Shown in pieces: positions 1-46,105 of a stretch of DNA of 46,105 bases. Origin of the DNA: a virus. The stretch's first letter is position 1. Every line of letters begins with the position of its first letter. The notes under the pieces were generated by a model that worked only from the letters and a program-made list of their open reading frames with translations, was not told the origin of the DNA and did no database searches. The stretch spans positions 1 through 46,105 of the IMG/VR virus record IMGVR_UViG_3300023179_000179. The stretch is one strand, 5' to 3'. The position numbers and the translations under genes are program-made.

Positions 1-188
1 CAGCTGGCGAGTGTAGTTGGTGTCCACAAATGCGTGAGCTGCTCGCGTTCCGCGACATCTCTAAATCGTTCGGTACGAAGTTTGCAATCGCAAACCTAAT
101 TGCCTCTGCTCCAGAGATGGACCGCCCCGTCGTTGCGGATGTTCTCACACGAGTCTATGGCGAGGAGTGCCGTCCCGCGAAGATCTAA
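1..188 (+). CDS. C-terminal end of a probable MoxR/CobS-like AAA+ ATPase (5' cut by window)
   Basis: An open frame enters from the left edge and stops at 186-188, leaving about 61 residues ending DVLTRVYGEECRPAKI. The readable start contains CSWCP, then a helical stretch QMRELLAFRDISKSFG. No catalytic motif remains, so the ATPase call is inference. It rests on two points: the segment resembles the small helical C-terminal part of AAA+ modules (an Arg in a helix followed by further helices), and the next protein gene encodes a vWA protein, which commonly pairs with MoxR-type ATPases. A terminator hairpin follows 24 bases after the stop, so the tRNA and the vWA gene are separate units. It could equally be an unrelated protein. 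Confidence 0.4.
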   Translation, partial: AGECSWCPQMRELLAFRDISKSFGTKFAIANLIASAPEMDRPVVADVLTRVYGEECRPAKI

Positions 189-211
189 TCCCCTTCGCAA
201 AAAAGGAAAGG

Positions 212-243
212 CTCTAGGTTGGGTGCCTAGAGTCTTCTCCTTT
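212..243 (+). terminator. Rho-independent terminator
   Basis: A 7-bp stem CTCTAGG (212-218) / CCTAGAG (226-232) with a 7-base loop is followed by a pyrimidine tract TCTTCTCCTTT. It closes the upstream ATPase-like gene just before the tRNA. Confidence 0.75.
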
Positions 244-244
244 A

Positions 245-318
245 AGGGCGGTAGCTCAGTTGGTTAGAGCCCCGGACTCATAATCCGGTCGTCGTCGGTT
301 CGAGCCCGACCCGCCCTA
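245..318 (+). tRNA. tRNA with CAU anticodon (Met-elongator or Ile2 type)
   Basis: A complete cloverleaf can be drawn. The acceptor AGGGCGG (245-251) pairs with CCGCCCT (311-317), with A as discriminator at 318. The D-arm is GCUC/GAGC, the anticodon stem CCGGA/UCCGG holds loop CUCAUAA, and the T-arm GUCGG/CCGAC holds loop UUCGAGC. The anticodon is CAU. The acceptor lacks the 1-72 mismatch of an initiator, so this is an elongator tRNA-Met or a lysidine-modified tRNA-Ile; the sequence alone does not settle which. CCA is not encoded. Phage tRNAs of this kind usually offset codon-usage differences with the host. Confidence 0.93.
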
Positions 319-324
319 CTTACC

Positions 325-333
325 TGATATAAT
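325..333 (+). promoter_or_regulatory. Extended -10 promoter (family copy 1)
   Basis: TGATATAAT followed by AGTACTA, 36 bases upstream of the vWA start codon, with the family leader GACGGAAGGA before the gene. No convincing -35 hexamer is visible because the tRNA occupies that position. Confidence 0.8.
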
Positions 334-368
334 AGTACTACTACTACACTGACGGAAGGATACAAAGA

Positions 369-2165
369 ATGGGACACATCAAAGTCTCTGCCACAAGGGC
401 AGAGGTTACTCCAAGGGAGTGGCTGCAAGCTGGCGCTCAACTAGGAGACCTTGTTAATATTTGGGCAGGTCGTACGGATATTGTCGCGTACGTTGGTCCA
501 GGAGCTGGTGGACGAACTCCAGCGTGTTTTAACCCTCAATTGGCAGAAGTCGAAGTCAATGTTAACGTAGCTTTTGGTCCAGGTATGAACCCGGAGTCAA
601 TTGGCGATATTCGTTTGCGCAACACACAGTTCGAGTATCCTAGAGCGTCTGGAGCAATTTTCCATGAAGCGCTACACGCCCGGTACTCTCGATTTGATCT
701 TTCTAAAGCTATAGAGGAACTTACTCCTTCAGAGTATCAGTCTCTTACGTTACTAGAAGAAACTCGCATTGAAAAGCTTGGAGTAGAAAACTTTCCAGCA
801 AATCGAGTATTTCTTCGCGCATGTGCAATGGACATAGTTCTTTCAGAAATTAATGAACATCTAGAAGAGTCAAACACTACTCGGGCAATTGGTAGCATTG
901 CAGGACTCGTTCTTGCACGCATCGATGCAGGTTCGCTAGAAGAGGATGATGTCATTGAGGTGAAGAAGCTTGTTCTAGAGTTCTTGGGTGAAGAGACGTA
1001 CGGCAAACTGCGTAGCGTGTGGCTTCGATTCCAGATGCACGACGATCATCGCAATCCAACTAACTTGTACGTTCTTGCAAAAGAGTGGGATAAGATTCTT
1101 TCAGAAGTTGCAAAAGAAAGAGGAGAGCAAGAGCCAGAAAAATGTATGCCTTGGATTGTTAAAGGAATCATTAAAGAAATTCTTGATGAAATGGAAGAAG
1201 CTTCAGAGAATATTGCTATATCAGTAAACGATGATGCACAGGATCAAGAGCAACAAGAAGATTGGAAAGAAATAGTTACCAACAGAGACAAGGCAGCTAA
1301 GGATCAGCGCGAAAATAAAAAGACTGCTGATGACGTTTTCAGTATGGATACTGCTGCGATAGCAGCGTGCAAGACGCTATCTTCTCTTCGCGAGGTTCGC
1401 AATCCAGAACCTAAGGAACGAGCAGCAGCGGTGAAGATTGCTCAAATGCTAGAAAAAGCTAAGTATCGTGAGCGTGATGAAAAGGAGATCAAGAGCATTC
1501 TTCCTCCAGGTAATCTTCGCACACGCGCAATGGTTCAGAATGCTGCGTACAAAGCGCAAGGATCAATGTTGCGCGCGGAACCTTGGCGTCGAATAGTGCG
1601 TAAGCACACTGATGATCCAACACTAAACGTTGGTGTCATCGTTGATATCTCTGGTTCAATGAACAAAGCAATGCAGCCAATGGCAGTCACTGCGTGGGCA
1701 ATGTCGGAAGCAGTGCGTCGCGTACAAGGTAGATGTGCAATGGTGTATTACGGAAACGACGTGTTCCCTACACTCAAGCCAGGACAGCACCTTGATCAAG
1801 TTAATGTGTACTCTGCCCCTGATGGAACTGAAAAGTTTAACAAAGCATTCAAAGCTGTTGATGGTGCATTGAATCTTATCAATGGAACTGGCGCTCGTCT
1901 TCTTGTAGTTGTGAGTGATGGTTGCTACGTTGAGAGTGAGGTAGCCGCAGCAAAAGAGTGGATAAAGAAGTGTGACGCTAGTGGAGTTGCAGTGTTGTGG
2001 CTTCCATTTACTGAAAGCTTCCGTCTGAACTATGCGCGTGATATCATTCGTGGAACTTCAGCAGTTCTAATGGGCGACATCACAGATCCAGTAGATGCTG
2101 CTCTAGAAATCGGAAGAGCTGCTGCGACTGCTCTATCAAAGATTGGCAGTCGCCTGGCTGCCTAA
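369..2165 (+). CDS. vWA-domain protein with N-terminal HExxH metallopeptidase-like motif (CobT-like)
   Basis: The protein has 598 residues and begins at ATG after GACGGAAGGA. The C-terminal third is a von Willebrand factor A domain: VGVIVDISGSM gives the MIDAS residues D426, S428 and S430, and VVVSDGC is the usual later vWA strand. Near the N-terminus, IFHEALHARYSR carries an HExxH signature (H99, E100, H103), as in the putative metallopeptidase part of CobT/DUF2201-type proteins. The middle (about 270-400) is acidic and charged. Partners of this family are MoxR/CobS AAA+ ATPases that remodel a target protein or insert a cofactor, and the truncated gene at the left edge may be that partner. 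Target unknown. The vWA call is firm; peptidase activity is not shown. Confidence 0.85.
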   Translation: MGHIKVSATRAEVTPREWLQAGAQLGDLVNIWAGRTDIVAYVGPGAGGRTPACFNPQLAEVEVNVNVAFGPGMNPESIGDIRLRNTQFEYPRASGAIFHEALHARYSRFDLSKAIEELTPSEYQSLTLLEETRIEKLGVENFPANRVFLRACAMDIVLSEINEHLEESNTTRAIGSIAGLVLARIDAGSLEEDDVIEVKKLVLEFLGEETYGKLRSVWLRFQMHDDHRNPTNLYVLAKEWDKILSEVAKERGEQEPEKCMPWIVKGIIKEILDEMEEASENIAISVNDDAQDQEQQEDWKEIVTNRDKAAKDQRENKKTADDVFSMDTAAIAACKTLSSLREVRNPEPKERAAAVKIAQMLEKAKYRERDEKEIKSILPPGNLRTRAMVQNAAYKAQGSMLRAEPWRRIVRKHTDDPTLNVGVIVDISGSMNKAMQPMAVTAWAMSEAVRRVQGRCAMVYYGNDVFPTLKPGQHLDQVNVYSAPDGTEKFNKAFKAVDGALNLINGTGARLLVVVSDGCYVESEVAAAKEWIKKCDASGVAVLWLPFTESFRLNYARDIIRGTSAVLMGDITDPVDAALEIGRAAATALSKIGSRLAA

Positions 2166-2170
2166 CAGAT

Positions 2171-2221
2171 CTGGTGCTGGCGGTAATCCCTTCCGTCAGA
2201 CGTGTGTCCCGTCAGCACCAG
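2171..2221 (+). terminator. Long hairpin after the vWA gene
   Basis: CTGGTGCTGGCGG (2171-2183) pairs with CCGTCAGCACCAG (2209-2221) with one internal mismatch and a 25-base loop. The T-tract after it (TTACTTTTA) is weak, so this is either an inefficient terminator or a leader structure for the protease gene. Confidence 0.55.
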
Positions 2222-2248
2222 TTACTTTTACAAACAAACAATGACAAA

Positions 2249-3148
2249 ATGAAAAGAGACAAAATGAAAAACAAAAAGCTAGCAGTCATCGGCGCTTTTA
2301 TTACAGCAGCAGCGTTACTCGCAGCTCCTGCTCATGCGGCCAATGAAAAATCAGTAGTGATTATCGATAGTGGCGTGGATACCAGCGGGTTCCTTAAGAG
2401 CTACATCATTGATGAAGCCTGCTTCATCGAGTATGGTAAGTGCCCTAATGGCACAGCGCAGATGACCGGGCCAGGCTCCGCAAATGTTGTGCCGACTTCA
2501 ACCACTGACAGAGTGTTTAGTCACGGGTCACAGATGTCGTCAGTAGTTATTGCAAAGAACCCTGCGGTGAAGATTGTGCCTGTTCGAATTGTTGGCATGG
2601 CTAACAACGGGTTTGCTACTACGTTTACACCTAAGGCGATAGCTCTTGCTCTTAGCTGGGTCAACGATAACTCTGAACGGCTAAACGTGTCTGCTGTTCT
2701 TATTGCTATGGGTCGGTCATCAGGTGGAGCCTGCCAAATAGAAAAGCCTTTGCAAGATCTTATCATTTCTCTTAATAACAAGGGCGTGCAAGTAGTTTCA
2801 GCGACTGGTAACCTTGCGGGTAAGTCTGTTGACTACCCAGCCTGTATACCACAAGTCGTGGCGGTAGGAGCGACGGACACAGAATACAAATTAAAAGGTT
2901 ATGGTGTTATTCAGCCTGTCTCATACTATACAAACATGGGCCCTGAGATCGATTTCTTCATGCTAGGTCGATACAAGACCACGGCCCTTAATGGAACTAG
3001 CGCAGTAACGGACGGGACGTCTAACGCAGCGGCGGCGTTTGCTGGGCTCTGGAGTTCACTGAGCGGCGTATCGTTGGACTCTCTAAAGGCAACCGCGGGT
3101 ACCAGTATGCGCGGCTTGACGCCTCTACCAAATACGTTCTTGAATTAA
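2249..3148 (+). CDS. Exported subtilisin-like (S8 family) serine protease
   Basis: The frame opens at 2174, but that lies inside a hairpin. The ATG at 2249 (or 2264, after AAGAGAC) gives a proper signal peptide: KNKK, a hydrophobic core AVIGAFITAAALLAAP and an AHA-A cleavage site. The catalytic triad is recognisable: D40 in IIDSGVD, H92 in FSHGSQ and S258 in DGTSNAAAAFAG. At about 300 residues it is shorter than secreted subtilisins and has no obvious long propeptide. Export implies action outside the cytoplasm, for instance on envelope or surface proteins during infection; this is inference. It has no promoter of the family type of its own and may be read through from the vWA gene. Confidence 0.85.
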   Translation: MKRDKMKNKKLAVIGAFITAAALLAAPAHAANEKSVVIIDSGVDTSGFLKSYIIDEACFIEYGKCPNGTAQMTGPGSANVVPTSTTDRVFSHGSQMSSVVIAKNPAVKIVPVRIVGMANNGFATTFTPKAIALALSWVNDNSERLNVSAVLIAMGRSSGGACQIEKPLQDLIISLNNKGVQVVSATGNLAGKSVDYPACIPQVVAVGATDTEYKLKGYGVIQPVSYYTNMGPEIDFFMLGRYKTTALNGTSAVTDGTSNAAAAFAGLWSSLSGVSLDSLKATAGTSMRGLTPLPNTFLN

Positions 3149-3178
3149 GGCCTGACTATCCAATAAACCTGATATAAT
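3149..3178 (+). promoter_or_regulatory. Extended -10 promoter (family copy 2)
   Basis: TG plus TATAAT at 3173-3178 with AGTACTA downstream; the -35 region is weak. It drives the zinc-ribbon gene at 3259. Confidence 0.8.
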
Positions 3179-3191
3179 AGTACTAACTAGT

Positions 3192-3233
3192 GGTGCAGGG
3201 GGTTCCAGATACGGATCCGGCCTCCTGCCCACC
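3192..3233 (+). promoter_or_regulatory. 5' UTR hairpin upstream of the zinc-ribbon gene
   Basis: GGT-GCAGG (3192-3199) pairs with CCTGC-(CC)-ACC (3224-3233), and an inner GGTTCC/GGATCC nearly pairs. It sits between the promoter and the conserved leader AACGACGGAAGGA, so this transcript has a longer structured 5' UTR than its neighbours. Its role is unknown. Confidence 0.5.
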
Positions 3234-3258
3234 CTATCAACGACGGAAGGACAACGGC

Positions 3259-3423
3259 ATGGCGACTACGATACACGCAGGAGACTGCATCAACGGGTGT
3301 GATACCTGTAGAGAAAACTATCACAACGGCAAGCCTGACATATTCAGAGTGTATGACGAAGACTCTATTCTTGGAGACGCCTACTACTGCGGTCTCTGTA
3401 ACGAATTACTGCAGGTGGGATAA
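3259..3423 (+). CDS. Small zinc-ribbon protein
   Basis: This is a 54-residue protein. The frame opens at 3190, but the ATG at 3259 follows the family leader CGACGGAAGGACAACGGC and is the better start. CxxxCxxC (CINGCDTC) near the N-terminus and YYCGLC near the C-terminus form a treble-clef or zinc-ribbon type cysteine arrangement. It is probably a DNA-, RNA- or protein-binding adaptor made early in infection. The next gene starts at its stop (GGGATAATG), so the two are translationally coupled. Function not recognised. Confidence 0.75.
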   Translation: MATTIHAGDCINGCDTCRENYHNGKPDIFRVYDEDSILGDAYYCGLCNELLQVG

Positions 3424-3641
3424 TGAAACCTATATATGTTGCGCATGAAGGTTCCGGTGCGATTTTCAATTTAGCGGACACTGGTTACATTTTTTCGCAA
3501 GAAGACTTAGAAGAAAACCCAGGTATGGCTGATGATATTGAAAACGGCGACTGTGAAGGCGGGTACGAAGTTACTCCAGGGCTAGCAGTAATGTTCTATG
3601 AGTTAGCAAAAAGCTACTGGGAGTTCGAAAACAAAAAATAA
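3423..3641 (+). CDS. Small acidic hypothetical protein
   Basis: This 72-residue protein begins MKPIYVAHEG and is rich in Asp and Glu (QEDLEENPGMADDIEN). Its ATG overlaps the stop of the zinc-ribbon gene, and CAGGTGGGA serves as ribosome binding site. There is no membrane segment and no known motif. Acidic small early phage proteins sometimes mimic DNA or bind host enzymes, but nothing here shows that. Confidence 0.7.
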   Translation: MKPIYVAHEGSGAIFNLADTGYIFSQEDLEENPGMADDIENGDCEGGYEVTPGLAVMFYELAKSYWEFENKK

Positions 3642-3653
3642 TTCCGGAAGGTG

Positions 3654-3683
3654 TTGTATTTTATAATAGATCTATGTTATAAT
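3654..3683 (+). promoter_or_regulatory. Promoter with -35 and extended -10 (family copy 3)
   Basis: TTGTAT (3654-3659), an 18-bp spacer, then TGT-TATAAT (3678-3683) and AGTACTA. It is one of the clearest -35 matches of the family. Confidence 0.85.
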
Positions 3684-3710
3684 AGTACTAACAACGACGG
3701 AAGGACTGGA

Positions 3711-4010
3711 ATGAACACAAATGTATGGATGCGGGAAGCTCAAGGCTTTAGCCTAGAGACTGCAGTCAACATAGGCTCTGAATGGACTTTGGCTGAAACT
3801 CGTAAACTTGAACTTATGAAAGCTTCTGGCAAGTCTATAAAAGAGATCGCAAAAGCTTTAGGGCGCTCTTACTACTCAATATCAACCAGACTTATCAACA
3901 TTGGTGCAGTAACCCACCACAAAAAATCTAACAAGCCTGCTCCTCTAGCTCCGGTAATCTGCGGAAAATGCTTTACAGTCTCATCAAAGTCCGGGGTCTG
4001 CCTCTGCTGA
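3711..4010 (+). CDS. Myb/SANT-like HTH protein with C-terminal cysteines
   Basis: The ATG at 3711 follows the leader AACGACGGAAGGACTGGA and is preferred to the upstream in-frame start at 3651. In the 99-residue product, residues about 22-65 (EWTLAETRKLELMKASGKS, then IKEIAKALGRSYYSISTRL) fit the Trp-led three-helix pattern used by phage Myb-like DNA-binding proteins. A tail with CGKC and a terminal CLC could bind metal. It probably regulates transcription in the accessory region; the target is unknown. It is monocistronic between two family promoters. Confidence 0.75.
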   Translation: MNTNVWMREAQGFSLETAVNIGSEWTLAETRKLELMKASGKSIKEIAKALGRSYYSISTRLINIGAVTHHKKSNKPAPLAPVICGKCFTVSSKSGVCLC

Positions 4011-4016
4011 GGCACC

Positions 4017-4046
4017 CTGTACTTATTCCTCACTGCCTGATATAAT
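4017..4046 (+). promoter_or_regulatory. Promoter with -35 and extended -10 (family copy 4)
   Basis: CTGTAC (4017-4022), an 18-bp spacer, then TGA-TATAAT (4041-4046). The leader CCAACGACGGAAGGA follows. It drives the operon 4077-5687. Confidence 0.87.
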
Positions 4047-4076
4047 TGAACCATACCAACGACGGAAGGATAGAAA

Positions 4077-4265
4077 ATGAAAGACAAAGAAGACGTAGTA
4101 ATCTATGACTCAAGTCTGACCTTGGATCAACTCAAGGACATGTGGGGTTATATGCAAGAAGAAGATGCAGTAGAATTTACGCAAGAAGAGCTTGATAAGC
4201 TCGGCGCTGACATCAACGATGCGATTCACAGCACCATTGAAGACTTCTTGAATAGTAGGGACTAA
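4077..4265 (+). CDS. Small acidic hypothetical protein
   Basis: This 62-residue, strongly acidic protein begins MKDKEDVVIYDSS and has predicted helices (LTLDQLKDMWGYMQEEDAV, then FTQEELDKLGADINDAI). It is the first gene of a seven-gene operon behind copy 4 of the promoter and carries the standard leader GACGGAAGGATAGAAA before the ATG. No family recognised. Confidence 0.75.
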   Translation: MKDKEDVVIYDSSLTLDQLKDMWGYMQEEDAVEFTQEELDKLGADINDAIHSTIEDFLNSRD

Positions 4266-4269
4266 TCAA

Positions 4270-4548
4270 ATGACTCTATACAATTCGGACATCGTAAAAG
4301 TAAATGACTATCTGTACGACAACATCAACACTGCAGTTACCTACATCAAAGAAAATTGGAGAGCAGAACTCGATCTTGACTTTTTCAGTAGCGAGGATAT
4401 AGAGCTAGTCTCTGTCGAGTACGCCGAAGCTGGAATAGTAGTGAAGTACTTAGCAGTTGACTACTACGATGAGCAAGATAGACAAGTTATGAAAGAAATC
4501 GAAGAGATTCTTGAAGTCTCATACACGTCAATGATGGTGACTGTCTGA
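4270..4548 (+). CDS. Hypothetical protein
   Basis: This 92-residue protein begins MTLYNSDIVKVNDYL and has mixed alpha/beta character and many acidic residues. It starts four bases after the previous stop and its own stop overlaps the next ATG (TGATG), so the operon is tightly coupled. No motif recognised. Confidence 0.75.
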   Translation: MTLYNSDIVKVNDYLYDNINTAVTYIKENWRAELDLDFFSSEDIELVSVEYAEAGIVVKYLAVDYYDEQDRQVMKEIEEILEVSYTSMMVTV

Positions 4549-4727
4549 TGGGTATTCTACTTACAGATGGTAATGCCTTCGCTATTATTGGAGCAGGGCG
4601 TAGGGAATTAGAAAAGCTTGGGCGCGGTGACGAAGTTTCGACGTTCACTGCAGAAATGACTGCAGGCGACTACGATCACTTGCTTCAAACAATGTTGAAA
4701 TGGTTTCCAGAGGTGGAGGTAGCATGA
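4548..4727 (+). CDS. Small conserved-type phage protein (59 aa)
   Basis: This short gene has its start overlapping the previous stop (CTGATGG) and its stop overlapping the next start (CATGA). The product begins MGILLTDGNAFAIIGAGRR and ends with DYDHLLQTMLKWFPEVEVA. The pattern (D-G-N-A-F, a Gly-rich turn, then GDYDHLLQT) resembles small proteins common in actinophages and phages of related hosts. Function unknown. The two overlaps and in-frame codon use make it a confident gene despite its size. Confidence 0.8.
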   Translation: MGILLTDGNAFAIIGAGRRELEKLGRGDEVSTFTAEMTAGDYDHLLQTMLKWFPEVEVA

Positions 4728-4927
4728 AAACTTATACAATCAAGTACACTTATGAAAAGTGGTATTCAATAAACGTTGCCGCTGAGAGTGAAGAACAAGC
4801 TAGGGAGCTTTTCTTTTCTGGAGAATTCAATGATGAAGATCGAGTGCTTATAGGTGAAGAAATCCAAGATGGTATAGACATTGAAGAGATAGACGAAAGG
4901 ACAGATGGTGAAAAAGAAAGTAAATAA
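4724..4927 (+). CDS. Small acidic hypothetical protein
   Basis: The ATG at 4724 overlaps the previous stop, and GGTGGAGG provides a strong ribosome binding site; an in-frame GTG at 4700 is less likely. The 67-residue product begins MKTYTIKYTYEKWYS, suggesting beta-strands, followed by a helix rich in Glu (AESEEQARELFF) and an acidic tail. The opening pattern is typical of small phage proteins annotated only as hypothetical. Confidence 0.75.
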   Translation: MKTYTIKYTYEKWYSINVAAESEEQARELFFSGEFNDEDRVLIGEEIQDGIDIEEIDERTDGEKESK

Positions 4928-5135
4928 AAATAGCATAGTGTTCTATGCGCTAGTTGTTATGTCAGCAGTGATTGGCACTGGTGGCTTTCCGCCAGCCTGG
5001 GCGATTACAGGTTGGATGCTTCACTCTCGATTCCAAGTAAAGATTCAACGTAAGGAAGTAGTTGCAGCTACGCCTGCGAGTCCAGTAAAACAGACTAAGC
5101 CTGTTGCACGAGTAAAGAAGGTAGTTGTCAAATGA
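4905..5135 (+). CDS. Small single-pass membrane protein
   Basis: A 76-residue protein overlaps its upstream neighbour by 23 bases, with AAAGGA as ribosome binding site. Residues about 10-32 (IVFYALVVMSAVIGTGGFPP and on) form a membrane segment. It is followed by a Lys/Arg-rich C-terminal tail with Pro and Ala (QTKPVARVKKVVVK), giving an N-out or anchored topology with a basic tail. Role unknown; it lies too far from the lysis genes to be called a holin. Confidence 0.7.
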   Translation: MVKKKVNKNSIVFYALVVMSAVIGTGGFPPAWAITGWMLHSRFQVKIQRKEVVAATPASPVKQTKPVARVKKVVVK

Positions 5136-5509
5136 TTACTGCGATAAGAGTAAACACAGACTTCACGACAGAGATCTTAGATCTCGAGACGGATAGCCTT
5201 GCACAACTCCAGGAAGCGGTAGGCGGACTCATTCAAGCTGTCGACTTGCGGGACGACCTCACCATCTGGGTGAACGAAGAGGGCAAGCTCATCAACGGTA
5301 TGGAACCAAACATCATCGGCACGCACCTGTGGGAGAAGGCATTCGGCATGACGGACGTCATCATGGGCAACATTGTTGTTACGGGTGCACCGGACGATGA
5401 CGGATACAACCACCCACTGTCACAGGCATGGGTCACTCAACTCCAAGAGCTAGCGGCAAAGCTAGCATCGGCAAGAGCGGGCGAGGTTCACATCTATGTC
5501 GGCGACTAG
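5132..5509 (+). CDS. DUF3846-like protein
   Basis: The start overlaps the previous stop (AAATGATT). The 125-residue protein contains the recognisable order of a DUF3846 domain: a variable N-terminus, WVNEEGKLINGMEPNIIGT, then MTDVIMGNIVVTGAPDDDGY. DUF3846 proteins are common in phages and mobile elements of actinobacteria and firmicutes and have no established function. Codon use here is richer in G and C than in the genes just upstream. Confidence 0.75.
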   Translation: MITAIRVNTDFTTEILDLETDSLAQLQEAVGGLIQAVDLRDDLTIWVNEEGKLINGMEPNIIGTHLWEKAFGMTDVIMGNIVVTGAPDDDGYNHPLSQAWVTQLQELAAKLASARAGEVHIYVGD

Positions 5510-5687
5510 AAAGAAGAACGCATCAGCGGGCGTCTGGGAAATACGAGATGTCTACACGGGCGAACGTATCTCTAAGTTTAGAGCGCGTCGGCACGCTGAC
5601 GTGACCAGATATCTGGAGATGGCGCATATCGGGTTAAAGAGACCTATAGGCGACTTTGAGGCTGTGTTCATTGCAGATTGGGAATAA
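5496..5687 (+). CDS. Small basic hypothetical protein
   Basis: The last gene of the operon, 63 residues, overlaps the DUF3846 gene by 14 bases. The sequence MSATRKKNASAGVWEIRD has an Arg/Lys-rich middle (KFRARRHADVTRYL), so it may bind nucleic acid. No known motif. The structured RNA unit begins about 55 bases downstream. Confidence 0.7.
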   Translation: MSATRKKNASAGVWEIRDVYTGERISKFRARRHADVTRYLEMAHIGLKRPIGDFEAVFIADWE

Positions 5688-5741
5688 AAAATTAAATAGC
5701 GGCCTGGAGGGGGTAAAATTACACCAAAAGGCTGACGGGCA

Positions 5742-5750
5742 TGATATAAT
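5742..5750 (+). promoter_or_regulatory. Extended -10 promoter of the ncRNA (family copy 5)
   Basis: TGATATAAT followed by AGTACC. No gene and no GACGGAAGGA leader follow within 300 bases, so this copy drives a non-coding transcript. Confidence 0.82.
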
Positions 5751-5756
5751 AGTACC

Positions 5757-6028
5757 AATGGGCTCACTAAGTCTTGGAGCATAAGGGTATCCCATGGGGA
5801 CACTAATCCCGATAAGCTGACGGTTACCGCAGGGTAACTTGACTTAGGAAAGAGACAGAGCGATATAGTCTTAGGGAAGTTAGGATTAAAACCGTACAGC
5901 AAAATCGACATGCGGTATTGCGCAAAAAGTGAAGCGCGAATCAGACCCTAGGTGAGCAAACTGTTTCGTCCAGTGATTTGAAGCTGGTTATGTGTACTCC
6001 AATCCATGTAACCAGCTTCTTTCATTTT
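5757..6028 (+). ncRNA. Structured non-coding RNA of about 270 nt (sRNA-1)
   Basis: The unit runs from a family promoter to a strong terminator without a plausible coding frame. Several helices can be drawn: CTAAGTC (5767-5773) with GACTTAG (5841-5847); TCCC-ATG-GGGA (5790-5800); GTTACC-GCAG-GGTAAC (5823-5838); CTTAGGG (5870-5876) with CCCTAGG (5946-5952, one wobble); TTGCGC (5918-5923) with GCGCGA (5934-5939). The terminal hairpin 5980-6019 presents TACTCCAATC. The loop octamer CTCCAATC (5997-6004) is exactly complementary to GATTGGAG (6091-6098), the ribosome binding region of the next gene. The same loop recurs in the RNA at 13133. No Rfam family recognised: it is too short for GOLLD or ROOL and lacks a tmRNA acceptor. 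Confidence 0.72.
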
Positions 6029-6029
6029 G
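5980..6029 (+). terminator. Terminator hairpin of sRNA-1
   Basis: GAAGCTGGTTA (5980-5990) pairs perfectly with TAACCAGCTTC (6009-6019), followed by TTTCATTTT. The apical part carries the shared TGTACTCCAATCCA element. Confidence 0.85.
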
Positions 6030-6031
6030 TA

Positions 6032-6061
6032 TTGTACTTTATAATAGATCCATGTTATAAT
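6032..6061 (+). promoter_or_regulatory. Promoter with -35 and extended -10 (family copy 6)
   Basis: TTGTAC (6032-6037), an 18-bp spacer, then TGT-TATAAT (6056-6061). It is the best -35 of the set and lies directly after the sRNA-1 terminator. Confidence 0.87.
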
Positions 6062-6104
6062 TATCTTATTAACGAGTTACGTTAATAGTTGATTGGAGAC
6101 TCAA

Positions 6105-6335
6105 ATGGTTAACAAGAATAACGAAGTTGCCGGCGAGATTGTCGGATGGTTTGAAAACTACGCATCAGTTTATGAATTCGATACACGAATTCAGTTTGAA
6201 GATTTCTCGCTTGAAGATATGAAATCATGCGACCTTGAAACTGTATGGTCGATTGTTGGCCCAATGGTTAAGGAACTTGTTGGAAGCTACCTTCAGGCAC
6301 AAATCGAAGAGCTTGAGATCGAGTTAGAAGACTAA
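6105..6335 (+). CDS. Small acidic hypothetical protein, possible sRNA target
   Basis: The ATG at 6105 has GGAG six bases upstream and is preferred to an in-frame TTG at 6093. The 76-residue protein (start MVNKNNEVAGEIVGWFENY, end ELEIELED) is helical and acidic and has no known motif. Unlike its neighbours it lacks the GACGGAAGGA leader: its ribosome binding region is TTGATTGGAGACTC, and GATTGGAG is the exact complement of the sRNA-1 loop. A strong terminator follows, so it is monocistronic. Confidence 0.75.
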   Translation: MVNKNNEVAGEIVGWFENYASVYEFDTRIQFEDFSLEDMKSCDLETVWSIVGPMVKELVGSYLQAQIEELEIELED

Positions 6336-6347
6336 TTAAAAGCTACG

Positions 6348-6386
6348 GGGTAGGCGCGAAGCAAAGCGCCTATCCTGTACTTTTTA
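6348..6386 (+). terminator. Rho-independent terminator
   Basis: A 10-bp stem (6348-6357 with 6366-6375) with core AGGCGC/GCGCCT and an 8-base loop is followed by TGTACTTTTT. The T-tract overlaps the -35 of the next promoter. Confidence 0.88.
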
Positions 6387-6404
6387 TAATTAACCTGATA
6401 TAAT
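6375..6404 (+). promoter_or_regulatory. Promoter with -35 and extended -10 (family copy 7)
   Basis: CTGTAC (6375-6380), an 18-bp spacer, then TGA-TATAAT (6399-6404). No start codon with a ribosome binding site follows. Confidence 0.8.
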
Positions 6405-6408
6405 TATC

Positions 6409-6597
6409 TTAGACCAGACAGTCGAAAATCTCCTAGGAATCGATGGAGTAATTTCAGTTCAGGTTTTAGAAAGTGCGAATGGCGCGAATGGCGCGAATGG
6501 TTGGCCAATGATTAAGCTTACCGCTTCACCTTCTGAAAAATTCTACCAAAGTCTCGAAGAGATTTTTCCGGATTACGAAGATGGTGAAATAAAGTAA
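6409..6597 (+). pseudogene. Open frame without a normal start (gene remnant or unusual initiation)
   Basis: A coding-looking frame of about 62 codons (DQTVENLLGIDGVISVQVLE, three tandem A-N-G triplets from a 9-bp repeat, then WPMIKLTASPSEKFYQSL and EEIFPDYEDGEIK) runs from the promoter to TAA at 6595-6597. It has no ATG, GTG or TTG before the internal ATG at about 6508, which lacks a ribosome binding site. It is bracketed by a promoter and a terminator like its neighbours. Either the 5' end was lost when the promoter module was inserted, or translation starts in a non-standard way. The stop-free frame and protein-like composition argue against pure chance. Confidence 0.45.
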
Positions 6598-6610
6598 GTT
6601 GTTGCGAGAG

Positions 6611-6640
6611 GCCAGGGCGCGGAAAAACGCTCTGGCTTTT
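6611..6640 (+). terminator. Rho-independent terminator
   Basis: GCCAGGGCG (6611-6619) pairs with CGCTCTGGC (6628-6636), followed by TTTTCGTATTT. Confidence 0.87.
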
Positions 6641-6643
6641 CGT

Positions 6644-6673
6644 ATTTACAAGACATAATTAACATGATATAAT
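6644..6673 (+). promoter_or_regulatory. Promoter (family copy 8)
   Basis: ATTTAC (6644-6649), an 18-bp spacer, then TGA-TATAAT (6668-6673) and TAAACTAATAAC. Confidence 0.83.
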
Positions 6674-6708
6674 TAAACTAATAACGACACACGACAAAGG
6701 AGCGCACC

Positions 6709-6981
6709 ATGGCCCAAATCAAAATCACCGAAATCTCGACCCGCTCGATGACACTCGAAATCGACCCGCTCGTATTTAACGACATCGACGCTTCCGAAGC
6801 CGGCGAAATCTATAACTGCGAAATCGCCGATTCTGCTGACTTCGACTGCGAATTCGACGACTGCGAAAATCAAACTACGCCGTCAATCTCGTTCCTCGAC
6901 ATGGCCCCCGCCCAATCCATCATGACCAACTGTCTCTCGCACTATCCTACCGTCAACGACTTCGTTTCTGCGAATCGCTAA
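6709..6981 (+). CDS. Hypothetical protein with atypical C-ending codons
   Basis: This 90-residue acidic protein begins MAQIKITEISTRSMTLEID, with AAAGGAG as ribosome binding site before the ATG. It has three Cys in the middle (YNCEIADSADFDCEFDDC) and may be metal- or disulfide-linked. Its codons favour C at the third position (ATC, CTC, GAC, TTC), unlike the A/T-ending codons of most genes in the window, and it shares this bias with the next gene. The two therefore look like one acquired block. It is monocistronic, between its own promoter and terminator. No family recognised. Confidence 0.75.
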   Translation: MAQIKITEISTRSMTLEIDPLVFNDIDASEAGEIYNCEIADSADFDCEFDDCENQTTPSISFLDMAPAQSIMTNCLSHYPTVNDFVSANR

Positions 6982-6993
6982 CCTGTCGCGACT

Positions 6994-7025
6994 GGCCCAG
7001 CTCACGCTGGGCCTTTCGCGTATTT
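6994..7025 (+). terminator. Rho-independent terminator
   Basis: GGCCCAGC (6994-7001) pairs with GCTGGGCC (7006-7013) around a 4-base loop, followed by TTTCGCGTATTT. Confidence 0.87.
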
Positions 7026-7051
7026 GCTTTTATAATTAAACATGATATAAT
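7022..7051 (+). promoter_or_regulatory. Promoter (family copy 9)
   Basis: ATTTGC (7022-7027), an 18-bp spacer, then TGA-TATAAT (7046-7051). The 40 bp around it nearly repeat those around copies 8 and 10. Confidence 0.82.
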
Positions 7052-7099
7052 TAAACTAATAACAAAACACGTTATACGAAAATCCGATTGGGGCCTTTC

Positions 7100-7474
7100 A
7101 TGCAAAACGCAAACGAATTCACGCAAAACAAAAACTGCTACGACTACCAACAACTTGCTTTCTATGAAACATCGCCCGTCGACCTGAACAAACCGTTCTG
7201 CGTCGCCGTCGCTCTGCAATTTCTTGCCGAACGCTTCCCTAGCTCACCCATCACACTCGTTGCCACCGTCTCTGCCGGCTACAACGCTTACCAAATCCTG
7301 AACATCCCTGCCGAACATCTTGACCACTTCATCGGCCACTCCGGCTTCGACGAATTCGACGACACCGAAACCTTCGTGCCGCTCGAAACTAACGTCTACG
7401 CTCTCTACACAAACTTCGCCGAACTTTCGTACAACCTCGAAACTCAAATCGACGTCGACACTTTCCCTAACTAA
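7100..7474 (+). CDS. Stand-alone homologue of a domain in the polyvalent virion protein
   Basis: The ATG at 7100 follows GGGG at a distance of six bases; an in-frame TTG at 7088 is possible. Residues about 33-118 of the 124-residue product align without large gaps to residues about 679-766 of the 2021-residue protein at 23739. Shared blocks include PF..VA..FL.ERF, YQILNIP/YMILNIP, SGFDEF/SGFDDF, and LYTNFAELS/LYTDFSELN followed by NL. Roughly 40% of positions are identical by eye. The codons are C-ending here but A/T-ending in the embedded copy, so the two copies have separate histories. It has its own promoter and terminator and so can be made apart from the virion protein. Function unknown: it may bind or regulate the large protein, or be a free effector of the same kind. 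Confidence 0.82.
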   Translation: MQNANEFTQNKNCYDYQQLAFYETSPVDLNKPFCVAVALQFLAERFPSSPITLVATVSAGYNAYQILNIPAEHLDHFIGHSGFDEFDDTETFVPLETNVYALYTNFAELSYNLETQIDVDTFPN

Positions 7475-7484
7475 TCACTCGCAC

Positions 7485-7525
7485 TGCGCGGCCTCTGCTC
7501 TGCACGCCGCGCACTGCGTATTTAC
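7485..7525 (+). terminator. Rho-independent terminator
   Basis: TGCGCGG (7485-7491) pairs with CCGCGCA (7507-7513), followed by CTGCGTATTTACTTTT. Confidence 0.75.
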
Positions 7526-7549
7526 TTTTATAATTAAACATGATATAAT
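7520..7549 (+). promoter_or_regulatory. Promoter (family copy 10)
   Basis: ATTTAC (7520-7525), an 18-bp spacer, then TGA-TATAAT (7544-7549). An ATG lies 7 bases after the -10, at about the expected transcription start. Confidence 0.82.
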
Positions 7550-7556
7550 TGATCTG

Positions 7557-7625
7557 ATGTCTTCTTCTGCCGTCTTCAATTCACTTCAATTCAATTCAAT
7601 TGTTTACTTTAGATCTAAAGTATGA
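7557..7625 (+). CDS. Possible leaderless 22-residue peptide
   Basis: The frame starts at the expected +1 of promoter copy 10 and reads MSSSAVFNSLQFNSIVYFRS plus two residues. Its TGA is the TGA of the next promoter's extended -10. Repeated TTCAATTCA elements fill the middle. Leaderless mRNAs are common in actinobacteria, so translation is possible. The small size, repetitive composition and lack of a terminator make it just as likely to be a spacer between two promoters. Confidence 0.25.
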   Translation: MSSSAVFNSLQFNSIVYFRSKV

Positions 7626-7631
7626 TATAAT
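7602..7631 (+). promoter_or_regulatory. Promoter (family copy 11)
   Basis: GTTTAC (7602-7607), an 18-bp spacer, then TGA-TATAAT (7626-7631), then the AACAACGACGGAAGGA leader. Confidence 0.85.
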
Positions 7632-7659
7632 TAAACTAACAACGACGGAAGGATAGAAG

Positions 7660-7800
7660 ATGAAGCTTACTAAAAGAGGACGCATCGTAGTTGGCATCTT
7701 TGCCGCACTCGCTCTATTCGGACTATGGGAAGTTTCCACACATCTATGGTGGGTTGGAAATGGCTACTGCTGGGGCGATGCTCTCAAGTGCTACAAGTAA
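7660..7800 (+). CDS. Small membrane protein (46 aa)
   Basis: A short gene with the complete family promoter and leader (ACGACGGAAGGATAGAAG) before the ATG. The product has a basic start MKLTKRGR, a membrane segment IVVGIFAALALFGLWEV, and an aromatic and Cys-containing outer tail (HLWWVGNGYCWGDALKCYK). Two Cys could form a disulfide outside the membrane. Possible roles include superinfection exclusion or envelope modification, but nothing fixes one. Confidence 0.8.
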   Translation: MKLTKRGRIVVGIFAALALFGLWEVSTHLWWVGNGYCWGDALKCYK

Positions 7801-7803
7801 GTA

Positions 7804-7833
7804 GTGTACTTATTCACACATACATGATATAAT
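7804..7833 (+). promoter_or_regulatory. Promoter (family copy 12)
   Basis: GTGTAC (7804-7809), an 18-bp spacer, then TGA-TATAAT (7828-7833) and AGTACTA. Confidence 0.87.
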
Positions 7834-7885
7834 AGTACTATCATCGGAAACGGTGACAAAACGACAAAACGACGGAAGGAATAAA

Positions 7886-8128
7886 ATGCAAAAGAAATGG
7901 TGTCTCCTTAAGGAGTCAGATGGCGCCCGCGGAGACAAAGGACGCAAGAAGATCTACGAAGTAATCGTAGATGGACCAATTGTTCGCACGAGCTGGGGAA
8001 TGGCTGAAAAAACCAATCGCCAACAAGAAGTTAAAAACTTCTTTGATGAAGCTTATGCACGTCAGGCTGCATTCTTGAAAGTTCAAGAAAAGATTGACAA
8101 AGGCTACGAACTAGCCTACTCTGCATAA
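7886..8128 (+). CDS. WGR-domain-like small protein
   Basis: The ATG at 7886 follows ACGACGGAAGGAATAAA; an upstream in-frame ATG at 7853 lies before the leader and is rejected. The 80-residue protein has the order of a WGR domain: strands (KIYEVIVDGPIVRTSWGMAE), then QQEVKNFFDEAYARQAAFL and KVQEKIDKGYE, in which SWG stands for WGR and K..KGY closes the domain. WGR domains bind nucleic acid or act in PARP- and MolR-type proteins. A free-standing copy could bind DNA ends or block a host WGR protein; both are inference. It may be cotranscribed with the next two zinc-ribbon genes. Confidence 0.65.
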   Translation: MQKKWCLLKESDGARGDKGRKKIYEVIVDGPIVRTSWGMAEKTNRQQEVKNFFDEAYARQAAFLKVQEKIDKGYELAYSA

Positions 8129-8197
8129 AAAGTATTCCCACCTGAGTAAGTGCCAAAACTGCTCACCTAAAACCACAACTACAGTTAGGATAGCTAA

Positions 8198-8341
8198 ATG
8201 AATAAGTGTCTTATATGCGGTACACAGGAAAACATAGTCTACTCTGGTGTAGATTCACTCATTCTTGGCGTAATGGATTATTATGAAAAGATCTGTTACC
8301 CCTGCGCAAACAGAAAAGCTCTTGCAGCACAGACAAACTAA
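8198..8341 (+). CDS. Small zinc-ribbon protein (47 aa)
   Basis: A short gene with AGGATAG before the ATG. The product MNKCLICGTQENIVYSG ends CYPCANRKALAAQTN. The two CxxC pairs about 30 residues apart form a zinc ribbon. It lies 69 bases after the WGR-like gene with no promoter of its own. Role unknown. Confidence 0.75.
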   Translation: MNKCLICGTQENIVYSGVDSLILGVMDYYEKICYPCANRKALAAQTN

Positions 8342-8394
8342 AAATCATTCATTAAATAACTAAGTACAATTGTCTATGGGACCGGAGGTACAGA

Positions 8395-8601
8395 ATGGAA
8401 TCTACTGTGATCGAACAAACAGACGAGCAGATTGCAGATGAGAAGAAGTACGAAATTTGGATTCCATGTGACTCGTGCAGAGTAGCTCGAGCAATGTGGC
8501 ACATCAAAGGATCTATAGGTGAATTGTTCTTTTGCGGTCATCATAAGAATCTTTATGAATCAAGTATGTCAGTATGGGCAAACGAGTACATTCAACTGTA
8601 A
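8395..8601 (+). CDS. DUF7455-like zinc-binding protein
   Basis: This 68-residue protein has GGAGGT as ribosome binding site. Residues about 25-55 read CDSCRVARAMW, then GELFFCGHHKNLYE. The pattern C-x2-C ... GEL-x-FC-x-HH matches DUF7455, a small actinobacterial family, which supports an actinobacterial host. The family has no known function; the four ligands suggest a structural zinc. The -35 of the next promoter lies inside its 3' end. Confidence 0.72.
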   Translation: MESTVIEQTDEQIADEKKYEIWIPCDSCRVARAMWHIKGSIGELFFCGHHKNLYESSMSVWANEYIQL

Positions 8602-8614
8602 ACTATGATATAAT
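8584..8614 (+). promoter_or_regulatory. Promoter (family copy 13)
   Basis: GAGTAC (8584-8589), a 19-bp spacer, then TGA-TATAAT (8609-8614) and AGTATTA. The promoter overlaps the end of the DUF7455-like gene. Confidence 0.8.
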
Positions 8615-8642
8615 AGTATTACCAACGACGAAAGGACGCAGC

Positions 8643-8804
8643 ATGCACATCGAACTAGATGACAAAGAAATCGGAATGGTTCTTCGCGCACTAGGTAAAG
8701 AAAAAACCTGGTACCAAGAAGGAGGATTTTACCGTCTCGCTCATATGACGTCAGACATTATGGTGCGCATCAAAGATGCAGCGCAAGAAAAGACAACAAC
8801 GTGA
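8643..8804 (+). CDS. Small hypothetical protein (53 aa)
   Basis: The ATG at 8643 follows the leader CCAACGACGAAAGGACGCAGC, so the upstream in-frame start at 8574 is rejected. The product begins MHIELDDKEIGMVLRALGKE and continues with a tyrosine-containing loop and an amphipathic helix. Its architecture resembles very short phage proteins of unknown function. The stop overlaps the GTG of the next gene. Confidence 0.75.
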   Translation: MHIELDDKEIGMVLRALGKEKTWYQEGGFYRLAHMTSDIMVRIKDAAQEKTTT

Positions 8805-9061
8805 TATGCGACAAATGCGGTCTAGTCACACTTGTAGACCCAAATTTTAATACATTCCATAATCTACTCAGACTTACTGTTTCAGGTGGATACGGTGAAT
8901 ATGTAGACTCAGCGTTTATCAAACCTGAAAACTTAGAGTTCAGCCTTTGCCACAAGTGTGCGCATAGATTTATGAAAAGATTCCTTCACGTTAACACTAC
9001 TGGCTGGCATCCACGCACAAAAGACAGATACTGCGATGGGTGGGTTTACAGTGAGAGATGA
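8801..9061 (+). CDS. Zinc-ribbon protein
   Basis: It starts at GTG overlapping the previous stop (GTGA). The 86-residue product has CDKCG at its N-terminus and CHKCAHRFMKRF in the middle, a zinc ribbon with a long insertion, and a C-terminal part with H, W and C (WHPRTKDRYCDGWVYSER). A role in nucleic-acid binding is plausible. It is the second gene in the operon behind promoter copy 13. Confidence 0.75.
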   Translation: MICDKCGLVTLVDPNFNTFHNLLRLTVSGGYGEYVDSAFIKPENLEFSLCHKCAHRFMKRFLHVNTTGWHPRTKDRYCDGWVYSER

Positions 9062-9248
9062 CTGTGTTGAATGCGGTATGACGCACGAAAAATGCATAGA
9101 GTCTATTGCGCAGACAGGCGTAGACGTATTCATCATGCAAAAAACTTCTGAGTTTCTCCCAGCAGAGTACTCCGCAGTACTAAAAAGAATTGTCCTAGAA
9201 TGGAGAACCCATGCTCTTCCAAAATGTAACCCTCTATCAATTGACTAA
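9036..9248 (+). CDS. Small Cys-containing hypothetical protein
   Basis: A frame of up to 70 codons overlaps the previous gene by 26 bases; GTG at 9051 is an alternative start with GGGTGG upstream. The product contains CVECGMTHEKC near the N-terminus and a helical middle. The cysteines suggest another metal site. The overlap and continuing operon structure support it, but the start is uncertain. Confidence 0.62.
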   Translation: MGGFTVRDDCVECGMTHEKCIESIAQTGVDVFIMQKTSEFLPAEYSAVLKRIVLEWRTHALPKCNPLSID

Positions 9249-9262
9249 GGAGAACTAGAAAA

Positions 9263-9838
9263 ATGGCAAAGATAATTAAACCAGTATACCACGAGCAAAA
9301 ACTACCAGTAAATGCTAGCGACAAGCTTAGAGAAATAACTGATAAAGAAACTCGTGCAGCGTACATTGCGGTTCTCCGTATGCAAAGATGGACGCTACAA
9401 AGCATTGCCTCCGCATGCGGGCTTACTCGTGAGCGAGTTCGACAACTGCAAGCCGAGGCCAGACCATCAAAAGTACTTAGCATCCTGGGAATGCCAAATC
9501 AATTTCCAGTACCAGAGATCCCAACAAAGGAAGTCGAAGTAAAAGATTCACCTGTGTACATTGAACCTTCATCTCAAGCGCTAAGTCGTTTACTAGAGCT
9601 TCAGCCTCTTGCACAGCAAGTACGATACGACCATCCTCAGTATCGAAAAGAAGCAGAAGAGTACACGTCTCTTCTCAACTACGTTCATACGGTAGAGAAA
9701 GTTACGCTGTACCGTCTTGCAAAGAGACTTGGAGTAACGCATGGAGCTCTACGTTTCCGTCTTGCTCGTTACGGGTATATAAAACATGCAGGAAAAAGTT
9801 CTTGTTATACGCCAATCAAAGAAAAGAATCGAGTTTAA
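9263..9838 (+). CDS. Double-HTH DNA-binding protein with sigma-region-4-like helix
   Basis: This 191-residue protein has AAGGAGAAC as ribosome binding site. Residues about 37-62 (QRWTLQSIASACGLTRERVR) match the HTH of sigma-70 region 4, whose hallmark is SRERVRQL-type. A second HTH lies at about 150-178 (VTLYRLAKRLGVTHGALRFR). Between them is a Pro-rich linker and LLELQPLAQQVRYDHP. The order HTH, linker, L.PLA..R, HTH recurs in the protein at 18786, so the two are paralogues. It is probably a phage transcription regulator. It is the longest gene of this operon. Confidence 0.78.
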   Translation: MAKIIKPVYHEQKLPVNASDKLREITDKETRAAYIAVLRMQRWTLQSIASACGLTRERVRQLQAEARPSKVLSILGMPNQFPVPEIPTKEVEVKDSPVYIEPSSQALSRLLELQPLAQQVRYDHPQYRKEAEEYTSLLNYVHTVEKVTLYRLAKRLGVTHGALRFRLARYGYIKHAGKSSCYTPIKEKNRV

Positions 9839-9840
9839 TC

Positions 9841-10017
9841 ATGGCGCTCTACGATTTGGTAAACGTATTCAATAATATCTCTAACAAATGGCTCGGTCAG
9901 TTCATGAACGAGGCGACTGCAAAAGAGTGGTTAAAGAAACAAGGATATGATATCTCTGAACATGAAATAAGTAAGAGACATAGTCCAAACTTTAAAGGAG
10001 TAGCAAATGTCGATTGA
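9841..10017 (+). CDS. Small hypothetical protein (58 aa)
   Basis: The ATG at 9841 lies just after the stop of the double-HTH gene; the frame extends to 9802 but would overlap it. The product reads MALYDLVNVFNNISNKWLGQ, then TAKEWLKKQGYDISEHEISK, and looks alpha-helical with one amphipathic helix. Its end overlaps the next gene by 11 bases, where AAAGGAG provides that gene's ribosome binding site. Confidence 0.68.
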   Translation: MALYDLVNVFNNISNKWLGQFMNEATAKEWLKKQGYDISEHEISKRHSPNFKGVANVD

Positions 10018-10294
10018 TCCACATAAAATAGAAATTATTGATGTAGAACATCATCGCAATGGAATCTCAGGCGCTCCTTTCAAAGTAGCACTAATCGATG
10101 ACGCGAATACATCTGACGTAAAACTAGTCATTATGTTTGAAGCTGAAGGGCACACTGCCGTCCTGAGTCTAGATAAGCTTATAGAAGAAGACATTTCCTT
10201 CGGGTCTAACTCCTGGCGCGGTGATGTGTACGAAGACGCTCTTCGAAGTGATCTATGGGAAGATGACTTCAATGATGACGATGAGCTAGCTTAG
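10007..10294 (+). CDS. Acidic hypothetical protein
   Basis: This 95-residue protein begins MSIDPHKIEIIDVEHHRNG and ends in an acidic run (EDDFNDDDELA). A beta-rich N-terminal half is followed by a helix. AAAGGAG lies before the ATG. It is the last gene of the unit started by promoter copy 13. No motif known. Confidence 0.72.
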   Translation: MSIDPHKIEIIDVEHHRNGISGAPFKVALIDDANTSDVKLVIMFEAEGHTAVLSLDKLIEEDISFGSNSWRGDVYEDALRSDLWEDDFNDDDELA

Positions 10295-10316
10295 GACAAA
10301 ACGGACATATAGTACA

Positions 10317-10346
10317 TTTTACTTTCTCTGTACTTTATGATATAAT
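10317..10346 (+). promoter_or_regulatory. Promoter (family copy 14)
   Basis: TTTTAC (10317-10322), an 18-bp spacer, then TGA-TATAAT (10341-10346) and AGTACTA. Confidence 0.87.
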
Positions 10347-10384
10347 AGTACTAAGAAAACGACGAAACGACGAAAGGAACGGAA

Positions 10385-10714
10385 ATGGACGTAGAGACTC
10401 TTATTGCTCAAATTGAGGCAGGATCTTTTGATTCTTCATTAGGCAAGGTAAAAGCTGCTATAGATTCACGTATGAGTGCTTCACGTAAGACTCGTACATT
10501 AAACGATTATCATGTTGGAGAAAAGGTAGTATTTAATGAACTTACCGCTACTCGTTACATGGTTGGTCAAAAAGCAACTATTGTTAGTAAGAAGTTGAAG
10601 AAGGTTGTAGTTCGACTAGAAACTCCTAAAGGAAGATTCGCGCATACTCGTTTAGACGGAGAAGTCGAGTCTGCTCTTGTAACTGCACCAATCGAGATAC
10701 TTGACCTAGTATAA
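10385..10714 (+). CDS. Small SH3/KOW-like protein
   Basis: This 109-residue protein lies behind the leader AACGACGAAAGGAACGGA. The N-terminal part is helical (MDVETLIAQIEAGSFDSSLG). Residues about 42-90 (YHVGEKVVFNELTATRYMVG, then QKATIVSKKLKKVVVRLE) have the beta-barrel rhythm of KOW/SH3-type modules, with G-x-K-x-x-I-V-x-K followed by VVVRL. Such folds bind RNA, ribosomal proteins or DNA. Function not recognised. A stable hairpin separates it from the proteasome-like gene downstream, which has no family promoter, so the two may share a transcript. Confidence 0.68.
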   Translation: MDVETLIAQIEAGSFDSSLGKVKAAIDSRMSASRKTRTLNDYHVGEKVVFNELTATRYMVGQKATIVSKKLKKVVVRLETPKGRFAHTRLDGEVESALVTAPIEILDLV

Positions 10715-10724
10715 GGGTTACTAA

Positions 10725-10761
10725 CCCGGGCGCATAGGATATAGTTTCCTTAACGCCCGGG
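10725..10761 (+). terminator. Perfect GC-rich hairpin before the proteasome-like gene
   Basis: CCCGGGCG (10725-10732) pairs with CGCCCGGG (10754-10761), and flanking GGT..ACT / AGTACC can extend it. Only a short T-run follows (CACTTTTG). It may be an attenuator, a partial terminator or a processing signal within the 10385-11361 unit. Confidence 0.6.
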
Positions 10762-10788
10762 AAGTACCACTTTTGTTGGAGGAAGATC

Positions 10789-11361
10789 TTGACTACTCTT
10801 GTTGCAATTCAAGGTGATGGTTGGACAGCTATCGCGTGCGATTCTCGTTCTTCAGGAGAAGGCGGACGTATGCTTGAAATGGCAACACACAAAGTTGTAG
10901 AAAACAATGGAGTTCTTATCGCTGGAGCTGGTTCGGGTCGTGGTTCTAACATTATGCAATTTGGTTGGATAGCCCCACGTCCAACAGCTGCACAGAAAAA
11001 AGATCTAGACTCTTTCGTTACAAAAGTGTTTATACCAGAGATGCGTGCAAAGTTTATTGAAGCTGGCTACGACATGAAAGAAGACGGTGAATCAGCTTCG
11101 CATGACTCAGAATTTATTGTTTCAATATGCGGAGTTCTGTATCCAATATACGAAGATTACTCATGGGATAGAGAAGAACGCAACATATACTATGCTGGAA
11201 GTGGTTCAGACTTAGCGTTAGGCGCACTAGAAGCTCTAAACTACGTTAAGTGTAAAACACCAGAAGCTGCAGAGAAGCTTCTGCGGCGCGCTGTAGAAAT
11301 TGCAGTTAAGCACGATATCTACTCCGGTGGAACCGTTCATACTTTTATTCAAGAAGCTTAG
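10789..11361 (+). CDS. Proteasome-like (Ntn-hydrolase) threonine protease
   Basis: Translation starts at TTG after GGAGGAAG. The 190-residue product begins M-TTLVAIQGDGWTAIACDSR. Removal of Met would expose Thr as the catalytic nucleophile. Counting from that Thr, Asp is at 17 and Arg at 19, with a Lys at 34 (ATHKVV), as in proteasome beta subunits and HslV (T1, D17, K33). VLIAGAGSGRGSN matches the Gly-rich turn after the Lys. The length is like HslV and shorter than host beta subunits, and there is no propeptide. No unfoldase gene is adjacent. It may assemble on its own or with a host ATPase, or interfere with the host proteasome; these are inferences. Confidence 0.8.
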   Translation: MTTLVAIQGDGWTAIACDSRSSGEGGRMLEMATHKVVENNGVLIAGAGSGRGSNIMQFGWIAPRPTAAQKKDLDSFVTKVFIPEMRAKFIEAGYDMKEDGESASHDSEFIVSICGVLYPIYEDYSWDREERNIYYAGSGSDLALGALEALNYVKCKTPEAAEKLLRRAVEIAVKHDIYSGGTVHTFIQEA

Positions 11362-11382
11362 GTTTTTATATCTGCATCTACC

Positions 11383-11391
11383 TGATATAAT
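11383..11391 (+). promoter_or_regulatory. Extended -10 promoter (family copy 15)
   Basis: TGA-TATAAT at 11386-11391 with a weak -35, then ATGACGAAAGGA. It drives 11428-13125. Confidence 0.8.
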
Positions 11392-11427
11392 AGATATATA
11401 AGTAACAAATGACGAAAGGAATGCAGC

Positions 11428-11652
11428 ATGGCACTAACAGATGAGACGTACATCATAGAAACACAAGCGTGTTCTTGGTGTGGCAAAAACGGAGTTGTCG
11501 AGGTTCCAGCAGTTGGATTTCTTGCGCGTCAACTAGGCGCAGCTATTCAAGAAGCTTATCCAGACTTAAGCGCAGCACTGCGCGAACAGCTAATGACTGG
11601 GTACCACCCAGAGTGCTGGACAGAAATGTTTGGTACCGAAGAAAACGAATAA
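11428..11652 (+). CDS. Small Cys/His protein
   Basis: A 74-residue protein opens the phosphatase-deacetylase operon. It has CSWCGKNG near the N-terminus and YHPECW near the C-terminus, a likely four-ligand zinc site (C, C, H, C) with a helix LARQLGAAIQEAYPDL between. GAAAGGA precedes the ATG. Its TAA overlaps the next ATG (AATAATG), so translation is coupled. It may be a partner or adaptor of the enzymes that follow. Confidence 0.73.
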   Translation: MALTDETYIIETQACSWCGKNGVVEVPAVGFLARQLGAAIQEAYPDLSAALREQLMTGYHPECWTEMFGTEENE

Positions 11653-12215
11653 TGACTATAGACAAAAGAGGAAAAATGACAAACAACGTAGAGACAAACA
11701 CAGAAGCATACGCACCTGACTATAACATTTCCGATTGGGATTTCCCTCTCTGGAGTGAGATTCTGCCAGGACTATGGGTCGGTGGCACAGACGATGACGA
11801 CACTCTAGAATTTAGAACACGTCTAGATCAAGATAGAAACATAACTAAAGATGACTTTGATACGGTCATCACCTTGTACGCTTGGGCACGACCAACAGAC
11901 TGGTTAGTCGAAGAACTTCGTTATGGTTTCTATGATTCAGAAATTTCTCACATCGACATGCCAACGCTAATCAACGCTGCCAATCACGCACACGACGCTT
12001 GGGTATCTGGTAAACGTGTTCTTATTCGTTGTCAAGCCGGGTTAAACCGTTCCGGTCTAACTGCAACGCTTGTTCTTATGCAAGCCGGATTTACTGCTAA
12101 AGATGCTATAGCGCTTCTTCGTGCAAAAAGAACTCATCATGTTCTCTGTAACGAGCAATTCGAAACGTTTCTTCTAGCTCTTGACGTTGCTAAGGAGATT
12201 AATGAAAAAGAATAA
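11652..12215 (+). CDS. Dual-specificity/tyrosine-type phosphatase (CX5R)
   Basis: The product has 187 residues from ATG 11652; ATG 11676 after AAGAGGAAAA is an alternative. IRCQAGLNRSG carries the CX5R active site (C127 to R133) with the following Ser, as in dual-specificity phosphatases. DMPTL upstream could supply the general-acid Asp, and WSEILPGLWVGG is the usual start of the fold. Arg replaces the common His before the Cys. It would remove phosphate from Ser/Thr/Tyr of proteins or from nucleotides or RNA. The stop overlaps the deacetylase gene by 14 bases, suggesting the two act in one programme. Confidence 0.85.
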   Translation: MTIDKRGKMTNNVETNTEAYAPDYNISDWDFPLWSEILPGLWVGGTDDDDTLEFRTRLDQDRNITKDDFDTVITLYAWARPTDWLVEELRYGFYDSEISHIDMPTLINAANHAHDAWVSGKRVLIRCQAGLNRSGLTATLVLMQAGFTAKDAIALLRAKRTHHVLCNEQFETFLLALDVAKEINEKE

Positions 12216-13125
12216 GTTACATATTGCGTACGATGATGTCTACTTAAAGTGGAAGTTAGGCCACGCAGATAGCAGTCACCCTACTAACCCGATTCGTGCA
12301 AAACTAGCTACAGAAATGTTATCAGCCGAGTTTGATGTAGAAATGCTAACTCCTAATGCTACAGTCATTGATCGTGACAGACTTGGTCTTGTTCACAGTA
12401 GCAGTTACATATCTGAAGTACTTGATGATGGCTGCAGTAGCGAGTGGTTCCCTGACAGTATAGAAAAAGGACAAGTAGCTCTAGAAATGTTTGCTGGTAC
12501 TGTTCGATGTGCTGAGAAGATTCTTTCAGGAGAAGCTACCATAGCTTTCAATCCGCAAGGAGCAAAACACCATGCGCAGCGAAAAAACAGTTCTGGTTTC
12601 TGTGTGTTCAATGACATGGCATGGGCAGCTCTTGATTTTAATGCACGCGGATACAAAGTTATGTACGTAGACTGGGATGCCCATCATGGAGATGGCGTAG
12701 AGAATATTCTGCGTGATCACTATGACATTATTACCGCTAGTATTCATGACTCTGTTATTTTTCCAGGGACAGGACTAAACGGACACTCACCAGATGAAGG
12801 AGTCTACAACTGGGCGTTAGACCCAGCTAGCGATGATAAAGCTTTTGTATCAGCGATGTCTGAAATAGAAGCTCTTGCTGATAAAGTAAAGCCAGACATC
12901 GTCTTGCTAGCTACAGGAGCTGACGCGCACGCTACTGACCCATTATCCACTCTTATGTTCGATTATCCAGGATACACGCATGCGGCTGAAGCAGTAGCAA
13001 GAATCGCAAATAAGTATTCTGCAGGTAGAGTTCTTATCGGTGGCGCTGGAGGGTACCAACCTTTTGACCATACTCCTAAAATTTGGGCAACTGTTGTTTC
13101 GCAGATCTATCGCAATGTGTTATAA
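12202..13125 (+). CDS. Histone-deacetylase-superfamily (AcuC-like) amidohydrolase
   Basis: ATG 12202 follows AAGGAGATTA. The 307-residue protein has the full class I/II HDAC active site. GAKHHAQ holds the paired His (H123, H124), YVDWDAHHGDGV the zinc ligands D159 and H161, TGADAHATDPL the third ligand D241, and GGAGGYQ the transition-state Tyr (Y285). An N-terminal AYDDVYLKWKLGHADSSHP matches the usual opening. The family removes acetyl groups from Lys side chains or polyamines. In a phage it could reverse host protein acetylation or act on an acetylated metabolite; the substrate cannot be read from sequence. It ends the operon, directly before the sRNA-2 promoter. Confidence 0.9.
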   Translation: MKKNKLHIAYDDVYLKWKLGHADSSHPTNPIRAKLATEMLSAEFDVEMLTPNATVIDRDRLGLVHSSSYISEVLDDGCSSEWFPDSIEKGQVALEMFAGTVRCAEKILSGEATIAFNPQGAKHHAQRKNSSGFCVFNDMAWAALDFNARGYKVMYVDWDAHHGDGVENILRDHYDIITASIHDSVIFPGTGLNGHSPDEGVYNWALDPASDDKAFVSAMSEIEALADKVKPDIVLLATGADAHATDPLSTLMFDYPGYTHAAEAVARIANKYSAGRVLIGGAGGYQPFDHTPKIWATVVSQIYRNVL

Positions 13126-13126
13126 T
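13118..13126 (+). promoter_or_regulatory. Extended -10 promoter of sRNA-2 (family copy 16)
   Basis: TGT-TATAAT overlaps the TAA of the deacetylase gene. No ribosome binding site or ORF follows before a terminator. Confidence 0.72.
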
Positions 13127-13132
13127 TACTTA

Positions 13133-13256
13133 TACTAGGTAAGGTTCCCGTTCGTTTCCTATACCTAAGGTCTCTCGATGTACTCCAATCCATCGATAGT
13201 AGACACCTTTCGAGGGGGGAAAAGCTAGGCGTTTCTGCGCCTAGCTTTTCTTTTTT
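13133..13256 (+). ncRNA. Small structured RNA of about 120 nt (sRNA-2)
   Basis: A short unit between a family -10 and a perfect terminator contains no gene. TAGGTA (about 13137-13142) can pair with TACCTA further on. The central hairpin CGATG-TACTCCAATC-CATCG presents the same loop as sRNA-1: TGTACTCCAATCCAT is identical at 5993-6007 and here. The flanks GG-TCT and AGAC-CC continue the stem with bulges. Two otherwise different phage transcripts keeping one loop suggests a common target, for example a GATTGGAG-type ribosome binding site. It could alternatively be the long leader of the terminase mRNA if the terminator leaks. Confidence 0.68.
13220..13256 (+). terminator. Strong terminator directly before the terminase gene
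   Basis: AAAGCTAGGCG (about 13221-13231) pairs with CGCCTAGCTTT (about 13238-13248) around a short loop, followed by TCTTTTTT. It ends two bases before the first possible terminase start. Confidence 0.9.
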
Positions 13257-13257
13257 A

Positions 13258-14667
13258 ATGTACTATGTACACATGGGCAAAAGCGTAATGGAGCAACTAG
13301 CACTTCTTCCAGAAGAAGAGCGTAACCAAATCCTGGCTGGTTTCGACATGGAACAGCTCATATGGGACTGGACTGTATGGGGAAGACCGGAACAACAGAC
13401 TCCTAAAGGAGAATGGTCTATATGGATGTACCTAGCTGGTCGCGGAGCTGGTAAAACAAGAGCTGCTGCCGAATGGGTTAGAGAAGAAGCTAGGCACACT
13501 ACAACAGGGCAACGCCGCTTTGCTTTAGTAGCTCGTACAGCAGCTGACGTACGTGACGTTATCGTTGAAGGTGAATCAGGAATTATTAACATAACGCCAC
13601 CTAGTGAGCGTCCCTTGTACGAACCCTCGAAGCGAAGACTGACTTGGCCCAACGGCAATACGGCAACATGCTTCACAGCTGACGAACCAGACTCCCTTCG
13701 TGGACCCCAGTTCACTCATGCTTGGGGAGACGAGGTAGCTGCTTGGAGACAAACTCCTGATGCGGCTGGTATGACCGCCTTCGACAACCTTCGCGTTGGC
13801 ACACGTCTTGGTAGCAACCCAAAAATAATGATTACCACTACTCCAAAACGAGTTCCATTGCTTTACTCTCTTTTAGCTGAGGCTGATAAAACTGGGAGAG
13901 TAGTCGTTACACGCGGATCAACACTCGACAACTCAGGTAACCTTTCACAGTCCTACCTTGATGCTATACTTGGAGTGTATGAAGGAACTAGGCTCGCATC
14001 GCAAGAGCTGTTTGGAGAAATGCTTTCAGACGTAGAAGGAGCGTTATGGACAATAGAGCTTATCGAAAAAGGAAGGCAAATGTCCATGCCATTAGGCGTT
14101 CCTCTTCGTGTAATAGGAGTCGATCCTTCAGTTGCGGAGAACCCAAAGGACGAATGTGGAATTATCGTATGTGCTTCTACTGGTGACCGTGACCTATATA
14201 AGAGGCAAAGCTGGGTACTTGAGGACGCAACCGTTCACGGCTCTCCTGATGTATGGGCAAACAAGGTAGTTCAAATGGCCCGTAAGTGGGGATGCCCAGT
14301 AGTGGCTGAAGTGAACCAAGGTGGCGCACTAGTTCGTAACGCCATTAACACCATTGACCCGTCAGTTACCGTCCTTGAGGTCCATTCTAAATACGGTAAA
14401 GCTCTTAGAGCCGAGCCTATAACATTGGCCTACGAACAGAGTCGCGTGCACCATGTTGGGTATTTAGGGGACCTCGAGTCACAAATGACCTCTTGGATCC
14501 CTGGAGAAGGCAAGTCGCCGGATAGGGTGGACGCGCTAGTTCACGCGCTCACAGCCCTACTGATCAAGCCTCCTGCGGGTTTTGTTGGGGGTCGAATCAC
14601 AGCAAAGTCCCCAGCTCAAAGGAAAATGCCTAGTTTTAGAGGTGGAAAAACATTTAAGGTTAGATAG
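13258..14667 (+). CDS. terL: Terminase large subunit
   Basis: The protein has up to 469 residues. The ATPase domain shows Walker A in LAGRGAGKTRAAAEW (about 59-73) and Walker B/coupling residues in FTHAWGDEVAAW. The nuclease half begins near RVIGVDPSV, with later acidic positions (EVNQGGALV, SPDRVDALVHAL). This is the motor that cuts and packages DNA into the prohead. The start is unclear: ATG 13258 abuts the sRNA-2 terminator, and ATG 13273 and 13288 also lack a good ribosome binding site. No small-terminase gene is adjacent; the portal lies 5.3 kb downstream, beyond the lysis genes, an unusual spacing. Confidence 0.93.
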   Translation: MYYVHMGKSVMEQLALLPEEERNQILAGFDMEQLIWDWTVWGRPEQQTPKGEWSIWMYLAGRGAGKTRAAAEWVREEARHTTTGQRRFALVARTAADVRDVIVEGESGIINITPPSERPLYEPSKRRLTWPNGNTATCFTADEPDSLRGPQFTHAWGDEVAAWRQTPDAAGMTAFDNLRVGTRLGSNPKIMITTTPKRVPLLYSLLAEADKTGRVVVTRGSTLDNSGNLSQSYLDAILGVYEGTRLASQELFGEMLSDVEGALWTIELIEKGRQMSMPLGVPLRVIGVDPSVAENPKDECGIIVCASTGDRDLYKRQSWVLEDATVHGSPDVWANKVVQMARKWGCPVVAEVNQGGALVRNAINTIDPSVTVLEVHSKYGKALRAEPITLAYEQSRVHHVGYLGDLESQMTSWIPGEGKSPDRVDALVHALTALLIKPPAGFVGGRITAKSPAQRKMPSFRGGKTFKVR

Positions 14668-14686
14668 TATATTTTCCTGATGTACC

Positions 14687-14695
14687 TGATATAAT
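14687..14695 (+). promoter_or_regulatory. Extended -10 promoter (family copy 17)
   Basis: TGA-TATAAT (14690-14695) with a weak -35, then AAGACGAAAGGACAG before the next ATG. Confidence 0.8.
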
Positions 14696-14722
14696 TAACT
14701 TACAAAGACGAAAGGACAGATT

Positions 14723-15142
14723 ATGTACGACACTAAGTGCGCCGTATGTAAGGAGCCGGTTAATTCTTATTCGATCGATGTGAATTCGGATGAGATGTAC
14801 TACTGGCATGCCTATCACGATAATGATAACAAGAACGAAACCACGAACAAATGCGATGTTTGTGAAGCGATTGATGGCACGCCTCATTGTAATTGTGGAC
14901 AATGCGATTGCGGAGCCAGTAGTTTAATTGTGGCGCAACCAGCCGAAGAATCCGACGAAACATTTGTTGATCAGACTGAGTTTTACCGAGTTCACGAACC
15001 AACTTTTATGTGCTGTGATCAAAGTCAATTCACGTATTACTGCATAGCTCACGATGAAAAAATGGACTGTCAGTTCTGCGGGTTCAATCCTTACGAAGAA
15101 TGTGGTTGCCTAACAAGTGCGATAGCAAAAGGCAACGCGTGA
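14723..15142 (+). CDS. Cysteine-rich multi-zinc protein
   Basis: This 139-residue protein has many metal-site pairs: CAVC near the start, then CDVCEAIDGTPHCNCGQCDCG, FMCCDQ, YYCIAH, CQFCGFNPYEECGC. It is an array of zinc ribbons or knuckles, mostly acidic. Such arrays usually mediate protein or nucleic-acid contacts. It has the standard leader (GACGAAAGGACAG) and is first in a run of six zinc-ribbon, membrane and HTH genes before the lysis genes. Function not recognised. Confidence 0.75.
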   Translation: MYDTKCAVCKEPVNSYSIDVNSDEMYYWHAYHDNDNKNETTNKCDVCEAIDGTPHCNCGQCDCGASSLIVAQPAEESDETFVDQTEFYRVHEPTFMCCDQSQFTYYCIAHDEKMDCQFCGFNPYEECGCLTSAIAKGNA

Positions 15143-15357
15143 CGTCCCATAGTCCAACAGAAATTACTTATGGCAAAAGCCCAATGGATCATGACTTGTA
15201 CTCTTCATGTTTTCACTGCGATTCGAATATCATACGATCAACGTGGTATGACGATGATTGCGGATGGCGCACAGACAAGTGGGCAGTCATTACTTGGGTG
15301 CCTGGAGTATCTGAAGGAGTAACAGTATCAAGAGCAGAATACGAGTGTAAGGAGTAA
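15139..15357 (+). CDS. Small zinc-ribbon-like protein
   Basis: GTG at 15139 overlaps the previous stop (GCGTGA), with AAAGG upstream. The frame extends further up but would lie inside the preceding gene. The 72-residue protein has CFHCDSN, then a tryptophan-rich middle (STWYDDDCGWRTDKWAVITW) and C-terminal YECKE. The Cys distribution allows one zinc site. Function unknown. Confidence 0.7.
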   Translation: MTSHSPTEITYGKSPMDHDLYSSCFHCDSNIIRSTWYDDDCGWRTDKWAVITWVPGVSEGVTVSRAEYECKE

Positions 15358-15358
15358 C

Positions 15359-15646
15359 ATGTCAATCTCAGCAAAGGAATACCGCAGACGAGGATTCATG
15401 TATCGAAGACTAGCACTATCTATTAAAGTACTATTCGGTTTCTGGTGCATAGCAATGACAGGAATATTTGCGTTAGACATCAGACTACTTACCCTTTTCA
15501 TATCTTTGGCAGGAATAGCCGCATTAGGCGTACCTTCCGTACTTATCATATCTACCTTCAATGAGCTTGCTGAAAGACAGTTCAATATGGCATCAGCCAC
15601 AAAAGAACAAGCACTTCTAGGAGTAGTACGTCCAAAAAATAATTAA
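15359..15646 (+). CDS. Two-pass membrane protein
   Basis: This 95-residue protein has AAGGAGTAAC before its ATG, one base after the previous stop. A basic N-terminus (KEYRRRGFMYRR) precedes two membrane segments, about residues 19-40 (LSIKVLFGFWCIAMTGIFAL) and 44-66 (LLTLFISLAGIAALGVPSVL), with a polar C-terminus. Size, topology and position upstream of the lysin make it one of two holin candidates. The distance to the lysin (about 1.4 kb) weakens that reading. Confidence 0.65.
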   Translation: MSISAKEYRRRGFMYRRLALSIKVLFGFWCIAMTGIFALDIRLLTLFISLAGIAALGVPSVLIISTFNELAERQFNMASATKEQALLGVVRPKNN

Positions 15647-15710
15647 CCAAAAATGTACAAACCAAGGCATAAAGGATTATAGTATACATAATGACAAATA
15701 CGGAGGAGCA

Positions 15711-16157
15711 ATGACAAAAGGAACTGTTCAACGCGAACAGGTATATGTGTATGGAACCTGCTCTTCGTGCAGTGACACAAACGTACTTGTCTATGAAATA
15801 GATGATGTACTTGTGTGCGCAAACGATTATCGCAAGATAGTTAGCACACGCAATTACATTCAGCACTGTGACAAGTGCGATTCACCGTACTCTGTACGTG
15901 ACCCAGACCATCGCCGTAACGAGTACCTGTGCTTAACATGTCACGCGGAAAATGGATTCAAAATAAACAACAGCGTAGTAAAGAGATCAATAACTTCTTT
16001 AATAACTGAGCTTATTAAAAAAGAAAGAGTTCAGTGTGCTGCTGCAGGTTACGGGTCAGACTGCGACAATAACGTTAAACCACGTTCCGCGTGGGAAGGA
16101 AGATCTCTCTGCAACGTACACGGTAAGAAAGCGCCAAAGAAAGAAAAGAAATCTTGA
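15711..16157 (+). CDS. Multi-zinc-finger protein with basic tail
   Basis: The product has 148 residues with strong site ACGGAGGAGCA before ATG. Cys pairs are CSSCSDTN, LVCAND, CDKCDSPY, LCLTCHAENG, then C.....C and CNVH, which give two or three zinc sites. It ends in KKAPKKEKKS, suggesting nucleic-acid binding. A weak -10 (TATAGTATA, about 15674-15682) lies upstream but is not of the family type. The stop overlaps the TTG start of the next gene. Confidence 0.73.
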   Translation: MTKGTVQREQVYVYGTCSSCSDTNVLVYEIDDVLVCANDYRKIVSTRNYIQHCDKCDSPYSVRDPDHRRNEYLCLTCHAENGFKINNSVVKRSITSLITELIKKERVQCAAAGYGSDCDNNVKPRSAWEGRSLCNVHGKKAPKKEKKS

Positions 16158-16438
16158 GTAGTCAAATGCTACTCGATGAAGCGCGTGACTTAATTGCACA
16201 GTCACGTACTTTGCTTAACACAGAGTGCAACAACGAAGAAATGAAGAAAGGAACCACAATGTCAACAGTATCACCAACACAAGCAGCAGAACTCTACACC
16301 TCAGGTAAGTCCGTGGTTGAAGTCGCACAAGATCTTGGAATCACGTACGGTAAGGCTCGCAAGCTTATTTCTGAGTCTGGTACTGAAATTCGCAACACAT
16401 CAGATCGTCTTAAGGGAAAGACCCGTAAGACTAAGTAA
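16154..16438 (+). CDS. Small HTH protein
   Basis: Two starts are possible: TTG at 16154, overlapping the previous stop (TTGA, 94 residues), or ATG at 16259 after GAAGAAAGGAACCACA (59 residues), which has the better ribosome binding site. The conserved part is the same in both: AAELYTSGKSVVEVAQDLG, then ITYGKARKLISESGTEIR, an actinobacterial-type HTH with a basic end (RLKGKTRKTK). It probably binds DNA as a small regulator. Both forms could be made. The stop overlaps the next ATG. Confidence 0.72.
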   Translation: MSSQMLLDEARDLIAQSRTLLNTECNNEEMKKGTTMSTVSPTQAAELYTSGKSVVEVAQDLGITYGKARKLISESGTEIRNTSDRLKGKTRKTK

Positions 16439-16611
16439 TGCTACAAAACCTTCGCATAATGATTCGTGATCTAATTTGGCCTGCTGTTATCTCGGCTGGG
16501 TTATCACTACTTGCGGTGACTGTAGCAATAGTATCTCCAGACAAAAGCACACTCGTGCTTTCGTTAGGACTAAGCGCAATTGCAATGGCATGCCTAGCAC
16601 AGACAATATAG
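16438..16611 (+). CDS. Two-pass membrane protein (57 aa), holin candidate
   Basis: The ATG at 16438 overlaps the previous stop (AGTAATG). The product has two membrane segments (WPAVISAGLSLLAVTVAIV and LVLSLGLSAIAMACLAQTI) joined by a short polar turn PDKST, with a basic N-terminus (MLQNLRIMIRD). Small size, hairpin topology and position two genes before the transglycosylase make it the better holin candidate. No holin family is recognised, so the role is inferred. Confidence 0.68.
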   Translation: MLQNLRIMIRDLIWPAVISAGLSLLAVTVAIVSPDKSTLVLSLGLSAIAMACLAQTI

Positions 16612-16805
16612 TACTAGAGCAATCTCTGGATGCTTCCTCACAAGGGGAAGCTCCAGAGGCCATGCACTTGTGCACCTGCGGGTGTGGAAATATTAAAAAA
16701 TACGATGCAGTATTTATAGTACGAAACGAAGAAGACAGACAAAGAGCTGTTCTAGAGCTAGCCAAACTAATCGAAGAACGAACTAGACGTATTCAACTTA
16801 GCTGA
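16590..16805 (+). CDS. Small Cys-cluster protein
   Basis: ATG at 16590 lies inside the end of the membrane protein gene (22-base overlap in another frame). The 71-residue product has HLCTCGCGNIKKYDAVF, a tight C-x-C-x-C metal or knuckle motif, then a long amphipathic helix (EEDRQRAVLELAKLIEERTR). An upstream extension of the frame exists but would overlap the neighbour entirely. Function unknown. Confidence 0.65.
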   Translation: MPSTDNIVLEQSLDASSQGEAPEAMHLCTCGCGNIKKYDAVFIVRNEEDRQRAVLELAKLIEERTRRIQLS

Positions 16806-16839
16806 AATCACCAGCTCAGTTAACTTTCTATTAGCCTCA

Positions 16840-16857
16840 TGTGATATTATTATCACA
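16840..16857 (+). promoter_or_regulatory. Divergent family promoter inside an inverted repeat (lysis promoter/operator)
   Basis: TGTGATATTATTATCACA has 7-bp arms around a 4-base centre. Its left part is also TGA-TATTAT, a variant of the family extended -10, so a repressor bound to the palindrome would cover the -10. This is the only family copy so embedded and it controls the lysis genes. A GACGGAAGGA leader follows. Confidence 0.65.
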
Positions 16858-16894
16858 GGCAAACAGCCACTACGGAGAGACGGAAGGACTAACG

Positions 16895-16945
16895 ATGTTA
16901 TCCCTTCTTATCCCCGGCCCTATGCAAGCGGTAGAGGACAGATGA
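16895..16945 (+). CDS. Leader peptide (16 aa) upstream of the lysin
   Basis: The frame MLSLLIPGPMQAVEDR follows a full-strength family leader (GAGACGGAAGGACTAACG), so ribosomes should initiate here. It ends 85 bases before the transglycosylase start, inside the region that forms the CAGAT-GAAA-ATCTG hairpin. The arrangement suits translational attenuation: ribosome position on the short frame could change the downstream fold. No homologue recognised. Confidence 0.5.
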   Translation: MLSLLIPGPMQAVEDR

Positions 16946-17030
16946 AAATCTGAGGAGCATAGCGGTAGCAAGAAGCCTAGCTGCAGTTAGCTAGGTTGTC
17001 CCATCCCCGACCTAAGGAGGCGAACTAGCA
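16919..17030 (+). promoter_or_regulatory. Structured mRNA leader of the lysis genes
   Basis: CTATGC (16919-16924) pairs with GCATAG (16957-16962), enclosing CAGAT-GAAA-ATCTG with a GNRA tetraloop. CCTAGCT (16976-16982) pairs with AGCTAGG (16989-16995). GGTTG and CGACC then form a small stem next to the ribosome binding site AAGGAGG. The element could be a riboswitch or attenuator controlling lysis timing. It does not fit the c-di-AMP, cobalamin or other consensus structures I know. Confidence 0.5.
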
Positions 17031-17618
17031 TTGCTCACATTACGTGAACTAGCAGTGTCGACCGTAGCCTATACCACTGCACTAGTCATTGGTATATCAG
17101 CAGCATCAGTAGCACGCAGCCAAGCAGCACCAATGGATGCGCCAAAACCAAATGCGGCGCCAGTGACAAGCGCTGAAGCAACACCAGTAGACCCTTTAGA
17201 TAAGTACAGAGGCGCTACTGATTTAACAAGCGAAGAGCTTATAGACCTACTAAGTAGCGTTGGATTTAAGGGTAGCTCACTAAAAACAGCATGGGCTGTC
17301 GTAATGCGGGAATCACATGGGCACCCTACATCACACTTCGATAACATTGGAACTGGCGATAACTCTTATGGGTTATTTCAGATAAACATGTTAGGAGTCT
17401 TAGGCTCTGACCGTAGAGATAAGTTTAACATTAATAGCAATGCGGAGTTGCTAGACCCAGTCACCAATACTCAAGCAGCATACTATATGACTAGTAAGGG
17501 AACAGACTGGGGTTCGTGGGGTCTAGGCCCTAACGCCTATGATGGGACTGCTAGCGAGCCTGCGGTAACAGTCTGGTATGACAAGTTCCCATCTACCAAG
17601 TCAAAGCCAAAAGGATAG
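17031..17618 (+). CDS. Secreted lytic transglycosylase (SLT-like) endolysin
   Basis: Translation starts at TTG ten bases after AAGGAGG. The 195-residue product has an N-terminal hydrophobic segment (STVAYTTALVIGISAASVA) ending at AAP, a signal peptide or signal-anchor. An Ala/Pro linker follows, then a lysozyme-like domain at about 60-190. AVVMRESHG holds the likely catalytic Glu (E94), with SYGLFQIN as the conserved substrate-cleft motif. It cleaves the glycan strands of peptidoglycan. With its own export signal it may need no holin. The cell-wall-binding part is encoded separately by the next gene. Confidence 0.85.
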   Translation: MLTLRELAVSTVAYTTALVIGISAASVARSQAAPMDAPKPNAAPVTSAEATPVDPLDKYRGATDLTSEELIDLLSSVGFKGSSLKTAWAVVMRESHGHPTSHFDNIGTGDNSYGLFQINMLGVLGSDRRDKFNINSNAELLDPVTNTQAAYYMTSKGTDWGSWGLGPNAYDGTASEPAVTVWYDKFPSTKSKPKG

Positions 17619-17633
17619 GAATAAGATATCCAT

Positions 17634-18101
17634 ATGAATCAAGAACACGAAGATCAACCTGCAGAGAATCAAGAACATACGGTACCTACAGAAGCAGTAG
17701 TCGAAGAGGTGCCTGCTCAGCCAGAAACTCCTGTACACGTTGAGGAACCTGCCCCAGTGGTGGAGGAATCAGCTTCAGTAAAGGAACACGTACGCGCAGA
17801 CAAGTATCGTCCCAACGTTGCGGTAGCTGGCTTAGACCAAGACGAGGTGCACCTTGCTAACTGTGTGTACATGAACAAGGCAACACGTAAGTCTCTTTCA
17901 GTTCATCACCTACAACGTCGCCTTACGGAGCTAGGCTTCAATGACGCTGACGCTGACAAGGATGGATGGTACGGTGAGCTAACAAAGCTTGCTGTAGAGA
18001 AGTTTCAAAATAGCAAAGGCTTAACAGCCACTGGTCTACTCGATGAAGAAACATTCACACTGATCTTCACTGGAGATCCACACGTTAACATCGTTGTATA
18101 A
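17634..18101 (+). CDS. Peptidoglycan-binding domain protein
   Basis: The product has 155 residues, 15 bases after the transglycosylase stop. The N-terminal half is low-complexity and rich in Glu, Pro and Val. The C-terminal half (about 85-150) is a PG_binding_1 repeat: VHHLQRRLTELGF, DGWYGELTKLAVEKFQ, GLTATGLLDEETF. No catalytic domain and no signal peptide are visible. It probably provides wall affinity to the lysin as a split endolysin, or binds the wall from the virion. A terminator follows. Confidence 0.83.
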   Translation: MNQEHEDQPAENQEHTVPTEAVVEEVPAQPETPVHVEEPAPVVEESASVKEHVRADKYRPNVAVAGLDQDEVHLANCVYMNKATRKSLSVHHLQRRLTELGFNDADADKDGWYGELTKLAVEKFQNSKGLTATGLLDEETFTLIFTGDPHVNIVV

Positions 18102-18130
18102 CTCAATAACTTAATATCTTCTCTTAAGTA

Positions 18131-18178
18131 AAAGCCCTAGGGTAGCATATGCCTCTAGGGTTTTTACTTTTTTATTTA
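18131..18178 (+). terminator. Terminator of the lysis unit
   Basis: CCCTAG (18135-18140) pairs with CTAGGG (18155-18160), flanked by AAAG and TTTT, followed by TTTTTACTTTTTTATTTA. Confidence 0.85.
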
Positions 18179-18338
18179 TAGTTATTCCAAATGATCTGTC
18201 TACATAAGTGTACTAATACACTACACTAGATCTATTATATAGCATGTACCTAATGCTACTAATGTATACACGCACGCGCCCTGTGCTTAACACGTCTACA
18301 CAGAAGAGACTAGGTTACTCGTCAGTAACATACACACA

Positions 18339-18386
18339 AGCTCACAAAAAGAAAATATAAATAGCTCACAAAAAGAAAATATAAAT
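18339..18386 (+). repeat. Perfect 24-bp tandem direct repeat (2 copies)
   Basis: Units 18339-18362 and 18363-18386 are identical (each starts AGCTCACAAAAAGAAAATAT and ends AAAT), and the first three bases of a third unit follow. Purine-rich A-tracts of this kind occur in iteron-type origins and protein-binding arrays. Confidence 0.9.
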
Positions 18387-18770
18387 AGCAAGTATAACTT
18401 CTATTGATCTATAGAAAATTAAATCATAGATACTAAAGTAAGTAATCTATTACTTATATAGATAAAGATTAAACATTCAATGCTTAGGTATACTTGATCC
18501 TAATAGTAATAGATCTACCTAATCTACACATATATCTAATACTTGTTGGTTACTCCACGTACATACACAAACTTATTTTTATTTTTTATTTATTACTCGT
18601 AAAGTTTACAAAAACTTTTTACATTGAAAAAATAACTCGAGACGTTTTAACGGTTTGTCCAATATAACGATTGCCCATTCTCGCCTCCAAGCCATTTAAC
18701 CTTAAGGTACTGCTTCGTCGATTTGTACATCATCTTATCGCCGCAGTTTGTACATAAACGTCTCCGAAGA

Positions 18771-18779
18771 TGATACAGT
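18771..18779 (+). promoter_or_regulatory. Possible late promoter for a leaderless mRNA
   Basis: TGA-TACAGT resembles the family extended -10 with two changes, and the ATG of the next gene lies six bases after it. TTGTAC occurs 20 bp upstream. Transcription would then begin at the start codon, which fits the absence of a ribosome binding site. Confidence 0.4.
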
Positions 18780-18785
18780 ATTCAC

Positions 18786-19277
18786 ATGGCTAAAGCACCG
18801 AGTCTCCCGCAAAAGGAGAAAGATCTTCTCGCCTCGCTCGAGAAGGAAAAACTTTGGCGCAGAGTTCAAGAACTTTCAGAGGCAGGATGGTCGCTGCAAT
18901 CGATCGCCGATGCGTTTTCTTCACCGCGACGTAGATCCACGATACGTTCCTGGGTAGTTAAACCCTTGCCTGAGTCTGTCACCGCGTTGGGTAACGTGCC
19001 AAAGCCCCCGGAAAAAAAGAAACGATCAAATAGAAAAAGGCCGCCTTCACCTGGTATATCTCTAGATGATCAATTGCGTATCGCGCGACTGTCACCGCTA
19101 GCACGTAGGTATCGTGCTCGTACACGTCCAAATAGTTCCTCTCGTATGGCTAATGAGGAGCTTACGTACCTGGCGGGTGCGTTATACTCTTCAGGAGTTT
19201 CAGTGTCTGAGCTTGCCCGCGCGTCAGGCGTCACCTACCGCGCGATGAAACGTCGCGTAGATAAGGCATCTCTATGA
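18786..19277 (+). CDS. Double-HTH DNA-binding protein, first late gene (regulator or small terminase candidate)
   Basis: This 163-residue basic protein begins MAKAPSLPQKEKDLLASLEK. HTH 1 is at about 30-55 (EAGWSLQSIADAFSSPRRRS) and HTH 2 at about 135-160 (VSVSELARASGVTYRAMKRR). A Lys/Pro-rich linker and LSPLARRYR lie between. The order matches the protein at 9263 (W-T/S-LQSIA; L.PLA..R; second HTH), so they are paralogues. Position at the head of the virion operon allows two readings: late-gene activator, or small terminase subunit, which normally carries an N-terminal HTH and is otherwise missing here. Its stop overlaps the next ATG. Confidence 0.72.
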   Translation: MAKAPSLPQKEKDLLASLEKEKLWRRVQELSEAGWSLQSIADAFSSPRRRSTIRSWVVKPLPESVTALGNVPKPPEKKKRSNRKRPPSPGISLDDQLRIARLSPLARRYRARTRPNSSSRMANEELTYLAGALYSSGVSVSELARASGVTYRAMKRRVDKASL

Positions 19278-19657
19278 AAGCCTTTATTGACATTTTTCCT
19301 GCATCTATTGTTGTTGTTCCTCCGGGTGTCGTCGAAGACTTTACATCACTCGCGGTGACGACTTCGCCTCCCCAGGGTGGTAAGTATTTGGAGAGGGTTC
19401 GACTTGTTGTTATGCAGGATGATGAATCCTATGTTCTCACGGTTGCCGCGGATCACCATTCTGGTCCTAGGGTTATTTTTAATGAAAGGTTAGACGACCT
19501 TAAATGGTCTGGTAATAAAAGCGATGATTCCCAGGCGAAGACTCGTTCCGGGAAAATAATATCGTTCAAGTACGTTCAAGGGTGTAACTGCGGAAGCAGA
19601 CTACGTTCCTGGAGCCCGTACCGAATGATGGACTCAGCGAAGGATCCTACAGAATGA
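19274..19657 (+). CDS. Hypothetical protein of the late operon
   Basis: This 127-residue protein begins MKAFIDIFPASIVVVPPGVV. It is beta-rich (YLERVRLVVMQDDESYVLTV) and has GCNCGSRLRSW near the C-terminus, a CxC pair. Its start and stop overlap the neighbouring genes by four bases each, as expected in a late operon. Its position before the portal suggests a conserved virion-module gene, but I recognise no function. Confidence 0.72.
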   Translation: MKAFIDIFPASIVVVPPGVVEDFTSLAVTTSPPQGGKYLERVRLVVMQDDESYVLTVAADHHSGPRVIFNERLDDLKWSGNKSDDSQAKTRSGKIISFKYVQGCNCGSRLRSWSPYRMMDSAKDPTE

Positions 19658-19977
19658 AAATAGACACATACCTTAATAATCTAGCATCAATGCCGTTTCT
19701 TCATTTCATTGTCCTATGCCTGTTAGTGTATCGTCTTACGCGGATGATCGTCATTGATCAACTGTTCTCAACGCTCCGTGACGCGGTGTGGGCACGTTAT
19801 TCACCTGGTGACAGTTATATAGGGTATTTCTTTACGTGCCCTTGGTGCGTTTCTATGTGGATTTCGCTCCCTGTTACCGTTTTATACATCATTTTTCCAA
19901 GTATCACATTCCTAGTAGGGTGTATATTTAGCTTATCCGCAATAGCTGGGTTGATAACTGCACGTTTGGATCAGTAA
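19654..19977 (+). CDS. DUF1360-like membrane protein
   Basis: The product has 107 residues with three hydrophobic segments (FLHFIVLCLLVYRLTRMIVI; CVSMWISLPVTVLYIIF; FLVGCIFSLSAIAGLITA). VYRLTRMIVIDQ followed by GYFFTCPWCVSMWIS is the signature of DUF1360 (a Tyr-Arg-Leu-Thr-Arg helix, then C-P-W-C before a membrane segment). The family occurs in phages and in Bacillus without a known biochemical role. Its presence just before the portal is common in actinophages. The start overlaps the previous stop. Confidence 0.75.
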   Translation: MKIDTYLNNLASMPFLHFIVLCLLVYRLTRMIVIDQLFSTLRDAVWARYSPGDSYIGYFFTCPWCVSMWISLPVTVLYIIFPSITFLVGCIFSLSAIAGLITARLDQ

Positions 19978-20013
19978 TGATTAAACGTTCCGTTAGAATG
20001 ACGAGGAGATTAC

Positions 20014-21693
20014 GTGGCTCTTTTTAGTAAGCGAAATGAACCATCGAGTTCACGTCGCCCTGCCCGTCCATCGTCTTCTCGTCCGAAGCAAAATAATACT
20101 TCTTCCGCTACTGTTACTTATTCAGAGAATAATTATGCCCAAGCTGCACCCTACTCCGCGCCACGGTCTATTACTGCTGCTGCAGTTCAAATGGCTATTA
20201 ATGATAAAGGTGAAGTAGAGAAGTTTAAGCAGCGTCATGCTGGTGGAAATGCTGACTGGCAGGCTGAAGCTTGGGAGTACTATGACGCCATTGGTGAAGT
20301 AAAGTACGCGTTTAATCTTGTTGCCTCAGTTGTTTCGCGTATCCGTTTATACGCTGCTTCTATTGATAATCCTGCGGAAAGCCCTGTTCCTGTAAGAAGC
20401 AGCGACGTCGTTGACGATCGTCTTGCCTCTGCAGCAGAGCGCGTTCTGGCGCGACTCGATTCTGCTTATGGCGGACAGGCAGGACTTCTCCGCGACGCTG
20501 CATTGAATTTAAGTGTTACTGGTGAATGCTATCTTGTACAATTTCCTGAGCGTTTAGGTTCAAAGCTCCCAGAATCCTGGGACATTCGTTCAACTGATGA
20601 ACTTCAGTTAGACGCGCGTAACAAGTACATTATTGTTCCTCGCCGTGAAAGTTCAGGTACTGGTTCTGCTAAGATTTCAGGTATTCCTCTTCCATCTAAC
20701 GCGTTCGTTGGTCGTATCTGGAGAGCTCACCCACGCTACTCTGAAGAGTCTGATTCGAGCTTGCGCGGTCTTCTTGATCTTTGTGCTGAGCTGCTTCTCT
20801 TAAATCGTACATTCCGTGCTACTGCTCGTTCACGTCTCAACGCTGGCGCACTTTATTTACCAGATGGTCTCGCGGTTGCAGCATCACCTGACCCAGATTA
20901 TCCGTATGATGACGAAGCAAATCTTAATCCAGATATTACTGCCGAGGAAGCAGCCGATGAGTTTGAGGATCAACTCATTGATGCAATGACGACTCCTATT
21001 CGTGATGAGGACTCGGCTTCTGCTGTTGTTCCTCTTATCATTCGTGGCCCTGCGGAACTTGGCGACAAAATAAAGCAGTTTAAGTTTGAGCGCTCATTTG
21101 ACCCTGCACTTGCCGAGCGTGCTGATCGTGTGCTTGAACGTATCCTTCAAGGGCTCGATGTTCCTAAGGATGTTGTTACTGGTTTAGCTAATGTTAAGTA
21201 TTCGAATGCTCTTCAAATTGACGAGGCTTTATATAAGGCACACATTGAACCAATGATGTTGTTGATTGCTGATGCTTTGACTGTTGTTTATCTTCGCCCT
21301 GCGTTGATTGCTTCAGGTTTTCAAGAAGAAGATGTTAAGCGTCTTGTTATTTGGTATGATCCTTCTCAGGTTGCGACACGTAATGATCGTGCAGCAGACG
21401 CTGATTCAGGTTTTGATCGAATGGCTGTTTCTTATGAGACGTGGCGACGTGCTCATGGTTTCTCTTCTGCTGATGCTCCTGACGCGAAGGAAATCGCTAT
21501 TCGTATGTTTATCGAGCGTGGCTCAGTTTCGCCTGATCTAACTCAAGCTATATTAGGTGCTATCGCTCCTGATCTTATGTTAAAGGTTCGTGAGGCCCAA
21601 CAGGCTGAGTCTGCCGCTCCTATTCCACCAGAAATTGATCAAATTCTATCTCAGGCTATGAATCCACAGTCACCAATACAGGAAGGAGCATAG
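20014..21693 (+). CDS. Portal protein
   Basis: The product has 559 residues from GTG after GAGGAGATTAC. A polar Ser/Pro-rich N-terminus leads to WEYYDAIGEVKYAFNLVASV, typical of the portal wing. SVTGECYLVQF, RIWRAHPRYSEESDSSLRGL and KDVVTGLANVKYSNALQIDE follow the usual portal order of a clip/stem region and a crown helix with a polar, Gln-rich C-terminus. It forms the dodecameric DNA gate at one capsid vertex and docks the terminase. The assignment rests on motif order, length and position before the capsid genes. Confidence 0.85.
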   Translation: MALFSKRNEPSSSRRPARPSSSRPKQNNTSSATVTYSENNYAQAAPYSAPRSITAAAVQMAINDKGEVEKFKQRHAGGNADWQAEAWEYYDAIGEVKYAFNLVASVVSRIRLYAASIDNPAESPVPVRSSDVVDDRLASAAERVLARLDSAYGGQAGLLRDAALNLSVTGECYLVQFPERLGSKLPESWDIRSTDELQLDARNKYIIVPRRESSGTGSAKISGIPLPSNAFVGRIWRAHPRYSEESDSSLRGLLDLCAELLLLNRTFRATARSRLNAGALYLPDGLAVAASPDPDYPYDDEANLNPDITAEEAADEFEDQLIDAMTTPIRDEDSASAVVPLIIRGPAELGDKIKQFKFERSFDPALAERADRVLERILQGLDVPKDVVTGLANVKYSNALQIDEALYKAHIEPMMLLIADALTVVYLRPALIASGFQEEDVKRLVIWYDPSQVATRNDRAADADSGFDRMAVSYETWRRAHGFSSADAPDAKEIAIRMFIERGSVSPDLTQAILGAIAPDLMLKVREAQQAESAAPIPPEIDQILSQAMNPQSPIQEGA

Positions 21694-21696
21694 GCG

Positions 21697-23739
21697 GTGA
21701 ATCCGAATATGCAATTTGAAAAACCAGAGCTAGTAGAGTGTCTTGCAGAGACGCTAGGTGATGCTGTTGTTCTTTACTTTAAAGCGCACGGGTATCACTG
21801 GAACGTTGTAGGATATGACTTTGGTCAGTTTCATGACTTCTTTCAAGAAATTTACGAAGATGTTTACTCGTCGATTGATCCTCTTGCAGAGAACATGCGT
21901 AAACTTAACGCAGTAGCGCCATCGCGTATTGAAGAGTTTGCTAGTCTAAGTCAGATTGTTGATGTTGAAGTTGGCAGTGACGCAATGCTTATGGTACAGG
22001 ATCTGTACGTTTCTAATAATGTTATTCTAGTTTCTTTGAGTAATTGTTTCACTGTAGCTAATGATCTTAACGAGCAAGGTATTGCGAATTTCATTGCTGA
22101 AAGAATTGACATGCACCAAAAATGGCGCTGGCAGCTTGGCGCGTACATGACGCCAACTCAGGCGGATAGCTTGGGAAAATCTGACGCTGTTCAACTTTTA
22201 GAAGCAGGAACTGTCGTTCCTGCAGTTGAGCAGCTTATGAACGATCACAACGGTTGCCCTTTATGCGGACCAACTGAGTGTGTGTGTCCCGGTAGTGCTG
22301 GTGGTTACTGTCTCTGCGGTGAAGGTTGCTCTTGCGTTCAGTGTCTACGCGTAATGGCTAGTGCTGAAAATAGTGATAAGTACTTAGAGTTTAAGGAAAG
22401 CCAAGAAGAGGCGTTAACGTCTGCTGGTATTATTGTTGCAGAAGAGCAGGACCTCGCTGCAGCCTTGTTAGAGATCGCAGATAAGTATGGAAAGTTTAAC
22501 GAGGACGAGACGGGTATTTGGGCAGGCTATACTCCTGCTGCAGAAAACGAATACAAAGAAATTGGTGTTAAGTGCATCAATTGCGTTTTGTATGAAGGTC
22601 CTGGTGTATGTAAGATTATTGCACAGACAATTGAAGATGACGGCAAGTGCCGTTTTGCGGTTATCCCTGACGGTGTTGTTAACGTTGAAGGAGCAGACGA
22701 CGGTGAAGTTGTCGTTGCTGCAAGTGGAGACGATGCATGCCCTGTTGCAACGCAGGATATTCAAATCAATTTAAAGAATCGCCAAAACGCAATTGACAAC
22801 GTTGGCTACGGCCCGTTGAATCCAAAAGAACCTAATGAAGAATTTTGGCAAGAAAAAGCTGATAAGTGGAAGACAACCGCAGATGAAGCAAAGACAAGTC
22901 GCTGCGGAAACTGCGTTTTCTTTATTCGTACGCCAAAGATGCTTGACTGTATCTCTTCTGGATTACAGCAAGGTGACTCTAGCCAGGTAGACGCTGACGC
23001 AGCGATTGACCAAGCAGAGCTCGGGTACTGTGAAGCGCTAGACTTTAAGTGCGCCGCATCTCGTACATGTAATGCGTGGGCAGTCGGCGGACCTATTACG
23101 GCTGCGAGTTCAAAGCCTGCTCCAAAGAAAGATCGTATTCATGGTTCAAAGAAAAACAAGCCAGGATCTGCAGCTGGTTCTAAGAAGATCGTTTTTTCTG
23201 ACAAAGTAGAAGCAGCGCTTCGAAATAAAGTAGAAGCGCACAATGAAAAAGCTAAGTCTGGACGTAAGGCTACACTTCCAATGTTAAAGGCAGTGTATCG
23301 TCGTGGTGCTGGAGCGTTCTCGTCTAGTCACCGACCAGGTATGACGCGTGACGGTTGGGCTATGGCTCGCGTTAATGCTTTTCTTACGCTACTTCGCAGT
23401 GGTTCTCCAGCGAATCCTAATTATAAGCAAGACAATGATTTGCTTCCTAAAGTTCACCCTAAATCATCTCGAGGTGAAGCAGCTGTTATTCAACATGAAC
23501 TTTTAGAGATTGCGCTTAAGAGCGCAGACGAGTATGGTTCACCTGAGCATGCAATGTTTTCTATGGCGGAGTATTCTGGTCTTGGCTACGAAGTGATCCC
23601 TGCCCTTCGTGGTGCATGGTTACGCGGTGTTCGTGACGGGGATGTACCTTTTCAAAGAGCGTATGAGCTTGCTACCAAGTTGTATAACAGCCAAGACGCT
23701 GATCTTCTTCCAAGAAAATCTAAAGCAAGGAACGCGTAA
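21697..23739 (+). CDS. Dps/ferritin-like domain fused to cysteine clusters and a phage head domain
   Basis: The product has 680 residues, GTG start after GGAAGGAG, four bases past the portal stop. Residues about 8-160 are a Dps-type ferritin. YHWNVVGYDFGQFHDFF and SIDPLAENMRKL give H34, H46, D61 and E65 at exactly the spacing of the Dps ferroxidase site (H51, H63, D78, E82 in E. coli); Gln50 replaces the remaining Asp. Then comes a dense Cys region (about 187-216), two further Cys modules (KCINCVLY..., RCGNCVFF...) that look like metal or Fe-S sites, and a C-terminal phage domain (AVYRRGAGAFSSSHRPGMTR to DNDLLP). It is probably a virion protein; iron binding or DNA protection is inferred. Confidence 0.8.
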   Translation: MNPNMQFEKPELVECLAETLGDAVVLYFKAHGYHWNVVGYDFGQFHDFFQEIYEDVYSSIDPLAENMRKLNAVAPSRIEEFASLSQIVDVEVGSDAMLMVQDLYVSNNVILVSLSNCFTVANDLNEQGIANFIAERIDMHQKWRWQLGAYMTPTQADSLGKSDAVQLLEAGTVVPAVEQLMNDHNGCPLCGPTECVCPGSAGGYCLCGEGCSCVQCLRVMASAENSDKYLEFKESQEEALTSAGIIVAEEQDLAAALLEIADKYGKFNEDETGIWAGYTPAAENEYKEIGVKCINCVLYEGPGVCKIIAQTIEDDGKCRFAVIPDGVVNVEGADDGEVVVAASGDDACPVATQDIQINLKNRQNAIDNVGYGPLNPKEPNEEFWQEKADKWKTTADEAKTSRCGNCVFFIRTPKMLDCISSGLQQGDSSQVDADAAIDQAELGYCEALDFKCAASRTCNAWAVGGPITAASSKPAPKKDRIHGSKKNKPGSAAGSKKIVFSDKVEAALRNKVEAHNEKAKSGRKATLPMLKAVYRRGAGAFSSSHRPGMTRDGWAMARVNAFLTLLRSGSPANPNYKQDNDLLPKVHPKSSRGEAAVIQHELLEIALKSADEYGSPEHAMFSMAEYSGLGYEVIPALRGAWLRGVRDGDVPFQRAYELATKLYNSQDADLLPRKSKARNA

Positions 23740-26700
23740 TGGATTCACCATTAAATGAGATGATTTCGCGGTCACAGAACCGTGTAGCTGCTGTGAGTAA
23801 AGTTAAGGGGTCTACTCTTTCTCTTCGTCAACAGGTTATTAAGCTTGTTGAAGAGTCAAATGCTAGTCTTCCAGAAGAGCGTCGTATTACTCCTCGTTCT
23901 GCGTTGATTGTTATGGATCGCGCGTCTGCTGAGCTTTCTTCTCTTAGTAAAGCTTCTCGTGAGTACGGGGTTTTGCGTGAAGTAAATAAGTTTATTTCTT
24001 TATCGTCTTATGGAATTACTGCTGGTGGAAGTATTAAGCATTCCGATCTTTTGCCGCAGGGTCACCCGTTTTCTTCTCTTAATGTTTTTGCGTCTGATAG
24101 TGTTATTCTTACTAAGAATGCAGAGTGGCTTTCTGCTGATCCTAAAATTGATGATTCGGTTCGTTCTCTTGTTGCTACTGCGTTTTCTCTTCCAGTTGAT
24201 TCTCTTGAGCGTAAACATGCGTTTGCTCGTCTTAGCGTAGTGAAAGCTTCACTTGTTCCTTTGCATCTTAAGTCTGATTTTGTTTTGGAAGCGTTGGTTG
24301 CTTCGTTTGGTGATGGTAACTCTTCTGCTGCGCGTCGTGCTCGTGTTGCTCTTCAATGGCGTGATCGCTATGGTCGATGGGTTGAAATGGGTCGCGGTGT
24401 TAATTTCAGTATAAGACTTAAAGATGGTAGTATTCACGTCGTTAACGGAGTCTACGTTGGCGCTGGTGGCAATACTCGTGTTTGGATGGGTGGCCGGCGC
24501 GTCGGTGAAATGTCTACTGATACCGGTCTTGTTCAAGTTTCTGGTGACGCTCGTTTACCTGACGGATTGTACGTAGTTGGTAGTCGTAATGCTGAAACGT
24601 TTAAGGCTCGTATCCCTGGTAAAGAGTTAAGAAAATTAAAGTTATGGGATCAAAGTACTGAGTCTTTTGTTGACGAGTTTAGTCAAGATATACCTAATAT
24701 AGATGATATGCTTGGTACTCGTCGCGAAGCACCACTTGGGTGGAGTAAGAATAGCGATGGTTCTTTCTCTTCAGATGATAACTATGGTGTTGTTAGAAAT
24801 AGTGATGGTTCTCTTACCGCGTATCGTCTTGATAGTAATGGTAATCGTCTTGATAATAGTATTGGTAGTAGCAGTAACTGGAGTCAGATTAATGATATTC
24901 TTACTAAGGATGAACCGAGTTTTGATAAGGCAATAGAGAAAATTAATTCTCTTAAATTACCTCTTAAGGGTATTAACCCTGCTCTTGATAGGTTTAACCC
25001 AGACGTTCGTGCGCGTATCGAGTCTAAGTATCTTATGGAGCAGGCTCGTAAGCTTGCTGTAGAGTATCATCTACCGGAGAACGTGCGTATCGACCAAGAT
25101 CTTGATCAAGCACGTAGGGGAGTAGATAGTCAAGGTAACGCAGTGCCTTCAGAGTGGGTCGCGCAGGCTGGTGAGCGTTCAGGTGTTACTGGCTGGGTGC
25201 GTTTTATTGGTAGTGATAGTAACAAGTATCCTATTATTGCTAATGAAATTAGTGACGGTAAGTTTATTTTTGGTAATAGAAGTACCTGGAATCCTGGTAG
25301 TGATGGCAGCCCTAAACAGTATGATTCATGGCAAGCGATCGAGAAAGATATACCTAGTTTTGTAGAGTATCTTAATAGTGGAGTTACAAAAAATAATCCT
25401 ATTGATTTTACTCCTATTACTGATTTTGGTAAGAAAGATGAACGATTTGGTGGAAATGAAGATAAACATCCTTCGGTAATCGATGAAGCAAATAAGAAAA
25501 AGTGGGATGACATTAAAAAACATGTAGATGAGATGATAGATGGAAAGAAACCAACTTCAACTCCTGCACAGCGGAAAACAGCAGAGCGTAAGCTAGGCAA
25601 GGACATCTATGAACGTCGCATCGCAACTGGAGACTCACTTGATAAGGTAGCAAAGGATCTTGGTCTTACTCGCCTGGAAGTTCGCCGCCTAGAGGCAGAG
25701 TATGGACGCACGCTTGGCAAGAGCAACGCCCCAGGCGAGCCACCAACTCCTCCATCAGGTCCAGATAGCAACCAACCGTTTGACATGTCTGTAGCTCAAA
25801 AATTCCTTGATGAAAGATTTGCTGAAGGCAATATTGATCTTATAGGGACGACCCGTGAGGGCCGTAACTCTTACATGATTCTTAATATCCCGGGCAACGA
25901 GCTACAAGACTTTAAAGATAAATCTGGGTTTGACGACTTTGGAAATAAAGACAACTTTACAAAACTACCTGACGGGACTTATAAGCTTTATACTGACTTC
26001 TCTGAGTTAAATGCTAACCTGGATTCTCCTGTCACCGGCGACGGCCCAGGCGAGCCACCAACTCCTCCATCAGGTGGAACTCCACCTAAGACACCTAGCC
26101 CTTCTAATCCAGAAGCGCCAGCCTTGTTCAATAACTTTGATGCGCCAACAACCGCGTTTCAACTCCGCACTGCTGAATATGAACCAGACGGGCGTGTTGA
26201 CGAGACAAGCACTGACTTCACTGATGACCCTAAGCGTCTTGCAACAAAGTTTACTCCTCAAGATCTAGTAGCAGCGTTTAGTGAAGCTCTTATTGGTAAT
26301 TCGTCTGACTCAGCTATTAGTGAAATTCTAAACGCTAACGTAGATGACTCTGGAGATATTCCTTCTGCTGAAGATCTCGGTAACAACGTTGATATACCGC
26401 AAGTAAGTATTGGTACGCCTTCAGGCGCTGGTCGTTTAGAATTTAATGCTGGAGAAGAGTATGTACCTGCTGGAGCGTTGTATAACGCTATATGGGAAGC
26501 TGGCATGGATCCTAATCGTGTTATTGCGAACATTTACGACTCTGTAAATGGTAATAACAACAACCTTGATCGTCTTATTGAGGCACAAGGTGGAGTTCCT
26601 TCACCAGAGGAAGCTAAACTTGTTGATGATATTACAGCGGAGATTCGTCAAATAATTGATGCTACTCCTATCGGAGATACTTCAGTATCTGTTTCGCGCG

Positions 26701-29700
26701 ATAACAAAGCGTACAACTTGGACGATAAGCTTCCTGGTTCTTTAATTGAAAATATACCAGTTGATTTTAATAATCCAGACTACTATGTTATTGATTCTAA
26801 TCACTATGTACCTTCTCAGTTGAAACTAGATGCTGATGGCTATACTGATAATCCAGAGTATCTTGCTCATATGTTTAATGAAGCTGATCTTATAGAACAA
26901 GTTCTTATAAGTGTTACTGATGGTTCTGGTGCTGCGTATCTAGCGTTTAATGATCTCAATACATACGAAGTCCCTGTAGAGGCTGTCCGCGATGCTCTTC
27001 AGTATCTAGGAGTTAACACTAACAATATTATTGATATGCTTAATAAAGAGTCAAATGACTTTTCAGAGTCAGATAAACCAGTAGACACTGCTGTACCTGA
27101 AGTTCCTACCATTGAACCTGCACCAACTCCTGAACTTAAACCTGAGCCTAACGTTGTCGTGGCTCCTGCGGCTCCTGCGGCTCCTGCATTAACGTACCCT
27201 GGACCAGAAATACCAGGCTACTCACCAAATAATACTGTTCTTTCTTTAGACGGAAGAGTTATGGGAGCCGGAACTCGTGTACGAGCTAATTCTGATGGTA
27301 AGCTTGGGACAGTTATAAGCGTGCAAAACATTGATAGTCGAACTGGGCAAAGAATACCATATGTAAGAATTCGTTTTGACGATGGAAAAGTAGCTGTTAG
27401 ATCAGCAGTGAAAGTACGCGTTACTGATAACGCTGCTCCTGTTGTGCCAGCCATGCCTGCCCCTGCAGCAACTCCACGCTTCATACCAGATATTGCTCAA
27501 AGAGTGAATGCTCCTATTGTCAATCCTGCGCCTGTCGCTAGTGAAGGAAACGTCCCTGGCGTAGCTAGTCTTGGAGATACACCACAAGACGTGCTCCCTT
27601 ACGTAAATGCTGATGCTGTGCAAAAAGATTTCCAAGCATGGGGCGCCAGAGCATCTGAAATTGCACGAGCTGGAACTGACAGAGCTACACTTGCTAGTGT
27701 AAAGAAAGCAATTCTAGATCAGTACACTGCTAACGAAGAGTACGCAAATGGTAGAAGAAACGATAGTCTTTCTCCAGAGCAATTACAAGATCTTGTTGAT
27801 AACAATAAAAAAACTAAAGAGCTTGTCGATACGCTTATTGCAGACGCTTTTGGCGTACGTGATGGTGTTTCATTTGGAAAGGGCTACACTTTAAAGAAGA
27901 CTGCTCTTAGCACTCATGTTAATGGCACTCCTGAAGAAATAGAAAACGGTACTGCTAAGGTACTCATTTCAATTTCAATAGATATTAATGATAAAAACGG
28001 AGTCAAGGCAGGAACAGTAGAAAGAAATATTGTTGGGAAAAAAGTGTATAACCTCGATGGTACTACTTCTTTCGAGTGGCAAGTTAAGAACTCTTACATG
28101 AGAATGAACACAGCAAACAAGAAGTCTGGCTTTGCATTCTCGTACAACAGGTACATGGAAGACTGGTATATCGCTAATGGCGTGAAAGAGATTCACGTTA
28201 TGGCTGCTGGCGGGAGTAACTTTGAGGGAGCGTTTGTCTGGGCTCTTAACGGATTTAACTGGGACTCATCTGAACTATTTAGTACTAGTTTATTACGTAA
28301 AATAGGTCGTATGCGCAATATGGAATCAAATCCTCAAGTTCTTGCGCACCTTGATAATCTAATCTCGCGAATTAAAGAAGCTGAAAGACCTGATGGTACT
28401 CTAGATGCTAATAAGGTTCCTACTCCTATGGAATTTGCTCTTGTTGGCTGGTACCCTGACGCTAAGTCATGGGTAGGTAAAAAGTTCATGACAGACAACA
28501 GTTGGAACGGTGTAAAGCGCTTAGACCCGGCTGCTGTAGAGCAAGTGCAGGCCGCTAACTATGATCAAATGCGTCGTGCTCGTGACAGAGTAGAAAATAA
28601 AGTAAATAAGGCAAATGTAAGCAGAGAACTTGTTATGAAAATGAATAGTAACGACTTCTTTGATAACAATGAAGCTCTTCGTCCTTATCTTGCAGAAATA
28701 CGTGACGTACTTCAAAATAATAGATCCCTAGCAGCTTTGTCTCCAGCAGCTAAGAATGCTCTTAATAACTATACTGCTAAACAGTTACTCGATAGTAGTA
28801 GAGTTATGCCTTTTGAAGATGTTATTAAATTACGAAACGTGTTAAGAGAAGAGTACCGCGCTGATAATCCTAGTCTTGGCTCTAATGACTTCGGAGTTGG
28901 AAACGTTTTGTCAGAAGCTTCTCCTGAGGATATTCAAGATGACGCTGTTAGTGGCTTTACTATTAGGCCATTAAGCTACGCGGAGTCGGGTCAGAACATG
29001 ACGTACAAGGCAGTGCATGATGCTTCTGGACAGATTTTTTACGTAAAATTTGATGAGGGAGCAAGTCATTACGGATTAGACGCAGTTGCTATAGAAGCAT
29101 CCGCTGGTGTTTTAGTTAATGGTCTTGGCATGATTGGAGCGTACGAGACTCGCCAAAATAGTAATAATAGCGACATTGTAATTATGCAAATGGCAGGAAG
29201 TGTTGGTCCTTTGATTGAGAAGCCAGTGCTAGCTTCTTCAGTTTTTGAGGAACTAAATGATCTAGTTGCTTCAGACGGAAGCGTAGTTAGCGTAAATAGT
29301 GATACTCTTATTGATAAGCTTAGTTCTCCTGAAGAAGCCATTAGAATGGTTTTGTTAGATCTTCTTCTATCAAATGCAGATCGCCATAATGGTAACGTTC
29401 TTTTAGCTCTAGATGGTACTGATCCAAGTAAGGTCCATATTCTTCCTATTGATCACGCTATTGCTATGTTAAATACGATGAATGCAGACACTATTCACAT
29501 AACACGTCTTCTTACAGGTCAAGGAGAAACCATTTATACAATGACAATGCCAGCGCTTACTCGTAGATTAAAAGAAGATGAGCTTCTAGCTATGTTTAGA
29601 AATGAAGCTGATAGTCTAAGAGAAAGTTTAATGAAAGAAGAGAAGTTCCCTACAGGACCAGAGCTTGATAGAATTATCGCTAAATGGGGAAGTATTAACG

Positions 29701-29804
29701 CTTTTAGAGACGTAATTAACAATCGTCTAGATGAAATGCTTAAAGTAAATGGCAGTTACCATGAAGAGTTTCTCTCAATGTTAAATAATCGATTCTGGCG
29801 CTAA
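23739..29804 (+). CDS. Giant polyvalent virion protein (2021 aa) with HTH, GNAT-like, SH3-like and C-terminal kinase-like domains
   Basis: The start overlaps the previous stop (TAATG). Recognisable parts in order: RDRYGRWVEMGRG actinophage module (about 208-300); related W/G-rich modules (335-400, 470-545); HTH (611-657, SLDKVAKDLGLTRLEVRR); a domain shared with the gene at 7100 (679-766) between identical Pro-rich linkers; two copies of a Y-x-P...LA..F..DL domain (from 811 and from 1024); an SH3/KOW-like barrel (1171-1228); a GNAT-like region (about 1448-1500, GFAFSYNRYMEDWYIANG to GAFVWALNGFNW); and a PI3/4K- or HipA-like kinase (about 1750-1930) with K1770, the loop LSNADRHNGN (D1881) and metal Asp in PIDHA (D1905). 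Such proteins are injected with phage DNA and modify host targets; that role is inferred from family knowledge. Confidence 0.82.
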   Translation: MDSPLNEMISRSQNRVAAVSKVKGSTLSLRQQVIKLVEESNASLPEERRITPRSALIVMDRASAELSSLSKASREYGVLREVNKFISLSSYGITAGGSIKHSDLLPQGHPFSSLNVFASDSVILTKNAEWLSADPKIDDSVRSLVATAFSLPVDSLERKHAFARLSVVKASLVPLHLKSDFVLEALVASFGDGNSSAARRARVALQWRDRYGRWVEMGRGVNFSIRLKDGSIHVVNGVYVGAGGNTRVWMGGRRVGEMSTDTGLVQVSGDARLPDGLYVVGSRNAETFKARIPGKELRKLKLWDQSTESFVDEFSQDIPNIDDMLGTRREAPLGWSKNSDGSFSSDDNYGVVRNSDGSLTAYRLDSNGNRLDNSIGSSSNWSQINDILTKDEPSFDKAIEKINSLKLPLKGINPALDRFNPDVRARIESKYLMEQARKLAVEYHLPENVRIDQDLDQARRGVDSQGNAVPSEWVAQAGERSGVTGWVRFIGSDSNKYPIIANEISDGKFIFGNRSTWNPGSDGSPKQYDSWQAIEKDIPSFVEYLNSGVTKNNPIDFTPITDFGKKDERFGGNEDKHPSVIDEANKKKWDDIKKHVDEMIDGKKPTSTPAQRKTAERKLGKDIYERRIATGDSLDKVAKDLGLTRLEVRRLEAEYGRTLGKSNAPGEPPTPPSGPDSNQPFDMSVAQKFLDERFAEGNIDLIGTTREGRNSYMILNIPGNELQDFKDKSGFDDFGNKDNFTKLPDGTYKLYTDFSELNANLDSPVTGDGPGEPPTPPSGGTPPKTPSPSNPEAPALFNNFDAPTTAFQLRTAEYEPDGRVDETSTDFTDDPKRLATKFTPQDLVAAFSEALIGNSSDSAISEILNANVDDSGDIPSAEDLGNNVDIPQVSIGTPSGAGRLEFNAGEEYVPAGALYNAIWEAGMDPNRVIANIYDSVNGNNNNLDRLIEAQGGVPSPEEAKLVDDITAEIRQIIDATPIGDTSVSVSRDNKAYNLDDKLPGSLIENIPVDFNNPDYYVIDSNHYVPSQLKLDADGYTDNPEYLAHMFNEADLIEQVLISVTDGSGAAYLAFNDLNTYEVPVEAVRDALQYLGVNTNNIIDMLNKESNDFSESDKPVDTAVPEVPTIEPAPTPELKPEPNVVVAPAAPAAPALTYPGPEIPGYSPNNTVLSLDGRVMGAGTRVRANSDGKLGTVISVQNIDSRTGQRIPYVRIRFDDGKVAVRSAVKVRVTDNAAPVVPAMPAPAATPRFIPDIAQRVNAPIVNPAPVASEGNVPGVASLGDTPQDVLPYVNADAVQKDFQAWGARASEIARAGTDRATLASVKKAILDQYTANEEYANGRRNDSLSPEQLQDLVDNNKKTKELVDTLIADAFGVRDGVSFGKGYTLKKTALSTHVNGTPEEIENGTAKVLISISIDINDKNGVKAGTVERNIVGKKVYNLDGTTSFEWQVKNSYMRMNTANKKSGFAFSYNRYMEDWYIANGVKEIHVMAAGGSNFEGAFVWALNGFNWDSSELFSTSLLRKIGRMRNMESNPQVLAHLDNLISRIKEAERPDGTLDANKVPTPMEFALVGWYPDAKSWVGKKFMTDNSWNGVKRLDPAAVEQVQAANYDQMRRARDRVENKVNKANVSRELVMKMNSNDFFDNNEALRPYLAEIRDVLQNNRSLAALSPAAKNALNNYTAKQLLDSSRVMPFEDVIKLRNVLREEYRADNPSLGSNDFGVGNVLSEASPEDIQDDAVSGFTIRPLSYAESGQNMTYKAVHDASGQIFYVKFDEGASHYGLDAVAIEASAGVLVNGLGMIGAYETRQNSNNSDIVIMQMAGSVGPLIEKPVLASSVFEELNDLVASDGSVVSVNSDTLIDKLSSPEEAIRMVLLDLLLSNADRHNGNVLLALDGTDPSKVHILPIDHAIAMLNTMNADTIHITRLLTGQGETIYTMTMPALTRRLKEDELLAMFRNEADSLRESLMKEEKFPTGPELDRIIAKWGSINAFRDVINNRLDEMLKVNGSYHEEFLSMLNNRFWR
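25730..26075 (+). repeat. Two exact 31-bp direct repeats flanking one domain of the polyvalent gene
   Basis: 25730-25760 and 26045-26075 are identical and in the same frame, each encoding the linker PGEPPTPPSG. They bracket precisely the segment homologous to the stand-alone gene at 7100. Recombination between them would delete, or allow exchange of, a 315-bp in-frame domain cassette. Confidence 0.92.
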
Positions 29805-29818
29805 GGAGACAATACGCA

Positions 29819-30430
29819 ATGATAAAGGTTATAAGAGCTTACGACACTAGCAATAACGATATGCATGTGTTTTCTGTCATGGCAGATGATTCTGGTTTTA
29901 GCTATGTTTTCCTTGATGACAAGAAGCCAATGTTTGATTCTTCTCGTAGAGTAGAAGAGATTCTTTCGCGTGTTACCTCAGATAAAAGTAGTCTGACTGT
30001 TGACGATTATCTACGCATTGCTACGTTTGGTTTAGGTTACTTTATGTTTTCTAAGTCAATAGAAGAAAGCAGTAAAAAGATAGCAATAAAAAGTGAAAAG
30101 CTTGCAATGGAAAGATCTATGCAAGAAAGCAATGGCGCTGCTATGAGTGCTGTTGTTGCTTCACGGTACGATGATATGTATCAAGTACTTATTGACTATC
30201 CTGATCTAGCAGACCAGCTTTCAAATGGTGACCCTGACGCAGAAGTAGATGCTCCTGGAATGACTGAACTTATTTTTGCTGCGCTTGGCAGCGTTGATCC
30301 TAATGGTCCAAATGGATGGTTAGTTGATTACATTGATGGTAAAGAATCAGAAGGGTACGTTGGACCTATAGTTTTTGGAACGCAAGAAAGCGCTGGAGCG
30401 CCAGCGAATGATAAGACGGGGAATAAGTAA
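29819..30430 (+). CDS. Late-operon protein of unknown function
   Basis: The product has 203 residues with AAGGAGACAATACGCA before the ATG. The N-terminus (MIKVIRAYDTSNNDMHVFSV) is beta-rich. A middle helix with many Ser/Lys/Glu (KSIEESSKKIAIKSEKLAME) may be a coiled coil, and the C-terminus is acidic and Gly/Asn-rich. It lies between the polyvalent protein and the protease mosaic. It could be a minor capsid or scaffold-like factor, but no motif shows it. Confidence 0.7.
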   Translation: MIKVIRAYDTSNNDMHVFSVMADDSGFSYVFLDDKKPMFDSSRRVEEILSRVTSDKSSLTVDDYLRIATFGLGYFMFSKSIEESSKKIAIKSEKLAMERSMQESNGAAMSAVVASRYDDMYQVLIDYPDLADQLSNGDPDAEVDAPGMTELIFAALGSVDPNGPNGWLVDYIDGKESEGYVGPIVFGTQESAGAPANDKTGNK

Positions 30431-33400
30431 ATGGAAATAGTTGGAAAGAATGGTTCACATATTCTTTTTTCTCATGAGAATGATGCGGTCATTGTAGACG
30501 TTGAAAGTAACGTCACTATTTCTCAGGGTAGCTTGTCGTCATTACTAGCTTCCGCAGCGTGGGACTTTTCTAGTGTTACTGTTGATGAAACTGTTACTGA
30601 CCTAGCACGCGCAGCGTTGACTACTCTTGATGTAAGCATTGTTGCCTCTGCTGGTCGTATGTACACTATACCTAAAGGTGCCCAGAGTGAGGCTGAACGC
30701 GGTCTTGCTTGGCACAATGAGCATAACCGTGGTGGAACTTCTGTTGGAATCAACACTGCACGCAGGTTAGCTAAGGGTGGTCAAATTGGTATCGAAAAAG
30801 TTAGGCATATTGCGAAGTATTTTCCTCGTCATGAAGTCGATAAGAAGGCGAAAGGCTACCGCCCAGGTGAGGACAACTTTCCGTCAAATGGGCGTATTGC
30901 GTGGGCTCTCTGGGGTGGCGACACCGCATGGAAATGGGCGCAACAAATAGTAGAGCGTGAAAAGAATAAAGCAATAAAAGCTGACGGGTACGCTGATAAC
31001 TCATACATAGAAGATAATTCTGTGTACGCTACTAATAAATATGACGCAGACGTAGATAGTTTTTCTAATGATACTTCTTCAGAGTTCATTGCGCGCATGC
31101 ACATGGATGGCTCTGGCATTGATCGTCTTTATAAAATAGACGAGAACCTTACAGTTTCTGTTTGGGATGCTGGTTTCTGGAATAATCTTCCAGGAGTATA
31201 TAACGATCTTGCTAGCTACGATGCAGAACTTGATAATAATTTTGGTTCTGCAGATGTGACTCACGTTGAAATCGATACAGAGTCTGCGTTATTTCTTTCT
31301 GCTTGTTTCCAAGAAGATCCCAATGCGCGCGTATCATTGTTTGATGTAAATTACGACGAAGCTATGATGATGCTTAATGCTGCTGCTGGTATTGACATGG
31401 AATTTATTGACAGAATTGTTACAGCAGCTGGCGCTGCGCCTTCTCCTGCTCCAGCAGCTCCAGGTGATGGCAACTATACGCCTGAAGAACGCGCAAAGAA
31501 TGCTCAAGTTCAAGTTCGTGACAAGACTGGAAGATTCGCTAAGTCTGGCTCTAGCGTTGTTGTTGGTGGAGATGCTTCAAGAGGTAGTGGAAAGATTGTT
31601 GGAACTAATCCTGTTGATGGTACTATTCGTGTACGTCTTAATACTGGTACAGAAGTTAGCGTCCCAGGTTCTGCAGTTGAGCCAGCTGACGCGTACACTC
31701 CGTCTCTTAACGACGTAAAAAATGTTACTCCTTTAGACGTTTCAGGTATTCTTGGTGAGCCTCGCGCTCCTATTGACCGTCCTGACGCTAAGATACCTGG
31801 TACTTTGCCAAGACTTGGTCCTGAAGATCTTGCACAAGTTCTCTATGATTTTCCTGGTCACGTAAAAAGTATGCGCGATGGTTTTACTGAAAGTCTCCCC
31901 GTGCCGCAAAAGGTTGAAGTTGGCAAGATGCCTGAAGCCAGGAAACTAAAAGTTGTTACTGGCAAAGATCAAGTGCCGGAAATTAAGAAAACAGACGCAC
32001 TTAAAGAACTTGAGAAATTAACTGGAACTAAACTAATAACTGATCCTTATAAGGATCCTCTCTTGTCGAAATTCTTAAACAAGAAAGTTAAAGGCTCTAA
32101 TGGCCAGTACTACTACCCTAACAAAGTCTACTTTCAACCATTACTTCGTGCAAGCGGCTTAATAGCAGCTGTAGACGCTTCAGAAGAAATAGCAGATAAA
32201 GTTCCTGATGTAGCTGGAGAGTCGCGTGAAATGACTCCTACTAATAGCGATGTTCAGCCAATATTTTTTGCGATAGTAGCTAATGATGACCCAGGCGCTG
32301 TTCTTGACCTTATTGCTCTCGTGCCTGCAAGTTCAACATCTACTGATCCTATGGCGTATAGCAGAATAGACAAAAGCTGGGTTCGTAATGAGACAGTTAT
32401 TAGTGATCTAGGTTCCCCTACTCCTCCTCCTGTTATACCTCTTGATGGACCAACTCTTAAATCAGTAATTGAACAAATCGATGGAATTGTCCCAGTTACA
32501 GCATCTGTTGAAGCAGATAGCGAGTTCTTTACGCTTCTCTGGGGACCTAATGGAAACGTTATGGTTATGACAGCTGCTGGTGGAGCTGACAAGAATCGCG
32601 GGAATGCTGAAACTTTACGCCGTTATTGGACGCGTGGTAAAGGCGCTGCAAAGATTCGTTGGGGGACAAAGGGAGATTGGTCTCGTTGCGTACGCCATCT
32701 TGCTAAGTATCTAGGACCTAGAGCTAAAGGCTACTGCCAGCTTCGTCACAAAGACGCTCTAGGTTTCTATACTTCAACTCATGCTAAGCGTGACAGAGCC
32801 CGTAATAACTCTGTAGAAGAATTTATTATGGAGACTCCTTTTGATCCTCTTACAATGAAACCATTTACTGAGGTTACTAAAGAAGATATGGATATGCCAA
32901 TAGATGCTATTTATATTACCTATGATGATTTGTATGATCATGAGTGGGAACCAGAAGAGCACATTGTTAGACTGTTAGAAGACGATGAACTGATGGCTCA
33001 GGAATGCGATCATGGAATGACAGCTGCTGGTGGAGCTGACAAGAATCGCGGGAATGCTGAAACTTTACGTAAATACTGGACAGTAGGTAAAGGCGGACTT
33101 AAGATTCGTTGGAATACTCCAGGAGACTGGACAAGATGCTATCGTCATCTTAAGAAATACATGGGTCCACGCGCTAAGGGCTACTGCTCACTACGACATA
33201 AGGAAACAACTGGAATGTGGCCAGGAGACAGTCGTAATCCTGGTATGAAGAATAACAGTGCTTTTGCAGTTGATGGGATTCTGTCTTATAGAGAGACTTT
33301 AGATGCTTCTATTCTTTCTGCTAAGGCCCAAAGTGCAAGGCGAAGAGTTCTTACAGCATCAGGTGAAGAAGACACTTTAGTCTCCGGATACCAGTTCTCT

Positions 33401-35554
33401 ATTCCATTAGTTCTACCAGAAGGTGTTGAATCCGGTGATGGTAGACAATTCGATAAGGGTTCTATAGAAATTCGTGAGCTTCCTTTGCCTCTTATGTGGC
33501 AGATAAAAACAGATGAAGGGCACAATGGCTCAGTTGTTGTTGGAAGAATAGACTCAATGGAGCGCACTGAAAAAGGAATTGGAAACGCTAGAGGCGTTTT
33601 TGATTCTGGAGCGTATGGTAAAGAAGCTGAAAGACTTGTACGAGAAGGTTTTATTCGTGGAGTCTCTGCAGACCTTGATCAGTTCGAAGCAAATGAAGAA
33701 GATAACAAAAAGGACAATGAACTAGAACAAGACTCTGGTAAAATAGAAAATGAAAAGCTCGTGATATCACACGCACGAGTTATGGCGGTTACTCTTGTAC
33801 CAAAACCTGCTTTTCAAGAGTGCCAAATCTACCTCGTCAATGACGAGAATAAGGAGGACACTGTGATTCCAGACGGAACGTACGTCGACGAAATGGATCC
33901 AGTAGAGGCTTCTGCACTCGTTGCGTGTGGCCTGGTTGCTGGATCTATTCCTGTCGTTCCACCGAGTGACTGGTTCAGTAACCCAGAACTAAAGAAAGCT
34001 ACACCTTTAACAGTTGATGATTCTGGTCGCGTGTATGGGCACATTGCTGCTTGGCACGTTGATCATATTGGAATGTCGTATGGCACTAAGCCTCCGCGTA
34101 GCAAGAGCAAGTACGCGTTCTTCCACACGGGAGTTGTTCGTACAGACGCTGGAACCGATGTCCCAGTCGGTCAGCTCACTCTCGCAGGTGGGCATGCTTC
34201 ACTTGAAGCTAGCGCGTCCGAAGCAGTTCGTCACTACGATGATACAGCATCCGCAATAGCTGATGTACACGCTGGGGAAGACTCCTACGGTATCTGGGTT
34301 TCTGGCGCTCTTCGTCCAGGGACTAGTCCAGAGCAAATCCGTGCTCTTCGCGCGTCTGCACCTTCTGGTGACTGGCGCCCAATTAAGGGTAATCTTGAAC
34401 TTGTAGCAGTCTGTCAAGTAAACGTTCCAGGATTTCCGATTGCTCGTGCCCGTGTTGCGTCTGGTGCTGTTATGGCACTTGTTGCAGCTGGCGCTAACGT
34501 TCTTGCGCGGATGAAGTCAGATCCAGTTACAGAATTGGCTGCTCGTATAGAAAAACTTGAGCAGTTAGAAAACGCTCAATTATCAGCTAAAGCTGACGCT
34601 GCACGCGCTAGATTTAGTGAAGTTATTGAGAATAAAGCTATTGAACTTTCAATTCAAGCTGATGCGCTGTACGAGCGAATCCACGGCGAGCCACGCTACG
34701 ACGATGCGTTTGCATCTCTGTCACGTCCACGTCGAGAAAAACTTGCTAGAGAAGGTAAAGCTCTACCAGATGGTTCATTCCCTATTACTAGTGCTGAAGG
34801 CGTTAAAGACGCAATCCAAGCGTATGGGAGAGCTAAGCCTGGCAAGCGTGCTGCAGTTCGTCGTCATATTATTAAAATGGCACGTAAGCACGGGGTATCT
34901 GATGTTGTTCCAGAGGAATGGAAAACGCTATCAACTGAAATTATAGATGAAGATATTAAAGATCTTCGTTCACGTGTAGCTTCTATTTCATTAGAAATCG
35001 GTGATGATCTGGGAAAAGCATTAGCGGTTGAGGCACAAGATAAGGGAATATACACCCCTAAGACTCAACCGCGCGATGAAAAAGGCAAGTTTCGTGAAGT
35101 TTTAGCGCGTATTAAGCAAGATCTTGGTACTTCTGGTTCTCAAGATGTAATGGATCAGATAGCAAAAACAGAGAAGCTCAACAACGCGGGTAACTACGTT
35201 GAAGCTGCCGCGTCTGGAGCTAAACTTATTTCAATCATTGATCGACTAGACGCTAATGCATTAAATCCTGATTCTATAGAGAATATTCGGTCTTCTGCTA
35301 GGGAACTTGGAAAGGTTGTTGCTAATCTTCCATTTTCTTTTGGTAATGAAAACGAGAAGATGCGCTATAGCGATCTTCCTCCAGCGTTAAAAAATCTTCT
35401 AGACGATATGATTACACGTGTAGAAGACAAGATAGGCAAGAAAGACGCAGATCAGGCAACAGTTGATCTAAAGTCTTTCATGAGAGGCGGAGACTATTTT
35501 ACTCAACAAGAGATTTCTTCTCAGTTAAGTAAACTTCTTCGACTATTAACTTAA
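30431..35554 (+). CDS. Mosaic capsid-maturation protein (1707 aa) with prohead protease
   Basis: It starts directly after the previous stop. Modules: an actinophage head domain (about 77-178, RRLAKGGQIGIEKVRHIAKY to NGRIAWALWGGD); an SH3-like stretch (about 355-420); two copies of an 80-residue domain (713-792 and 863-945, AGGADKNRGNAETLR); a prohead protease of S78/U35 type (about 977-1137) with H in DEGHNGSVVVG and S in RGVSADLDQ; a head domain beginning VYGHIAAWHVDHIG (about 1192-1350); ALPDGSFPITS to RRHIIKMARKHG (about 1442-1490); and a C-terminal domain (1540-1706). The protease would cleave scaffold and capsid precursors in the prohead. The protein is far longer than simple prohead proteases, and self-cleavage is likely but unshown. 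Confidence 0.83.
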   Translation: MEIVGKNGSHILFSHENDAVIVDVESNVTISQGSLSSLLASAAWDFSSVTVDETVTDLARAALTTLDVSIVASAGRMYTIPKGAQSEAERGLAWHNEHNRGGTSVGINTARRLAKGGQIGIEKVRHIAKYFPRHEVDKKAKGYRPGEDNFPSNGRIAWALWGGDTAWKWAQQIVEREKNKAIKADGYADNSYIEDNSVYATNKYDADVDSFSNDTSSEFIARMHMDGSGIDRLYKIDENLTVSVWDAGFWNNLPGVYNDLASYDAELDNNFGSADVTHVEIDTESALFLSACFQEDPNARVSLFDVNYDEAMMMLNAAAGIDMEFIDRIVTAAGAAPSPAPAAPGDGNYTPEERAKNAQVQVRDKTGRFAKSGSSVVVGGDASRGSGKIVGTNPVDGTIRVRLNTGTEVSVPGSAVEPADAYTPSLNDVKNVTPLDVSGILGEPRAPIDRPDAKIPGTLPRLGPEDLAQVLYDFPGHVKSMRDGFTESLPVPQKVEVGKMPEARKLKVVTGKDQVPEIKKTDALKELEKLTGTKLITDPYKDPLLSKFLNKKVKGSNGQYYYPNKVYFQPLLRASGLIAAVDASEEIADKVPDVAGESREMTPTNSDVQPIFFAIVANDDPGAVLDLIALVPASSTSTDPMAYSRIDKSWVRNETVISDLGSPTPPPVIPLDGPTLKSVIEQIDGIVPVTASVEADSEFFTLLWGPNGNVMVMTAAGGADKNRGNAETLRRYWTRGKGAAKIRWGTKGDWSRCVRHLAKYLGPRAKGYCQLRHKDALGFYTSTHAKRDRARNNSVEEFIMETPFDPLTMKPFTEVTKEDMDMPIDAIYITYDDLYDHEWEPEEHIVRLLEDDELMAQECDHGMTAAGGADKNRGNAETLRKYWTVGKGGLKIRWNTPGDWTRCYRHLKKYMGPRAKGYCSLRHKETTGMWPGDSRNPGMKNNSAFAVDGILSYRETLDASILSAKAQSARRRVLTASGEEDTLVSGYQFSIPLVLPEGVESGDGRQFDKGSIEIRELPLPLMWQIKTDEGHNGSVVVGRIDSMERTEKGIGNARGVFDSGAYGKEAERLVREGFIRGVSADLDQFEANEEDNKKDNELEQDSGKIENEKLVISHARVMAVTLVPKPAFQECQIYLVNDENKEDTVIPDGTYVDEMDPVEASALVACGLVAGSIPVVPPSDWFSNPELKKATPLTVDDSGRVYGHIAAWHVDHIGMSYGTKPPRSKSKYAFFHTGVVRTDAGTDVPVGQLTLAGGHASLEASASEAVRHYDDTASAIADVHAGEDSYGIWVSGALRPGTSPEQIRALRASAPSGDWRPIKGNLELVAVCQVNVPGFPIARARVASGAVMALVAAGANVLARMKSDPVTELAARIEKLEQLENAQLSAKADAARARFSEVIENKAIELSIQADALYERIHGEPRYDDAFASLSRPRREKLAREGKALPDGSFPITSAEGVKDAIQAYGRAKPGKRAAVRRHIIKMARKHGVSDVVPEEWKTLSTEIIDEDIKDLRSRVASISLEIGDDLGKALAVEAQDKGIYTPKTQPRDEKGKFREVLARIKQDLGTSGSQDVMDQIAKTEKLNNAGNYVEAAASGAKLISIIDRLDANALNPDSIENIRSSARELGKVVANLPFSFGNENEKMRYSDLPPALKNLLDDMITRVEDKIGKKDADQATVDLKSFMRGGDYFTQQEISSQLSKLLRLLT
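32567..33069 (+). repeat. 53-bp exact direct repeat inside the protease mosaic gene
   Basis: 32567-32619 and 33017-33069 are identical, exactly 450 bp (150 codons) apart and in the same frame. They begin the two copies of the 80-residue domain; beyond them the copies have diverged, so the DNA identity is recent or maintained by conversion. Confidence 0.92.
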
Positions 35555-35689
35555 TAAAAGTAATGTATTATTCAATTCAGGTGGAGTGCCTCTACGCAAC
35601 CCTGCGTGATGAGTCCCTCGGCCTTGGACTGATTAGCGAGATGAACTAATAATCTTGTTCATCATGACTGGCCCAGAGGAGGGACAGCA
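35555..35689 (+). promoter_or_regulatory. Structured leader of the capsid gene
   Basis: The 135-base gap holds three hairpins: ACGCA-ACCC-TGCGT, AGTCC-(9)-GGACT and GATGAAC-(10)-GTTCATC (the last ending near 35665). The ribosome binding site GAGGAGGGAC follows. No family promoter is present. The leader could stabilise the capsid mRNA, mark RNA processing or control translation of the most abundant protein. Confidence 0.55.
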
Positions 35690-37738
35690 GTGGACCGTAT
35701 TACAGGAATGCTAGATACACTGACTGAGCTAAGTGACGATCAAGTCGCTGAGCTTCAGAGTGAGATCATTAGCCAGTTTGAGACGGTTGAAAAGGAAGAT
35801 CCTACTCCGCAAACAGTAGACGCCATGACGTCTTTAGCCGATATGCTTGACACCGTTCGCGGTGAAGTAACGCGCCGTCAGGCCGCTACACAAGAGCTTA
35901 CTACTCGTGCAGCAGAAGCTGCTATGCGTGTTAAAGGTGAAGACGCTATGAAAAAAGATACACCAGAAGGTGAAGCCGCTCCTGAAGAAGCAGCCCCTGG
36001 CGAAGAAAAGCCTGAAGAGGCAATGGCAGTAGCTCCCGCAGTTGATGTTCCTGTTGAAGAAGAAGTTTCTCCAGCAGATGCAACTGAAGCTCCTGTAGAA
36101 AAAACCCCAGTGGATGAATCTCAAGAAAACCCTATCGAAGAAGTTACTGAAACTCCTTTTGATGAGGAAGAAGAGAAAAAGAAAGAAGAAGAGGCAAAAC
36201 TTATGGCTGAAGCGTCAACTGCTGCGAAAACAGCGTCAGAACTTTCAATCGAAGAACCACAAGAAGTAGCTGCACCAGAAGCTGTTGAGGCTGTCGTTTC
36301 GGCAGTTGAAGCAGAAGTTGTTGTAGAAGAAGTCGTTGCTGTTGCTGATGAGGCAATTGCAGCATCCGCAGAAGAAGCACAAACTCAAGAAAACACCAAC
36401 GCGCAAGCAGCGCAGGAAGATCAGGAGGCACCAGTGACCGCCGCCGTTAATGAGCCGGAGACTTTTGAAGCTCCAGCAGACCGCCGCCCAACTTCCATGA
36501 GTACAGCGGCCACCGTGGCAATCACGGCAGGCGCTGATATTCCTGGAACAACTGCAGGCAGTGCAATTTCAGACATGAGTGGAGTAGCAGAGGCAATGGC
36601 AAAGCGCCTTCATACTCTTCGTCGTGTAAATGGTGGAGACGGAGAACAACATATTGTTGCTTCTCTTACCACCAAATTCCCAGAGGCACGCACTCTTACA
36701 CAAGATGCAGAGTCTAACTGGTCAAAGATCCAAGCAGTTGTCGGACCTGAAGCACTTGTTGCTTCTGGTGGACATCAAACACCTTTCGAGGTTAAGTACG
36801 ACATCTTCGGAATTGGCACTACTGCCCGTCCCGTTCGTGATGCACTTCCTCGTTTTCAAGCAGATCGTGGTGGTATTCGCTACATCACTCCTCCAGTGCT
36901 GGCTGACTATGCAGCTTCTGTAGGAATCTGGACAGCAGCAAACGATTCAGCAGAGACCCCGTCTCCAGCATCTAAGCTAAGCCTTACTGTTACTGCAGCT
37001 TCAGAGACGACCGTTGCTACTGACGCCGTCACCTTGCAGCTCCAGTTCGGTAACCTTCTTACTCGCGCGTATCCTGAATTGGTCGCTCGTCACAACGAGC
37101 TTGGCCTTATTCAACATGCTCGTGAAGCAGAAGGTCAGCTTCTTACTCGTATGGGTGCTCTTTCAACGGCAGTCACTTCGACTTCCCTTGTTGGTCTCGG
37201 TCGCGACTTCCTTGTTCAACTTGGTCGCGCTTCTGCAGCTTACCGTGCGCGTCACCGTCTTGAGGCTGATGCGCCACTTCGCGCTATCATCCCAGCATGG
37301 ATCAGAGACGCAATGGTAGCAGACCTTACTCTGGCAATGCCTGGTGATTCATCAATGAGCGCCTATGCAGAGATCGAAGGGTACATTGCTTCACGTAATG
37401 TTAACGTGACGTACACGCTTGATATCGCTGGAGGCACTTCCGCATTCGCTGCTCAATCAGCTGGCGCAATGAACGAGTTCCCAGATACATTTATCTGGTA
37501 CTTATTCGCTGAAGGTTCATTCTTGTTCCTTGATGGCGGTACTCTTGATCTTGGTATCATCCGTGACTCGACTCTCGTTGGAACCAACGATTACAAGATG
37601 TTCGTTGAAACCTTCGAAGGTCTTGCATTCGCTGGAGTTGAATCGCTTAAGATTACTTCTACCATTAGCGTTAACGGTGTGGCTGCTGCCCTCCGTGATA
37701 CTACTGGTGGAGCTTCTGCTGCAGCGATTGAATACTAA
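35690..37738 (+). CDS. Major capsid protein with N-terminal scaffold-like extension
   Basis: This 682-residue protein starts at GTG after AGGAGGGACAGCA. Residues about 1-250 are very acidic, Ala/Glu/Val-rich and helical (ELSDDQVAELQSEIISQFET, then Pro/Glu repeats), as in scaffold or delta domains. Residues about 265-682 are an HK97-fold capsid: MAKRLHTLRRVNGG, FEVKYDIFGIG, RGGIRYITPPVLADY, RADAPLRAIIPAW-type helix and a C-terminal beta-rich part. The upstream protease presumably removes the N-terminal part during maturation, with a cut expected near ADRRPTSMSTAA. It is preceded by a structured leader and followed by a strong hairpin. Confidence 0.88.
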   Translation: MDRITGMLDTLTELSDDQVAELQSEIISQFETVEKEDPTPQTVDAMTSLADMLDTVRGEVTRRQAATQELTTRAAEAAMRVKGEDAMKKDTPEGEAAPEEAAPGEEKPEEAMAVAPAVDVPVEEEVSPADATEAPVEKTPVDESQENPIEEVTETPFDEEEEKKKEEEAKLMAEASTAAKTASELSIEEPQEVAAPEAVEAVVSAVEAEVVVEEVVAVADEAIAASAEEAQTQENTNAQAAQEDQEAPVTAAVNEPETFEAPADRRPTSMSTAATVAITAGADIPGTTAGSAISDMSGVAEAMAKRLHTLRRVNGGDGEQHIVASLTTKFPEARTLTQDAESNWSKIQAVVGPEALVASGGHQTPFEVKYDIFGIGTTARPVRDALPRFQADRGGIRYITPPVLADYAASVGIWTAANDSAETPSPASKLSLTVTAASETTVATDAVTLQLQFGNLLTRAYPELVARHNELGLIQHAREAEGQLLTRMGALSTAVTSTSLVGLGRDFLVQLGRASAAYRARHRLEADAPLRAIIPAWIRDAMVADLTLAMPGDSSMSAYAEIEGYIASRNVNVTYTLDIAGGTSAFAAQSAGAMNEFPDTFIWYLFAEGSFLFLDGGTLDLGIIRDSTLVGTNDYKMFVETFEGLAFAGVESLKITSTISVNGVAAALRDTTGGASAAAIEY

Positions 37739-37767
37739 GCTAAGACAACAGAAATAAATATCGTGAC

Positions 37768-37793
37768 GGGGGTGCCTGGAAACAGGTACCCCC
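37768..37793 (+). terminator. Stable GAAA-tetraloop hairpin after the capsid gene
   Basis: GGGGGT-G-CCTG-GAAA-CAGG-T-ACCCCC forms a near-perfect stem. No T-tract follows, so it is more likely a 3' mRNA-stabilising or partial-termination element that sets expression of the genes downstream. Confidence 0.7.
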
Positions 37794-37841
37794 GAAACGG
37801 TAAGTACGTCCAAAATCTTAAGTTAGGAAACAGAGACTAAT

Positions 37842-38933
37842 ATGGCTTTTAATGGAATATTTCCAGCGCCAGGCATTGAACCAACAGAGTTCGGCCTGTT
37901 TGCTGTAGCCAAACCTGCTTTTCCTGCAGATCATAGTGACGAAGACAAATGGACTCGCGGTTTTTCACAAATGTACGATACTTTGCCGAACTATGTTCGC
38001 ACCTGGGACGAAACTTCTAGTACGTCATTCGTAGTATCTTCCAATCCTAGCTCTGCTCTTTACAAAGAAGTTAGACCAATTTTTATTGAAGTTGAAGATC
38101 AGCGTTCTACGTTTGACATCTTAGGTGAAGATCGTTTTGCGCGTGTTATTAAGCAACTTGAGGGTGTTTCTCAAAAAGCACTTGAATCTGAATTATGGAA
38201 TGGCGAAATTGCGCTAGCACAGGGGCTTCCAAATATTTTTCTATCAAAATCTAGCGTAACAGTCATTTCTAGTGGTGCAAAGTTTAGCCCTCGCCGCGGC
38301 CTTGCTCTTCTAGAGCAGTACGCTGGAGAGATGTCGCCTGCTGGAGAGCACGGTGTTATTCACCTTACTCGCGATGCTTTTGTGCTATTGACTGGCAATA
38401 ATCAATTATTTATGGACAATAAAGATACGCAACACATGCAAACTGCATCTGGCGCCCAGGTCATTATTGGCTCAGGTTACCCAGGAGATAGTCCTCACGC
38501 TGCGATAGCAACAATTGCTGTATCAAGTAACGTTGCTACTGTTGTAACTTCTACTGCTCACTATTTTGCAACAGGGGAGTCAGTTCAGATCGTGGCATTG
38601 GTTGGGGCTACAAGCTTCTCTGGCACGTATACCGTAACGGTAACTAACTCTACAACATTTACCTTTGCAAAGACTACCGGTAATATCTCGGCAACAGCCC
38701 CCACAGGAGTGGCTAACGCTCAGATGCTAGGTGATGACAATACAAAATGGATCTACGCTACTGGCAAGGTGTTCGCGCACTTAGGCAAGTCAGAAGTAGT
38801 AAATGACAATCTAGCTCAGGGATACAACGTATCTGGCAACGCAAACGACATGAAGATTAAAGCAACTCGTTCAGCCGTAGCTTACTTTGATCCTTCAATA
38901 CATATCGGAATCAAGATCGATCTAACGGCATAG
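37842..38933 (+). CDS. Capsid-associated (HK97-like second shell) protein with inserted beta domain
   Basis: The product has 363 residues beginning MAFNGIFPAPGIEPTEFGLF. Segments such as EVEDQRSTFDILGEDRFARV and HGVIHLTRDAFVLLTGNN resemble a second capsid-fold protein often found after the capsid gene in actinophages, perhaps forming pentamers or binding the shell. Residues about 221-290 (VSSNVATVVTSTAHYFATGE to TTFTFAKTTG) are an inserted beta-sandwich module also found in the next two large genes. The capsid role is inferred from position and pattern. A good ribosome binding site is lacking (AGGAAACAGAGACTAAT). Confidence 0.68.
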   Translation: MAFNGIFPAPGIEPTEFGLFAVAKPAFPADHSDEDKWTRGFSQMYDTLPNYVRTWDETSSTSFVVSSNPSSALYKEVRPIFIEVEDQRSTFDILGEDRFARVIKQLEGVSQKALESELWNGEIALAQGLPNIFLSKSSVTVISSGAKFSPRRGLALLEQYAGEMSPAGEHGVIHLTRDAFVLLTGNNQLFMDNKDTQHMQTASGAQVIIGSGYPGDSPHAAIATIAVSSNVATVVTSTAHYFATGESVQIVALVGATSFSGTYTVTVTNSTTFTFAKTTGNISATAPTGVANAQMLGDDNTKWIYATGKVFAHLGKSEVVNDNLAQGYNVSGNANDMKIKATRSAVAYFDPSIHIGIKIDLTA

Positions 38934-38990
38934 AATAGAAAACATAAAAGCACTTAAGTAGTCGCTTCTAATATAAGGAGAATAAAAACA

Positions 38991-40037
38991 ATGGCAACTC
39001 AAGAATACGCAGCTAGCATTCAGGGTGTGTCAATTCGAGTTACTCGTCTTGACGCGTCGGGAACACTCCTAAATGGATCCGGCGATAGCTACACCACATC
39101 TGGCTTCATGCGTCTTTCGTTCACACCAGAGTACGAAGAAGGCGATGAAATTACAGAGAAGAGCGCTAGTGGAATTGTGTGTGTTACATACAAGTCTCCT
39201 GACACTCTAAAGCGCATTACTATGGAATTGGCTATTTGTGAGCCAGACCCAGAGCTTACTCAGCTCATCTCCGGTGGTTTACTGCTTCGCAAGAACCTCG
39301 GAACTTATGCTTCACCAAATCGTAAGTCAATCGGTTGGTCTTCTTCAGGAGTTGGCGATGACCCAGCTGGTTACGGTGTTGCTATTGAGACATGGTCGAA
39401 CGCAGTTATTGAAGGAAAGAAGGCAGCAACTCTTCCTTACTTCCACTGGGTGTTCCCATATGCAAAGCTTCGTCTTTCAGGAGATCGCGTAATTGAAAAC
39501 GGTATGCTTGCTACAACATTCGAAGGTTATGGTCTTGGTAATGATGAGTTCAACACCGGTCTTGATGATCGATGGGAATTCCCAACAGCTACAGAGCGCC
39601 CGTACTCTTACGCGCGTGCTAGCTGGGCTCCAACAGGCCGCAAGGGTTTCTACACCTGGCACCCAGATATCTCAAAGTCTGTTTCAAACGTTGCTCGCAC
39701 GGGTACAACTGCGACACTTACTACGTCAACAGCTCATACATTTGCAGTTGGCGATGCAGTAGTCGTTGCAAGTTTAACTAACACTGCTCTTAATGGTTCA
39801 TACACTATTGTTACAGTGCCAACAGCAACAACGTTTACTTATGCAACTACAACGAGTGGAACTATTGCGTCTAGCGCGGACTCCGGAACAGCAGTAGTTG
39901 CTGTAAACAGCCGTGCAGTTACTGACTTCACTTCTCAAGGATCTACCACCGCGTACAACGTACCTGGTAATGCATCTTACAACGCTGACGTTGCTACAGA
40001 CTTTATTATCGCGTCTGTAGACGATCCATCTTCGTAA
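38991..40037 (+). CDS. Major tail protein
   Basis: The product has 348 residues; AAGGAGAATAAAAACA precedes the ATG. The N-terminal part (MATQEYAASIQGVSIRVTRL, FMRLSFTPEYEEGDEITEKS, CVTYKSPDTLKRITMELAIC) fits the tail-tube fold of long-tailed phages. Residues about 230-305 are the shared beta module (TGTTATLTTSTAHTFAVGD to TTFTYATTTS), likely displayed on the tail surface. A single tube gene without a sheath gene nearby supports a non-contractile tail. It is followed by a perfect terminator, as for highly expressed tail genes. Confidence 0.85.
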   Translation: MATQEYAASIQGVSIRVTRLDASGTLLNGSGDSYTTSGFMRLSFTPEYEEGDEITEKSASGIVCVTYKSPDTLKRITMELAICEPDPELTQLISGGLLLRKNLGTYASPNRKSIGWSSSGVGDDPAGYGVAIETWSNAVIEGKKAATLPYFHWVFPYAKLRLSGDRVIENGMLATTFEGYGLGNDEFNTGLDDRWEFPTATERPYSYARASWAPTGRKGFYTWHPDISKSVSNVARTGTTATLTTSTAHTFAVGDAVVVASLTNTALNGSYTIVTVPTATTFTYATTTSGTIASSADSGTAVVAVNSRAVTDFTSQGSTTAYNVPGNASYNADVATDFIIASVDDPSS

Positions 40038-40047
40038 CTTACTAGAT

Positions 40048-40100
40048 AACGAGCGGCATGCCAACGTGTAAATGTATACACAGGCATGCCGCTCGTTTAT
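40048..40100 (+). terminator. Terminator after the major tail gene
   Basis: AACGAGCGGCATGCC (40048-40062) pairs perfectly with GGCATGCCGCTCGTT (40083-40097) across a 20-base loop; TTATTAG follows. It probably reduces transcription into the connector genes. Confidence 0.82.
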
Positions 40101-40142
40101 TAGAATAGTTTTTAACGACGAGTATAGACAAGGATAAGTAGA

Positions 40143-41531
40143 ATGTCGAATCTATGGGTAAACACAGAAGAACTTGACTCATATGCCGACAATGAATATG
40201 CCTATGACGCAGTAAAGGTAGCTTCTCAGATTCTATGGGCGCTCTCTGGTCGCAAGTATGGTGGAGTTGTTACAGTTACTGAGCGCTACATATGCGCTTC
40301 TAGAGCGTATCGTCTTGGTGGGTCTACTCGTAATTATTCACCAGAGCTTGTCGGCGGAGAAATGTATAACATTCCTTTTGACGAGTTTGACGATTACGCT
40401 GAACTTACAACAGACGGTATGTCACCTTCTACTCGTCTCCGTCTTCGTGGCACACCAGTAGTCGCGATTCACTCCGTAAGAAACAGAAGTGGCAGCATTG
40501 TTGCGCCTTCTCACTATTATCTTGTAGATCATTCTACTTTGCAAGCTAGAGCAGGTTTTGCATGGTCTCCTTGTAATATTGAAGTAACCTATAGTTATGG
40601 TTCTCCTCCGCCAGCATCTGGTAAGGCTGCTGCGCGCGTTCTTGCTACAGAGTTTGTTAAACTTTGGAATGGCGATGATTGTGATCTACCTTCTCGCGTA
40701 ACATCAATATCTCGACAAGGTGTTTCTTACACTATTCTTGATAATCAAGATTTCATTGATGATATGCGTACTGGTTTGTATATTGTTGATCTTTTCTTAA
40801 AGTCTACTAATCCAGATAAGGCTCGTGCAAAAGCTAGAGTATTCTCTCCTGATATTTCTCGTGCTCGTCGTCTTATTGCTAAACCTTTAAAGCTTAACAG
40901 TAACTCAAATCTTGACATGGTGATAACTGGTAGCGAGGGTGGAACACGCGACGTAAACATAGATTATCTTGGGGCCGGCTTCTTAGTCTCAAATCCAGCG
41001 TGGATACCATCGTTACAAATTTCTAATTATGATGGAACAAATACTAAAGTAATTGGTTCTGGCGCAGTTTCAATTAACTCTATTACAGCAGACTTGGTCA
41101 GGTCTGTTACACATAAGGAGTTGACAGATAACATCGTCACTATTACTACGTCTGTTGCTCATGGTTTTGTTGTAGATGATCTAGTAACTATCACTGGTAT
41201 AAACTCTACATTTAACGGTTCTTATTATATAACAGAAATTGATAGTACAACGAAATTTAGTTACTACAAAGTAGCTAGTAATGTTGTGTACGGAGCAAGT
41301 GCTGGAACTGCCACAGTTACTAATGAAACGCGCGATACACTCACGCTTAGTGTTACGTACGACGATGCTTACGCGTATGTTGGTTTTCTTGATCCAGGGA
41401 CATGGGATCTATACGCAAGTCGACCAGCAGTTGGAAACCCTTCAAGTACAGAAACCGTGTATATTGGCTCTGGTAATCTAAGTTTACAACTTGGAAGGTC
41501 TCCAGTAGCTACATATAACCTTGGAAGCTAG
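40143..41531 (+). CDS. Head-tail connector (adaptor) protein with C-terminal beta module
   Basis: The product has 462 residues from ATG after CAAGGATAAGTAGA. The first 260 residues fit a gp6/gp15-type adaptor: a helical start (ADNEYAYDAVKVASQILWAL), a beta region (LRGTPVVAIHSVRNRSG), and later helices (GKAAARVLATEFVKLWNGDD, DMRTGLYIVDLFLKSTN). The rest is an extension containing the shared module at about 318-394 (NIVTITTSVAHGFVVDDLVT, GSYYITEIDSTTKFSYYK) and another beta-rich end. Adaptors are usually near 150-250 residues, so this is an enlarged form whose extension may project from the neck. Confidence 0.72.
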   Translation: MSNLWVNTEELDSYADNEYAYDAVKVASQILWALSGRKYGGVVTVTERYICASRAYRLGGSTRNYSPELVGGEMYNIPFDEFDDYAELTTDGMSPSTRLRLRGTPVVAIHSVRNRSGSIVAPSHYYLVDHSTLQARAGFAWSPCNIEVTYSYGSPPPASGKAAARVLATEFVKLWNGDDCDLPSRVTSISRQGVSYTILDNQDFIDDMRTGLYIVDLFLKSTNPDKARAKARVFSPDISRARRLIAKPLKLNSNSNLDMVITGSEGGTRDVNIDYLGAGFLVSNPAWIPSLQISNYDGTNTKVIGSGAVSINSITADLVRSVTHKELTDNIVTITTSVAHGFVVDDLVTITGINSTFNGSYYITEIDSTTKFSYYKVASNVVYGASAGTATVTNETRDTLTLSVTYDDAYAYVGFLDPGTWDLYASRPAVGNPSSTETVYIGSGNLSLQLGRSPVATYNLGS

Positions 41532-41553
41532 TTTACGATAGGATGTGTACAGA

Positions 41554-41646
41554 ATGACGAATATAGAGGCCGCTCAGTTGACTTCTAAGACACTTTCTTT
41601 GGCTGTCCAGGGTAGTTATATGCCTAGAAATTGGAGCCTATCGTGA
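41554..41646 (+). CDS. Very small overlapping gene (30 aa), uncertain
   Basis: An ATG frame MTNIEAAQLTSKTLSLAVQG, then SYMPRNWSLS, fills the gap between two virion genes and its TGA overlaps the GTG start of the next gene (GTGA). AGGATG lies at about the right distance upstream. It may be a coupling ORF that brings ribosomes to the following start. No homologue is recognised and chance cannot be excluded. Confidence 0.4.
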   Translation: MTNIEAAQLTSKTLSLAVQGSYMPRNWSLS

Positions 41647-42146
41647 ATATTATTGACGTATCAACTGTAAACCCAGATGCGTTAAGCTTAAAAAATCTTC
41701 TTGACGGAGTTCTTGATAAGACTGTTAGCTTTTTTGAAGAGTATAACGTTCCTCTCCCTAGTCGCCAATTTTGGACTATGGGAAACGTAGCTATTGATTG
41801 TGCGCAGCTTGCTGTGTCGTTTACTCAAGTCTATCTTGGTCTACCTGGGGATCAGGCTAGTCAACCTCAGAGATGCTCGGTCCCAAGAAGCGCTGTTTTA
41901 AAGATATCTTTATCAAGAGAAATACCAGTAGTTGGAGCGAATGGCAAAGCGCCTACAGGAGACAGAATACAAGCAGGCTCAGAAATCGCGGCAGTAGACG
42001 CTTGGGTGTTTATGCTACTTATTAAGCATCTTGATCAGTGGGAGCCAGATGAATTTGGTCTAGGAGTTATAGCTACCGCTGAAGTTTCAGACTTTGAAGG
42101 TGGATTCGTAACTACCACTATGCAAGTAACGATGTCGGTTCCATAA
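41643..42146 (+). CDS. Neck or tail-completion protein (stopper/terminator candidate)
   Basis: The GTG at 41643 has ATTGGAG six bases upstream, so the TTG at 41631 is rejected. The 167-residue protein has a helix (LLDGVLDKTVSFFEEYNVPL), a central beta part (CAQLAVSFTQVYLGLPGD, SAVLKISLSREIPVVG), and a final beta segment (FEGGFVTTTMQVTMSVP). Size and place between the adaptor and the gp10-like protein suit a head-tail stopper or tail terminator. Its ribosome binding region complements seven bases of the sRNA loop. Confidence 0.62.
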   Translation: MNIIDVSTVNPDALSLKNLLDGVLDKTVSFFEEYNVPLPSRQFWTMGNVAIDCAQLAVSFTQVYLGLPGDQASQPQRCSVPRSAVLKISLSREIPVVGANGKAPTGDRIQAGSEIAAVDAWVFMLLIKHLDQWEPDEFGLGVIATAEVSDFEGGFVTTTMQVTMSVP

Positions 42147-42535
42147 TGGCTGAGTACTATTTCGTACCTAATAAAATAGTAATTGATAATTTTCTAAACG
42201 ACCCAAATGGGCAAGTTGGAAGATGGCTAGCTGGGCGAGGTAGACAAGTAGAAAGAGCAGCAAAAGCTCAAGTTGGAGTTAACACTGGAGCTTTAAGAGC
42301 CTCTATACATATGAGGCACACGAGAAGTGTCAGACACCAAGAGCTTCGCATTGGCTCTTCTCTAAATTACGCTAAAGCGCACCACGAGGGTACTAAACCG
42401 CATCTTATTACGCCCAAGTCTAGTCAAGTTTTGCGTTTTACTTCTGGTTCTCGTGTAGTATACGCAAGACAAGTTATGCACCCTGGAACAAGACCAAATA
42501 AATATCTAAAAGATAATCTTCGTCTCATATTCTGA
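42146..42535 (+). CDS. HK97 gp10-like tail completion protein
   Basis: The ATG overlaps the previous stop (CATAATGG). The 129-residue basic protein shows the pattern of the HK97 gp10/minor tail family: ERAAKAQVGVNTGALRASIH, then ELRIGSSLNYAKAHHEGTKP, then YARQVMHPGTRPNKYLKDNL. The family helps join the tail to the neck. Assignment by these motifs and by gene order is solid, though its exact structural place is inferred. Confidence 0.83.
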   Translation: MAEYYFVPNKIVIDNFLNDPNGQVGRWLAGRGRQVERAAKAQVGVNTGALRASIHMRHTRSVRHQELRIGSSLNYAKAHHEGTKPHLITPKSSQVLRFTSGSRVVYARQVMHPGTRPNKYLKDNLRLIF

Positions 42536-42553
42536 GACGTAGTATAGAATAAA

Positions 42554-42576
42554 TACTAAGACACAGGGTCTTAGTA
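42554..42576 (+). promoter_or_regulatory. Leader hairpin before the tail chaperone genes
   Basis: TACTAAGAC and GTCTTAGTA form a perfect 9-bp stem with a 5-base loop. It lies after a possible weak -10 (TATAGAAT, about 42543) and before GGAGGAAGAAATA-ATG. Confidence 0.55.
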
Positions 42577-42607
42577 ACGACAGTAACACACTACGGAGGA
42601 AGAAATA

Positions 42608-42946
42608 ATGACTACTAGATTCAGAGACTTTGGATCTGGCGATGCTGGGGAGAAGCAGCCGCTTTCGTTTAAGCTCTATGATGAAGAGTTTATCTGCGTG
42701 ACGGCTATACAAGGAAAGCTTCTTCTTGATCTTGTCGCAGACTCTAGCACGGAAGATCCAGTTAAAAACGCAGCTATTGTTGAAAAGTTCTTTATGAACG
42801 TTCTTACAGACGAAAGTCACGAGCGTTTTCAAGCTCTTCTTACTGATAAAGAAAAGATTGTCTCTATGGACACTCTTGCCAATATCACTAGTTGGCTAGT
42901 TGAGGAATACACAGACCGCCCTACACAGGGGCCAGAAGTCTCCTAG
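42608..42946 (+). CDS. Tail assembly chaperone (gpG-like)
   Basis: The product has 112 residues, ATG after GGAGGAAGAAATA. It is an acidic helical protein (MTTRFRDFGSGDAGEKQPLS; AIVEKFFMNVLTDESHERFQ; SMDTLANITSWLVEEYTDRP) of the size and position of lambda gpG-type chaperones, directly upstream of the tape measure. It would bind the tape measure protein during tail assembly. Ribosomes that slip at GGGG near its end make the longer gpGT-like product. Confidence 0.82.
   Translation: MTTRFRDFGSGDAGEKQPLSFKLYDEEFICVTAIQGKLLLDLVADSSTEDPVKNAAIVEKFFMNVLTDESHERFQALLTDKEKIVSMDTLANITSWLVEEYTDRPTQGPEVS
42926..42932 (+). promoter_or_regulatory. Candidate -1 ribosomal frameshift site
   Basis: Reading CAG-GGG-CCA in the upstream frame, slippage of the GGG tRNA by one base (42929 to 42928) re-pairs perfectly with GGG. 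The -1 frame is open from 42904 to 43350 and lacks a start of its own. No strong downstream pseudoknot was worked out. Confidence 0.65.
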
Positions 42947-43350
42947 AGTGGGGGATTGACCTCTGGCCATATTTGAATGGAAGAGCAATAGTGAATGGAC
43001 TACGACTTGCAAGCATGCCGGCATCCGACATGTTAGACGTTCTTCACTATTTCTTCGAGGACGACTTAGCTACTAGCTCATCGGAGCAGACTGAGGCTCG
43101 TTCAAAAGTACGCGAAGCTGTTTATAGAGACTTATACGATGTTAAGTATAAGTATGGTATAAACAATGGATCTTCTTACGATGCCGAAGGGCACCAAAAC
43201 TACAACATTGAAGAAGAGTCTAGCGATACAGAAGTAGTTCCATTCGATCCGTTGAAAAAACCGACAAAGGGCTACGTTCCCCCTACTCAGTTTAATCCAG
43301 CGGCAGTTAATCCTTTTCAAGGAGTGCTAGACGCTCCTGCAGGACACTAG
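42928..43350 (+). CDS. Tail assembly chaperone, frameshifted C-terminal part (gpT-like)
   Basis: This -1 frame continues the upstream chaperone as ARSLLEWGIDLWPYLNGRAI, then LRLASMPASDMLDVLHYFFE and an acidic, Pro-rich end. The only start inside it would be TTG 42973, without a ribosome binding site, so it should be made only as the fusion 42608-43350. The sequence around the junction (EWGIDLWPYL, then a P-x-S-x-x-L-x-x-L helix) is typical of the T segment. The fusion is needed in small amounts to load the tape measure. Confidence 0.75.
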   Translation, partial: GARSLLEWGIDLWPYLNGRAIVNGLRLASMPASDMLDVLHYFFEDDLATSSSEQTEARSKVREAVYRDLYDVKYKYGINNGSSYDAEGHQNYNIEEESSDTEVVPFDPLKKPTKGYVPPTQFNPAAVNPFQGVLDAPAGH

Positions 43351-43371
43351 AAATAGATAGGCGGTGACATT

Positions 43372-46105
43372 GTGGCAGTAGTAGGTGAAGCGTTTGTTGT
43401 TGTAAAAGCGTTAACGGCAGGTGCACAGAGAAGTATTAACGAGCTTGGTAATCAGTCAAGAGCTGGATCCATGGCTGGTAAGAGCTTTTCTAGTGGCTTT
43501 AACAAAAGCCGTGGCTCATTGCGCGATCTTTTTACTCCACAACAGAGAAAAAGCTTTGCTGATATTGGTAAACAGTCTGATAAGACTTTAGAAAGGTTTA
43601 ATGATTTAACAAGGGCAGGGTACGTTCTAGGTACTTCTGTAGGAGTACTCGCAAGTAGTCTTAGTTCTCTTGTAGGCGGTCTTGTTTCACTTGTCGGAGC
43701 AGTCGGCTCAGCCGCCCCAGCGCTTGCAGCGCTTGGTGGCGGCTTTGCCGCTGTTGCTATTGGCGGTATCACAGCTAAACTTGCTCTTGGTGGCGTAGGA
43801 GCAGCAGTATCTGCTCTTAATAAAAAAAGCCAAGCCTCGAACGTTGCTGCTAATACTAAGGCGCAACAGCTTCTAAAAATAACACAAGATCTGCAAAGAA
43901 AGAATCAGGATCTAGATAAAAAAGAATTAGGATTAAAGAAAGAGCTAACATTAGCTCAAACAGAGTACAACAAAGCAATCAATCAAGCACAAGAAGAGAT
44001 ACAGCAACTTAACTTTGATGTTGAGGACGCCGCTATTGGTGAAAAGAAAGCTGCTATTGAGCTAGAGAAAGCTAAAGAAGCTTTAGCTCGTGTCCAAGAT
44101 CTTCCTCCTAATTCTAGGGCACGTCGCGAAGCTATGCTTGCTTATCAAGAAGCTGATCTGAATTTGCGTCAAGCTAAGGATCGTAATAGCGATCTTAGAA
44201 AAGAGCAAGACAGGCTTTCTAAAGAAGGTGTCGCTGGTACGCAGGTGTATGTTAGCGCTCTGGCTAAAAAGACTGACGCAGAGCAAGCGCTTCTTGATCT
44301 TACAGATGAAAGAACCAGGGCGCAAGCGGATGCTCTAGCCGCAGAGGCAAAAGTTAAAAACTCTAAGACTCCTGGAGTATCAGTTGCAGATCCTCTTGCT
44401 GGTCTTACTGATTCACAGAAAACGTTTGCAAAATTCCTATCAGGACTTAAGCCCCAGCTTGATAGCTTAAAAGAAGCTGCAGCTAGTGGTTTTCTACCTA
44501 TTCTACAGACTTCTATACAAAGTATTGTTGATAACGCTTTTCCTACATTTAAAGATGGCTTACGTAACGTTGGGACCGCGCTTGGCACTGCCTCGCAACA
44601 GATAGCGGATTCTATAACAAAGTCAGAGAATCTTGTTAAGCTAAAAGAAGTCTTTAAAACCTCAGCGGATGTTATTAACTCATTAGGTGGCACTGTTGGT
44701 AACGTATGGGACAGTGCGCTATCTATTCTTGTTGCAGCAGATCCTATAACTAGAAAATTCTTTGACTTTATTGAAGCAAAAACAGGTAAGTTTGCAGCAA
44801 TGCTTAGTACTAAAGAAGCTGATGGTTCTTTGACAGATTTCTTTAACACTGCAGGAGATATTGCTGCGGAAATTGGCACGATATTTTCTAATACTTTTGG
44901 CACAATAGGTAACATTATTAAAGCTAACACTGGTCCAGGTAGCGGTGGTCAAATTCTTCTTGATTACTTAAAAGGTATTACTGCTGGCTGGAAAGAAGCT
45001 ACCGGTGGAAAGAACGCTCAAAATGCTAAAAAATTCTTTTCTGACGTAGGAGAAAACGCTAAAGCTATTCTTGAAGCTGTGGGTGCGTTTAGTAAAGAGT
45101 TTATAAAACTTGGTGGCGACCCTAATACTAAAAAATTCTGGGAGACAATAGGCACTGCTGCTCCAGCGTTTGGCCAGATTCTTACTAATCTTAATAAAGG
45201 TGGACCAGCGTTTGCCGATCTTCTTGTTACTGTGGCTGATATTGTCGCAGTGCTTTCAGAGACTGGTGGCGTTAACGTATTTTTTGACACGTTAAACTCT
45301 GCTGCAAAAATACTGCTTAAGATTCTCCGAGACCCAGACGTGAAAAAAATAATTGGATTCACTAGTAAGCTTCACGGTTTCTTTCTAGCAGTTGGAACAC
45401 TATGGCTAGCTACAGGAGCAGGCGCTAGAGTACTTATCGGGTCTATTAGAAAAATAGTTAAAGTGTTTATGGTTCTTCAGAAGTACGGTAGATCTCTTAT
45501 TTTTATTATGAGAGTCCTGTTTGTAACTAACCCTGTTGGTCTACTAGTAACTGCTATAGTTGCTCTTGTTGCAATATTTGTTCTTCTTTTTAAGAAGAAT
45601 AAGAAGTTTCATGATTTTGTTATCAAAATGTGGAATGCTATTAAAGACGCGGCACTCAAAGTATACAACTTTCTTAAGAACATTTTTGCTAAGGTGTGGG
45701 GTTTTATTGGAGGTGCGCTTAGCACTGCATGGAACGCAATAAAGATTATCTGGAAGCTCATTGTCACGGGTATCAAAGTGTACATTGCAACTATTACTAA
45801 GATTGGCAAAACTATCTGGGGATGGTTAAGTAAGGGTCTTTCTACTGCATGGAACGCTGTAAAGCTTGTCTGGAAGCTTATTAAGACCGGTATAAAGCTG
45901 TACATAGCTGGTATAGTAAAAATTGGCAAAACTATCTGGGGCTGGTTGTCTGGCCCTCTCGAAAAAGCATGGAATTTTGTTGTTACGCTATGGGATACTA
46001 ATAAAGCTATTATCAAAGCTGCAATTGAAACAATCATCGGCCTTGGGGAAAAGATTTGGAACTGGTTAAGTGACGGTATATCAAAAGCATGGGACAAAGT
46101 TACTG
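43372..46105 (+). CDS. Tape measure protein (3' cut by window)
   Basis: It starts at GTG after AGGCGGTGACATT and stays open to the window end, at least 911 residues. A Gly/Ala-rich hydrophobic segment at about 80-150 (VLGTSVGVLASSLSSLVGGL and on) may be membrane-active. A long coiled coil (about 165-330, QQLLKITQDLQRKNQDLDKK) and helical repeats follow. The visible end has Trp-rich repeats of about 42 residues (TAWNAIKIIWKLIVTGIKVY, then KIGKTIWGWL), repeated three times or more. It sets tail length, fills the tail tube and may help DNA entry. Coiled coil, repeats and position after the chaperones make the call secure. Confidence 0.93.
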   Translation, partial: MAVVGEAFVVVKALTAGAQRSINELGNQSRAGSMAGKSFSSGFNKSRGSLRDLFTPQQRKSFADIGKQSDKTLERFNDLTRAGYVLGTSVGVLASSLSSLVGGLVSLVGAVGSAAPALAALGGGFAAVAIGGITAKLALGGVGAAVSALNKKSQASNVAANTKAQQLLKITQDLQRKNQDLDKKELGLKKELTLAQTEYNKAINQAQEEIQQLNFDVEDAAIGEKKAAIELEKAKEALARVQDLPPNSRARREAMLAYQEADLNLRQAKDRNSDLRKEQDRLSKEGVAGTQVYVSALAKKTDAEQALLDLTDERTRAQADALAAEAKVKNSKTPGVSVADPLAGLTDSQKTFAKFLSGLKPQLDSLKEAAASGFLPILQTSIQSIVDNAFPTFKDGLRNVGTALGTASQQIADSITKSENLVKLKEVFKTSADVINSLGGTVGNVWDSALSILVAADPITRKFFDFIEAKTGKFAAMLSTKEADGSLTDFFNTAGDIAAEIGTIFSNTFGTIGNIIKANTGPGSGGQILLDYLKGITAGWKEATGGKNAQNAKKFFSDVGENAKAILEAVGAFSKEFIKLGGDPNTKKFWETIGTAAPAFGQILTNLNKGGPAFADLLVTVADIVAVLSETGGVNVFFDTLNSAAKILLKILRDPDVKKIIGFTSKLHGFFLAVGTLWLATGAGARVLIGSIRKIVKVFMVLQKYGRSLIFIMRVLFVTNPVGLLVTAIVALVAIFVLLFKKNKKFHDFVIKMWNAIKDAALKVYNFLKNIFAKVWGFIGGALSTAWNAIKIIWKLIVTGIKVYIATITKIGKTIWGWLSKGLSTAWNAVKLVWKLIKTGIKLYIAGIVKIGKTIWGWLSGPLEKAWNFVVTLWDTNKAIIKAAIETIIGLGEKIWNWLSDGISKAWDKVT

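Follow-up and report, generated by a model that had tools for sequence, protein, structure and literature searches.

The locus lies in a window of 46,105 nucleotides, the whole stretch of viral DNA analysed here (IMG/VR record IMGVR_UViG_3300023179_000179, positions 1 to 46,105); the parts of the locus and of sRNA-2 described below are on the + strand. A structured RNA of ~270 nucleotides, sRNA-1, occupies positions 5757–6030 and is preceded by an extended −10 promoter (TGATATAAT, 5742–5750). It carries a terminator hairpin with a 15-bp stem and a 10-nucleotide loop (5980–6019). This loop, UACUCCAAUC (5995–6004), is the proposed seed and recurs unchanged in two other RNAs. Further downstream, a motif scan places a separate promoter (TGTTATAAT, 6053–6061), followed by a predicted leader hairpin (6067–6087) just 5′ of the Shine-Dalgarno element GATTGGAG (6091–6098) and by a gene for a 76-residue protein (6105–6335, ATG at 6105). 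The gene has no Pfam or PHROG match; homologues with the same type of leader occur in three related contigs (G001, G002 and G003).

TerL of the window virus shares 79% identity with that of the Actinomycetia phage DSL-LC01 (Dishui Lake) and ~60% with those of Microbacterium phages. These identities indicate that the virus is an actinophage, with freshwater actinobacteria as the probable host group; the host predicted for DSL-LC01 is Actinomycetia (PMC10611076). Many small genes in the window are individually preceded by an extended −10 promoter and by a leader containing GACGAAAGGA or GACGGAAGGA. TGNTATAAT occurs at 17 sites in the window, where 1.56 would be expected, and is a genuine promoter motif of the phage; the claim of the first-pass annotation that sRNA-1 has its own promoter was borne out; the promoter is also retained in homologues. 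A 33-bp promoter cassette at 3651–3683 is repeated at 6029–6061 with 91% identity and has many further copies in related phages, which suggests a duplication of promoter-leader modules. Elsewhere in the window, positions 369–2165 encode a 598-residue protein that appears VWA-like by eye; in related contigs it is found close to sRNA-1. The DSL-LC01 protein at the syntenic position, beside an AAA ATPase, is annotated as a cobalamin biosynthesis protein.

The predicted fold of sRNA-1 has an energy of −84.8 kcal/mol (z = −3.28), which none of 200 shuffled sequences equalled. Homologues were gathered by pattern scans of IMG/VR and by homology, giving nine distinct sequence types, the window included; the other eight come from uncultivated phages related to DSL-LC01. 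The RNAalifold consensus structure of these types contains 13 helices, with standard pairs in 96.6% of the pair cells. Double-sided changes were found in 18 of the 77 pairs, compared with a mean of 7.4 in shuffled alignments, none of which (0/500) reached 18; sliding the pair partners left 0–6 such pairs. The structure ascribed to this RNA at the outset is thus confirmed. Five pairs of the terminator stem are changed on both sides across homologues. The U-tract that follows the stem is interrupted (TTTCATTTT), so that the terminator, initially described as perfect, is good but falls short of that.

Using nhmmer, we found sRNA-1 in 12 contigs, and did not find it in the searched sequences of G003, G013–G022 and DSL-LC01. 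A blastn search of 50,697 phage records returned nothing beyond a short piece at E 3, and searches of GTDB genomes gave either no match or two chance matches with non-matching flanks. At gathering score, Rfam detected only tRNA in the window, and none of tmRNA, RNase P, 6S, group I intron or GOLLD. The best sub-threshold Rfam match of sRNA-1, Transposase-2, scored 19.4 bits against a cut-off of 42.7 (E 0.14) and was rejected, as were ctRNA_pGA1, sbrA and FsrA, which fell far under their cut-offs, several of them on terminator-like hairpins. Judged by sequence and covariation, sRNA-1 is a real, previously uncatalogued structured phage RNA and, as a carrier of the loop, a new RNA family.

The octamer CTCCAATC (5997–6004) within the loop is, as first noticed, the exact complement of GATTGGAG at 6091–6098. 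Both strands of the window hold four copies of GATTGGAG (1.23 expected), of which the copy at 6091 is the only one in a promoter-linked leader. Because the promoter at 6053–6061 lies between them, the loop and the Shine-Dalgarno element would normally be on different transcripts. Among the 13 promoter-linked leaders of the window, that of the 6105 gene forms the best predicted duplex with the loop (−11.3 kcal/mol, eight pairs), and that of the gene at 7100, with the related element GATTGGGG at 7086–7093, the second best (−10.7 kcal/mol); these energies leave out the cost of opening the loop. The 6105 gene had been considered exceptional in lacking GACGGAAGGA, a view that does not hold, given GATTGGGG before gene 7100 and similar leaders on many genes of related phages.

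The loop reads UAYUCCRAUC in seven of the nine sRNA-1 types and is replaced in the other two. It is complementary to the ribosome binding region of the adjacent gene in the window, G001, G002, G004 and G005, and not in G007 and G008. The adjacent leader has GATTGGAG in the window and G001 and GATTGGAA in G002. G004 and G006 combine the loop UAUUCCAAUC with a different next gene, again with GATTGGAA, and in G005 yet another gene, with AATTGGAG, adjoins sRNA-1. By duplex energy, the adjacent class-2 gene (see below) ranks first in the window, G004 and G005, second in G001 and seventh in G002. The loop is retained, or almost so, in G007 (UACUCCGAUC) and in G008 and G009 (UAUUCCAAUC), and in all three the next gene has the leader GACGAAAGGA; in G010–G012 the loop is replaced by unrelated sequence. 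Conversely, G003 has the 76-residue gene with GATTGGAA and no adjacent sRNA-1, and the loop is present there on another RNA. By the criterion set in the first-pass annotation, loop and neighbouring Shine-Dalgarno element do vary independently. Of the repression by loop pairing suggested initially, trans pairing with a class of leaders is supported, whereas the link to the next gene is not, as G007, G008 and G009 illustrate. The loop may alternatively serve as a general decoy resembling an anti-Shine-Dalgarno sequence.

Other partners for the loop were considered and rejected. Pairing within sRNA-1 to UUGGAG near 5773 is broken in L015 (UUAGAG with CUCCGA), and sRNA-2, described below, has no site corresponding to either UUGGAG or GGAUU near 5884. 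Mimicry of the tRNA-Trp anticodon (CUCCAAU) is contradicted by the CCG of G007 and by the misfit of the stem. G011 (L079, 5213–5491) has CUUCUUUCUGGGUU in place of the sRNA-1 loop; this sequence forms duplexes of about −11 kcal/mol with ordinary leaders of the GACGGAAGGA type and is possibly a retargeted seed.

In related phages, runs of small genes carry RATTGGRR in place of GACGAAAGGA, often after a short 5′ hairpin; hairpins like that at 6067–6087 occur in other leaders of this kind. We refer to these leaders as class 2. There are six in G001, nine in G002, four in G003, three in G005, two in G004 and four to five each in G013, G015, G017 and G022. DSL-LC01, which lacks the seed hairpin, nevertheless has one GATTGGAG leader. 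Non-redundant class-2 leaders have diverged, with only purines flanking ATTGG[A/G], the motif on which the compared examples had been selected. A 7-nucleotide complement of the loop is present in 22 of 155 non-redundant promoter-linked leaders, a count matched by 7 of 5,000 loop permutations in a post hoc test on leaders that are incompletely independent, since the promoter cassettes that bear them share sequence. At the R/Y position there is no clean covariation between leader and loop, both leader types being found in G001 and G002. GATCGGA leaders, which would match the loop variant of G007, were looked for and not found. Neither Pfam nor PHROG assigned a function to the class-2 proteins.

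A 90-residue gene at 6709–6981 has the leader ACAAAGGAG in the window and AATTGGAG in its homologues in G001, away from sRNA-1, and G005, a switch of leader class. Positions 6396–6597 hold the relic of a class-2 gene, in which the promoter runs straight into codon 16 onward of a 73-residue protein that is intact in G013 (89% identity). The relic lacks the leader, the start codon and codons 1–15, and has an expanded GCGAATG repeat.

The same loop is carried by a second RNA of the window. sRNA-2 (13131–13262) occupies the interval between a promoter (TGTTATAAT, 13118–13126, from the motif scan) and terL, and has its own terminator (stem 13220–13249). Its hairpin TCGATG-uacuccaauc-CATCGA (13175–13196, loop 13181–13190) presents the identical loop on a different stem. 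Homologous RNAs lie upstream of terL in many related contigs, and a pattern search based on sRNA-2 retrieved 12 contigs; sRNA-2 has no Rfam match, and none to C4 at E up to 10. Across these homologues the canonical loop sits on the stems TCGATG, CCTAGTG, GCGGATG, CGTGGTG, GCGAATG and GCAGATG. A third carrier, RNA-3, follows another gene in G002, G003, G005, G010–G012, L121 and L133, with the stems GGCGCG, TCCCGCACTG, TTCTGTAGTG and CCGCGCTG. The stems of sRNA-1, sRNA-2 and RNA-3 are unrelated to one another; the 10-nucleotide loop and its closing G-C pair are constant, the third loop base being Y (C or U). When only perfect 6-bp stems were counted, UACUCCAAUC occurred on five different stems, making it the most recurrent of 2,196 loops, every other of which had two at most.

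All terL-bearing contigs without sRNA-2 (G002, G003, G005, G010–G012 and L133) have RNA-3, and none of the contigs with sRNA-2 showed it; the outgroup DSL-LC01 has neither. This alternation between genomes implies that a hairpin carrier is retained and yet exchangeable. Of all the evidence for a function of the loop itself, its recurrence on unrelated, exchangeable carriers is the strongest. sRNA-2 also contains CCUUUCG (13206–13212), complementary to the class-1 leaders (CGAAAGG), and may hold one element per leader class. CCUUU is retained in the aligned sRNA-2 types and absent in L125. CCUUU(C) stands 3′ of the sRNA-2 hairpin in the window, L019, L081, L084 and L087, where it complements GAAAGG leaders and resembles the anti-Shine-Dalgarno sequence of 16S rRNA.

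Promoter-linked class-2 leaders were found in 16 contigs, and the canonical loop in 16 of these 16, a set that includes several near-copies and many contigs fetched through the loop. We therefore also sampled contigs blind to the loop, by searching with two class-2 protein families. In three contigs obtained in this way (L121, L125 and L133), class-2 leaders and the canonical loop occur together. In two others (L123 and L124), the genes for homologous proteins have ordinary leaders; these contigs show no class-2 leader within the part examined and carry an altered 11-nucleotide loop, UACCUCCAAUC, close to the sRNA-2 loop of G007 (UACCUCCAAUU). No clear class-2 leader was seen in the 114 kb of G007, where both RNAs have altered loops. 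Since G007, L123 and L124 look related, the joint loss of class-2 leaders and canonical loop may be a single event. Against the pairing, at least one RNA of G008/G009, G014/G021 and G010–G012 bears the canonical loop, yet these contigs show no class-2 leader in 10–20 kb; the single class-2 count of G012 is an ordinary GACGGAAGGATTGG leader. Either the loop has another use in these phages, or its targets lie outside the 10–20 kb fragments; a protein or a host RNA may be the target.

We favour, with a probability of about 0.48, the reading that the loop is a shared anti-Shine-Dalgarno seed acting in trans on class-2 leaders. Small RNAs of the phage would display the common seed G[UAYUCCAAUC]C on a stable hairpin, with sRNA-1 as one carrier and either sRNA-2, 5′ of terL, or RNA-3, behind another gene, as the second. 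The loop would pair with RATTGGRR in front of small genes, as many as nine in one contig, most likely blocking ribosome binding and so tuning the class-2 genes jointly. The sequences themselves show the RNA structures, the recurrence of the loop on unrelated stems, the two classes of leader, the complementarity and a partial co-occurrence of loop and leaders; expression of the RNAs, pairing in cells and repression in preference to activation are what we infer. At the sequence level, these RNAs have the exposed and conserved seed, complementary to several leaders, of a trans-acting anti-Shine-Dalgarno sRNA. We hold more tentatively, and at rather less than even odds, the wider proposal of a post-transcriptional regulon. 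It would comprise one interchangeable seed hairpin on at least three unrelated RNAs, two of them mutually substituting between genomes, a dedicated leader class on many small phage genes, and a conserved ~200-nucleotide core of sRNA-1 that would be a new large phage RNA with a second function.

The hairpin G[UAYUCCAAUC]C might instead be bound by an RNA-binding protein of phage or host, in antitermination for instance, with the match to the leaders incidental or secondary. Neither the closing G-C pair nor the 5′ UA of the loop varies, though pairing with RATTGGRR requires neither, and every loop base is conserved beyond what such pairing needs, which hints at a constraint from the loop fold or from a protein. 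Terminators, moreover, follow the hairpin in sRNA-2 and in the RNA-3 copies of G003, L121 and L133, and the hairpin of sRNA-1 is itself the terminator; a hairpin-plus-terminator stands upstream of terL, and the loop is retained in contigs where no class-2 leader was seen. Against this reading, permuted loops seldom match so many leaders (7 of 5,000), and altered loops occur in contigs without class-2 leaders. We consider a protein site rather unlikely as the main explanation.

A host RNA as the target would also account for loops without class-2 leaders, and is in our view distinctly improbable. The pairing partner would be either the Shine-Dalgarno regions of host mRNAs or 16S rRNA around helix 42. 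In the E. coli 16S gene, ACUCCAAUCC has an exact complement, GGAUUGGAGU. Actinobacterial 16S copies, those of Arthrobacter and Tsukamurella, read GGATTGGGGT, which allows ten pairs, one of them G-U. Actinomyces, however, has GGATCGGTGT, the GU on the motif's 5′ side finds no counterpart in 16S rRNA, and the matching stretch is base-paired in mature ribosomes.

The chance that class 2 is merely a duplicated promoter-leader cassette, matching the loop by accident, appears slim. The cassettes do have stretches around the promoter in common, and the match of one of two leader motifs to one loop emerged after looking. Nevertheless, the leaders have diverged except for RATTGGRR and its purine-only flanks, and both features coincide in the independent loop-blind contigs. 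Control of the directly downstream gene alone is very improbable and already largely refuted by G007, G008 and G003: this gene is the top duplex partner in the window, G004 and G005, and the G005 neighbour has AATTGGAG where its window homologue has ACAAAGGAG, but the neighbour carries GACGAAAGGA in G007, G008 and G009 (ranks 5 and 10), the leader occurs in G003 where sRNA-1 is absent, the gene that adjoins sRNA-1 in G005 also has AATTGGAG in G001, away from sRNA-1, and distant other RNAs bear the identical loop.

The favoured seed-leader pairing has parallels in known systems. C4, an antisense RNA of phages P1 and P7, targets a region that takes in the ribosome binding site of a gene close by, and RNAIII of Staphylococcus aureus, like other sRNAs with C-rich loops, blocks Shine-Dalgarno regions with a pyrimidine-rich loop. 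RNAIII is unrelated to sRNA-1 in sequence, structure and host. The hairpin loops of C4 pair with target phage mRNA (PMC5320573), and sRNA-1 is likewise a phage RNA with a hairpin loop that may pair with phage mRNA. C4 is ~77 nucleotides long, has three stem-loops and matures from a longer transcript by RNase P processing, whereas sRNA-1 (~270 nucleotides) and sRNA-2 (~130 nucleotides) each have their own promoter and terminator, and one loop is common to several RNAs and a family of leaders. The C4 model of Rfam had no match in the window at gathering score, nor in sRNA-1 or sRNA-2 at E up to 10.

The mycobacterial RNAs 6C and B11 use exposed pyrimidine-rich hairpin loops to pair with 5′-leader sites rich in purines, and the bacteria that make them have no identified Hfq or ProQ chaperone (PMC10470900). 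Their loops are C-rich and chromosomally encoded, unlike UACUCCAAUC, which is phage-encoded, is not a C tract and would target a phage leader motif; 6C is defined by two C-rich loops and a match to its Rfam model, which was not obtained here. The sRNA-1 system resembles C4 and 6C/B11 in its apparent way of working and, by Rfam and anatomy, belongs to neither. The phage sRNAs VpdS, PreS, OOP, SprY and AgvB act by pairing with the phage or host RNAs that they regulate (PMC12197685), and none, within the portion of that source available to us, is encoded by a freshwater actinophage or has its seed loop in common with other, unrelated RNAs. Nor was a phage regulon built on a shared RNA seed and leader code described in the available portions of the sRNA literature that we compared.

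Most known phage sRNAs act singly, and a seed shared among RNAs together with a leader code would contrast with them. We know of no phage RNA biology in these uncultivated, probably freshwater actinobacteria. sRNA-1 adds a conserved 270-nucleotide RNA without a catalogued relative, and the combination of the GUAYUCCRAUCC hairpin with RATTGGRR leaders provides a marker by which further systems may be found.
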